Positions 1-32,239 of a DNA stretch of 32,239 nt are shown here, piece by piece. The notes beneath the pieces were generated by a model. That model was not told the DNA's origin and did no database searches. It saw nothing but the letters and a program-made list of their open reading frames with translations. Location of the stretch: IMG/VR virus record IMGVR_UViG_3300034111_000735, positions 1-32,239 of that record; one strand, given 5' to 3'. This DNA is from a virus. Each line of letters starts with the position of its first letter. Positions within the stretch are counted from its first letter, which is position 1. The position numbers and the translations under genes were made by a program.

Positions 1-16
1 TTAGCGGTACCGCTAA
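1..16. repeat. 16-bp perfect palindrome at the window edge
   Basis: TTAGCGGTACCGCTAA is its own reverse complement and contains a KpnI-type GGTACC core. It lies inside the fibre coding sequence and recurs at 31896-31911. The window begins exactly on its first base. It may be a coding coincidence, or a point where assembly stopped. Confidence 0.8.
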
Positions 17-344
17 AATTATTTGTTAAAATTACGGAATTACTTGCCCTAATATATCCACGGAAATTTAATGCTTCAAACCCAATAAACACCCAATTGT
101 TTGTCGTGCCATCGCTTAAATTTAATCTAAATGCAACTAATGGGTCAATTGGTTTGTTAAATTGTGCAAACAAAGTACCCTCCGTCTGCCCAATCAAACT
201 ACTTATCCCCGTCTTAAAACAAGCATCCGCAACCCTTGTGGCACTTGCTGAGGTTGTTGGTATGTAGGATGTGGCATATGATGAATTGGCTTCAAGTTGC
301 AACCCATAAAACAAAATACTCTTTGCCGTTCCGCTTGATGAATT
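1..344. repeat. Left copy of inexact terminal direct repeat (fibre lectin domain)
   Basis: This block aligns without gaps to 31896-32239. I count 17 mismatches in 344 positions (67, 73, 90, 104, 136-138, 140, 143, 144, 177, 198-200, 204, 207, 217). Positions 1-66 and 218-344 are identical. The block encodes part of a LamG-like domain in the fibre gene, so it is either the overlap of a circular contig with strain variation or a true paralogous repeat. Confidence 0.95.
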
Positions 345-1373
345 AATAACACCCGCAACAATGCCCGAGCCGACACTTGCCCCAAATGTTTGTGTAAATG
401 TAAATCGTTGCCACTCGGTTGTAACTGTTAAATCACTTGAATAATAATCTGCGATATTGGCGTGTGTACATTTCAATCTAAATTGTTGTGTACCGCTTGT
501 AACTTTTGCGTAAACGCTGACTGTGTGCGTTTGACTTTCATAAGTTCCTCCAACTGGTTCCTCCAATCTTGCGGTTGCATTTGCATCAAAACTTAAAAGG
601 TCTGCATTTTGCGTTCCATCGGGTGAAATTGCACTATTGCCCGTAACTGTTAAATCATAAGTATTCCAATAAGCATTGTCTAACTCTTGGCTATAATTTA
701 ACAAATTCGTACTCTGTTTCTCCAACAACAAACTCGGACACCCCCCGCCCCCATTTTGGTAGGTTAGGCGTGGTACATTTAAGCGGTCGGTTGTGGGGAA
801 ATAGGGTTTGGCGGTTGAGCCAATGTTTAGTTGTGCGCCCCACGCCAAAACTGCGGACGCTTGCCCGCTTGTATTTCTTTTGATTGCAATTGCTACACAA
901 TTATTTGCGTTTACTTCAAACCTTTGCCAATCGCCCGTCAAAGTGACATCATAATTTGCAGTCCCTGAAAGTTCTAAAGTAATTGTTTTGCCTATGTTTG
1001 TACTTTCGCCTTTTAAGTAAACAGAGAATATTGCAATTGGATTTGATGCAATGAAATTATATATCGCTTGTCCCGTACCTGAATAATTCAAGCGGTCTGC
1101 CGTTGTTGTTCCGTTTGGCGCGGTTGCTACATTGGAATCAACAGAAGCCCCTACATCTTTTGCCCAATATGCGTTTGAAAAATCCTCGCTATACTGCAAC
1201 AAATTCCACGGCGTAACCTCAACCAATCCCGCCGAATTTACTCGCGTTCCGTTGGATGCACGGGTGAATGACAAATCGCCGCTGCCGTCAGTAGGTACAG
1301 GAGAATAGACTACATCTTCTTTGTATCCGCTAGGAATCATCACTAGCGATGCTTGACTCAATAGATTGCTCAT
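1..1373 (-). CDS. Receptor-binding tail fibre, N-terminal part (runs off the left edge)
   Basis: The reading frame opens with ATG at 1373 and stays open to base 1 (457 codons). The N-terminus has the phage fibre motif LSFTRASNGTRVNSAGLVE (about residues 34-52). Two tandem carbohydrate-binding-like repeats follow, each beginning NLLxYS and containing a W and a D-G-T...AD-L segment (about residues 57-190 and 223-365). A LamG/concanavalin-like segment starts near residue 385 (SLIGQTEGTLFAQF). The likely role is host surface glycan recognition at the tail tip. The start overlaps the upstream 48-codon gene by ATGA. If the window is circular, the gene continues in frame at 31895-31667 to give a 533-residue protein. 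Base and codon use differ from the neighbouring tail genes, suggesting exchange. Confidence 0.8.
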   Translation of the reverse strand, partial: MSNLLSQASLVMIPSGYKEDVVYSPVPTDGSGDLSFTRASNGTRVNSAGLVEVTPWNLLQYSEDFSNAYWAKDVGASVDSNVATAPNGTTTADRLNYSGTGQAIYNFIASNPIAIFSVYLKGESTNIGKTITLELSGTANYDVTLTGDWQRFEVNANNCVAIAIKRNTSGQASAVLAWGAQLNIGSTAKPYFPTTDRLNVPRLTYQNGGGGCPSLLLEKQSTNLLNYSQELDNAYWNTYDLTVTGNSAISPDGTQNADLLSFDANATARLEEPVGGTYESQTHTVSVYAKVTSGTQQFRLKCTHANIADYYSSDLTVTTEWQRFTFTQTFGASVGSGIVAGVINSSSGTAKSILFYGLQLEANSSYATSYIPTTSASATRVADACFKTGISSLIGQTEGTLFAQFNKPIDPLVAFRLNLSDGTTNNWVFIGFEALNFRGYIRASNSVILTNNFSGTA

Positions 1374-1516
1374 AAGTTATTTAATTTACGCAATAGACAA
1401 GAGATACCTTCGTAGTAGCCACCATCGAGAGTGACGCGAGACTTGTACGATTTTACGATATCCCAACCTTGACCCTTGTATAGACGGCTTCGAGTGCCAA
1501 TTCCTACGCCTATCAT
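1370..1516 (-). CDS. Small conserved-looking protein upstream of the fibre (48 aa)
   Basis: ATG at 1516, TGA at 1370-1372. The product starts MIGVGIGTRSRLYKG and contains a DGGYYEG segment followed by a Cys. It sits between two virion-type genes, starts 4 bp after the previous stop, and overlaps the fibre start by ATGA, which supports it as real. I cannot name a function. A small virion or fibre-attachment protein is plausible from position only. Confidence 0.6.
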   Translation of the reverse strand: MIGVGIGTRSRLYKGQGWDIVKSYKSRVTLDGGYYEGISCLLRKLNNL

Positions 1517-1520
1517 TTGT

Positions 1521-1781
1521 TTAGTAGCCGATTACAGAGCCAGAAGATATCACAAAGCCTGTGATTTTTGACGCGCCACCTGCAGGTAGATACGCACCTT
1601 GTTGAAGAGTAACGCCACTCAAACCACGAGCAGAAAGTACGTTTGTACCATCGACAGAGAATGAAGTGAAAATCGTGTCTTCTTGTACTACTAGTGTGCT
1701 ATATGCTACACTTGTCACGGTTGATGCGCTATGGTATTTGAAACCATCGCCACCTGCCATAATGCTTGTTGAATTGCTCAT
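1521..1781 (-). CDS. Small Gly/Ser/Thr-rich virion-like protein (86 aa)
   Basis: The start is taken as ATG at 1781 because it overlaps the preceding stop as ATGA. A longer frame to 1820 would run into the upstream gene. The product (MSNSTSIMAGGDGFKYHSA...) is beta-rich in appearance, with many Ser, Thr, Gly and Val residues and no Cys, ending GSVIGY. Composition and position between tail tube-like and fibre genes suggest a small structural or decoration protein. I do not recognise a named family. Confidence 0.65.
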   Translation of the reverse strand: MSNSTSIMAGGDGFKYHSASTVTSVAYSTLVVQEDTIFTSFSVDGTNVLSARGLSGVTLQQGAYLPAGGASKITGFVISSGSVIGY

Positions 1782-2023
1782 ATATTTTTGCTTAGATTGT
1801 AGAGTTTGTTCTTTATACAAATAGCACTTTCTAGATAAGTGACTCTTTTTAAATATGCGTAGTAGATTGGTAGATAATCGTAGTATCCTTCTTGAGGTAC
1901 ATCGTATTGTTTTGAGTCAAGACTAGGTACATACGTTTCGTTGTTTACTACTACTTCATTCTCTTTTGATACAAGAGTAGGTACATACGTCTTTGAGATT
2001 GTGACGACGTTATGTTGGTTCAT
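1778..2023 (-). CDS. Hypothetical protein with internal ETYVPSLDSK-type repeat (81 aa)
   Basis: The N-terminal half holds two near-identical units, KTYVPTLVSKENEV and ETYVPSLDSKQYDV. A Tyr-rich stretch (YYDYLPIYYAYLKR) follows. The start overlaps the end of the 113-aa gene by 14 nt and the stop overlaps the next start as ATGA. It probably belongs to the virion gene group. The function is unknown to me. Confidence 0.65.
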   Translation of the reverse strand: MNQHNVVTISKTYVPTLVSKENEVVVNNETYVPSLDSKQYDVPQEGYYDYLPIYYAYLKRVTYLESAICIKNKLYNLSKNI

Positions 2024-2351
2024 AGAAGACTTCCAATAGTTGCACTTCGTTGACTTTTAAAATGCCACTCTCGACGAGTTCGTCCGCAAGATTGGGGTTC
2101 GTATTCACTGCGCTTGTTTGAGCGTATACTTTGTATTCGTATTCTCCTGTGTAGAAATCGTAATCGCTCTCGTCTATTTGAAATTGATTGTATCTCTCTT
2201 TGTGAATACTTACGTCGTTGAGAATGAAATTTGTGATAGTGTCCGTTAATCTATGGTGAACCGAGAATAAGTACTTCGCATTTGATATCGTTGTTTTTTC
2301 ACTCAACGTCAAATACCAATACTTCGTTTGATTTTTTTCAATTACTAGCAC
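2010..2351 (-). CDS. Hypothetical virion-associated protein (113 aa, GTG start)
   Basis: The frame opens at GTG 2351 (MLVIEKNQTKYWYLTLSEK) just downstream of the strong terminator at 2384-2409. No ATG is suitably placed upstream. The sequence alternates beta-like segments with acidic loops (IDESDYDFYTGEYEYKVY) and ends LLEVFYEPT. Proteins of this size and pattern are common between tail tube and fibre genes in Bacteroidetes phages, so I infer a structural role. The family is not identified. Confidence 0.65.
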   Translation of the reverse strand: MLVIEKNQTKYWYLTLSEKTTISNAKYLFSVHHRLTDTITNFILNDVSIHKERYNQFQIDESDYDFYTGEYEYKVYAQTSAVNTNPNLADELVESGILKVNEVQLLEVFYEPT

Positions 2352-2383
2352 GTAAGTAAATAGCGACGAGTTTGATATGTAAC

Positions 2384-2409
2384 AAAAAAGGGAGAGCCGA
2401 AGCCCTCCC
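2384..2409 (-). terminator. Intrinsic terminator after the tail tube-like gene
   Basis: On the minus strand GGGAGGGC, loop TTCG, GCTCTCCC (one G-T pair) forms an 8-bp stem closed by a UUCG tetraloop and followed by TTTTTT. It lies in the 103-bp gap between the 168-aa and 113-aa genes and would end the long structural transcript. Confidence 0.9.
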
Positions 2410-2454
2410 CAATTTTTAAACTAATATGAAATCAAGAACAATTACAAATATACG

Positions 2455-2961
2455 TTAAATTCCTAACGCAGTCACTACGCTAGATTGTAATTTGTAAGGT
2501 GCTTCTGCTTCAATTGCTGACAAAGTCACTTCGTAACCATTTGAATCACCCATAGCAGTTCCGCTATTCGCAACCATTGCAGTCACATCGCATCCGTATT
2601 CGTTACCTACTAACCAATACGCATCGTTGTTGTCACGTACAATAGTGTAAGTGCGACCTTGAGCGAGAAGTTTCATCTCGTTGCGTTTGCTAGTAGACAA
2701 GCGACGCAATTTGAATGCTACGTCACATTGATTGAAAGTAGTACCATTCTCGACGCTCACGTTTGTAGTGTTAGTCAAAGAACCTGTACCTTTTGGCAAT
2801 TCATAGTCATAAACATCACCACTTACGACGGTGGTTGCAGTAACTTCGCCACTCGCAATAGTGAATTTTGAAGCAGTCCACGAGATTAAGTGGATGCTCT
2901 TAATGCCTCCGATTGCATCTTTGCAATCTAGAGCGAAACCTTGAGTGAGAAGACAAGCCAT
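2455..2961 (-). CDS. Tail tube-like major tail protein (168 aa)
   Basis: The product begins MACLLTQGFALDCKDAIGGIK and is a compact beta-rich protein with few charged clusters. The N-terminal pattern (two Cys around a DCKD...GGIK motif) is one I associate with a structural protein found next to capsid genes in Bacteroidetes siphoviruses. Its place directly after the major capsid gene, and the terminator that follows, fit an abundant virion protein. Tail tube is the most likely role; a decoration or other structural protein is the alternative. Confidence 0.6.
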   Translation of the reverse strand: MACLLTQGFALDCKDAIGGIKSIHLISWTASKFTIASGEVTATTVVSGDVYDYELPKGTGSLTNTTNVSVENGTTFNQCDVAFKLRRLSTSKRNEMKLLAQGRTYTIVRDNNDAYWLVGNEYGCDVTAMVANSGTAMGDSNGYEVTLSAIEAEAPYKLQSSVVTALGI

Positions 2962-2974
2962 TGTTTATGTTAGA

Positions 2975-3904
2975 TTAGAGGGTGAAATATACAACTTCTG
3001 CAGGGTAAGCAACTTGAACACCATACTTAAAAGTAGTACGGAAACGAACCTCGTCGTTGTCCTCAGAGTACCACAATTTGTATGATTCTTCTTCGTTAGC
3101 CAAATCAGTACCTACAAAGAAGTTGCTCAAAGAACCAGCAACGATTTTGCTAGTACCACTCAAACCACCTACAGCAATCAACTTCATATTTGTGCCGGGG
3201 TAAATCATTTCCATCGCTTCGCTTGCGTCTACTGCGTAGTGGAACAAGTTAGCGTTCTTCAAGTTAACCAACATCAATTTGAAAGCATCAACACCGATGA
3301 AGCAAACCAAGTCACTCTTAGTAGCAACACGAGCAGGAATGTTCGCATAAACTTGGTCTAAGATATCGTCGATGTTTGCGCTAGTGATTGAAGTGAAAGC
3401 AGTTGGGGCAGAGTTAGCCAATGTTGGAGAAGCACCAGAGATGATTTTGTTGAAACCATCGAAGCGATTCAAGTTAGGGTTTCCACTAGTAGTGTCACCT
3501 TGCCACATAGCAATCTCGATGTTCTCAGCAATAACTGCAGATTTCTCACCTCCGATTTGCTCTTCAAAAGGAATCATAGTAGGAGAACCAGCCATGATTT
3601 GAGTTTGCATCCACTTTGCTTCAAGAGTCTTAGGACACAAAGTCTCTTCAACTTTAACAGCACCTACGGTGATGTTTCTTTGAGTGAAAGTAGTAGCACC
3701 ACTTGGATTGTAACCACAGCCATCGGCTTGGAAGAAAACGGTAGAAGCCAACAAGTTCAAAGAAGCAGATGACTTAACACCTACTTGTACTTGACCGGCG
3801 CTTTGCAAGGTTGATGCGGTTTTAGAACCGAACAACGCTTTTACCAACAAGTCAGTTGACTGCTCATTGGTGTAATTGTTCAAGGAAGATACAACGAATG
3901 ACAT
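2975..3904 (-). CDS. Major capsid protein, HK97-fold type (309 aa)
   Basis: A 309-residue protein without long coiled coils or membrane segments, lying directly downstream of a protease-like and a scaffold-like gene, which is the classic maturation cassette. Visible segments typical of phage coat proteins include EEQIGGEKSAVIAENIE, then an NLNRFDGF region and the C-terminal KYGVQVAYPAEVVYF strand. The lack of a long N-terminal delta domain agrees with a separate scaffold gene. Fold assignment is from context and length rather than from a diagnostic motif. Confidence 0.75.
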   Translation of the reverse strand: MSFVVSSLNNYTNEQSTDLLVKALFGSKTASTLQSAGQVQVGVKSSASLNLLASTVFFQADGCGYNPSGATTFTQRNITVGAVKVEETLCPKTLEAKWMQTQIMAGSPTMIPFEEQIGGEKSAVIAENIEIAMWQGDTTSGNPNLNRFDGFNKIISGASPTLANSAPTAFTSITSANIDDILDQVYANIPARVATKSDLVCFIGVDAFKLMLVNLKNANLFHYAVDASEAMEMIYPGTNMKLIAVGGLSGTSKIVAGSLSNFFVGTDLANEEESYKLWYSEDNDEVRFRTTFKYGVQVAYPAEVVYFTL

Positions 3905-3929
3905 AGTATTTTTTTGTTTTTTATTTGGT

Positions 3930-4481
3930 TTATTTCTTTAATGCGTTTGCAAATTTCTTCAAGTTCTCGAATTGAGACTCAACTTTGCTAGGGGTGTGAG
4001 GCTTCAAAGTAGGCTCGTCGCTAGGTAAGTCAATCATTTTCTCAACCAACTCTACTACTTTAGACATAGCCTCTTTGTGAGATACTCTCTCGCTTACAAG
4101 AGACTCGATAGAAGCAGTCAATTGAGCAATCTTAGACTCAAGACTTTCTACTACTTCGTTGAAGTGAGATACGGTAGCGAACTCTTCTGCTTCAACAGAG
4201 ATTTCTACTTCGGGGGTTTCCATTTCTGGCTTAACGATTTCAGTCACAACGCCATCAAGAGTAGTTACAAGAGTACCATCTTCAATTTCGTGTGTTGCGT
4301 CGGGTGCAAGAATATCGCCCTCAGCAGTCTCTACCATTACGATAGTACCTACTGACAACTCACCTTCCCATTTTACGATAGTACCATCTTTCAACATTGC
4401 TGTCTCGAAAGCGATACTTTTTTCTTCTTCAAATCCCAACAAAGTGCGGACTTGTTTTAGAGTTTCTTTTGCGTTCATCAT
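3930..4481 (-). CDS. Scaffold-like capsid assembly protein (183 aa)
   Basis: The start is placed at the ATGATG around 4478-4481. The longer frame to 4538 would overlap the protease gene for no reason. The N-terminal half carries a repeat-like beta domain with DGTIVKWEG, ATHEIEDGTLVTTLDG and similar turns. The second half is a predicted coiled coil rich in Glu, Ser and Leu (residues about 110-165), ending in a basic KKFANALKK tail. A coiled coil plus basic tail between protease and capsid genes fits an internal scaffold that is removed during maturation. This is inference from architecture and position. Confidence 0.6.
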   Translation of the reverse strand: MMNAKETLKQVRTLLGFEEEKSIAFETAMLKDGTIVKWEGELSVGTIVMVETAEGDILAPDATHEIEDGTLVTTLDGVVTEIVKPEMETPEVEISVEAEEFATVSHFNEVVESLESKIAQLTASIESLVSERVSHKEAMSKVVELVEKMIDLPSDEPTLKPHTPSKVESQFENLKKFANALKK

Positions 4482-4515
4482 AGTAAAATATATTTTGTTG
4501 TTTAGTGTTGCAATT

Positions 4516-5106
4516 TTATTGACCATTCCATTGAGCAAGAACGCGCTTCAATTCTTCGATGACTTTCATCTCTTCGTCTACTTCGCTTACAAAGTCAAAG
4601 ACTCCTTCGACGGAGAAACCCTTGAACTCGCCTGCTTTTACTTTTGCCCATACATCGTCGTTGTCTATTAAGTAAGACACAAACCACGAACCATCTGCTA
4701 CGTCTTCGTAACCTTTAGGAGGCATCACACCTCTCTCTCTATCTACGATGTAAGACTCGAACAAAGACACACCTTCTTCGATTGGAGTCTTGTGATGAGC
4801 GTTGACACTATCATACTTGTTTGAACGCGCCCACTTCTTCGCTATCTTAAAAATAGAATCCGCATCAAAGACAACATAGTATTCACCACGAACAGCATCG
4901 CGTCGATAGATAGGCATATCAGCAACCATAGCAACTCCCGAAACAATTCTTTTTTCTTCATCTTGAATCGTAAACTTTTGAGTGTTGTTAAAGGCTTGAA
5001 AATCTCTTTCGACTGCGGGTGCTTCAACAAGAGACACAAAGTCGATGCCAGTTTCTTCGTCAAACTCGTTGATGTCTAGTCGATAGATTGGTAGATTCAT
5101 ACTCAT
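4516..5106 (-). CDS. XkdF-like putative prohead protease (196 aa)
   Basis: The product contains the pattern of the XkdF-like phage serine protease family: GEYYVVFDADSIFKIAKKW, then VNAHHKTPIEEGVSLFES, YIVDRERG, DGSWFVSYLIDND and GEFKGFSVEGVFDF. The candidate catalytic residues are the His pair near residue 103 and the Ser of GFSVEG, by analogy with prohead proteases. It lies immediately upstream of the scaffold-like and capsid genes, which it would process. The C-terminus is acidic and helical. Confidence 0.75.
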   Translation of the reverse strand: MSMNLPIYRLDINEFDEETGIDFVSLVEAPAVERDFQAFNNTQKFTIQDEEKRIVSGVAMVADMPIYRRDAVRGEYYVVFDADSIFKIAKKWARSNKYDSVNAHHKTPIEEGVSLFESYIVDRERGVMPPKGYEDVADGSWFVSYLIDNDDVWAKVKAGEFKGFSVEGVFDFVSEVDEEMKVIEELKRVLAQWNGQ

Positions 5107-5115
5107 AAATAGCGT

Positions 5116-6840
5116 TTATTTGACTATAGATACTTTTTTGTTGTTAGATACTCGTTGTTGTGTACGAGTGATGTCACCTTCTAGAACGTATACGCGTTGT
5201 TGTTGAGTGAGTTGCTCGTTCCCTCCTTGTTGCAATAGAGACGAAGTTGTTTGAGGTGCGCTCATTTGAGGTATTCCTCCACCACTTTGTTGAGATGCTT
5301 GTTGAGAATTGAACTTTGTCGCTTTGAGTTTTGCTACTTGAGCGAGACCGAAAGCACCTGCGAGACCTGCTTGTATGTAAGGGTATGCAGGAATGAAAGC
5401 CGTGATAGGTGAATCTTGAGCAGTCTTGTACGCGTTTTGTACACCTTCAATAGTTGACATTATAGTCGACGCAATCTTCATCGCTTTCGAGAAATTGAAC
5501 GCTCTCTTTTGTGACTCTTCGTCTTGACGTGCGAATGCGTTTGCCAGTTCTGCGCTTACATCAAAGAAGTCTTTTGCGAGTTGAATCAATTCACTATTGT
5601 ACGCGTTTAGTGCAATACGATACTTATCTTGATTGCTGTATTTCTGACGATACACACCTTCGTCTATCTTGACAAGATTTGCGCCTAGATTTTTTTCAAG
5701 ATTCTCTTTTGTCGTGATACCCTTACGAACATTTTCTAAATCTTTAGTGATTAAGACTTGACGTTTATAGTTGTATATGTTCTCAAGTACTAGAAGTGCT
5801 TCTTGATTTTGTGCGTATTGTTGGCGAGCATTTGCATACCATTGTTGAATTGCTAGTATCTCTTTGTTTGCTTCGTCTGCTTGAAGCATTCTCAACTCTT
5901 GAGTCAACGAGCGTACTTCGTTTCTTCTCTCTTTTGCTCTATCGCTTGCTTCTTTTGCTCTATCTGCGTTGTACTTCTTCTCGTCTTCTGCAAGAATGGC
6001 GAGAGCGTTCTTTGAATCTAGAATGATTTTGCCCCATTCTTTCTCCTTGTTCTTGCCATAGTTCTTACGTGCTTGAGCGAGTTCGTTCTCAAGTTTCTCA
6101 CGTTGCTTGATAAAAGCACCTACTTCGTTGCCTCGTGCTTTTAGAAGCGCAATCTCCCTGTCTAGTTGCTCGTTGTTCTTCTCTGTTGCTTTGTTGTATT
6201 TCTCCAACGCTCTCTCACTTGCGCTAGTGATACCTACGAAGTCTGTGAATTGTTGTACTAGACCACCGATGAAGTTTGCAAATGTCTTCAAGCCGGGAAT
6301 CAAAGACATCACCGCATTCTTAATCTTGTCAAAGTTTGCAATGACGATAGGTAGAATAATGAGCAAGCCACCAAACGCAAGAGAAGTCATTTGACCTAGA
6401 TTCTTGAACGCTTGAATCACCGTGCCTTTGATGTTCTTTGCAATCGCGGTGAATTGTTGTTGTATTTTGCCAAGTCCTTCTAGCCCGTCAGCAAGAGCCA
6501 TCGCGCCTTGAAGTTTGACCATCGTCTTTTGTAGGTCTTCACTCTCGCTACCAAAGAGAGCCATTGCACCTTGCGCCGCTTGAAAGCCACGAGCAACACC
6601 TTGAACGATTGTTTGTACTTGAGCGAACTTGTCGGGATTGACTGCAGACACACGGTCATTGAAGTCCTCCATTCTATCGCGAAGTTGTGCAAGTCTCTTC
6701 TCGGCTTCTACTGCTTCGGGCGAAAACTCACCAAAAGCGCGAACCGCTTCTTGTGCTTCTATTGTTGCTTGACGAATCTCGCCTTTAAAGCCTTTGAGGT
6801 TCGATTTGACTTCGAGTTCTACCGTTGATTTTATTGCCAT
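5116..6840 (-). CDS. Tail tape measure protein (574 aa)
   Basis: Long, Ala/Gln/Lys-rich and largely helical, with coiled-coil blocks around residues 60-80 and 225-400. A hydrophobic segment (LAFGGLLIILPIVIANF) lies near residues 155-171, as in most tape measures, with a second hydrophobic stretch near 470-500. The C-terminus is Gln-rich (QQASQQSGGG, QQGGNEQLTQQQ). It would set tail length, roughly 80-90 nm if the usual 1.5 Å per residue holds. It lies after the tail tip genes rather than before them, which is unusual. Confidence 0.85.
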   Translation of the reverse strand: MAIKSTVELEVKSNLKGFKGEIRQATIEAQEAVRAFGEFSPEAVEAEKRLAQLRDRMEDFNDRVSAVNPDKFAQVQTIVQGVARGFQAAQGAMALFGSESEDLQKTMVKLQGAMALADGLEGLGKIQQQFTAIAKNIKGTVIQAFKNLGQMTSLAFGGLLIILPIVIANFDKIKNAVMSLIPGLKTFANFIGGLVQQFTDFVGITSASERALEKYNKATEKNNEQLDREIALLKARGNEVGAFIKQREKLENELAQARKNYGKNKEKEWGKIILDSKNALAILAEDEKKYNADRAKEASDRAKERRNEVRSLTQELRMLQADEANKEILAIQQWYANARQQYAQNQEALLVLENIYNYKRQVLITKDLENVRKGITTKENLEKNLGANLVKIDEGVYRQKYSNQDKYRIALNAYNSELIQLAKDFFDVSAELANAFARQDEESQKRAFNFSKAMKIASTIMSTIEGVQNAYKTAQDSPITAFIPAYPYIQAGLAGAFGLAQVAKLKATKFNSQQASQQSGGGIPQMSAPQTTSSLLQQGGNEQLTQQQRVYVLEGDITRTQQRVSNNKKVSIVK

Positions 6841-6842
6841 TT

Positions 6843-9692
6843 TTAGTGTCCTTCTGCTATGATGTAAAATTGTACGCCATCAGTTGTGATGACATCGTAT
6901 GAATGATGAGTTGTTTGATTGTGTGAATCACTACCATCAATTTGTGCGCTTGTCGCTGTGTTGATTGTAACGCTATGACCGCTTTGAGGTTTTTTGATTA
7001 CCCAAGTTTTACCGCTTAACGACGTAGGGTCTGGCAAAGTAATTGTCAAATTACCTGCGCTTGTGTCTGCAATAATCAACCAATCGTCTTTTGTAGCGTT
7101 GTAGTTTGTGCTTACGTTACGAACTGCACCACCACTCAAGAAATTAGGGTACATCTCGTAGTTGCCCACGTACATTGTGTTTGGTTTCTCGACTGCAAAG
7201 TCATCACAAACGACGGCGATTGAGTTGTCAGCGCCCTCTAGAAATGAAGTATTCACACTAGCGAACGCACTTGAGTTGTCGTTGTTTGACGATTGTACGA
7301 TACCATCACCTACGAAGACACCACTACCTCCGTTTGACGTACCTACTGAGACTCCCTTGATGCCGGGCTTGAATGGTATACTTCCACCGGGGTAGATGTC
7401 ACCATACGTCTCACCTTGTTGCCCTTGCCCTGTACCTGCACCTATTGTCTTTTGTGCAATTGTAGCAGGTTGCACAAATTGCGCCAATAAGAACTCACAC
7501 AAGTATACACTATCTCCGTTAGGGTCGTAGTCTTCTATTTTGTTCAAACGCCAGTACTGACCTTCAAAGAAAAACGCGTCAGCAAAAGACAAGTTCAAGT
7601 AGTCTTTCGTAGTGATGCGAAAATACGCTCTCAAAATCTTCGAGTTCTTTGACGTGATTTCAGTCAAGAAACGATAGTAGTAATTATTTACGAGATTCGA
7701 GTTCGTGTATTTGTAGCCTGCACCTAGACCTATCTCACGAGGCATACCGAAATTGATGTCGAAAGTAGGGTTTGCGATGTCGTTAAGATGCGTAGTGATA
7801 GGTATTGAGAAACGATTCGAGCGATTTACGCCTACTCCTGCGTATTGTGCATAGAGCATCCAATTGACACCACTCACTAGACCGCTATAATACATCACGC
7901 GTAAGTCACCATCTTGAGGGTTTGGTACATACGACAAGACGAAGTTCTTTTGATTGTTGTAAGAGCGTATTTGAGTAGGTGAGAAAATGACCTCAATCTT
8001 CTTCTCTTCTTTGACGAATTGATTCTCGACTTGATATGTGCGCGAGCCGTATGTAGTTTGATATGACTCTTGATACAATACGTTCGCGTCGTCTTTGCCC
8101 TCTTTGTATTGAAACTTGTAAGGGTTTGCTTCTAGTTCGCCCATAGGTACAATCTCGACGCTTTGAGAGTAGTCAAGTTTTTTCGTCCAATCTACTTGAG
8201 AGCCATTGTAGAACTCGTCACGAGGTACGATTCTCAACTCTTTAGGATTGTCTTGATTTGGCTCTATGTACAAATTGAACATCTTCACAAACGAAAGCAA
8301 GAGTTCGCTTTGCTTGACTTCGCTATTCATAAAGACTGCAAAATCTACCGTCTCGCCATAGCCATAAGTGAACGCTGTCAAGTTATTCTCGATGTAAGAA
8401 TTTGTCGAGATGTCAAGTTGAAATTCACTATTCGTGAGATTGTATGCGTTTGCGTTGTCGTAGACTTGAACGAGTTTGAACTCAACTACGTCACCATTTA
8501 AGATTGTGCTCGGTGCAAAGTACAAGTCGATGTTGAAAGCAGGTGACCCAAAGTCTATTGTGATAGTCGATGTCGTGCGCTTTACGCCGTTAACGTACAA
8601 GCCAAAGACAAGCCAGATGTCTTCTTGATAAACGGGCATATATCCCGTAGAGTTGTAGTTGATACCTAGCGAAACGTCAAATACATAGTTTCCCCCAACA
8701 GGTGCGGTGAATTGACCTGTCGTAGGGTTGTAGTTGCCTCCGTTGTCGTAGTTGCCACTAGTAGAGTCGTTTTGAAATATAAGCGTAGACGACAAGTCTA
8801 GTGATTGAGGTGTCGTGATTCTCGATGCTTTGAATCTTCTTGATTCTAGAGCGTTCGCGTCAATAGTCAACGACGATGGAGGTGGTATCACTAACCTTTT
8901 GAATCTATCGCTATTGAAGAAAGAGTCGTTTGTGTAAGTGTACGACGCGTTCGCAAACATCTTGTCTACGATAGTCTTTGCGTAGAGACAAGGCGTGAAC
9001 TCGTTAGTCTCCCATAGAGAGATATTGCGAGGGTGACCTTTGTCAATCATTGCGTACATATAGCCCTCACCATATGAGAACGCTTGAGTCGACCCATTCT
9101 TGTAGATTTGAGTTGCCCACGAATCGATGACGTTGCCACTAGAGAGAGTATGATTGTACTCGCTAAAGTCTAGCGCGTTTAGTTTGCGCTCACTTAAAGT
9201 GGTGAATAAGTCTGCAGTTTGCCCGTGAAGAGTTACCTCGTACACAATATGCGTAGAGTCGTCAACACGAATAGACAAGAGACGCAAGAACCCTCTCAAC
9301 TGCTCAATGCCGTCACTATACAAGATGACATCTGCTTTGAGATTAGGGTTGTAATCGTACGCAAATTGTACGCTTGATTGTATCGTTTGCTCTACTTCAA
9401 ACAAGTGAGAGAAAATAATGTTGTTTGTCTTCGAGCCGGGGATTTCAAACGTCTTCGTCCACTCACTAGAACGCGCTTGAGGCTCTCTAATATCTGCAAT
9501 TGAGCGCGTGATGAGCGTACTTATGTTGTTATATGTGTCGAGTTTGCGTTGTACCCACGAACCACCTAGAGCGATTTCTTTTGAGATACGACAAGACTCA
9601 CCTTCTTCAACACCACTCAAGATGCGACTCTCGTAATTTGCTTCTATTGTCTCAAGCAATGAAGCAGGAATCGACACATAAATTTCTATCAT
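6843..9692 (-). CDS. Large tail tip/baseplate protein (949 aa)
   Basis: The longest gene. The first 700 residues look like a beta-rich baseplate hub with many aromatic residues and NxS/T-rich loops. A Gly-rich linker follows (AGTGQGQQGETYGD, GGSIPFKPG, near 745-780). The C-terminal 120 residues resemble the small beta module seen at the ends of phage fibres (DTSAGNLTITLPDPTSLSG, then GVQFYIIAEGH). It overlaps the upstream 376-aa gene by ATGA and is followed by the tape measure. A tail tip/Tal-like role is inferred from size and neighbours. No peptidase motif was recognised. Confidence 0.65.
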   Translation of the reverse strand: MIEIYVSIPASLLETIEANYESRILSGVEEGESCRISKEIALGGSWVQRKLDTYNNISTLITRSIADIREPQARSSEWTKTFEIPGSKTNNIIFSHLFEVEQTIQSSVQFAYDYNPNLKADVILYSDGIEQLRGFLRLLSIRVDDSTHIVYEVTLHGQTADLFTTLSERKLNALDFSEYNHTLSSGNVIDSWATQIYKNGSTQAFSYGEGYMYAMIDKGHPRNISLWETNEFTPCLYAKTIVDKMFANASYTYTNDSFFNSDRFKRLVIPPPSSLTIDANALESRRFKASRITTPQSLDLSSTLIFQNDSTSGNYDNGGNYNPTTGQFTAPVGGNYVFDVSLGINYNSTGYMPVYQEDIWLVFGLYVNGVKRTTSTITIDFGSPAFNIDLYFAPSTILNGDVVEFKLVQVYDNANAYNLTNSEFQLDISTNSYIENNLTAFTYGYGETVDFAVFMNSEVKQSELLLSFVKMFNLYIEPNQDNPKELRIVPRDEFYNGSQVDWTKKLDYSQSVEIVPMGELEANPYKFQYKEGKDDANVLYQESYQTTYGSRTYQVENQFVKEEKKIEVIFSPTQIRSYNNQKNFVLSYVPNPQDGDLRVMYYSGLVSGVNWMLYAQYAGVGVNRSNRFSIPITTHLNDIANPTFDINFGMPREIGLGAGYKYTNSNLVNNYYYRFLTEITSKNSKILRAYFRITTKDYLNLSFADAFFFEGQYWRLNKIEDYDPNGDSVYLCEFLLAQFVQPATIAQKTIGAGTGQGQQGETYGDIYPGGSIPFKPGIKGVSVGTSNGGSGVFVGDGIVQSSNNDNSSAFASVNTSFLEGADNSIAVVCDDFAVEKPNTMYVGNYEMYPNFLSGGAVRNVSTNYNATKDDWLIIADTSAGNLTITLPDPTSLSGKTWVIKKPQSGHSVTINTATSAQIDGSDSHNQTTHHSYDVITTDGVQFYIIAEGH

Positions 9693-10819
9693 TGTCTTTG
9701 TCTCTTACTATCGAACGAATATACAACGTCAATTTCTAGATTGAAGACTTTGTCTTGTACGTGCTTCTTGACTTCGTAGTTTGATGTCTCGATGTTGACT
9801 GCTACGAGAGTAGTGCCATCGTACATATACACGACAGGCGAATCAATCAAGTCTTTCAACCATTCGCTTTGTGCTTCTGTAATCCAGTTCGAGAACAATT
9901 TAACCCTATGAGTTGAAATTGTGTCGTAATTTTTTGACTTAAAAGATGAAGTCTCGTAGGCGTAAGTTGCACCTAGCGTGTAAGGGTTTGCGAGATACGT
10001 CTTGCGTTGAGTGTCGTATGTGTCTCGTCTTACTTTGTTGAAGCGAAATGAGTCAAAGCCACCTAGAGAGTTTAAGAAAAATAAGTCAGTCGTCTCGTAC
10101 TTTGAACACTCATCTACTAACGTCACGCGATATGTCTCACTCAATGTAGTCGCGCCATTCTTTAGTACGATGTCATAGTATGTCGCACCGCTAGGAATTG
10201 TCAATTGAGAGCCACTAGGTAGACGAACTATTGTTGAAGTAGGTAGAGTAAGCGTTTGTGTACTTGCGTTGCTATACGTGATGAGAGCGCTTGTAGCGGT
10301 GTTTCTAATAGCGTACAAGAAGTCTTTTTGTGTGCGTTGAATAATCTTCGAGCGAATAGGTGTCAAGAATTTGCCGTCACCATCCATAGTGTATTGACCA
10401 TTGTAGTTAACTAAGTCAATCGCGTTGAGTGATGCGTTCCATACATTGCCAGTTGCACTCGTCAAGTTTGTGTACTCTACTACGCTACCTGTTGCACTTG
10501 CACTATACTCGTAGCCAAACTCTACTTTGTAAGACATTGCGCTATTTGCGCAACCACTAGCGAGAGTGTCGTTGATGTTGAAGTCGTAAGTGACGTAGTT
10601 CTCTAGAATGCGAGAGATGTTGAAGACGCCTTTGTTTGTCGAGCCATAGTAGATAGGTGCTTTAAGTTTTGCAAGAGTCGTTGTGTTTTGCTTGACTTCA
10701 CAAATAAACTTAAAATTGTCTTTCGTGTAGATTGCACCGCTTGACTCTGTGATTACGAAGTTCGTATCATTGTAAGCAGGTGCGTTCGCGTTTGGTTGTT
10801 GTGTGATAGAGAGTGCCAC
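9689..10819 (-). CDS. Distal tail-type structural protein (376 aa)
   Basis: Beta-rich with Thr/Asn/Ser-rich turns and a C-terminal domain ending VFNLEIDVVYSFDS. The DFLYAIRN and GGFDSFRFNKVRRDTYDTQRKTY segments recur in structural tail proteins of Bacteroidetes phages as I know them. The stop overlaps the start of the 949-aa tail tip gene (ATGA), so the two are probably made in fixed ratio and assemble together. A Dit-like or tail hub-adjacent role is likely but not proven by a motif. Confidence 0.6.
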   Translation of the reverse strand: MALSITQQPNANAPAYNDTNFVITESSGAIYTKDNFKFICEVKQNTTTLAKLKAPIYYGSTNKGVFNISRILENYVTYDFNINDTLASGCANSAMSYKVEFGYEYSASATGSVVEYTNLTSATGNVWNASLNAIDLVNYNGQYTMDGDGKFLTPIRSKIIQRTQKDFLYAIRNTATSALITYSNASTQTLTLPTSTIVRLPSGSQLTIPSGATYYDIVLKNGATTLSETYRVTLVDECSKYETTDLFFLNSLGGFDSFRFNKVRRDTYDTQRKTYLANPYTLGATYAYETSSFKSKNYDTISTHRVKLFSNWITEAQSEWLKDLIDSPVVYMYDGTTLVAVNIETSNYEVKKHVQDKVFNLEIDVVYSFDSKRQRQ

Positions 10820-10859
10820 GTATTAAAATAGCAACGCAACACTCTCGTCTCAAAATGAA

Positions 10860-10888
10860 AGAGAGACCTTGCGAGTCTCTCTCTTTTT
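10860..10888. terminator. Intrinsic terminator, probably bidirectional
   Basis: AGAGAGAC (10860-10867), 7-nt loop, GTCTCTCT (10875-10882). The plus strand has a run of T after the stem. The minus strand reads TTTCATTTT after it. It follows directly on the stop of the 185-aa gene, so on the minus strand it would end that transcript. Confidence 0.75.
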
Positions 10889-11445
10889 TATTTCTTCAAC
10901 ATCTTTGCAATGTATCGATAGTGAAACTCTTGAATGTTGTAACCCCCACAAGGAACACAACAAGTATAGAAGAAGCGACCATCTGCAAGTTTTGTGTTCA
11001 CTTCAAAACCTTTACCGCCAATTTGCGTCGTCACATATTCTGCCATATCGTCTGCAGTCAAGAACTTCTCAAGTGCGCTTTCTAGTTTTGCGATGCTAAT
11101 AGCGCGAACTGATTCGATGTGACTTGCAAAGGTTTTGTCGTAGCGATTTACTAAACCAAATACAAAGTCTTGCAATCTTTGACGACGACCGTATGTCATA
11201 GAGTAGGCGTACTTGTTGTACCAATCGTGACCTTTTGCATTTTCTACGTTTGCCAATTCTTCGTTGCATCCGTTCATAATTAAGATTGTGCGATAGACTG
11301 CGTAGTCGTTAATCTCGTTAGGGAACTTAGTTCTGAAGTCGTTGTACACGTTCAAAATTTGAGCGATTCTTTCTACTTCTTTTTGAACAAGGATTTCGAT
11401 TTGCTCGTTGTAAGATTCTCTGATTGTTTCGATTGCGTTTTTCAT
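10888..11445 (-). CDS. Accessory protein with its own promoter and terminator (185 aa)
   Basis: The ATG at 11445 is chosen because the longer frame to 11496 would include the promoter -7 box at 11467-11474. The product (MKNAIETIRESYNEQ...) is mostly helical in the N-terminal two-thirds. A C-terminal segment has a CCVPCGGYN cluster that could bind metal or form disulfides. It is flanked by a promoter and a terminator inside the tail gene cluster, so it looks like an independently expressed accessory gene, not a tail component. The family is not recognised. Confidence 0.7.
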   Translation of the reverse strand: MKNAIETIRESYNEQIEILVQKEVERIAQILNVYNDFRTKFPNEINDYAVYRTILIMNGCNEELANVENAKGHDWYNKYAYSMTYGRRQRLQDFVFGLVNRYDKTFASHIESVRAISIAKLESALEKFLTADDMAEYVTTQIGGKGFEVNTKLADGRFFYTCCVPCGGYNIQEFHYRYIAKMLKK

Positions 11446-11466
11446 AGTTCGTTTGATTTGATATGT

Positions 11467-11497
11467 CAAAACTACAACTATTCTTGATATACGCAAT
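11467..11497 (-). promoter_or_regulatory. Bacteroidetes-type promoter for the 185-aa accessory gene
   Basis: -7 box TAGTTTTG (complement of 11467-11474), 19-nt spacer, then ATTG (complement of 11494-11497) at -33. This matches the TTTG/TTG-N19-TAnnTTTG consensus of Bacteroidetes primary sigma factor promoters. The box ends 21 nt before the ATG. Upstream lies an A-tract and a TTTCAAAGTG stretch shared with the promoter at 23518. The rest of the 153-bp gap (11498-11650) holds only a weak TTATATG/CATATAA inverted repeat. Confidence 0.8.
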
Positions 11498-11650
11498 ACA
11501 CTTTGAAACTTTTTTTTCTAAATCTTTTGTTTTCTTACAATTCTATGACAATTCACTCGTCACTCTTATTCGTAGATATGTGACTTATATGTATCTAAAA
11601 GCATATAAATTGTGCGATTTATGACACGTTATATGTTCAAGCGTATACTC

Positions 11651-12414
11651 TTAAAGCATCTCATTGAGAACAGCGATGACGTAAGGTTGAAAACCCTTGT
11701 TTGCGCTTTGCTCTAGTCGTTTGTTGCGCTCTTGCGTTTGTGCTTTGTGGTATGCGATTGCGTTGAAGAACTCTATCAAAGGCATATCGAGAAAGAACTC
11801 CCATTTTGTTCTATCACGATTCGCCATCTTGTCGACCAGTTCTAGCCACGCGAAAGGACTTACCTCTACTTTGTCAAGTTGCTCATCTCCTGCTTCAAAT
11901 AATCGAGGGTAGCGGTCAACAACTGCGGATAGAGTGCCAAGAAAAAAGACGCGTATGAATAAGCAAACGAGCAACTCAAAGTCTTGAAGTCTTCGCATCG
12001 CTCTTCAAAGTTTTGTGCGACTTGACCTTTTGAGATTTTCACGCGATAGCCAAAGATGTCTACTTCGTAAGATAGCATCGCTAGAATCTTGTGTAGGTTC
12101 TCAATGATGTCGTCTGCTTTGATTTGTTGTAACGCGATGAAGTGTTGAGCGTGCATCTCTTGAGCGTTCGTAATTAGACGATAGCGTTTCTTCAAGTGCT
12201 TGAAAGCGAACATTGGTTTCTCTTGTGGTAACTCGTTCAAGAAATTCAACTTCTCTACTTCTTTCAATATCTTCTCAAGAGACATCTCTTCGACTTCGTC
12301 GATGTCTAAGCGATTGACGATAGCGATTTGATGTACGCGTCGTTCTACTCCTTCAAAGTGATTGATTGAAGAGAGTTCTTGTAGTTGTCCGATTGTTATG
12401 TTTTTCCAATTCAT
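11651..12414 (-). CDS. Tail assembly chaperone, -1 frameshift product (GT-type, about 254 aa)
   Basis: Translation starts at 12414, reads 158 codons, slips -1 at the heptamer at 11941-11947 and continues 96 codons to the stop at 11651. The downstream part reads LGTLSAVVDRY... and ends YVIAVLNEML, mostly helical. The -1 frame is open well past the slip site. In lambda-like and many other siphoviruses the chaperone pair G/GT is made exactly this way and recruits tail tube subunits to the tape measure. A free-standing start at 11998 for the second frame would overlap 133 nt of the first gene, which argues for a fusion. Confidence 0.75.
11866..12414 (-). CDS. Tail assembly chaperone, unshifted product (G-type, 182 aa)
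   Basis: ATG at 12414, two bases after the terminase stop. A helical, Leu/Glu-rich protein starting MNWKNITIGQLQELSS, with KKRYRLITNAQEMHAQHF in the middle. The start pattern (N-W-K-N-I-T-I-x-Q-L-x-E-L) is the kind seen in small tail-assembly proteins of this phage group. The first 158 residues are shared with the frameshift product. It ends YLKQEMSNLTK 24 codons past the slip site. Confidence 0.7.
   Translation of the reverse strand: MNWKNITIGQLQELSSINHFEGVERRVHQIAIVNRLDIDEVEEMSLEKILKEVEKLNFLNELPQEKPMFAFKHLKKRYRLITNAQEMHAQHFIALQQIKADDIIENLHKILAMLSYEVDIFGYRVKISKGQVAQNFEERCEDFKTLSCSFAYSYASFFLALYPQLLTATLDYLKQEMSNLTK
11941..11947 (-). promoter_or_regulatory. -1 ribosomal frameshift site U UUU UUC
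   Basis: In the chaperone frame the codons read TCT TTT TTC TTG, so T TTT TTC is a canonical X XXY YYZ slippery heptamer. Slipping one base back moves the ribosome into exactly the frame that stays open to 11651. The zero frame continues 24 more codons to a stop, as in other G/GT pairs. Confidence 0.8.
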
Positions 12415-13602
12415 TTATGCAAAGTAAAATAATCCCGGTCTATTCTTTGACTTGCAATCTAACGCGAGAGCAAGAGAGCAAACGCAATCGTCGTGCAAGC
12501 CAGTAGGTGCGCTATATCGTACACCTGTGCGAGTGTACTCATACTCGAAAGACTCCATCTCGTAGCCGATAGGGTCTTCGGGGAAGCGTATTTCTGTGCG
12601 TTGTACTGCAAGAACTAGACCCTCGATGAGTTGTTGCTTCGATTGCGATGTAAACTTGAAACCTTGAGCGCGAGAACACGCTCTTTGTATTTGCTCGACG
12701 ACTGGGTCTCCTACACCTGTTGAGTCTATAAAAGCGGGTGTGTTTTGTACGAGTTGAATGATGCGTTGTTGAGTTTGCCCCCAATCGCTTTGAAAGCGTT
12801 CGCAATATGATACGCAATTATTCGCATCGATACCAATGATGACCGTATAATCGGTGTACTTTGCAAGGTCAATACCATACGCCACGACTTGAGAGTTCGT
12901 TGTAGGTTGATAGCAAGAGCGAATCGCATCAATGCCGAATGGGTTTGACTTATCGTCTGCAGGTTCTGCAAGATATAACTCATCGAACACGTGCTTCGGT
13001 AAGTCTCTCTTTGCTTGCTCTACTTCGTCGAGTTGAAGTATGCCTTCATTGACGGCGTCGTATGCTGTAATCTTGAAGTACTCGTAGTCTTGCTCGCCTT
13101 GCTTTGCTCGTTCACCTAGTTTATAGAACCAATTCTTTTTGCCTTTGACGTTACCTATCAACTTGCATTTTCCTTGCGTTGCCGTAAGAGTAGAACGAAG
13201 AGCGAACCACGACTCTTCTCTCGCTCGTGATGCTTCGTCAAAGACACAAGCGTACACGTCGTCACCATACAAGTTGTCGGGCTTCTCTGCGCTCTTGAAC
13301 TCGATTCTCGCACCTGTGGGAAGCGTCAATAACAACTTTGATTCGTTTGTCGTGAAGAAGTCTTTTTGTGAGACTTGCGTCTTCATACGACGATAAGCGA
13401 TTTCTGCTTGTTGGTACACAGGTGCAACCCACCACACACTTTGACCATCGCGCAACTTTAGTGCTTGCTCGAATAGCCAGATGATGTGTGATGCGGTCTT
13501 ACCTGTTTTAGTACTCGCCGCGGTGATTGTGTATCTCGCTTTTGAGTCGAGAATGTTCTTTTGATAAGAAGTCAATCTAGGGCGAATGTACTCTATTTGC
13601 AT
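12415..13602 (-). CDS. terL: Terminase large subunit (395 aa)
   Basis: The start is placed at ATG 13602 (MQIEYIRPRLTSYQKNI), giving a 10-nt overlap with the glycosyltransferase stop. The longer frame to 13731 would overlap it by 139 nt. The Walker A-type loop is ASTKTGKT (residues 29-36), Walker B is VYACVFDE (D122, E123), and NVKG follows near 151. The nuclease domain shows YGIDLAKYTD, FIDSTGVGD and GLHDDC, carrying the acidic metal ligands of the RNase H-like fold. It is the ATP-driven DNA packaging motor and cutter. A probable small subunit lies about 1.8 kb upstream, separated by a glycosyltransferase and four small genes. Confidence 0.92.
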   Translation of the reverse strand: MQIEYIRPRLTSYQKNILDSKARYTITAASTKTGKTASHIIWLFEQALKLRDGQSVWWVAPVYQQAEIAYRRMKTQVSQKDFFTTNESKLLLTLPTGARIEFKSAEKPDNLYGDDVYACVFDEASRAREESWFALRSTLTATQGKCKLIGNVKGKKNWFYKLGERAKQGEQDYEYFKITAYDAVNEGILQLDEVEQAKRDLPKHVFDELYLAEPADDKSNPFGIDAIRSCYQPTTNSQVVAYGIDLAKYTDYTVIIGIDANNCVSYCERFQSDWGQTQQRIIQLVQNTPAFIDSTGVGDPVVEQIQRACSRAQGFKFTSQSKQQLIEGLVLAVQRTEIRFPEDPIGYEMESFEYEYTRTGVRYSAPTGLHDDCVCSLALALDCKSKNRPGLFYFA

Positions 13603-14588
13603 ACGCTTTCGTAGAATTTGATTCGTTCGATGTTCCACAATTTGATATCGTGAAACTTGCGAGAGTAGTACGCGTTTGACGAACCTAGTTGAGAAGTGTT
13701 TGTCATCGCTTGCTTGATTGCTTCGTACCACTCGTCATTCTTTGCGAAAATGACACCACCATTGTCGATGTGATTCAAGTAAGGCTCACAAGCACTCACG
13801 ACGATAGGCAACTCGTATGCGCTCGCTTCGAGAATCTTCAACTCGCTCTTACACGAATTAAACTTTGTCGTTTGTAGAGGTGCGATTGCTAGGTCGAAGT
13901 GTTTGTAGACTTCACCATATGCGTTTGCGCTAGTGCCACGAACGACGTGAAACCAATCGCCTTTGAACATCGAGCAGATTGAATCCCATATATCGCTAGG
14001 TGTGTATCCACAAAGATAGAAGTCGATGAGACCTTCTTCACCTAGACGAGTGATTGCGTCTACTACGAGTTTCAAATCTTCGTGATGTGTGATGCCACCT
14101 ACCCACCCTACTTTGAATTTCTCGTTCGCTAGTCTTGAGTGTCTCCATTGCTCGTGTTCGTAGTCTAGACAATTAGGTAGAACGATTGAGTTCTTGTTGT
14201 ATTGCTTGACTTGTTCGAGTAGTTGAGGCGTTGTGCAAGTGACACCATCTGCGTAGTGAAGAGCGTCTTTGATTGCGTTCTTGATTCCGTTGCGATACGC
14301 CCAATATGCTGGGTTGAATTTAGGCAACACCCAATAGTCATCAACGTCTACAATGTAAGGAGTCTTTGCTTGAGCAATCTTCTTCAAGATATCGTAGTGA
14401 TGTTTTCCTAGCCAACGATTGAAGACTACGAGGTCGTAGTTCTTGAAGTCAACTAGATTCATCATTGTATCGCTATCTTGAGCGATGTCTATCGTCGCGT
14501 ATTCGTCGAGTTGTAGACGCATCAATGGCGTGTATATTCTGTGATACACAACGCCATTCATTCCGTCTGCTAGTGCAAGTATTCTCAT
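13593..14588 (-). CDS. GT-B glycosyltransferase, GT4-like (331 aa)
   Basis: The N-terminal Rossmann half begins MRILALADGMNGVVYHR. The second half has KVGWVGGITHHEDL (about 159-172) and the nucleotide-sugar binding segment KSELKILEASAYELPI (247-262) with the E-x7-E-like pattern of GT4 enzymes. It would transfer a sugar from a nucleotide donor. The acceptor cannot be read from sequence: it could be host surface glycan, a virion protein or DNA. It overlaps the 80-aa gene and the large terminase by a few bases, so it is part of the packaging transcript. Its insertion between small and large terminase genes is unusual. Confidence 0.8.
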   Translation of the reverse strand: MRILALADGMNGVVYHRIYTPLMRLQLDEYATIDIAQDSDTMMNLVDFKNYDLVVFNRWLGKHHYDILKKIAQAKTPYIVDVDDYWVLPKFNPAYWAYRNGIKNAIKDALHYADGVTCTTPQLLEQVKQYNKNSIVLPNCLDYEHEQWRHSRLANEKFKVGWVGGITHHEDLKLVVDAITRLGEEGLIDFYLCGYTPSDIWDSICSMFKGDWFHVVRGTSANAYGEVYKHFDLAIAPLQTTKFNSCKSELKILEASAYELPIVVSACEPYLNHIDNGGVIFAKNDEWYEAIKQAMTNTSQLGSSNAYYSRKFHDIKLWNIERIKFYESVCK

Positions 14589-14827
14589 AGTTTCTCAATT
14601 TCTTGTTTTACTTCTTGCCAATAAGCAATGTTTGACCTTACATTCATTATCATATAAATGTCTTCGCCCGCCTTTGTAGATACTTTTTCCATTTCGTATG
14701 TGTGTGGATAAGCATATAAAATCTCATCAACTGCAATCAACGCACAAGCGACGCCCTCATTTCTTTGTTGCAAACCTACGATACTAAACTTGTCGACTAG
14801 TTCTTTCGCTTTCTCTTGTGGTGTCAT
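14585..14827 (-). CDS. Small helical protein, paralogue of the 59-aa neighbour (80 aa)
   Basis: Starts MTPQEKAKELVDKF, has CALIAVDEILYAY in the middle and ends YWQEVKQEIEKL. The preceding gene has the same frame of motifs (MTSQDKAQEI, CSLVAVNQIIEAL, YMEVKQILLEL), so the two are a diverged tandem duplication, with extra residues in the middle here. Such short proteins are frequent in flavobacterial phages, with no known function. It is coupled to both neighbours by ATGA overlaps. Confidence 0.75.
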   Translation of the reverse strand: MTPQEKAKELVDKFSIVGLQQRNEGVACALIAVDEILYAYPHTYEMEKVSTKAGEDIYMIMNVRSNIAYWQEVKQEIEKL

Positions 14828-15003
14828 AGTTCTAAAAGTATTTGTTTGACTTCCATATAGAACATCAACTCATTTCGATTCTCCCACGAGTTATGAGACA
14901 ACGCTTCAATGATTTGATTGACTGCTACAAGTGAGCAATCTTTTACCGTCAAAGAGTTGTTATATGACTCCTTGATTTCTTGTGCTTTGTCTTGTGATGT
15001 CAT
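14824..15003 (-). CDS. Small helical protein, paralogue of the 80-aa neighbour (59 aa)
   Basis: ATG at 15003, TGA at 14824-14826. The sequence begins MTSQDKAQEIKESYNN, has CSLVAVNQIIEAL and ends YMEVKQILLEL, matching the ends and centre of the following 80-aa protein. It overlaps both neighbours by ATGA. The similarity plus the coupling make it a real gene. Its function is unknown. Confidence 0.75.
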   Translation of the reverse strand: MTSQDKAQEIKESYNNSLTVKDCSLVAVNQIIEALSHNSWENRNELMFYMEVKQILLEL

Positions 15004-15185
15004 TCGTTTGGTGCGATTGGGATAGGCATCCAGAACTCAACTTGAATAAGTCGATTCGTGTGTTCGTCGACCCACATCTCGTCGAGGTATCTCGCAAGTG
15101 CTATGTCTCCTTGATAAGTCTTAACGAGTTTGAGTTCGTCATCAATTGGTGGTAGTACGTCGCTACCTCTCCACGTCTTCTTCAT
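15000..15185 (-). CDS. Small DUF551-like protein (61 aa)
   Basis: Pattern: W near the start, LPPIDDELKLVKTYQGDIALARYLDEMW, then a C-terminal QVEFWMPIPIAP. The W.....LP..D..V.V...G...A......V..W.P.P..P layout resembles the short DUF551-type phage proteins. That is a weak, length-limited match. It shares one base with the upstream gene and overlaps the next by ATGA. No function can be given. Confidence 0.6.
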   Translation of the reverse strand: MKKTWRGSDVLPPIDDELKLVKTYQGDIALARYLDEMWVDEHTNRLIQVEFWMPIPIAPNE

Positions 15186-15391
15186 TAGAATTTAGGTTTT
15201 GGCAAAGATAGTGAATGTGTCGCTTTTGATTTCTCGTTGACTTCTTTCATTCGATTGCAATTGACACGTACGTCTCCGTATTGGTTGACGATAAGTTCAC
15301 CGCTTTCGATAGCGTCGTTGAGTTTTTTGATGTTGATTGATAGGTTGAGTCCGTACTCGTTCTCCCATCCATTGCCGATGTAGGTTGTCAT
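15185..15391 (-). CDS. Hypothetical protein (68 aa)
   Basis: Starts MTTYIGNGWENEYGLNLSINIKK and carries a basic C-terminus (KSKATHSLSLPKPKF). The first half resembles a small single-domain protein seen in other Bacteroidetes phages (NGW...G...SI.l..L). It is joined to both neighbours by one-base overlaps in the small-terminase operon. The function is not known to me. Confidence 0.6.
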   Translation of the reverse strand: MTTYIGNGWENEYGLNLSINIKKLNDAIESGELIVNQYGDVRVNCNRMKEVNEKSKATHSLSLPKPKF

Positions 15392-15756
15392 TAGTCTAGT
15401 TTTAAGGTTATTTTGATTGGTTCTTCTGTTCGTATTGTTGTCTCTACTTCTTCTTTTGGTTTACCGTGTACTCTCGTGAGTAAAGTCTCAAGCGAGAAGA
15501 GAGAGTTCTTGTCGTGTGATTTGAGTAGCGCACCTGCGACGATGCGTTCTAGAATAGTGTAGTCGTTGCCCTTGTCAATCTCTGTGAGTTCTTCTCTTGA
15601 CATTGCGACTAGATTCATCAATGTTTGATTGATGTCGTCTTTTGTATACCCTAGCCCTTTGAGTTGAGTGACTAGTTTCTTTGGTCTCCCATTAGGGTTT
15701 GTCACTACTCCCTTCTTGAATGGTTGTAGATTCGCGAGTTGTTTTTCCGTTGGCAT
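15391..15756 (-). CDS. Probable terminase small subunit, DUF5681-like (121 aa)
   Basis: The N-terminus has FKKGVVTNPNGRPKK (about residues 13-27), the signature of DUF5681-type phage proteins. A helical region with RIVAGALLKSHDKNSLFSLETLL and a charged tail follow. Small terminase subunits bind the packaging site and recruit the large subunit. This assignment rests on the N-terminal motif, the length and the HNH gene just upstream, a common packaging arrangement. No classical HTH is obvious. Confidence 0.6.
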   Translation of the reverse strand: MPTEKQLANLQPFKKGVVTNPNGRPKKLVTQLKGLGYTKDDINQTLMNLVAMSREELTEIDKGNDYTILERIVAGALLKSHDKNSLFSLETLLTRVHGKPKEEVETTIRTEEPIKITLKLD

Positions 15757-15775
15757 AGTTCTCTTTATTTGCTCT

Positions 15776-16036
15776 TTATTTTTGACACTTACTCAAAGCG
15801 ATTCGATGCTTCTCTTTGAGAAAGTCTTTGTACTGCTTTTGGTCTCCGAACTTCGTGTGACATTCTCTACACAACGCTTGAAGATTTGTGATGACATCTC
15901 TTGTGTTTGAGCCACCCATTCCACGTGCTTCGATGTGGTGAATGTCGACGGCAGTTCTCTCACACACTTCGCAAGGTATGAAGTCGCTTATGTCGTAGCC
16001 AAAATGATTAAAGTATGTCATCGTGTGCTTCTTCAT
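15776..16036 (-). CDS. HNH endonuclease (86 aa)
   Basis: Compact HNH nuclease: CEVC (C22, C25), IHHIEARGMGGSN with the catalytic HH at 33-34, NLQALC with N51, and CRECH (C56, C59, H60). The two CxxC pairs would hold a structural zinc. The gene lies 19 bp upstream of the probable small terminase. In many tailed phages such an HNH protein assists terminase in cutting DNA at packaging. It could instead be a homing-type enzyme, but its place within a coupled operon favours packaging. Confidence 0.88.
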   Translation of the reverse strand: MKKHTMTYFNHFGYDISDFIPCEVCERTAVDIHHIEARGMGGSNTRDVITNLQALCRECHTKFGDQKQYKDFLKEKHRIALSKCQK

Positions 16037-16254
16037 ATTTCAAGGTTGTACTCGTTGAGTAGTTGATGAAGTTTGTCTCTTGTCTCTTGTAGTGCTTTGT
16101 AAGTGTCTTCGCTTTGATTGTCGGGTGCGTACTTCGTCAAACCTCTCAAGTGTTGGTCTAGATGAAATGCAACCATAGCGAACTTGTGACCATTGACGGC
16201 GAGTTCAAATTGTTCTCTCTCTTCTGTCAAGTCAAACTCAAGTATCGCTTTCAT
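16033..16254 (-). CDS. Hypothetical helical protein (73 aa)
   Basis: Starts MKAILEFDLTEEREQFELAV and continues with FAMVAFHLDQHLRGLTKY, ending LHQLLNEYNLEI. The pattern (LEFDL.EE.E....A..G....L...D..LR...KY) is a recurring small protein in phages of several host groups, but no function is established as far as I know. It overlaps the HNH start as ATGA and the previous gene by 17 nt. Confidence 0.7.
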   Translation of the reverse strand: MKAILEFDLTEEREQFELAVNGHKFAMVAFHLDQHLRGLTKYAPDNQSEDTYKALQETRDKLHQLLNEYNLEI

Positions 16255-16411
16255 TGTAGATTTCTTTTGCTTTTGCGAATCCTGCGTTGTATGCCATTTG
16301 TTGCTCTAGTTTCTCTAACATCGTAAAGTTAAAGATGAGGCTCTCTGACATCTCTAAGTCTGGCACTTGTTGACGAACGTGTTCTATGAGTCTTTCCATT
16401 GGTGTCTTCAT
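16238..16411 (-). CDS. Hypothetical protein (57 aa)
   Basis: ATG at 16411 overlaps the preceding stop as ATGA, and TGA lies at 16238-16240. The product begins MKTPMERLIEHVRQQVP and ends AGFAKAKEIYNESDT. Its C-terminal Y-x-x-G-F-x-x-A-K pattern resembles the ends of other small phage proteins, including the 93-aa neighbour (EGFVDGAKWM). The coupling supports it as genuine. Its function is unknown. Confidence 0.7.
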   Translation of the reverse strand: MKTPMERLIEHVRQQVPDLEMSESLIFNFTMLEKLEQQMAYNAGFAKAKEIYNESDT

Positions 16412-16689
16412 TGCTTCCCTCCTTGTATTTTATTACGCATCCATTTTGCCCCATCTACAAATCCTTCTTTGTGTGACCAAAAATCTATACTCGCGTCATC
16501 TGGTACATAAGGGCTTTCTTCATCTATCTCATCATCACTTGGTAGTTCTATATGGTTTTGAGTTTTTAGAATATCCTCAAATGTTAAAATGTGTTCGTAC
16601 AAATCAATATCTATACAAATTTCAAGCATTTCTCTTACTTGTTCTTCTGTGTATAGTTTCATTGCCGTTTGTTGTTTATTGTTCTCCAT
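16408..16689 (-). CDS. Acidic hypothetical protein (93 aa)
   Basis: Starts MENNKQQTAMKLYTEEQVREML, has an acidic middle (PSDDEIDEESPYVPDDASID) and ends in KEGFVDGAKWMRNKIQGG. The first part (LYTEEQV..M) is common among small flavobacterial phage proteins. The third codon positions look more AT-rich than in adjacent genes, suggesting a different origin. It overlaps the upstream gene by 14 nt and the next by ATGA. Confidence 0.65.
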   Translation of the reverse strand: MENNKQQTAMKLYTEEQVREMLEICIDIDLYEHILTFEDILKTQNHIELPSDDEIDEESPYVPDDASIDFWSHKEGFVDGAKWMRNKIQGGKQ

Positions 16690-16882
16690 ATTGTTTTTTG
16701 TAGTATTGTTCTGGTGTGATTCTCAAATCGAGTGCGCCACTTATTGCACCTTCGCATTGAGCGTGTTCAAGTTGCAACTTCTCGATACGAATCAACTCTT
16801 TGCACTTTACAATTAAAGTCATTGGTATCGTGTACTCGTGAGCAATCAACTCGTCGTACATTTGTTGCATCGCACTTCTCAT
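16676..16882 (-). CDS. Hypothetical protein (68 aa)
   Basis: Begins MRSAMQQMYDELIAHEYTIP, with an amphipathic helix CKELIRIEKLQLEHAQ and the C-terminus TPEQYYKKQYGEQ. Short, soluble and helical. It overlaps its upstream neighbour by ATGA and its downstream neighbour by 14 nt. No family recognised. Confidence 0.6.
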   Translation of the reverse strand: MRSAMQQMYDELIAHEYTIPMTLIVKCKELIRIEKLQLEHAQCEGAISGALDLRITPEQYYKKQYGEQ

Positions 16883-17190
16883 TGCTTCTTTCTTCTGCGC
16901 TTTGGTTGCTCATCGTCTGCGATAGTCGCTCTCTCGATTGCTTGTTGCTTCTCTCTCCATTCTGCTTGCTCTTTGATTGAGTTTAGTTTTTGGTTGCAAA
17001 AAATTAAGAGTGAGAAATAACTCTCAACAAAACAAGTAGAGCAAGATGGCATTGAACGACCATACAAAGAGTGATAGACGCTTCTTAAACGATGCGCTTC
17101 TTCAGGGTTCAATGACAACACTTGTGTCTTTTTGTACTCGTTGTATTTCGGTTCTAGACTTACAACGAACTCGATGTCTTCAAAATTCAT
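16879..17190 (-). CDS. Conserved-looking Cys-containing protein (103 aa)
   Basis: N-terminal helical part (FVVSLEPKYNEYKKT), then LYGRSMPSCSTCFVESYFSLLIFC, where the CSTC pair could bind metal or disulfide-bond. It ends in a strongly basic KRRRKK tail that could contact nucleic acid. The PSC.TC....... segment recurs in small proteins of Bacteroidetes phages as I know them, without an assigned role. It is coupled by ATGA overlaps on both sides. Confidence 0.65.
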   Translation of the reverse strand: MNFEDIEFVVSLEPKYNEYKKTQVLSLNPEEAHRLRSVYHSLYGRSMPSCSTCFVESYFSLLIFCNQKLNSIKEQAEWREKQQAIERATIADDEQPKRRRKKQ

Positions 17191-17447
17191 ATTTTAGTTT
17201 CTAATAGTGCAACAATGATAGTAGAGATAGACGCGTAGAGAATACCTACAAGACCGTATTGATAAATAAAGTAGCATAACCCAATCCAAAACGACATACA
17301 AAATGCGCAATCAAAAGGCTTCATTCGTTGCCAGTTGAAAGGGTTACTTCCGTAGATGTAAGACTTGATGTAGTCTGCAGGTTTACCAAAGTTTACGAGT
17401 ATGATGCTAAATGAAGCGATACCCAAGATTTCTAGATGTGTCATCAA
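17187..17447 (-). CDS. Small membrane protein with CxxC-FW motif, DUF1360-like (86 aa)
   Basis: Three hydrophobic stretches are visible: LEILGIASFSIILVNF, SFWIGLCYFIYQYGLVG and ILYASISTIIVALL. Between the first two lies KPFDCAFCMSFWIGL, the C-x-x-C-x-x-x-W arrangement typical of DUF1360-type phage and bacterial membrane proteins. It would sit in the host inner membrane. The role is unknown: a holin is possible but this gene is far from the endolysin. Confidence 0.65.
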   Translation of the reverse strand: MMTHLEILGIASFSIILVNFGKPADYIKSYIYGSNPFNWQRMKPFDCAFCMSFWIGLCYFIYQYGLVGILYASISTIIVALLETKI

Positions 17448-17692
17448 TAGTGATTTTTATAATATAGTTGTGCAAGAATTTGCGCTTTGTTTGAATGCGC
17501 GTTTAAGTCTGTTTCGTAGCCATCGACAAATGCTTTCTTCAATAGTGCTTCTTCTTCTTGTACGAGTCCTTCAAATTGCTTGTGAAGTCTTCTCACTTCT
17601 TCTGCTTTCAAAGTGTCGCCACATTCTTCGTGGATGCTTGCAAGATTCGTCAAAAATCTATCGACGAACTTCATTGGGGTTTGTTTTCTCAT
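17444..17692 (-). CDS. Hypothetical coiled-coil protein (82 aa)
   Basis: Begins MRKQTPMKFVDRFL. The middle is a Glu/Lys/Leu-rich helix (HEECGDTLKAEEVRRLHKQF). The C-terminus is YYKNHY. An alternative start at MKFV, six codons in, would reduce the 35-nt overlap with the sigma-like gene. No family recognised. Confidence 0.6.
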   Translation of the reverse strand: MRKQTPMKFVDRFLTNLASIHEECGDTLKAEEVRRLHKQFEGLVQEEEALLKKAFVDGYETDLNAHSNKAQILAQLYYKNHY

Positions 17693-18200
17693 ATTGTTCT
17701 TGTACTAGTTGTTTCATTAGTTTTACTACGCGTAAGATTTCTCGTACGCTTATTCCTGTTTTTCGATGCAAAGAACGTGCGCTATTGCCTTCGAGCCACA
17801 TCTTGAAGAGTTCACGCTCGTACCAATGAGACGACTCAATGATAAAGTCGTACGCTCGTATTTTGCTTCTCTCTTGCTCATAGTCTTCTATTTGTACTAG
17901 ATGGTCTTTGTCATCACTTTGTAAGTTACAATCGTACACATCAACGCTGTCGTAGATACGATTTTGTTGAAAGGGGTGACGATTACCATTGATGGCGGTG
18001 TGAAGTACCTTGATAGCCCACCATTGTAAGTATCCGTCGTTGTGTAACTTCTCAACATATGTGTCGTCTTTTTCGAGTAGTAATAGAAAAAAGTATTGAT
18101 ATAGTTCTCTTGCTAGTTCTTTGTTCTTTGAGATGCGAAGACACGTATCGAATACCCACTTTTGAGTTGTTAGATTTTCGATGATTTGCGACTTCTTCAA
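17658..18200 (-). CDS. Sigma-70-like regulatory protein (180 aa, non-ATG start)
   Basis: Layout resembles the small sigma-like proteins of Bacteroidetes phages. The N-terminal segment WVFDTCLRISKNKELARELYQYFFLLLLEK parallels region 2 helices, and YLQWWAIKVLHTAINGNRHPF continues it. The C-terminal GNSARSLHRKTGISVREILRVVKLMKQ looks like a region 4-type helix-turn-helix. No ATG is available near the start. TTG at 18200 is the best candidate and lies 5 nt after the -7 box of a strong promoter, which would make the mRNA leaderless. It may steer host RNA polymerase to late genes. A non-sigma HTH protein is the alternative. Confidence 0.55.
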   Translation of the reverse strand: MKKSQIIENLTTQKWVFDTCLRISKNKELARELYQYFFLLLLEKDDTYVEKLHNDGYLQWWAIKVLHTAINGNRHPFQQNRIYDSVDVYDCNLQSDDKDHLVQIEDYEQERSKIRAYDFIIESSHWYERELFKMWLEGNSARSLHRKTGISVREILRVVKLMKQLVQEQYEKTNPNEVRR

Positions 18201-18205
18201 CGATG

Positions 18206-18236
18206 CAAATATAGAAAAAGATTTTGTATTTACAAA
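18206..18236 (-). promoter_or_regulatory. Perfect Bacteroidetes-type promoter upstream of the sigma-like gene
   Basis: TTTG (complement of 18233-18236), 19-nt spacer, TATATTTG (complement of 18206-18213). It lies in the 73-bp gap between the DnaA-like gene and the sigma-like gene. The expected transcription start is at about the first codon. It would drive the packaging and tail genes. Confidence 0.85.
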
Positions 18237-18273
18237 CTATTTTTTCTCAATGCTTACAAAATAACCTTCTTTT

Positions 18274-18783
18274 TCATATCTCTTCTTCGTACGCAATACA
18301 TCGCTCTCTTCTTTCAAGATGTGAATTGATGACGATAGATTCTTCGTCGCGATAAGAATCCAATAGTTCAAGAGTTTGTTGATAGGTTTTGGCGAAGTTT
18401 CTGTCATAGTCTATTAAGTCTTGCGTTTGTCTCACGCTATGAATGATTGTCGAATGGTCGCGATTTATGATACGACCTATCGAGTCAAGTGACATACCTA
18501 GAGTCTTTCTACAAACATAGTTAAAAGTGTGCCTAGCATACAAGATGTGTTGTTTGCGAATACGAGAGTATATGTCATCGGGAGTGATTTGATACACTTG
18601 ACAAACGACGCGCATAGCATCTGTCCATTTTGCTTTCGTGTTTCTCACGTCAATCTTTGGTCTCAAAATCTCTCTCTTTAAATCTTGAATCAATCTCTCG
18701 TAGTGATTCTTTTGTTCGTTGATTACAAGTCGTAGACGACGATTCTCCTGCTTTGCGTTGTGTAAGTCTTGATAGTGATTCAT
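18274..18783 (-). CDS. DnaA domain IV-like DNA-binding protein (169 aa)
   Basis: Residues 95-120 carry LGMSLDSIGRIINRDHSTIIHSVRQ, the signature helix-turn-helix of DnaA domain IV (the GRDHST...H motif, here NRDHSTIIH). Upstream residues 1-45 form a charged coiled coil. There is no AAA+ ATPase domain, so this is a DNA-binding module alone. It could mark the phage origin, compete with host DnaA at oriC, or act as a transcription factor. It is the last gene of the replication operon, coupled to the glycosyltransferase by ATGA. Confidence 0.85.
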   Translation of the reverse strand: MNHYQDLHNAKQENRRLRLVINEQKNHYERLIQDLKREILRPKIDVRNTKAKWTDAMRVVCQVYQITPDDIYSRIRKQHILYARHTFNYVCRKTLGMSLDSIGRIINRDHSTIIHSVRQTQDLIDYDRNFAKTYQQTLELLDSYRDEESIVINSHLERRERCIAYEEEI

Positions 18784-19643
18784 ATTTTTTTGTATTTAGG
18801 GTCTAAAATCAACGGAGTTGTATACAACCACTTTATTGAATGATGTATTCTTTTATGTGTACTATTCATCATTGATACACTTACTCCGCTCGGGTGCATC
18901 ATTGTTGTAGTAAATGCCTTACTATATGTACCATATTTTAAATACATATCTGTAATTCCGCTTTTATTGCTTTGCGTTGCTGTTTGAGTAATTGATACAA
19001 AAGGTATAGTCAAAAACAACTCACCTCGACAACCTTTAGTTGTATAAGTATTTACGTCTTCATTCATTGCACCTACGAATTGAAATTTTCTCTTTGTGCT
19101 ACAAATAAAACTATTCATACATTTTCTTTTGTTGAATCTATATGCGCCTTTGCCATTGTTTATACCTCCTATAAAATCTCCTCCCTGTGCAAATGCAATT
19201 GATAAAGCAGGTATATTTTTATAGTATTTCAATAGCATAGAGAAAATGATATCTAATTTTTTTATCGGTTTGATTGCACCGCAATTCTCTGTTGATTGAG
19301 TGTCAATCCTAAAATCAAAAGCAGTGTAATCGTCATCAAGTTGTATAAAGTATTCTATACCTATTTGACTAGCAATATCAAAACAAGCATTTCGCGCGTG
19401 AGTTATTGTTCTTCTTTCATCAAAGTTGTTGCCCTCATCTATTGAATCAGCCATCGCCTTTTTATCAAATACTTTTACCATTGAATCACCGTATGTGCTT
19501 AAATAAGTATCGAGTGTTTTGTCTTCGTTGTCTACGATAAGATACGTCGCACCTGTATACCCACATTTTTTTAATGTCTGCAAAGTTTTTAGGTTGTTAG
19601 GTCTACCGTGAGTCAAAATAAATACCGCAAAATTATTGTCCAT
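18780..19643 (-). CDS. TET-associated-type (TAGT) glycosyltransferase (287 aa)
   Basis: GT-A-like enzyme: FILTHGRP at 8-15, YLIVDNEDKT at 34-43, a DDD at 103-105 (QLDDDYTAF) for metal and nucleotide-sugar binding, FAQGGDF near 151-157, MNED at 193-196, and RIHHSIKW at 265-272. This motif order matches the TAGT/GREB1-related family known in phages to glycosylate hydroxylated bases in DNA. The start is set at ATG 19643, an 11-nt overlap with the previous gene; the longer frame would run far into it. The coding sequence is clearly more AT-rich than the flanking genes, a sign of transfer. No TET/JBP oxygenase or dCMP hydroxymethylase is visible in the window. Confidence 0.75.
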   Translation of the reverse strand: MDNNFAVFILTHGRPNNLKTLQTLKKCGYTGATYLIVDNEDKTLDTYLSTYGDSMVKVFDKKAMADSIDEGNNFDERRTITHARNACFDIASQIGIEYFIQLDDDYTAFDFRIDTQSTENCGAIKPIKKLDIIFSMLLKYYKNIPALSIAFAQGGDFIGGINNGKGAYRFNKRKCMNSFICSTKRKFQFVGAMNEDVNTYTTKGCRGELFLTIPFVSITQTATQSNKSGITDMYLKYGTYSKAFTTTMMHPSGVSVSMMNSTHKRIHHSIKWLYTTPLILDPKYKKI

Positions 19644-20031
19644 ATTCTTCGAGGTATTGAGTTTTGATATCGTCACATAGTTTGATGTAGCCGTATTGAA
19701 TTGCTTTCTCAAAATCTATGATTACAAGTGCAGAGCGTTCCATCAAATGTTGCATTTCTTTACTAGCGTGCGAGTAGTAGTCAGCAATTTTCTCGTAGTT
19801 AAAAACAAGATGTCTCATCGTTGCATCAATCAAAAAAGACTTCTCTTCTTCGCTTAGTGATGATGTTTGAATCTCTTTGATGAGACGTTGACTTTTAGAC
19901 TTGTCACAGAGTTCAAGAATGTGAGGCTTCCTGTTCTTAGGTTCGTAGATAGGCGCTTCAATCTTGCTCGTGTACTTTTGTTCTTCTTGATTAGGTGCGT
20001 AGTCTGCACCAAACAAATTTATTTGTTTCAT
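19633..20031 (-). CDS. Conserved Bacteroidetes phage protein (132 aa)
   Basis: The sequence shows KPHILELCDKSKSQRLIKEI, EEKSFLIDATMRHLVFNYEKIADYYSH and MERSALVIIDFEKAIQ. I associate this arrangement with a hypothetical protein common near DNA replication and modification genes in phages of Bacteroidetes, without an assigned activity. It is soluble and helical. It is coupled to the helicase by ATGA and overlaps the glycosyltransferase start, so a link to DNA metabolism or modification is plausible. Confidence 0.7.
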   Translation of the reverse strand: MKQINLFGADYAPNQEEQKYTSKIEAPIYEPKNRKPHILELCDKSKSQRLIKEIQTSSLSEEEKSFLIDATMRHLVFNYEKIADYYSHASKEMQHLMERSALVIIDFEKAIQYGYIKLCDDIKTQYLEEYGQ

Positions 20032-21260
20032 ATGCGTTCTTTGTATTCAGTTAGTTTGCCTTCAAAAGTTGTAGGTATTGTGCAACATTCACCGTTGCGA
20101 TTCTTTGCGATTATCAACTCCGCTTCTTCGACGTCTGGCTTTTCGGTGTCATAGTACGCAGGTCTAAAAGGAAACATCACAATATCTGCGTCTTGTTCTA
20201 TCGCACCACTCTCTCTCAAGTCACTCAACATAGGTCTCTTGTCTTGTCTCTCTTCGCTCTTACGAGATAATTGAGCGAGAACGATTACCGTGATTTTCAA
20301 CTCTTTCGCAAGTAGTTTCAAACCTCGTGAGATTTCTGCTATCTCTTGCTCTCTATTTGCTTTAGTACCTTTAATCAATTGTATGTAGTCAATCACGAGC
20401 AAGTCAAGACCTTTGCGAGACTTGTGTAGTTTTGCTTTTGCTTTGATTTGCGCAATCGAAGTGTCAACGTCATCGTCGATGAAGAACTCTATTGATTGAT
20501 GATTTGCTACGTGTATCACTTTGTCTATCTCGTTTTGTTCTAGACGACCATTGCGAATCTTCCAATTCTCGATGTTGCCTATCAAAGACAAGTATCGTTT
20601 TGCTAGTTGTTCGTTGCTCATCTCAAGAGACAAGAATAGTGCTTTGTGATTGTACTTTGCAAAGTCTTTTGTGAGTGTGAGAGCGATTGCTGTCTTTCCC
20701 ATTCCGGGACGACCTGCTACTACAATCAAATCTCCTGCGTTGTAACCACCTATGTACTTGTCAAGATATCGCCATCCAGTTTGTTTACCTGTGAGCGCAC
20801 CACCATTCATACTATTCTCTACAATTTGGTCGACTACCTTGTTCGTCACTTTGACTATCGAGTCAGGTGCTTTGTGTGTCGAGAATGTACTCTCATCTAG
20901 AATCGATTGAATGTCTTTTACGATATCACCCAAGTCTTTTGTCAAGTTCAAACGAGTCACTTTGTCTACGAGAGTTGTCTTGATGTACTCGTGTTCAAGA
21001 GTCTTTAAGTGTACCGTGATATTTGTAAGACCACTCGCTTCTTGTTGTATTTGAATAATTTGTAGTAACTCTTTGCCTTTAAAATGCTTTGATAGCGTCA
21101 TCATATCAACTGGCTCGTTGTTGTAGTATAAGTCTGTCATCGCACCTACGACACGACGATACAAGTCTTGTGTGAACCAATTCTTGTTGATTTGTGGTAA
21201 GAAGTGTCTTGCGTCATCATAGAATAGCAAGTTCGATAGTATCATTTGTTCAAGATTCAT
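20028..21260 (-). CDS. dnaB: Replicative DNA helicase, DnaB type (410 aa)
   Basis: The N-terminal DnaB domain occupies residues 1-125 (LEQMILSNLLF...). A RecA-like ATPase domain follows, with Walker A GRPGMGKT at 183-190, LFLSLEMSNEQLAKR, the Walker B-type LLVIDYIQLI and a DLRESGAIEQDADIV segment near the C-terminus, all standard for DnaB helicases. It unwinds the phage replication fork. It is slightly shorter than bacterial DnaB (about 450-470), as is usual in phages. It is coupled by ATGA to the loader-like gene before it. Confidence 0.95.
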   Translation of the reverse strand: MNLEQMILSNLLFYDDARHFLPQINKNWFTQDLYRRVVGAMTDLYYNNEPVDMMTLSKHFKGKELLQIIQIQQEASGLTNITVHLKTLEHEYIKTTLVDKVTRLNLTKDLGDIVKDIQSILDESTFSTHKAPDSIVKVTNKVVDQIVENSMNGGALTGKQTGWRYLDKYIGGYNAGDLIVVAGRPGMGKTAIALTLTKDFAKYNHKALFLSLEMSNEQLAKRYLSLIGNIENWKIRNGRLEQNEIDKVIHVANHQSIEFFIDDDVDTSIAQIKAKAKLHKSRKGLDLLVIDYIQLIKGTKANREQEIAEISRGLKLLAKELKITVIVLAQLSRKSEERQDKRPMLSDLRESGAIEQDADIVMFPFRPAYYDTEKPDVEEAELIIAKNRNGECCTIPTTFEGKLTEYKERI

Positions 21261-21838
21261 AGTGTTGCAAGTTTAGGAGTATTTATTGATAGTTTCAAAT
21301 TGTTTGGTTTCCACGTGCGAACTGCGCTCTTCCAATCTTTCATTTTGTTTTTGCCTATCATCCAACCTTTTGACTCGTAAAAGTCAAAGAACTTGTTTGA
21401 TACGTCATTCATATTTATTGAATCCATGTATACTTTTAATTCATCTAGTGTAGGTTTTACAAAACGATTACTCTTTTTATTATTTACATCTTCATTTTCA
21501 TTTTCATTTTCCATATGTTCTTCATATGATTTACATATGTTATTCATATCTTCTTTCTTCTTACGATTGTTTGCTCTTGATTCGCTGTATTTCTTTCGCT
21601 TCTCAAACTCTTCTCTCATACGCAAATTGTAGAATCCTTCGTCGCATTTCTCGAACTTATCAAAGATATCTTCATCATATGAATCACATATCTTCAACAT
21701 ATCTTTCTCGCTGAGTACACCTTTTTGATGTTGTATACAAAGTAGACGAATGTATTTGCCTACTTGTTCGTTTGACATCAAGGTCGTGCCTGTTAAAAAG
21801 TCGCTAGTATAAAACAATACTGCTGGGTCTTTGCTCAT
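21257..21838 (-). CDS. Replication initiator/helicase loader-like protein (193 aa)
   Basis: The start is ATG 21838 (MSKDPAVLFYTSDFLTGTT). The longer GTG frame to 21928 would translate through the terminator-like hairpin. Residues 1-75 look like a DUF1376/lambda O-type winged-helix domain (FYTSDFLTGTTLMSNEQVGKYIRLLC). The middle is a charged linker and the C-terminal part has FDFYESKGWMIGKNKMKDWKS, a helicase-interaction type module. Direct coupling to dnaB supports a role in bringing the helicase to the origin. Base composition is AT-rich. Confidence 0.7.
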   Translation of the reverse strand: MSKDPAVLFYTSDFLTGTTLMSNEQVGKYIRLLCIQHQKGVLSEKDMLKICDSYDEDIFDKFEKCDEGFYNLRMREEFEKRKKYSESRANNRKKKEDMNNICKSYEEHMENENENEDVNNKKSNRFVKPTLDELKVYMDSINMNDVSNKFFDFYESKGWMIGKNKMKDWKSAVRTWKPNNLKLSINTPKLATL

Positions 21839-21851
21839 TTTTGTTGTAATT

Positions 21852-21901
21852 AAAAAACCCTCGTACAAATACCGAAGTGCGAGTTCGATACTTGCCGAGG
21901 G
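21852..21901 (-). terminator. Terminator-like hairpin in the leader of the replication operon
   Basis: On the minus strand an outer stem CCCTCG/CGAGGG and an inner 10-bp stem AAGTATCGAA/TTCGGTATTT (with G-T pairs) around a 7-nt loop are followed directly by TTTTTT. It lies between the promoter at 21946 and the ATG at 21838, so it can act as an attenuator or end a short RNA of about 85 nt. Confidence 0.8.
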
Positions 21902-21945
21902 CAAATGTCTTTTGTAGTTGTCTCGCACACAACTTTAATACTTTA

Positions 21946-21976
21946 CAAAAATAGTGTTTTGTAACTAAATAGCAAA
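21946..21976 (-). promoter_or_regulatory. Perfect Bacteroidetes-type promoter for the replication operon
   Basis: TTTG (complement of 21973-21976), 19 nt, TATTTTTG (complement of 21946-21953). It sits immediately after the stop of the 66-aa gene at 21977. The predicted leader is about 100 nt and contains the hairpin at 21852-21901. Confidence 0.85.
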
Positions 21977-22177
21977 TTATTCTTTTGTTTGAATTGAATA
22001 TCTGCCAAATCCTTCTGTCTCATCACACACGATGTCAAGACCTTCTTTGTGTCGAAGCGTGTGAATAAGCGCGGCGAGTCGAAACGAGCCATACAAATTC
22101 AAAGCGTCGATAGGTGTGATTGACTTACCATTCATCAAATGAGTCTTCACTTTTTTCAATTGCGATTCTTTTTTCAT
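21977..22177 (-). CDS. Small HTH protein (66 aa)
   Basis: The sequence KTHLMNGKSITPIDALNLYGSFRLAALIHTLRHKEG is the pattern of the phage HTH_39-type helix-turn-helix domain (K..L..G..IT...AL..YG..RL...I..LR..G). It ends in GFGRYSIQTKE, a likely wing strand. Probably a small DNA-binding regulator. It is coupled to the dCMP deaminase gene by ATGA and is followed by the promoter for the replication operon. Confidence 0.8.
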   Translation of the reverse strand: MKKESQLKKVKTHLMNGKSITPIDALNLYGSFRLAALIHTLRHKEGLDIVCDETEGFGRYSIQTKE

Positions 22178-22575
22178 AGTTGTCTATAATTTATTTTTAG
22201 TTTGTCAAGTCCTTGCGTATCTCGATATAGTTTATCGAATATGACGCATTTTAAGCCACTCTGTTTGATTATCTTAGAGCATTGCATACAAGGTGACATC
22301 GTGACGTACATAGTTGCACCTTGAGTGTTTAAACCCGCTTTTAAGATTGCATTCATTTCCGCGTGAATTACTTCATCTTTCGTCACGTCGTTCTCTTCGC
22401 ACTCGTTACAAAATCCACTAGGTGTACCATTGTACCCGTAAGCGACTATATTTCTATCTTTCACGATGACTGCGCCTACTTTTGCACGATTGCACCTAGA
22501 TAGTTTAGAGACTACGTGCGCAATGTTCATATACATCACGTCGAATTGGTCACTCCTGCTCGTCATATTTTCCAC
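22174..22575 (-). CDS. Deoxycytidylate deaminase (133 aa)
   Basis: Zinc-dependent dCMP deaminase family: HAEMNAI (H71, catalytic E73) and PCMQC (95-99), which bind the zinc. GYNGTPSGF near 47-55 is the usual substrate loop. It converts dCMP to dUMP, raising the dTTP precursor pool during phage replication. Two starts are possible (MENMTSR or MTSR, three codons later). It overlaps the 30-codon gene upstream by 26 nt. Confidence 0.92.
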   Translation of the reverse strand: MENMTSRSDQFDVMYMNIAHVVSKLSRCNRAKVGAVIVKDRNIVAYGYNGTPSGFCNECEENDVTKDEVIHAEMNAILKAGLNTQGATMYVTMSPCMQCSKIIKQSGLKCVIFDKLYRDTQGLDKLKINYRQL

Positions 22576-22642
22576 AATAGAAACCTAGTATGAAAGAAAA
22601 TGCGATAAATCCTAGCCACACGATTAGTTGAAAGTTTGTCAT
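22550..22642 (-). CDS. Membrane micro-protein (30 aa)
   Basis: ATG at 22642 overlaps the preceding stop as ATGA, and TGA lies at 22550-22552. The product MTNFQLIVWLGFIAFSFILG, then FYCGKYDEQE, is a single transmembrane helix with a short charged tail. Coupling on the 5' side supports it, though the 26-nt overlap with the deaminase gene is a caution. Its function is unknown. Confidence 0.5.
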   Translation of the reverse strand: MTNFQLIVWLGFIAFSFILGFYCGKYDEQE

Positions 22643-22980
22643 AGTATTCTAGTTTTTAAGATTTCGACGATTTCTGAGAAGTTGTCTCCGTGTACTTCGT
22701 AGTGATGACTCAAAGAGATAGGAAGTAGTTCGTGAATTGTCAAGTCCATCGAGTAACTCTCTTCTAGTTGATGCTTGATTTCTTCAATTGTAGGTTCGCT
22801 ATCAAATACACACAAGATATCTTTGTCTTCGTTGACGAGAACATATCCTATGCCATTCAACCTGTTTGCAAATTGTTGAGCATAGACGTTCTTCTCAAAA
22901 CGACCTATGATTGATTGATTGTAGTAGACGCGATATTCGCTCACGCCATTCACACTTGCTTCTATTATTCTTGTATTCAT
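22639..22980 (-). CDS. Hypothetical protein (113 aa)
   Basis: Starts MNTRIIEASVNGVSEYRVYYN and contains FEKNVYAQQFANRLNGIGYVLVNE, then an acidic helical C-terminal half ending IVEILKTRIL. Looks like a small alpha/beta protein. It is coupled by ATGA on both sides between two membrane proteins in the recombination region. No family recognised. Confidence 0.65.
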   Translation of the reverse strand: MNTRIIEASVNGVSEYRVYYNQSIIGRFEKNVYAQQFANRLNGIGYVLVNEDKDILCVFDSEPTIEEIKHQLEESYSMDLTIHELLPISLSHHYEVHGDNFSEIVEILKTRIL

Positions 22981-23189
22981 CTTACTTTGCCTTTATACAT
23001 TTTGTGGAGTTGTTGACGTTGGTGTTGAATTGCTTCGTTGAAACCTTCGATAAAAGTGTCTTTCTCGAATTGATAAGGAGTCGCTTCTTTGATTTCTTTC
23101 TTCGACTTCTTTGTCAATACGTGGCTCGCGTACATTACTACAAACATAGTAGGTGCGAGAATGATTGGGTATATGATGTCTAGTGCCAT
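22977..23189 (-). CDS. Small membrane protein (70 aa)
   Basis: One N-terminal transmembrane helix (IIYPIILAPTMFVVMYASHVL) followed by a Lys/Glu/Gln-rich cytoplasmic helix (KKSKKEIKEA, QHQRQQLHKMYKGKVR). It is the first gene after the hairpin at 23204-23229. No named family; it may be a host-takeover or anchor protein. Confidence 0.65.
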   Translation of the reverse strand: MALDIIYPIILAPTMFVVMYASHVLTKKSKKEIKEATPYQFEKDTFIEGFNEAIQHQRQQLHKMYKGKVR

Positions 23190-23203
23190 AGTATTGTAAA
23201 TAG

Positions 23204-23229
23204 TGGGGGCTTTTACACCCCCATTTTTT
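23204..23229. terminator. Stem-loop between the 85-aa and 70-aa genes
   Basis: TGGGGG (23204-23209), 8-nt loop, CCCCCA (23218-23223), then TTTTTT on the plus strand. On the minus strand the stem is followed by only ACTATTT. It may work as a weak terminator or attenuator of the minus-strand transcript and a better one for antisense transcription. Confidence 0.55.
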
Positions 23230-23236
23230 GTGTCTA

Positions 23237-23494
23237 TTAAAATTCGTATTCAGTTAAAAAATCAACAAATTGACCGGGACAGATTTGACAAAACTTGTCG
23301 TCGCTTACACACACATAATTTTTTTGTGCCAATTGAGACAAATATCCTTTTACTTGTTTCTCGTTGAAATCTGTTACAAACTCCATAACTTCTTTGAAGT
23401 AAGTGAAGTCACCACCAGTGTACTTGTCAGATGCTTTTACAATAGATTGCAAAACTGAGATTTCGTTGTCGTTTAGATTTGTGTAGTTGTTCAT
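23237..23494 (-). CDS. Hypothetical winged-helix-like protein (85 aa)
   Basis: The ATG at 23494 is chosen because the longer frame to 23551 spans the promoter at 23518. The product (MNNYTNLNDNEISVLQSIVKA) continues with FNEKQVKGYLSQLAQKNYVCVSD, the helix-strand pattern of a small winged helix, and has a CQIC pair near the end. A DNA-binding regulator is possible, by pattern only. Confidence 0.6.
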   Translation of the reverse strand: MNNYTNLNDNEISVLQSIVKASDKYTGGDFTYFKEVMEFVTDFNEKQVKGYLSQLAQKNYVCVSDDKFCQICPGQFVDFLTEYEF

Positions 23495-23517
23495 ATCGTT
23501 TGTGTTATTTGATGTAG

Positions 23518-23548
23518 CAAAGATACTACTAGCAAACATATGCGCAAG
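23518..23548 (-). promoter_or_regulatory. Bacteroidetes-type promoter upstream of the 85-aa gene
   Basis: CTTG (complement of 23545-23548), 19 nt, TATCTTTG (complement of 23518-23525). The box ends 23 nt before the ATG. The upstream A-run, TTTCAAAGTG and TTGCGCATAT stretches match those at the promoter at 11467. Confidence 0.8.
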
Positions 23549-23581
23549 CACTTTGAAATCTTTTTTTCTATTTATTTTGTT

Positions 23582-24214
23582 TTATTGCAATTCTATGACA
23601 TTTCTCAACATATGACCTGCGTAGTATAACTTCTCATCTATCAAGTCTTTTACGTCGTCAAGCGTGATATTCACTACGTGCTTCTTGTGTGAGTCGGGCA
23701 TTCTAGGGTCATACGAAACAAAGAACGCATTCTCACAAGCACTAGCAATCATACCCATTTGCATTTGCCAGTAGTACTCGCTATGTTGAGACTTCAAGTC
23801 TTCGTTTGTTTTGATTGAGAAATTGCGTAGATGAATACCGCTATTGAATGGACATTTAATCTCAACGATAAAGTCATCACCTAGCGCGTCGGGAGAATAA
23901 CCTCCAAAGTCACCGTATTCGATAAAGACGAAAGTCTCACCTCCGTAGTAAGTAGCGAGAGAGTTGAAAGGGTCAAACGCTTCATACGCTTGCTTCTCGT
24001 GTTCTTTGCCCCAATCTAACGCACGACCATAGATTTCGTTTCGTTGGTTTGTGAGAATCTCTGCACCTTTCTCGTAGATGAAAGTCTTTGCTGTCTCGCT
24101 TAAGTACTCCGATTTGTTTCTCGGAGTACCCATCAATTTATGAATTTGTGAAGCCGTGAAACGCGTTCGTCTCAACTCAAGCCATTGCTCTTCACTTTGT
24201 GTAGTCGTAACCAT
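23582..24214 (-). CDS. YqaJ/lambda exonuclease-family recombinase (210 aa)
   Basis: Start ATG 24214 (MVTTTQSEEQWLELRRTR). WLELRRTRFTASQIHKLMG at 11-29 is the family N-terminal motif. WGKEHE (68-73), SPDAL (107-111) and EIKCP (118-122) form the metal-dependent nuclease core. It resects double-stranded ends 5' to 3' to give single strands for the annealing protein encoded just upstream. About 10 nt separate it from the ERF gene. Together they form a Red-like recombination pair. Confidence 0.9.
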   Translation of the reverse strand: MVTTTQSEEQWLELRRTRFTASQIHKLMGTPRNKSEYLSETAKTFIYEKGAEILTNQRNEIYGRALDWGKEHEKQAYEAFDPFNSLATYYGGETFVFIEYGDFGGYSPDALGDDFIVEIKCPFNSGIHLRNFSIKTNEDLKSQHSEYYWQMQMGMIASACENAFFVSYDPRMPDSHKKHVVNITLDDVKDLIDEKLYYAGHMLRNVIELQ

Positions 24215-24224
24215 TCTCAATCAT

Positions 24225-24758
24225 TCATTTGACACTAGACAACAATTTGTAGTCAACTTCGCTCAATGTGTACTTTTGAGTGATGTCGCTAATTTTCCCG
24301 CCACGTTGAATGTGTTCTAACGCTTTCGCCCAATTAGGATGCTTAGGAGTGAGAGTTTCTTTTTGAGGTGCGCGACCCATTGCTTTCTCTCCGTCGTCAT
24401 CGTCGTCGATGTTGAGACCTAAGATTGCGCCTAGAGCGTAGCGACGTGCGTAAGTGATTGCGCTTCCCATTGCTTGAGGGTCGTTTTGTTTTGCAACTGG
24501 CATCTTGTACGACGCTTCAATCCACTCACCGCTCTCGCTATGTATTAAGAGAGTAGTCAACGCGTCGTCGTCTGGCAATTGAGCGAACGCAAGACCGCAA
24601 TCACTCAAAGGCTTTTGAATAGTATCTAAGATGTTCGCGAGTGATGCGTACTTAGATTTGAAAAATGGGTTGTTCGCTTCTTTCGACACCTTGCCGATTG
24701 TTGCTTGGAACTTGCACAACGCAAGCCCAATGTTCTTGATAGATTCACTTTTGTTCAT
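24225..24758 (-). CDS. erf: ERF-family single-strand annealing protein (177 aa)
   Basis: The ATG at 24758 directly follows the HTH stop at 24760. The longer frame to 24833 overlaps that gene. The motif FKSKYASLANILDTIQKPL (34-52) and the hallmark GSAITYARRYALGAILGL (98-115) define the ERF family, followed by an acidic DDDDDGEKA segment and a helical C-terminus. It anneals complementary single strands produced by the YqaJ nuclease, for repair, circularisation or recombination of phage DNA. Confidence 0.92.
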   Translation of the reverse strand: MNKSESIKNIGLALCKFQATIGKVSKEANNPFFKSKYASLANILDTIQKPLSDCGLAFAQLPDDDALTTLLIHSESGEWIEASYKMPVAKQNDPQAMGSAITYARRYALGAILGLNIDDDDDGEKAMGRAPQKETLTPKHPNWAKALEHIQRGGKISDITQKYTLSEVDYKLLSSVK

Positions 24759-24759
24759 A

Positions 24760-24951
24760 TTAGTTTTCGATTTGTTCAATGATTTCTTTTGCTGTCTTGA
24801 ATACCTTGACCGCCGTGGGGTGATACACGTCACCTTTCAAATACTTACGAATAGTAGGGAGAGAAAGACCTGTTCTCTCGTGAATAGTCTTTTGAAGACC
24901 GTGATAGTGTTTGTGTTTTAACTCTTCTTGGATTTGCTCTATGTTTGTCAT
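24760..24951 (-). CDS. Small HTH regulator (63 aa), probably leaderless
   Basis: TIHERTGLSLPTIRKYLKG (about 22-40) is a clear helix-turn-helix, followed by a short C-terminal helix (AVKVFKTAKEIIEQIEN). The ATG lies 6 nt after the -7 box of a perfect promoter, so the transcript probably starts at or next to the first codon. As the first gene of the recombination operon it may repress its own promoter. It has no dimerisation domain of the lambda-repressor type. Confidence 0.85.
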   Translation of the reverse strand: MTNIEQIQEELKHKHYHGLQKTIHERTGLSLPTIRKYLKGDVYHPTAVKVFKTAKEIIEQIEN

Positions 24952-24957
24952 ACGTCA

Positions 24958-24988
24958 CAAAAGTACAACAAATCTTTCACTATGCAAA
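24958..24988 (-). promoter_or_regulatory. Perfect Bacteroidetes-type promoter for the recombination operon
   Basis: TTTG (complement of 24985-24988), 19 nt, TACTTTTG (complement of 24958-24965). Only 6 nt separate the box from the ATG of the HTH gene. It fills the 49-bp gap after the neck-protein stop at 25001 and is the probable main early promoter. Confidence 0.87.
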
Positions 24989-25000
24989 GCAAATAGAAAA

Positions 25001-25549
25001 TTATTTTATATCTATCGAGAAGATTCTGTCTCCTAGTTTGGTAGCAAGTTCCGTAGAAATGCCGTCTAAGAGTTGTTGATTCCATACGTTGCGTATGAAT
25101 TTTGTAGGCTTGATGCCTCGACGACCTATCGCGTTCGCGATTGCTTGCGCTTTGTTGCGTCGTGCGGTTGATAAATCTTCGTTCTTTGACGTTCGTACTT
25201 GTATACCCTTGTCGATGAGCCATTGTTCGATGGCTTGCACCGGTGGGCGTTTGCCACGACGACGACCTCCGTCGACATACTCTGCGTAGTCTTCCATTCC
25301 TAGACGCATTGTCAACGACGTAGGAGTTCGCGTAGTCTCAAGAGGTTTGATAGATTGTCTCAACTTACCACTCGCGTTCGAGTCGTATGTGAACTTACCT
25401 CTTCGCTTTGACTTGTCAAGTTCTTCTTGAAGTTGAATCGTTACTTTGTTCCAAAAAGTAGCAATGATTTGATTCAACTCGCTATCACCTTTCGTCACGA
25501 AAGAATCTGCGCGTTCTCCTAAGCCGTTTAAAAACTCATCAAAGGTCAT
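25001..25549 (-). CDS. HK97 gp10-like neck/tail completion protein (182 aa)
   Basis: Pattern of gp10-type proteins: N-terminal helix, then SGKLRQSIKPLETTRTPTSLTMRLGM, YAEYVDGGRRRGKRPP and AIEQWLIDKGI, and a C-terminal helical part with KFIRNVWNQQLLDG. Such proteins join the head connector to the tail tube. It lies downstream of the endolysin with a 11-nt overlap, so virion and lysis genes are interleaved here. Confidence 0.7.
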   Translation of the reverse strand: MTFDEFLNGLGERADSFVTKGDSELNQIIATFWNKVTIQLQEELDKSKRRGKFTYDSNASGKLRQSIKPLETTRTPTSLTMRLGMEDYAEYVDGGRRRGKRPPVQAIEQWLIDKGIQVRTSKNEDLSTARRNKAQAIANAIGRRGIKPTKFIRNVWNQQLLDGISTELATKLGDRIFSIDIK

Positions 25550-26153
25550 TGAGCATCTCTATAAGTTGTGGGTGTGGGTACACATCTATCTTGTCTTTGC
25601 GTACTGAGTTGTGAGTGAAGACTCCATTCTTGCCACTCAACGCTCTCTTCGTCACTTGCCAGATATCTTCGTTGTACGTCAAGTCGATTGCGTATTTGTC
25701 ACGCCATAACAAGAGCAACTCTCTCACGCTTTCAATTTGCTTTGTTGTGTAGTTCTCAAAGTATTGATAGCCTTTGTAAGGTGTATCTAGTTTGCACACG
25801 TCTTTGACCTCTTTACCGACATAGTTGTAGAACTTAGTTCCTTTTTGAACCAAGTACCCCCAATTACAAATTTCGATACCAATAGACGACTTGTCTAGAT
25901 TTGTATAAGGCAAGCCTAAGAAATGCGAAGACTTTAGCCCTAAGTGATACGCCCAAAACTTAGAGTCAAAGCCTTGAATGATTTGACCATCGCGAGAGAT
26001 AGCGACACAAGTTGCTATGTTGGTAGCATCTGTTTCCCAAAACTTAAAAGTCGAGGTAGCATCTGCACCACCTGCCGTGTGATGCAAATAGATTTGTTTC
26101 TTCGTTGTCTCTTGTGCGTTAAAGCCCTTGAACGCTATTTGCTTGATATTCAT
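25539..26153 (-). CDS. N-acetylmuramoyl-L-alanine amidase endolysin (204 aa)
   Basis: Amidase_2-type domain: IYLHHTAGG with H24-H25 providing a zinc ligand, FWAYHLG and SIGIEICNWG in the centre, and VFTHNSVRKDKIDVYP near 180-195 with the second His and the Lys/Asp of the active site. There is no signal peptide, so it would need a holin to reach the peptidoglycan. No separate cell-wall binding domain is visible, normal for phages of Gram-negative hosts. Confidence 0.9.
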   Translation of the reverse strand: MNIKQIAFKGFNAQETTKKQIYLHHTAGGADATSTFKFWETDATNIATCVAISRDGQIIQGFDSKFWAYHLGLKSSHFLGLPYTNLDKSSIGIEICNWGYLVQKGTKFYNYVGKEVKDVCKLDTPYKGYQYFENYTTKQIESVRELLLLWRDKYAIDLTYNEDIWQVTKRALSGKNGVFTHNSVRKDKIDVYPHPQLIEMLNDL

Positions 26154-26352
26154 TTGTGAGTCGTGTTAAGTACCAATTTGCTTTTTTTAAATCTTCAAGA
26201 CGATTCTTCTTCTCAAATCTCCACACATATTTCAAGACATTCCCTTTGAGATATCCGTAAAACGCTTCTTGAGTCATAGACGCTTTGATTGCTTCTATTG
26301 CTTCGACATCTCCTGTCTTGTAGTGGTTCGGGTTTATCGCATCTTTTTCCAT
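26119..26352 (-). CDS. DUF3310 protein (77 aa)
   Basis: NPNHYKTGDVEAIEAIKASM...YLKGNVLKYVWRFEKKN..EDLKKANWYL is the DUF3310 signature (HY..G..E.I......F..F..GN..KY..R...K....DL.KA..Y). The family is common in phages and sometimes annotated as a nucleotide kinase, without firm biochemical support that I know of. It overlaps the amidase start by 35 nt and the previous gene by 19 nt. Confidence 0.88.
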   Translation of the reverse strand: MEKDAINPNHYKTGDVEAIEAIKASMTQEAFYGYLKGNVLKYVWRFEKKNRLEDLKKANWYLTRLTNEYQANSVQGL

Positions 26353-26567
26353 CGTGACGCAAAAGTATAAAAGTCTTCGTCAATAATCAACGAGTGACCG
26401 CCAGTTAAGAAGAGTTGAGTATGTTCGTGATACGCGCTTATTGCGACAACTTGACGCAAGTCGACGAGACCCTCTTCAAGATACTCTATGATTTCTGGGT
26501 CAACGCCCATCTCTAGAAACGCGTTGTCGTTTCTCTCTTCGTGAACTATTAACACATCAACTATCAT
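26334..26567 (-). CDS. Hypothetical acidic protein (77 aa)
   Basis: Starts MIVDVLIVHEERNDNAFLEM and ends FYTFASRWKKMR. Contains an acidic helix (IIEYLEEGLVDL) and a strand-turn-strand (HTQLFLTGGHSLIIDEDF). The layout suggests a small single-domain alpha/beta protein. It is coupled to the phosphoesterase by ATGA. No family recognised. Confidence 0.65.
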   Translation of the reverse strand: MIVDVLIVHEERNDNAFLEMGVDPEIIEYLEEGLVDLRQVVAISAYHEHTQLFLTGGHSLIIDEDFYTFASRWKKMR

Positions 26568-27403
26568 AGCGTTTTGTGTGTGTAAGCGTGAATTTGTCGT
26601 GTTTCGTTTTTACCTCGATAGGGTTTCAATATCAACCAACGACCTCCGATAGGTTTGGGAGATGCCCCTCGCTCGATATGCCAACCTTTTGAGCCGTCAC
26701 CATACTCTTCTTTGTACGCACTTGTACGAATCATTAAGATATCGCGTTGTAGTACCGTATCTTGATTCGATAGAAATTCTACCGTATAAGTCATCTCGTA
26801 GTCTTCGTGTACGTGACCCATCCATATTGCGTCTGCACCCTCGACGTTGACACTCATACGATTGTGTTGAATTGTACCACGAGTGACAGCGCCACCACCA
26901 CCAAAGCCGTGCATATACTTGATGTTGAATGACTTATTATTCGACCCGTCAGCAAAGTGAATGCGAACCCATCCACCATAGCCACCTACTTGTACGTTCG
27001 ATTGACATTTGTAGTTCAAAAGAGTCACAAAGCGTTCGATGATGTCTGTCTCTTGACGCTTCAAAATCGCGGTTTCGTGGTTGCCGTAACCGATAAACTT
27101 GATGAGATGTGCGTAAGGTGCGAACCAATCTACCGCGGTGTTGATAATCGCGTCGAAGTAGTTTGCGACGTTGTGTTCTTCACGAATATCGCTCTTTGAT
27201 TTGCGAGGGTCGTAAGCACCTTGCATCAAACAAAACAAGTCTCCGTTGATGAGTACGTCGTGATTTCCTTTGAGTGCTTCGTCAAGATGTTTCTTGAGTA
27301 ACGCTCTGTCACATTTTGGATTGTCCCAATGCAAGTCAGAGATGAGAAGTACTTTCGTTTCTTCCCAATTTTTTTCAATACGTACGACGTTATTTTTTTT
27401 CAT
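26564..27403 (-). CDS. Calcineurin-like metallophosphoesterase (279 aa)
   Basis: All binuclear-metal motifs are present: DLHWD (D23, H25), NGDLF (D55), GYGNHE (N108, H109), YMHG near 168 and MGHVHED near 195. Family members cleave phosphoesters, including nucleic acid or cyclic-nucleotide bonds. A phage copy could act on DNA ends or on host signalling nucleotides, but the substrate cannot be read from sequence. It lies between the spanin-like pair and small unknown genes, with ATGA coupling to both neighbours. Confidence 0.9.
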   Translation of the reverse strand: MKKNNVVRIEKNWEETKVLLISDLHWDNPKCDRALLKKHLDEALKGNHDVLINGDLFCLMQGAYDPRKSKSDIREEHNVANYFDAIINTAVDWFAPYAHLIKFIGYGNHETAILKRQETDIIERFVTLLNYKCQSNVQVGGYGGWVRIHFADGSNNKSFNIKYMHGFGGGGAVTRGTIQHNRMSVNVEGADAIWMGHVHEDYEMTYTVEFLSNQDTVLQRDILMIRTSAYKEEYGDGSKGWHIERGASPKPIGGRWLILKPYRGKNETRQIHAYTHKTL

Positions 27404-27726
27404 AAGATGAGACCAATCACGAAAGCAACAAGAGAGAAGAGTACGATTTGTGATTTAAGCGTCTTCTCGTGCGATTTAAGCGACTCAATTTGTTTTGATT
27501 GAGTTTGTATAGTTCGTGATTGAATTGTGCGAATAGAGTCGATTTGTGCGATTTCAATAGAATCTAGTATAATCAACTTTTTGTAGTCGAGAACTTTGCG
27601 TCTTGCTTTTGCACCTTCAACGAGATAGTAGTTCGCTTGTGATAGAGTCGATGTGTCGATGCAAATTGATTGCGCGTTTGAGTCCGTCGCTAGTACGAGA
27701 AAAAGTATCAACATACATCGTGTCAT
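27400..27726 (-). CDS. Spanin-like protein with signal peptide, coiled coil and C-terminal TM (108 aa)
   Basis: The ATG at 27726 (MTRCMLILFLVLATDSNAQS) gives a clean signal peptide; longer starts run deep into the overlapping gene. A helical periplasmic stretch (KARRKVLDYKKLIILDSIEIAQIDSI, written here only as a pattern of Asp/Ile/Lys repeats) ends in a transmembrane segment VLFSLVAFVIGLIL. The gene overlaps the 101-aa membrane gene by 110 nt in another frame, as Rz/Rz1 pairs do. No lipobox Cys is properly placed, so spanin function is a proposal only. Confidence 0.5.
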   Translation of the reverse strand: MTRCMLILFLVLATDSNAQSICIDTSTLSQANYYLVEGAKARRKVLDYKKLIILDSIEIAQIDSIRTIQSRTIQTQSKQIESLKSHEKTLKSQIVLFSLVAFVIGLIL

Positions 27727-27922
27727 ACATATAAATAGAATCGCGTAGAAGTTGTTTCTTGAATCGCACTTTTTCAATAGTGTCTTCATAGTACGAAATA
27801 GTCTCAATGTACAAAGGTTCTCTTTCAATTGGTTCGAAAGTGAAGAACGCGTACACGACACTACACAGGTACAACGCAAGCGTCAGCCAAGTAAGGAGTA
27901 GAAATTTGGAATTGGATGCCAT
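27617..27922 (-). CDS. Spanin-like type II membrane protein (101 aa)
   Basis: N-terminal transmembrane helix (FLLLTWLTLALYLCSVVYAFF) and a charged helical ectodomain rich in Asp, Glu and Arg (YYEDTIEKVRFKKQLLRDS). This is the layout of inner-membrane spanins (Rz). It shares 110 nt with the next gene in a different frame, as in classical spanin pairs, and lies 1.5 kb before the endolysin. It overlaps the neck protein gene by 62 nt, which is long but not impossible. Confidence 0.5.
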   Translation of the reverse strand: MASNSKFLLLTWLTLALYLCSVVYAFFTFEPIEREPLYIETISYYEDTIEKVRFKKQLLRDSIYMYDTMYVDTFSRTSDGLKRAINLHRHIDSITSELLSR

Positions 27923-28307
27923 AACCTGCGACTATGTCTGTTTTTGCGTCATAGAAAGGCTCTGCCGTGCTACTCACGACGAGTTGAAAATCACTATTGT
28001 TGTTGTAGTGATAGTCGATTAGAGCCATGATATCAATAATGATTTGAGCCGTGTCACTCAATACTTCGATTGTGTTTGACTCGCTCTCAAATACTCTATC
28101 AAATACGAGAAGAGCGAAGCGATAATTGACGTATTGATTGTTCTCGCCAGTTGCTAAATCAAACCCGTCGGGAACTAACCAAACGAGAGGGTAGAACTTC
28201 ACCTCGTCAACTGCTAGGTTGTACTCTGCACCTACAGAGAACTTGCCTACCATTTTATGACTTTCTACTTGAGTCCTTATTTTTGCTATTATTTGATTTA
28301 GGGTCAT
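27861..28307 (-). CDS. Tail terminator/neck-type protein (148 aa)
   Basis: Compact alpha/beta protein beginning MTLNQIIAKIRTQVESHKMV, with FYPLVWLVPDGFDL, YVNYRFALLVFDRVF and a C-terminal YGIQFQISTPYL. Its size and its place right after the connector gene suit a tail terminator or head-tail joining protein. This is inferred from synteny and the recurring F.LLV.D strand pattern rather than from a signature. The 47-bp gap before it carries no convincing gene. Confidence 0.6.
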   Translation of the reverse strand: MTLNQIIAKIRTQVESHKMVGKFSVGAEYNLAVDEVKFYPLVWLVPDGFDLATGENNQYVNYRFALLVFDRVFESESNTIEVLSDTAQIIIDIMALIDYHYNNNSDFQLVVSSTAEPFYDAKTDIVAGYGIQFQISTPYLADACVVPV

Positions 28308-28354
28308 TCTTTAAGAATTTGATGAGTTTGGCTTCGTTGTTTTTTTGCCACTTA

Positions 28355-28918
28355 TTATTTCTCGTCGCTTGGGAAGTCATAGTTCCAGAAACAATCGTCA
28401 TAGTTTGTCGGTAAATAAATGCCTCCTACAAATGTAGTGCTAGATGGGCGAATAGTATCGAACGTAGAGCCGGGATTTAAGAACAAAGGGTAGTCGTTCG
28501 TGTATTCTCTCAAGTAATCTCTCAAACGATTCGCGTAGTATTCTGCTTTATCACGATATCTATTCTCTAAAAGCGTCAACTCGTCTACGCTAATTGCACG
28601 AGCGTTGTCACTCTCTCTACTTGCTACGCTCTTATTCATCAATTTAAACGTCATAGGAAGCATCGCTTCACACAAAGTATAGTACTTCAAGCAAGGTGCA
28701 ACGTATGAGTCTAGAAGCGTTCTATTGAGTGTTGTCAAAGTATTTGCAAACGCTTGAGATTGTAGTTCGTTGTATATACCACTTCCAATGATGTCACGAA
28801 TGTATATCTCTTGACTCTCTTTGATTGCGTTTTTTAAGAGTTTGTCGTCGACATTCTCGTTGATAGGCGTATTGTCTTTCAAATACGTTGTCGAAACGAA
28901 GTATACAAAGTTTGTCAT
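28355..28918 (-). CDS. Head-tail connector protein, DUF6712-like (187 aa)
   Basis: The N-terminal half has YLKDNTPINENVDDKLLKNAIKESQEIYIRDIIG-type spacing (residues 11-44), as in gp6-like connectors that dock under the portal. The middle is helical (LLENRYRDKAEYYANRLRDYL) and the C-terminus is a Tyr/Gly/Pro-rich tail (GGIYLP). It is coupled by ATGA to the portal gene. Connector identity is well supported by position; the family label is less certain. Confidence 0.65.
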   Translation of the reverse strand: MTNFVYFVSTTYLKDNTPINENVDDKLLKNAIKESQEIYIRDIIGSGIYNELQSQAFANTLTTLNRTLLDSYVAPCLKYYTLCEAMLPMTFKLMNKSVASRESDNARAISVDELTLLENRYRDKAEYYANRLRDYLREYTNDYPLFLNPGSTFDTIRPSSTTFVGGIYLPTNYDDCFWNYDFPSDEK

Positions 28919-30801
28919 TTTCTTCTTCTTACTACTTTAGAAGCCCAAATGTGTCTGCACGATGGGCGATGCACTGCAGGCGATGAATCGGGGATTGTAT
29001 ACCAACCACCACGACGCTTCCATACGTCATAACCTAGAAGCGCACTCATAGCGTTGATGTCTTCACGAGAGTACACACGATTGACGCGTACAACGCTACG
29101 ACAAAACTCACGAGATGTGTCGATGATGATATCACCTTTCGTGTTCGGTGCTTTCTCGTATTGATAGCGTACTAGCAATTCGGTAGGCATATCAGCAATT
29201 TCTCTCAATCCATTGTCGGTGATTGTCAAGCCACCTTCTGCAGGTTGAATCAATCCCGTTTTGTTCAAGTTGTCTATCGCTTTAGACACTTTCAACAAGT
29301 CAGCGTCTATGATGTTAACAACTTCACCTATCGTGATACCTGTGTTTTCTTTGATTGTGTTCAAGATTGCTTTCTCGATGTCACTAGCGAAAGTCATTTT
29401 CACTTCTTCAAAGAGAGTCGCGTCTTCACCAAATTGAGAGAAGACTTTCAAGTCACGCTCGTCATCCCAACCGAAAGGGTTTTCTTTTGCGAATGCGACT
29501 GCTTCTGCACCTGCGATGTTGTCTCCGTTTGCAATAGGTGGCAAGCCTGCAAGTTGACGCTTCTCGTTGATTGTCATATTTGACAAGACGTTGTTCGCAA
29601 CAAGAGGACTCAAAGAGTTGATAGCGTCGTTCAAGTTTGATTGAATCTTCACGGTAGAAAGTTCTGGCAATCCTAACTCCTTACGCGCTTCTTCGTTCGA
29701 TATCAAGTTACGAGTATACAAGTCTAAGTAGTCAAGTCCTAGAGGTGGTTTGTTGATTGTCTCAAGTTTGACAGGCGCGATGAAAGAGAACAAGTAAGTC
29801 AATTGCTCATCCATTTTACCTTGACGAGGCTCTACGTACGATTGTTGAAACATCTCATACGCTTCAATGAGTTCACTACGACCACCTAGTTGACCTTCTA
29901 CGCGAACGCCAAACAACATAGGTGAGTTGATTTTGTGACCTACAAATATCTCTTGTTGTACCGTTTTATTTAAGATGTCAAATTGCTTGTCAAAGTCGCT
30001 AGGTTGAATGTTAGATACAATAGACTCTCTTTCGTTAGGGTCGTTGTACATAAGTATCAAACCACCTGCGTTGTCTGTACCTTGATAAGACTCTTTGAAG
30101 CGACGCTTTGCTTTGCGTGCTTCTTCTGGCGTTGGTACGCCTTTGAACATTTGTATCAAAGTTTGCGCTGAGAAGCCATTCTTGATAGAGTTCAAATGCC
30201 AATTAGAAACTTCTGTATCAATCTCGATGTACTTCAACGCACCTACATAGTCGGGCAATGGGTAAATACCACCACCGGGACGATACATCTTGTAGTAGAA
30301 CAATTGCTTTGACTCGCGAGTGTTCTCGTTGAAAGGGTTGTAGTGAACAATCTCTTCACGACGATTCGACCAATCTTCGCTATAATAGTAGCAATCGTCT
30401 AGACCTACTCGTACATTCTTAAAAGGTATGTGATAGAGTTCTGCGATTTGAGTCTTTGTGCGATTCCAAATGACCTCGACTGCAAAGCCATTGAACAACT
30501 CTAAGTCGTAAGCGATTTTTTGTTTTACTTCTTCAAACGACTCGTAAGTGTTAATCGATTTGAGTTTCGCTTCTGCTTTCGCGATGTCTTGTGTGTTTTG
30601 TGCTACAATTGCCGTGCCTACGCCTGCAACATAAGATGCTTTTGACGATACGATTGCGTTGTGCTTAGGCGATTTAGAGAACAAATCAACTAACAAATCT
30701 GGGTACAAGTTGTCATCACCAAAGTTGTATATGTCTTTCGCCTTATTCTCTTTGAATGTAGGAAGTTTATTCTCGTGAAATTGAAGTCTCTCGAAGTTCA
30801 T
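28915..30801 (-). CDS. Portal protein with C-terminal winged-helix and MuF-like tail (628 aa)
   Basis: Residues 1-400 form the portal core: N-terminal KNKAKDIYNFGDDNLYPDL-like clip, LELFNGFAVEVIWNR, NSIKNGFSAQTLIQMF, PMLFGVRVEGQLGGRSELIEAYEMFQ and SNEEARKELGLPEL. After about residue 450 comes a segment resembling a winged helix (ENTGITIGEVVNIIDADLL, KAIDNLNKTGLIQ). The last 80 residues (TSREFCR, YSREDINAMSALLG, RRGGWY, RPSCRHIW) match the Cys/His-containing C-terminal part of MuF-type minor head proteins. The portal forms the dodecameric ring for DNA entry. The fused extra domains make it longer than typical portals (about 400-500). Confidence 0.85.
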   Translation of the reverse strand: MNFERLQFHENKLPTFKENKAKDIYNFGDDNLYPDLLVDLFSKSPKHNAIVSSKASYVAGVGTAIVAQNTQDIAKAEAKLKSINTYESFEEVKQKIAYDLELFNGFAVEVIWNRTKTQIAELYHIPFKNVRVGLDDCYYYSEDWSNRREEIVHYNPFNENTRESKQLFYYKMYRPGGGIYPLPDYVGALKYIEIDTEVSNWHLNSIKNGFSAQTLIQMFKGVPTPEEARKAKRRFKESYQGTDNAGGLILMYNDPNERESIVSNIQPSDFDKQFDILNKTVQQEIFVGHKINSPMLFGVRVEGQLGGRSELIEAYEMFQQSYVEPRQGKMDEQLTYLFSFIAPVKLETINKPPLGLDYLDLYTRNLISNEEARKELGLPELSTVKIQSNLNDAINSLSPLVANNVLSNMTINEKRQLAGLPPIANGDNIAGAEAVAFAKENPFGWDDERDLKVFSQFGEDATLFEEVKMTFASDIEKAILNTIKENTGITIGEVVNIIDADLLKVSKAIDNLNKTGLIQPAEGGLTITDNGLREIADMPTELLVRYQYEKAPNTKGDIIIDTSREFCRSVVRVNRVYSREDINAMSALLGYDVWKRRGGWYTIPDSSPAVHRPSCRHIWASKVVRRRK

Positions 30802-30817
30802 TACTAGTAAATAGCGT

Positions 30818-30982
30818 TTATTCTTTTTTGTCTTTGATAAATAGCATCATAAAACCACCACCTAGAAATACGCTCACTTCACTCAATGTCGTCTTCTCAA
30901 AGAACACGAGTACGAATGAAGCAACGATGACTCCTATTCCTAGAAATGTAGTTTTCCAATTCTTAAAGATTCTATCTATCAT
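30818..30982 (-). CDS. Holin-like membrane protein (54 aa)
   Basis: ATG at 30982 overlaps the previous stop as ATGA; the stop is at 30818. The N-terminus is basic (MIDRIFKNWK), followed by a transmembrane helix (TTFLGIGVIVASFVLVFF), a short acidic turn, a second hydrophobic stretch (VSVFLGGGFMMLFI) and a Lys-rich end. Two short TM segments and charged ends are typical of small class II holins. Its place before the portal, well away from the endolysin, leaves this tentative. Confidence 0.6.
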   Translation of the reverse strand: MIDRIFKNWKTTFLGIGVIVASFVLVFFEKTTLSEVSVFLGGGFMMLFIKDKKE

Positions 30983-31098
30983 TTGCCTTGACCTTTGTAT
31001 GGCTTTGCGCTTTTGTGTTTGTTAGCGTGCTTAGTATGACGACGAAGTTTGTTCTTTGGCTTCGCTCTAAATGTCGACGTATTGCTAGTCTTTGCCAT
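30979..31098 (-). CDS. Small highly basic protein (39 aa)
   Basis: ATG at 31098, TGA at 30979-30981. MAKTSNTSTFRAKPKNKLRR, then HTKHANKHKSAKPYKGQGK, contains about 15 Lys, Arg or His in 39 residues, with no acidic residue. It overlaps the holin-like gene by ATGA and the previous gene by 14 nt. It could be a DNA- or RNA-binding peptide or a virion-internal basic peptide. The function is unknown. Confidence 0.6.
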   Translation of the reverse strand: MAKTSNTSTFRAKPKNKLRRHTKHANKHKSAKPYKGQGK

Positions 31099-31276
31099 CT
31101 AGTTTGTCGATTTTCTTCGCGTAGTAACGAATCGCAAACAAGCCCGAAACGATACCAACGATAGCCAAAATAAGAGAAAAAACAGGTTGCCAAGTGTTCG
31201 CAAAATGCAAGATAGTAGACGAGCAAGAAATACCCGTTGCGATGTTTGCGATTGTATCGTTCTCAAAGTGTTTCAT
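31085..31276 (-). CDS. Small membrane protein, holin candidate (63 aa)
   Basis: ATG 31276 shares a base with the previous stop (TAATG). Hydrophobic segments: IANIATGISCSSTILHFA (weak) and PVFSLILAIVGIVSGLFAIRYY (strong), then a charged KKIDKLDGKD tail. Short phage proteins of this layout near virion fibre genes are often holins. With the 54-aa protein it could form a holin pair. Assignment by topology only. Confidence 0.6.
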   Translation of the reverse strand: MKHFENDTIANIATGISCSSTILHFANTWQPVFSLILAIVGIVSGLFAIRYYAKKIDKLDGKD

Positions 31277-31662
31277 TATTTAACGCTTTCAATTTTAGGT
31301 TCGGGAAGTTTGCAGTATTCACTCTCGGGAAACTTTGCGCAAAAGGTTTTGAGATACAAAGAATCGTCACCGCTGAAAGTATGCACCCCGCACGGATTTG
31401 GGAACACCTCAAACGGGGCAAAACTTGCGGGGGGTTCTGAATAGAACAGAATGTCGACCGCCCACTTGTCGCTTTGCTTTGTGCATACGGGTTTGTCATC
31501 TTCCGTTTCCCACTCTAAACAAATAAACCCAATTTCAACAACTGCGCAATCTTTCCAAGTTGTCACGGTTTCACCGCTTGGGGTGGTTGTGGTTTGTTGT
31601 ATGTCTTTTTGAAGTATTGCCCATTCGGTAGGGATGAACTCGAATTTATTAAAGGATTTCAT
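31276..31662 (-). CDS. Hypothetical protein downstream of the fibre (128 aa)
   Basis: Starts MKSFNKFEFIPTEWAILQKD and contains CAVVEIGFICLEW, then WAVDILFYSEPPASFAPFEVFPNPCGVHTFSG and a C-terminal Cys pair (FCAKFPESEYC). Four base pairs separate it from the fibre stop. It may be a fibre-associated or chaperone protein by position. G+C-rich codons resemble those of the fibre gene rather than the portal, suggesting that the two moved together. Confidence 0.6.
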   Translation of the reverse strand: MKSFNKFEFIPTEWAILQKDIQQTTTTPSGETVTTWKDCAVVEIGFICLEWETEDDKPVCTKQSDKWAVDILFYSEPPASFAPFEVFPNPCGVHTFSGDDSLYLKTFCAKFPESEYCKLPEPKIESVK

Positions 31663-31666
31663 TGTG

Positions 31667-32239
31667 TTAAATTGTGGTTAGGGATGCCAATTCGGCGTTT
31701 GTTAGGCGGGTTTTAGATACCAAAATTTCTGCAATTTGACCAACTGCATAATTGTCGTCGCTTGGGTTTTCTCCGACATTAATTTGACTTAATGTACCAT
31801 TAAAAGTAAATGATGAAGAACCCGTGACAATTTGTGTTCCGTTATGGTAAATTGCATAATCACCACTTTTGTAAGCAATTGCAATCTTATTCACATTAGC
31901 GGTACCGCTAAAATTATTTGTTAAAATTACGGAATTACTTGCCCTAATATATCCACGGAAACTTAATCCTTCAAACCCAATAAATACCCAATTGTTTGCC
32001 GTGCCATCGCTTAAATTTAATCTAAATGCATTGACTGAATCAATTGGTTTGTTAAATTGTGCAAACAAAGTCCCCTCCGTCTGCCCAATCAACGAACTAA
32101 TGCCCGTCTTATAACAAGCATCCGCAACCCTTGTGGCACTTGCTGAGGTTGTTGGTATGTAGGATGTGGCATATGATGAATTGGCTTCAAGTTGCAACCC
32201 ATAAAACAAAATACTCTTTGCCGTTCCGCTTGATGAATT
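31667..32239 (-). CDS. Receptor-binding tail fibre, C-terminal part (enters from the right edge)
   Basis: Open from the window edge (in frame NSSSGTAKSILFYGLQLEA) to the stop at 31667, 190 residues. It holds the whole LamG-like domain: VADACYKTGISSLIGQTEG, WVFIGFEGLSFRGYI, KIAIAYKSGDYAIYHNG, INVGENPSDDNYAVGQIAEI and LTNAELASLTTI. Residues 1-114 repeat the left-end fibre with seven changes (for example F to Y, PLV to SVN, A to G). It is most likely the end of the same gene in a circular genome, or else a second tandem fibre gene. The C-terminal TNAEL motif is typical of LamG modules. Confidence 0.8.
   Translation of the reverse strand, partial: NSSSGTAKSILFYGLQLEANSSYATSYIPTTSASATRVADACYKTGISSLIGQTEGTLFAQFNKPIDSVNAFRLNLSDGTANNWVFIGFEGLSFRGYIRASNSVILTNNFSGTANVNKIAIAYKSGDYAIYHNGTQIVTGSSSFTFNGTLSQINVGENPSDDNYAVGQIAEILVSKTRLTNAELASLTTI
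31896..32239. repeat. Right copy of inexact terminal direct repeat
   Basis: Matches positions 1-344 with 17 substitutions and no gaps. The last 127 bases (32113-32239) are an exact copy of 218-344. The differences cluster between 67 and 217 of the left copy and change seven residues of the lectin domain. Confidence 0.95.

Follow-up and report, generated by a model that had tools for sequence, protein, structure and literature searches.

A circularly assembled tailed-phage genome opened within a fibre gene of shuffled modules

The window studied here is a whole stretch of viral DNA of 32,239 nucleotides (IMG/VR record IMGVR_UViG_3300034111_000735). It is best explained as the complete, circularly assembled genome of a tailed phage of about 31.9 kb, opened within its single fibre gene, whose modules have been shuffled and would be exchanged at conserved linkers by phage-encoded ERF and YqaJ proteins; we put the probability of this reading as a whole at roughly 0.78. 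The fibre is a clear case of the known shuffling of receptor-binding proteins, and its units and borders are unusually well delimited. Phages are hard to link to hosts from metagenomes, because their receptor-binding genes do not track the rest of the genome, and this group provides an example of unusual clarity, as one genome combines three units of exchange that have defined borders with candidate genes for their recombination.

Fibre architecture and two versions of the fibre end

When the ends of the window are joined (position 345 to 32239), the fibre reads through in frame to give 533 residues and the circle measures 31,895 bp, as originally predicted. In protein alignments, this fibre has the order C1-V1-C2-V2-C3-V3-C4, in which conserved linkers alternate with three hypervariable modules (Table 1). 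A 36-mer from linker C3 matched seven contigs in IMG/VR and led to the conserved islands; in the aligned fibre DNA of the relatives, islands of similarity are separated by stretches with none. Over 1653 pairs, mean pairwise identity is 83, 89 and 76% for C1, C2 and C3, and 24, 25 and 24% for V1, V2 and V3. AlphaFold predicts V1 and V2 as beta-sandwiches resembling tandem CBM22 domains, V3 as a concanavalin-A-like domain closest to CBM40, and the linkers at low confidence; the model of a 457-residue piece of the fibre has a low pTM (0.42), and single domains and disordered linkers are all that we take from it. In Pfam, V3 gave a sub-threshold match to Laminin_G_3. By these predicted folds, V1-V3 would be modules of the carbohydrate-binding type, and the product of the gene directly after the fibre, judged by its position, is a candidate fibre-assembly factor.

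Table 1. Coordinates of the fibre locus, of the two end copies and of the recombination genes in the window
Feature	Positions	Strand	Remarks
Allele A: last part of V2, linker C3, beginning of V3 (lectin module)	1-344	-	Repeats 31896-32239
Allele B: same segment, stays in frame up to the stop codon of the fibre	31896-32239	-	
Exact 127-base match, vertex where the assembly graph closes	218-344	-	Identical to 32113-32239
Right-hand copy of this 127-base match	32113-32239	-	Identical to 218-344
C1, conserved N-terminal part, residues 1-60	1194-1373	-	
V1, variable, predicted beta-sandwich, CBM22/CBM4_9-like	840-1193	-	
C2, conserved linker, residues 179-228	690-839	-	Mean 89% identity, 1653 pairs
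V2, variable, predicted beta-sandwich, CBM-like	306-689	-	
C3, conserved linker, residues 357-398	180-305	-	Holds 6 of the 17 A/B base differences
V3 start, lectin module, allele A, truncated where the window ends	3-179	-	
V3 complete, allele B, with conserved tail C4; concanavalin-A/laminin-G/CBM40-like predicted fold	31667-32074	-	
128-aa conserved gene directly after the fibre (31276 gene)	31276-31662	-	Transferred along with the fibre
99-aa conserved gene just before the fibre (1521 gene)	1521-1820	-	5' boundary of the cassette
ERF single-strand annealing recombinase	24225-24833	-	
YqaJ-type recombination exonuclease	23582-24220	-	

The two ends of the window carry copies of one segment, which we refer to as alleles A and B. 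As had been stated from the sequence before, they align without gaps over 344 bases with 17 mismatches (95.06% identity, E ~1e-155), which far exceeds a chance match, and the final 127 bases are exact; the left 66 bases are identical as well (1-66 and 31896-31961). No further near-copy of the segment was found anywhere in the window. The original prediction placed all 17 differences in the lectin domain, and this holds for 11 of them; the other six (217, 207, 204, 200, 199 and 198) lie in linker C3, where the differences start before they extend into the lectin module. Thirteen codons differ, seven of which alter a residue (F/Y, P/S, L/V, V/N, T/A, A/G and N/S), the number given before. The F/Y change falls in the conserved linker that precedes the lectin domain and the remaining six within the domain; in the structural model of a 190-residue piece, residues 68-70, 81 and 91 among the changed ones would lie in loops, and residue 93 would open a strand. 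Over the variable tract, dN is 0.097 and dS 0.217 (dN/dS ~0.45), with no sign of an excess of amino-acid changes or of diversifying selection between A and B. The 'receptor-binding variation' of the original prediction is deduced from the lectin fold, and a change of receptor may be involved.

The simplest reading is that both alleles probably coexist in one population. At most of the seven sites between 217 and 177, the A and B states occur at comparable frequency among the relatives, and both forms of the serine codon at 198-200, AGT and TCG, are frequent; the alleles therefore look like old standing variants that were reassorted by recombination. It is rather unlikely that they instead drifted apart in one lineage by plain point mutation. 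With just 17 differences and a dN/dS of ~0.45, such microdiversity would be unremarkable, but the states near the linker, including the serine codons that lie several steps apart, are common in other phages, and we would expect a genome-wide divergence of 17 per 217 bases to give two separate contigs rather than one. An exact 32-mer from the lectin module had no match in IMG/VR, and thus no sibling contig showing the continuation of allele A was found there.

Module exchange between phages

Not one of the 1653 pairs of fibres is alike (at least 80%) in V1, V2 and V3 together, whereas single modules are shared at 94-100%. For instance, V1 is 100% common to three relatives (L171, L173, L175) whose V2 and V3 are ~20% identical, V3 is identical in three others (L154, L155, L156) whose V1 is not, and L090 and L115 are 99% alike in V2 but not in either neighbouring module. 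Rank correlations among the identities of the three modules do not exceed 0.14, and on sequence comparison the parts of the fibre have different closest relatives, as is typical of modular receptor-binding proteins. The 35 borders of shared segments, observed in 28 pairs, fall within linkers (29) or no more than 45 nt from the edge of a module (6), and none lies in a module interior, although interiors make up 55% of the gene; these pairs overlap and are not independent, no formal P value is claimed, local alignments naturally extend into conserved linkers, and selection against broken modules would likewise leave interiors free of borders.

The cassette also travels as a whole. In eight relatives with portals of 24-28% identity, C2 is 82-98% and the protein of the 31276 gene 76-90% identical. 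Conversely, the relative G001 is more than 90% alike over most of the backbone, but has a wholly different fibre cassette. Judged by these alignments, modules have been swapped singly and independently between phages, including those with portals of only about 25% identity, and the whole fibre with its next gene moves between distantly related ones. As a separate observation, the unrelated cassette of G001 (locus L245, 4067-6259) includes a match to the arabinofuranosidase-B catalytic domain (PF09206).

Identity at fourfold-degenerate sites is 0.73 for C2, 0.69 for C3, 0.54 for C1 and 0.39 for the V modules; for portals, it is 0.34 in pairs less than 30% identical and 0.68 in pairs 95-100% identical. 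In C2 and C3, the similarity of distant phages thus reaches that seen elsewhere between near relatives. That C2 and C3 surpass C1 and the variable modules at these sites could also reflect, instead of recent exchange through general homology, a function of the linkers at the DNA or RNA level, for which a dedicated signal for recombination would be one example. We consider this improbable, since near-identical long segments that end in linkers indicate that exchange does occur, which would homogenize the linkers on its own, and neither a defined site nor a cognate enzyme was found.

Under exchange by general homology, the linkers would supply the homology, and recombination would most likely be carried out by the phage-encoded ERF/YqaJ pair. 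During phage growth, an Erf protein and its exonuclease are far more efficient than the RecA pathway in recombining DNA of 78% identity (PMC3945230), and the C2 and C3 DNA of the relatives is mostly 70-91% identical to that of the window, which by analogy makes ERF/YqaJ-driven exchange at the linkers plausible. New module combinations would arise in this way, and with them the bound surface glycans may change. With its exchange units, borders and recombination genes, this group allows a direct test of whether fibre modules are swapped at dedicated homology ports. A more far-reaching idea, which we consider doubtful, is that of a cross-genus pool of interchangeable modules, in which the linkers are selected as DNA-level recombination ports, perhaps with the help of homing endonucleases that some members carry behind the fibre; if true, the phages of one habitat would use a combinatorial library of glycan-binding domains.

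An extra ORF between the fibre and the 31276 gene is found in 4 of 62 relatives (L153, L088, L170 and L174). It carries HNH_3 and NUMOD4 domains in L153 (4491-5066) and has 137 residues and no Pfam match in the other three. In a further relative (L135, ~3600-4270), a NUMOD3 reading frame interrupts the 31276 region. We speculate that homing-type genes behind the fibre may aid its spread.

Several known systems share features with this one. The hypervariable segments of T-even gp38 are loops within one small adhesin, whereas here whole predicted domains of ~115-130 residues stand between linkers of 40-60 residues. The gp38 segments lie between glycine-rich motifs and set receptor use (Trojet 2011 in PMC12529663), and the likeness, which is one of layout, is that conserved motifs alternate with hypervariable segments. 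Recent exchange of receptor-binding-protein domains in tail fibres, at times across family borders, has been described (Smug et al. 2023, PMC10684548). The exchange of domains is the same here, but concerns three modules that follow one another in a single gene and are exchanged one at a time; their linkers are alike even at synonymous sites, and the group is uncultured and found in metagenomes only. In the Alteromonas phages A5, V22 and P24, a fibre-chaperone module is common to distantly related phages (PMC10579305), just as the fibre and the gene behind it are here. There, the module moves as a whole and its second gene is a chaperone; here, single domains inside the fibre move as well, and the 31276 gene is, by its position, a candidate for such a role. 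Finally, marine metaviromic islands hold host-recognition genes, often carbohydrate-binding or lectin-like, that vary between otherwise near-identical phages, as the fibre does in this group; they were described from read recruitment, and their exchange units and borders are not known to have been resolved to linkers (PMC3909814).

Closure of the genome

The original prediction further explained the 127-base match by closure of a circle at an assembler k-mer of k=127. A query with the large terminase found 531 relatives in IMG/VR, and ten relatives of 29.6-32.1 kb, among them G001, G002 and G005-G009, were read whole. Exact terminal direct repeats of 127 bp are present in four of the ten (G002, G006, G008 and G009), and the starting gene differs among the contigs of the relatives. 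Permuted starts and terminal repeats together mean that these genomes form closed circles in the assembly graph, where 'circular' covers circular as well as circularly permuted genomes, which contigs cannot separate. The ends of G005 share a direct repeat of 97 bp and those of G001 one of 133 bp with one mismatch, past which the exact run is 126; this run and one of 108 in G007 deviate from 127 and count against the account. G002, most of whose proteins are 82-98% alike to those of the window (95% for the portal and 97% for the capsid), crosses the junction of the window with one uninterrupted fibre between the 1521 and 31276 genes. There is thus good support for the prediction that the window is a circular genome closed at k=127.

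The same gene order is intact at other loci. All 78 relatives that span the neighbourhood have one fibre gene, followed by the 31276 gene, and two fibre genes were found in none of them. This makes it very improbable that the end copies are paralogues, with either a real tandem pair of fibre genes or a spare cassette for the 3' end, as the presence of two non-identical copies in one contig might suggest. The closest relative (G002/L115) is among the 78, the right copy is followed immediately by the conserved next gene, and at 533 residues the joined fibre just fits the complete fibres of the group, which mostly have 534-593.

Why the contig should start in one allele and end in the other is illustrated by G007. 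Its ends overlap imperfectly (1-436 and 31492-31927; 17 mismatches in 436 bp, the longest exact run being the 108 bases mentioned above) in a gene adjoining the terminase rather than in the fibre. Strain differences make de Bruijn assemblers break or choose paths (PMC11443906), and since G007 has the same pattern in another gene, such imperfect ends are a consequence of strain variation during assembly. The idea that the overlap is peculiar to the fibre was dropped; the overlap itself is an ordinary assembly effect, and on its own says nothing about receptors. In the window, the paths of A and B would both lead into the shared 127-mer, from which a single path leaves, so that the contig starts in A and ends in B. 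On the left side, the exact run is internal (218-344) and does not begin at base 1. Contigs like G007 are probably complete genomes that tests for exact end repeats miss, and imperfect end overlaps in virus contigs should be taken as a warning that a complete genome may have been overlooked by such filters.

One detail is not predicted by a simple fork and counts against it. Base 1 of the window, where allele A starts, is the exact edge of the 16-bp palindrome TTAGCGGTACCGCTAA (1-16 and 31896-31911), the longest perfect palindrome in the window, while among the 482 locus ends that were tested, no second one abuts a palindrome of at least 10 bp. A read path that folds back would leave the normal path exactly at this edge, and our guess is hairpin drop-out or fold-back. 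The palindrome was also considered as an inversion site and rejected, as it has no second site. The notion that the fibre end is altered on purpose, by a diversity-generating retroelement or by site-specific inversion, can draw on this palindrome and on the clustering of the differences in the lectin-like domain, yet it is hardly credible: reverse transcriptase is absent both among the window proteins scanned and in 22 relatives (PF00078), the differing sites show no adenine bias (T5 A5 G4 C3 in copy A) or adenine-specific change relative to a template, no template repeat of the segment exists elsewhere in the window, the palindrome has only its allelic counterpart and is absent from the other fetched loci, and no recombinase family was matched among the window proteins scanned.

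Cultured relatives, host and other genome features

The nearest cultured relatives are the Nonlabens phages P12024S and P12024L (Inhavirus), with 28% identity in the portal and 31% in the fibre. They likewise carry ERF and YqaJ, and have portal, fibre and recombination genes in the same order and direction. They differ in being distant, with genomes of 35.7 kb and no match at the DNA level. None of 50,697 phage records was hit when bases 1-25000 were compared with them by megablast; with this and a portal identity of 28%, the window falls short of genus-level genome similarity to P12024S. A scan of genome collections for a prophage or host returned one short bin contig as its sole match.

The host is likely a member of the Bacteroidota. 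The motif TTG-N19-TAnnTTTG, which we take to be the Bacteroidota-type promoter consensus, occurs five times, always on the coding strand, where 0.86 occurrences are expected; this lends modest support to such a host. The motif is present in both copies of a repeat of 118-120 bp (76% identical, minus strand, 11437-11554 and 23486-23604), which lie upstream of two genes and have matches in G001-G005. This repeat is probably a shared promoter or leader region. Finally, the window encodes a TET-associated glycosyltransferase (PF20691; 18780-19712) and a dCMP deaminase (22174-22575), from whose presence it appears possible that the phage has modified DNA bases.

Follow-up and report, generated by a model that had tools for sequence, protein, structure and literature searches.

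Organization of the locus

The window, meaning the whole stretch of DNA that was analysed, is the 32,239-base virus record IMGVR_UViG_3300034111_000735, and the genes described here are read from its minus strand. Between the terL and chaperone-like genes and the tail genes lies a gene for a 185-aa protein, which is accompanied by a leader and a 3′ hairpin.

9689–10819, minus strand: downstream wall gene, 376 aa, tail region (relatives)
10820–10856, minus strand: conserved promoter-like leader of gene 9689–10819, slot wall (relatives)
10857–11558, minus strand: approximate segment present in the window and absent from the empty slot of locus L018 (alignment with L018)
10860–10882, minus strand: 3′ hairpin, also behind other cargo in L029, L030 and L037 (folding, relatives)
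10888–11445, minus strand: cargo gene, 185 aa, with C-terminal GGYNIQEFHYR (ORF, alignment, selection test)
11447–11554, minus strand: cassette leader, common to other cargo and to a second copy at 23.5 kb (alignment)
11467–11497, minus strand: predicted Bacteroidota-type promoter, ATTG-N19-TAGTTTTG (motif match, conservation)
11559–11650, minus strand: intergenic block kept with or without the cassette in relatives (alignment)
11651–12414, minus strand: upstream wall, a pair of overlapping ORFs (182 and 115 aa) in a tail-chaperone-like layout (ORFs, relatives)

The two wall ORFs overlap at 11866–11998 in a −1 relation, with a run of six T inside the overlap, and look like a tail-chaperone frameshift pair. 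An overlapping pair in the same relative frame occurs in L004 and L005, which belong to another phage group described below. In several relatives, the block at 11559–11650 contains near-palindromic TAACGTGTCATA/TATGACACGTTA-like halves.

A Shine-Dalgarno-like site was found at one of the 36 gene starts tested in the window (background 5.5%), and full-score TTTG-N19-TAnnTTTG promoters precede the genes at 25.0, 22.0 and 18.2 kb. Given the small number of such sites and the fit of these promoters to the revised Bacteroidota consensus, TAHHTTTG as excerpted from PMC6847099, the host of this phage group is probably a member of Bacteroidota. The window TerL has only distant counterparts in cultured phages, 33% at best among the listed matches, and no T4-like phage is among the listed best TerL matches of the 32-kb record. 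The ERF and YqaJ recombination genes were confirmed by Pfam; no integrase match was found among the annotated window ORFs, which were a scanned subset.

The earlier note had given the 185-aa gene its own promoter and terminator, and the analysis alters both parts of this claim. The predicted promoter ends 21 nt before the start of the gene, and relatives preserve its frame; a match of this kind has a chance of P about 0.008 in 110 nt of first-order random sequence. TAGTTTTG has a G at a position where the excerpted consensus allows none (PMC6847099). Since the Bacteroidota motif by itself is not enriched genome-wide (14 minus-strand versus 15 plus-strand matches at a score of 9 or more), the promoter call rests on conservation. 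A sigma-70 promoter was also sought, and the scan shows none upstream on the gene's strand. The stop codon is followed by a stable hairpin of 11 bp (−14.4 kcal/mol; 4 of 200 shuffles fold equally well). Because the long T run of this hairpin is on the plus strand and the tail in the gene's own direction is TTCATTTT, the hairpin is predicted to be a weak intrinsic terminator.

The gene has an ordinary base composition (GC 0.394 versus 0.408) and is under purifying selection, with dN/dS of 0.05–0.18 in nine pairs. The CCVPC cluster, previously singled out as the main visible feature of the protein, does not deserve that place: it is present in five of ten aligned close relatives, the other five having CCIGA, SCIGA, TCIGA, TCIGA and ELIPA. 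A metal site at CCVPC was rejected, as the cysteines are not conserved.

A slot with fixed walls and changing cargo

A scan with the neighbour gene 9689–10819 yielded 29 relatives, 26 of which have both slot walls on the contig. Two of these 26 hold the 185-aa gene (L009 and L024), and the other 24 slots contain an empty gap or other small ORFs. L025 also holds the gene, its far wall not being on the contig. In L018, whose neighbour proteins are 93–99% identical to those of the window, the walls are separated by a 250-nt gap without the 185-aa gene, and in L019–L021 the gap is 42 nt. Alternative cargo of this slot comprises a 70-aa ORF (L029, L031), a pair of 83 and 82 aa (L030, L045) and a 121-aa ORF (L037); the alternative cargo of the group to which the window belongs showed no recognised domain in profile searches. 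Alleles are replaced too, since in L009 the neighbours are 92–97% identical to those of the window (HNH 77%) and the 185-aa gene only 54%. A search for the gene in 28 whole records, covering all but loci L022 and L044 and the record of L002/L024, recovered the four known carriers and left 24 without any copy, four of which are about 30 kb and the rest shorter fragments. The absence from related genomes that the accessory-gene reading of the earlier note implied is thus observed, and presence in all relatives, which we looked at as the opposite outcome, did not occur.

The leader TTTG-N20-TATTTT in front of gene 9689–10819 is conserved in every slot sequence printed, which tempers the earlier statement that the 185-aa gene is unlike every other gene in the structural run. 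Because gene 9689–10819 has this promoter-like leader of its own, the cassette appears to sit between two transcription units, with no operon interrupted. Of the earlier placement of the gene, the position between chaperone-like and tail genes stands, and the setting inside a tail operon is not supported.

The cassette leader (about 105 nt) of the window is 72–78% identical to those of L003, L009, L029, L030 and L037, in front of four kinds of tail-slot cargo. Its 27-nt core occurs twice in the window, at 11.5 and 23.5 kb, and in none of 100 shuffles. The second place has a slot of similar make-up.

23205–23222, minus strand: GGGGG/CCCCC hairpin after the second cargo (sequence)
23237–23494, minus strand: second-slot cargo, 85 aa, 95% identical to cargo of the other group (protein comparison)
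23498–23604, minus strand: second leader copy (76% identical, E 8e-17), overlapping the end of the YqaJ-like gene and extending just beyond it (alignment)

With the second leader copy as query, matches were found in 10 of the 16 records searched; several of the six without a match are partial, and one of them, G011, nonetheless carries the tail copy. In all nine records examined, the window included, the second site has YqaJ on one side and a 70-aa gene on the other, ERF preceding YqaJ, and its leader stands in front of six kinds of ORF.

Cargo shared with an unrelated phage group

Scans with the 185-aa gene (9 and 16 loci) also picked up a phage group whose TerL is different and whose copy of the gene comes after terL. 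Four cargo proteins are common to both groups, with identities of 82–86% (185 aa), 95% (85 aa), 83% (121 aa) and 79% (57 aa); other matched genes between the groups are about 22–28% identical, and an HNH gene is 46% identical. The DNA similarity of the other group to the window is confined to the ORF (11449–10885). The shared DNA of such cargo begins at most 15 nt from the start codon, except for the 57-aa protein, where it begins just within the ORF, and ends near the stop codon or at the hairpin. The leaders differ by group, and the 185-aa gene of the other group stands behind that group's own promoter.

The dS of the 185-aa gene is about the same between groups (window–L004, 1.02) as within the group of the window (window–L003, 1.08). 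In a tree of 11 gene copies, no branch of which is strongly supported, neither phage group forms one clade (3 changes; 0% of 200 bootstrap trees with 1). All eight gene-bearing loci in the cargo comparison lie on contigs first found via the gene.

A scan with the TerL of the other group gave 339 confirmed loci, and the best 80, being the best matches to one TerL, were kept. In these, the gap between terL and the DnaA_C gene is a variable slot, complete with both walls in 70 of the 80 loci and incomplete in 10; 17 slots are empty and 53 are filled. A C5 methylase, Mom or TAGT gene is found in 27 of the 53 filled slots, and the 185-aa gene in three of the 70 complete ones, one of which is the query's own contig. 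In the five examples printed, methylase, HNH, GNAT and 209-aa cargo of this group have a leader different from that of the 185-aa gene. These kinds of cargo therefore share with the 185-aa gene the gap, not the promoter. Across loci L179–L256, the slot from terL to DnaA_C is hypervariable, its contents including C5 methylases, Mom, TAGT, GNAT, HNH and numerous small ORFs.

No recurrent partner gene was found across 69 non-redundant locus groups. A toxin–antitoxin pair was considered and rejected, as no neighbour cluster is present in more than four of these groups with the exception of one 13-group cluster, which we took for ORFs antisense to the family gene.

The GGYNIQ motif and the predicted fold

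Stepwise searches from the 185-aa gene via L017 to cultured phages revealed that its C-terminal GGYNIQxxHxR is common to proteins of many phages. The motif lies 14–23 residues from the end in all selected ORFs except L010 and L048. A viral scan confirmed 209 of 237 matches to the GGYNIQ pattern, 80 of the 209 being kept, and a genome scan confirmed 17 of 19, of which 13 are from Clostridia by their record titles. Cultured phages with the motif include those of Shewanella, Pseudomonas, Rhizobium, Rhodobacter and Serratia, among others; the proteins are annotated as hypothetical, and the gene contexts vary (dam and rIIA, primase, ssDNA-binding protein, endolysin). The motif is diverged in Tenacibaculum phage pT24, where it reads GGHSVQ..H.R. 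Salmonella phage Melville, an initial candidate for the family, lacks the motif and was dropped as a chance match.

In an hhalign comparison, the close relatives of the gene matched the cultured-phage proteins with a probability of 94.4 and an E-value of 9e-8, with only 20 columns aligned; tblastn with P0001 itself found no phage. The shared motif is thus real, with significance over about 20 residues only. The H and R that follow the GGYNIQ loop are invariant in the alignments, the 43-row one of which includes GGYNIQ-pattern loci; the invariance of the GGYNIQ letters themselves is partly by construction, as loci L059–L155 were found with patterns requiring them. The cultured-phage rows, obtained by tblastn, give a less biased motif alignment.

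Predicted models (pLDDT 79.5 and 87.5) show a helical part followed by a long helix and four strands; the motif sits in the loop that leads into the last strand. Searches of family libraries returned nothing above curated cut-offs for the 185-aa protein (best E about 0.004, Pfam and PHROGs) and nothing useful in NCBIfam and PADLOC. No solved structure was matched by sequence search, and a fold search against the PDB gave best E-values of 0.21 and 0.47. The best VIA-align score was Z 6.1, on helices; the window protein reached Z 5.2 at best, and the C-terminal part matched PURA (Z 5.1, rmsd 3.1, 45 residues), all Z values obtained being within the range that the tool calls common. In BFVD, three proteins matched with E no higher than 0.001, and no function is assigned to any of them. 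A literature search by motif found no paper on GGYNIQ, which does not prove that the motif is undescribed.

In L010 (38–4918), the motif is found in a 1626-aa protein, where it is internal rather than terminal; DUF5661 near the start is the only domain found in this protein, and plasmids gave no match for the L010 stretch. In the Clostridial genome loci L140–L153, the motif stands behind long, probably coiled N-terminal parts.

A putative model of the cargo slot

The comparisons above led us to propose that the 185-aa gene occupies a fixed, promoter-anchored cargo slot for exchangeable genes that act on the host. As an overall explanation we consider this probable, and its components differ in strength. 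That the slot is fixed and its cargo exchanged is, judging from the alignments, very likely. The slot would consist of a promoter leader, an exchangeable ORF and a hairpin, set between two transcription units. Exchange would take place where short matches near the start codon and at the hairpins allow recombination, perhaps aided by the ERF-type annealing protein of the phage. Because its leader is one that is also used beside the recombination genes, the 185-aa gene may be transcribed early and independently of the tail genes. The least certain steps concern the protein itself, which might act alone on a host target, either blunting restriction or another defence or helping takeover; the GGYNIQ loop with the following H and R would then be the working site, and the variable helices would give specificity. 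A counter-defence or takeover role of this kind is quite conceivable, at a little under an even chance. The case for the host takeover or defence function named in the earlier note comes from the company that the gene keeps; the role may be one in early host interaction or anti-restriction.

In a bolder form of this proposal, the two groups, whose packaging and tail genes are unrelated, exchange entire ORFs from start codon to stop via fixed promoter/hairpin slots and thereby draw on a common pool of small early genes, and the GGYNIQ proteins in that pool are a new, widespread kind of counter-defence protein. The exchange half of that statement is well supported by the sequence comparisons; the statement as a whole we put forward tentatively.

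Several other explanations were weighed against the cargo-slot model. Position between chaperone-like and tail genes would suit a tail or tail-assembly protein, a reading that is extremely improbable for a gene absent from phages with 93–99% identical neighbours, located after terL in the other group and replaced by other cargo in relatives. Its own predicted promoter and hairpin would also be expected of a superinfection-exclusion gene of the classical prophage moron kind, as had been suggested; this role is weakened, and now seems very unlikely, by the lack of an integrase match among the annotated window ORFs (a scanned subset) and of a membrane stretch evident by eye in the 185-aa protein. 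Alternatively, the gene could be a passenger, a mobile or nearly neutral ORF kept by slot turnover with no role for the phage. Patchy presence, empty slots (17 of 70 in the other group, best 80 of 339) and the many unrelated cargo ORFs are all what a passenger would produce, but the strong purifying selection and the conservation of the motif over many phages make this improbable.

An enzymatic alternative shares the slot and the early expression with our model and differs in the target: the 185-aa protein would be a small BECR-kind endoribonuclease like T4 RegB, trimming host or phage mRNA early. In the predicted models, the C-terminal elements are a long helix and then four strands, which is the order given for the BECR core in the excerpts of PMC5512222. 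Besides the invariant H and R after the loop, an Arg of the long helix (R97) is nearly invariant in the 43 rows, and one of six PBECR families has an Arg in place of the usual His according to the same excerpts (PMC5512222). However, in these 43 rows neither the usual BECR His of the helix nor the Ser/Thr of strand 4 is conserved, and no BECR-kind RNase is among the listed structural matches. We therefore regard an RNase of this kind as unlikely.

Relation to known systems

Among known systems, morons and PeSL cassettes come closest, though neither is a full fit; a limited literature search for comparable slots found nothing on point. Phage morons were reportedly described by Hendrix and by Juhala in 2000. 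Measured against the definitions excerpted from PMC6814406 and PMC2147016, the 185-aa gene resembles a moron in being a single accessory gene with its own predicted promoter and hairpin, placed between genes that are adjacent in relatives and horizontally acquired, as seen from 82–86% identity across groups in which other genes are about 22–28% identical. It differs in its ordinary base composition (0.394 versus 0.408) and in that no sign of lysogeny was seen; furthermore, the leader and hairpin stay while the ORF changes, and the leader is found at two fixed sites. The moron layout inferred in the earlier note, namely a gene with its own promoter and hairpin that is absent from the slot of near-identical relatives (L018) and present in an unrelated group, is thus supported by the comparisons, both in how the gene is laid out and in how it has evolved. 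We extend this reading to a promoter-anchored cargo slot, of which the phage has two, that draws on a pool shared with an unrelated group.

PeSL mobile regulatory cassettes of T4-like phages are said to have been reported by Arbiol in 2010 and Comeau in 2014. As excerpted from PMC4503421, they combine a promoter with a stem-loop, lie between genes and mark the places where genes are shuffled. The slots of the window, with a constant leader, hairpins and changing cargo, are similar. In contrast to the many copies and high density of PeSL, there are at most two copies per genome here; in addition, the window phage is not T4-like, its promoters are of the Bacteroidota type, and a group with another leader has cargo in common with it.

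Anti-restriction loci carry DNA methylases, Mom and DNA glycosyltransferases. The equivalent slot of the other group holds such genes in 27 of its 53 filled instances (best 80 of 339), whereas the 185-aa protein has no such domain and its gene has a leader different from those of the five printed examples.

The slot resembles a docking site at which genes, probably ones acting on the host cell, are exchanged. Expression slots that stay in place while their cargo changes offer a direct route to phage genes that are important in the host, and every ORF behind these leaders is a candidate host-interaction gene, foremost those for the 57-, 85-, 121- and 185-aa proteins common to the two groups. 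As GGYNIQ genes annotated as hypothetical are present in cultured phages, their role is open to bench work now.

Elsewhere in the window, the gene at 18780–19712 has a strong match to the PHROG beta-glucosyl-HMC-alpha-glucosyltransferase (E 5e-64), and the DNA of this phage may, on the basis of this match, be hypermodified. A glycosyltransferase-like gene (PF13692) at 13593–14588 adjoins and overlaps terL, and is kept in most relatives that show the region.
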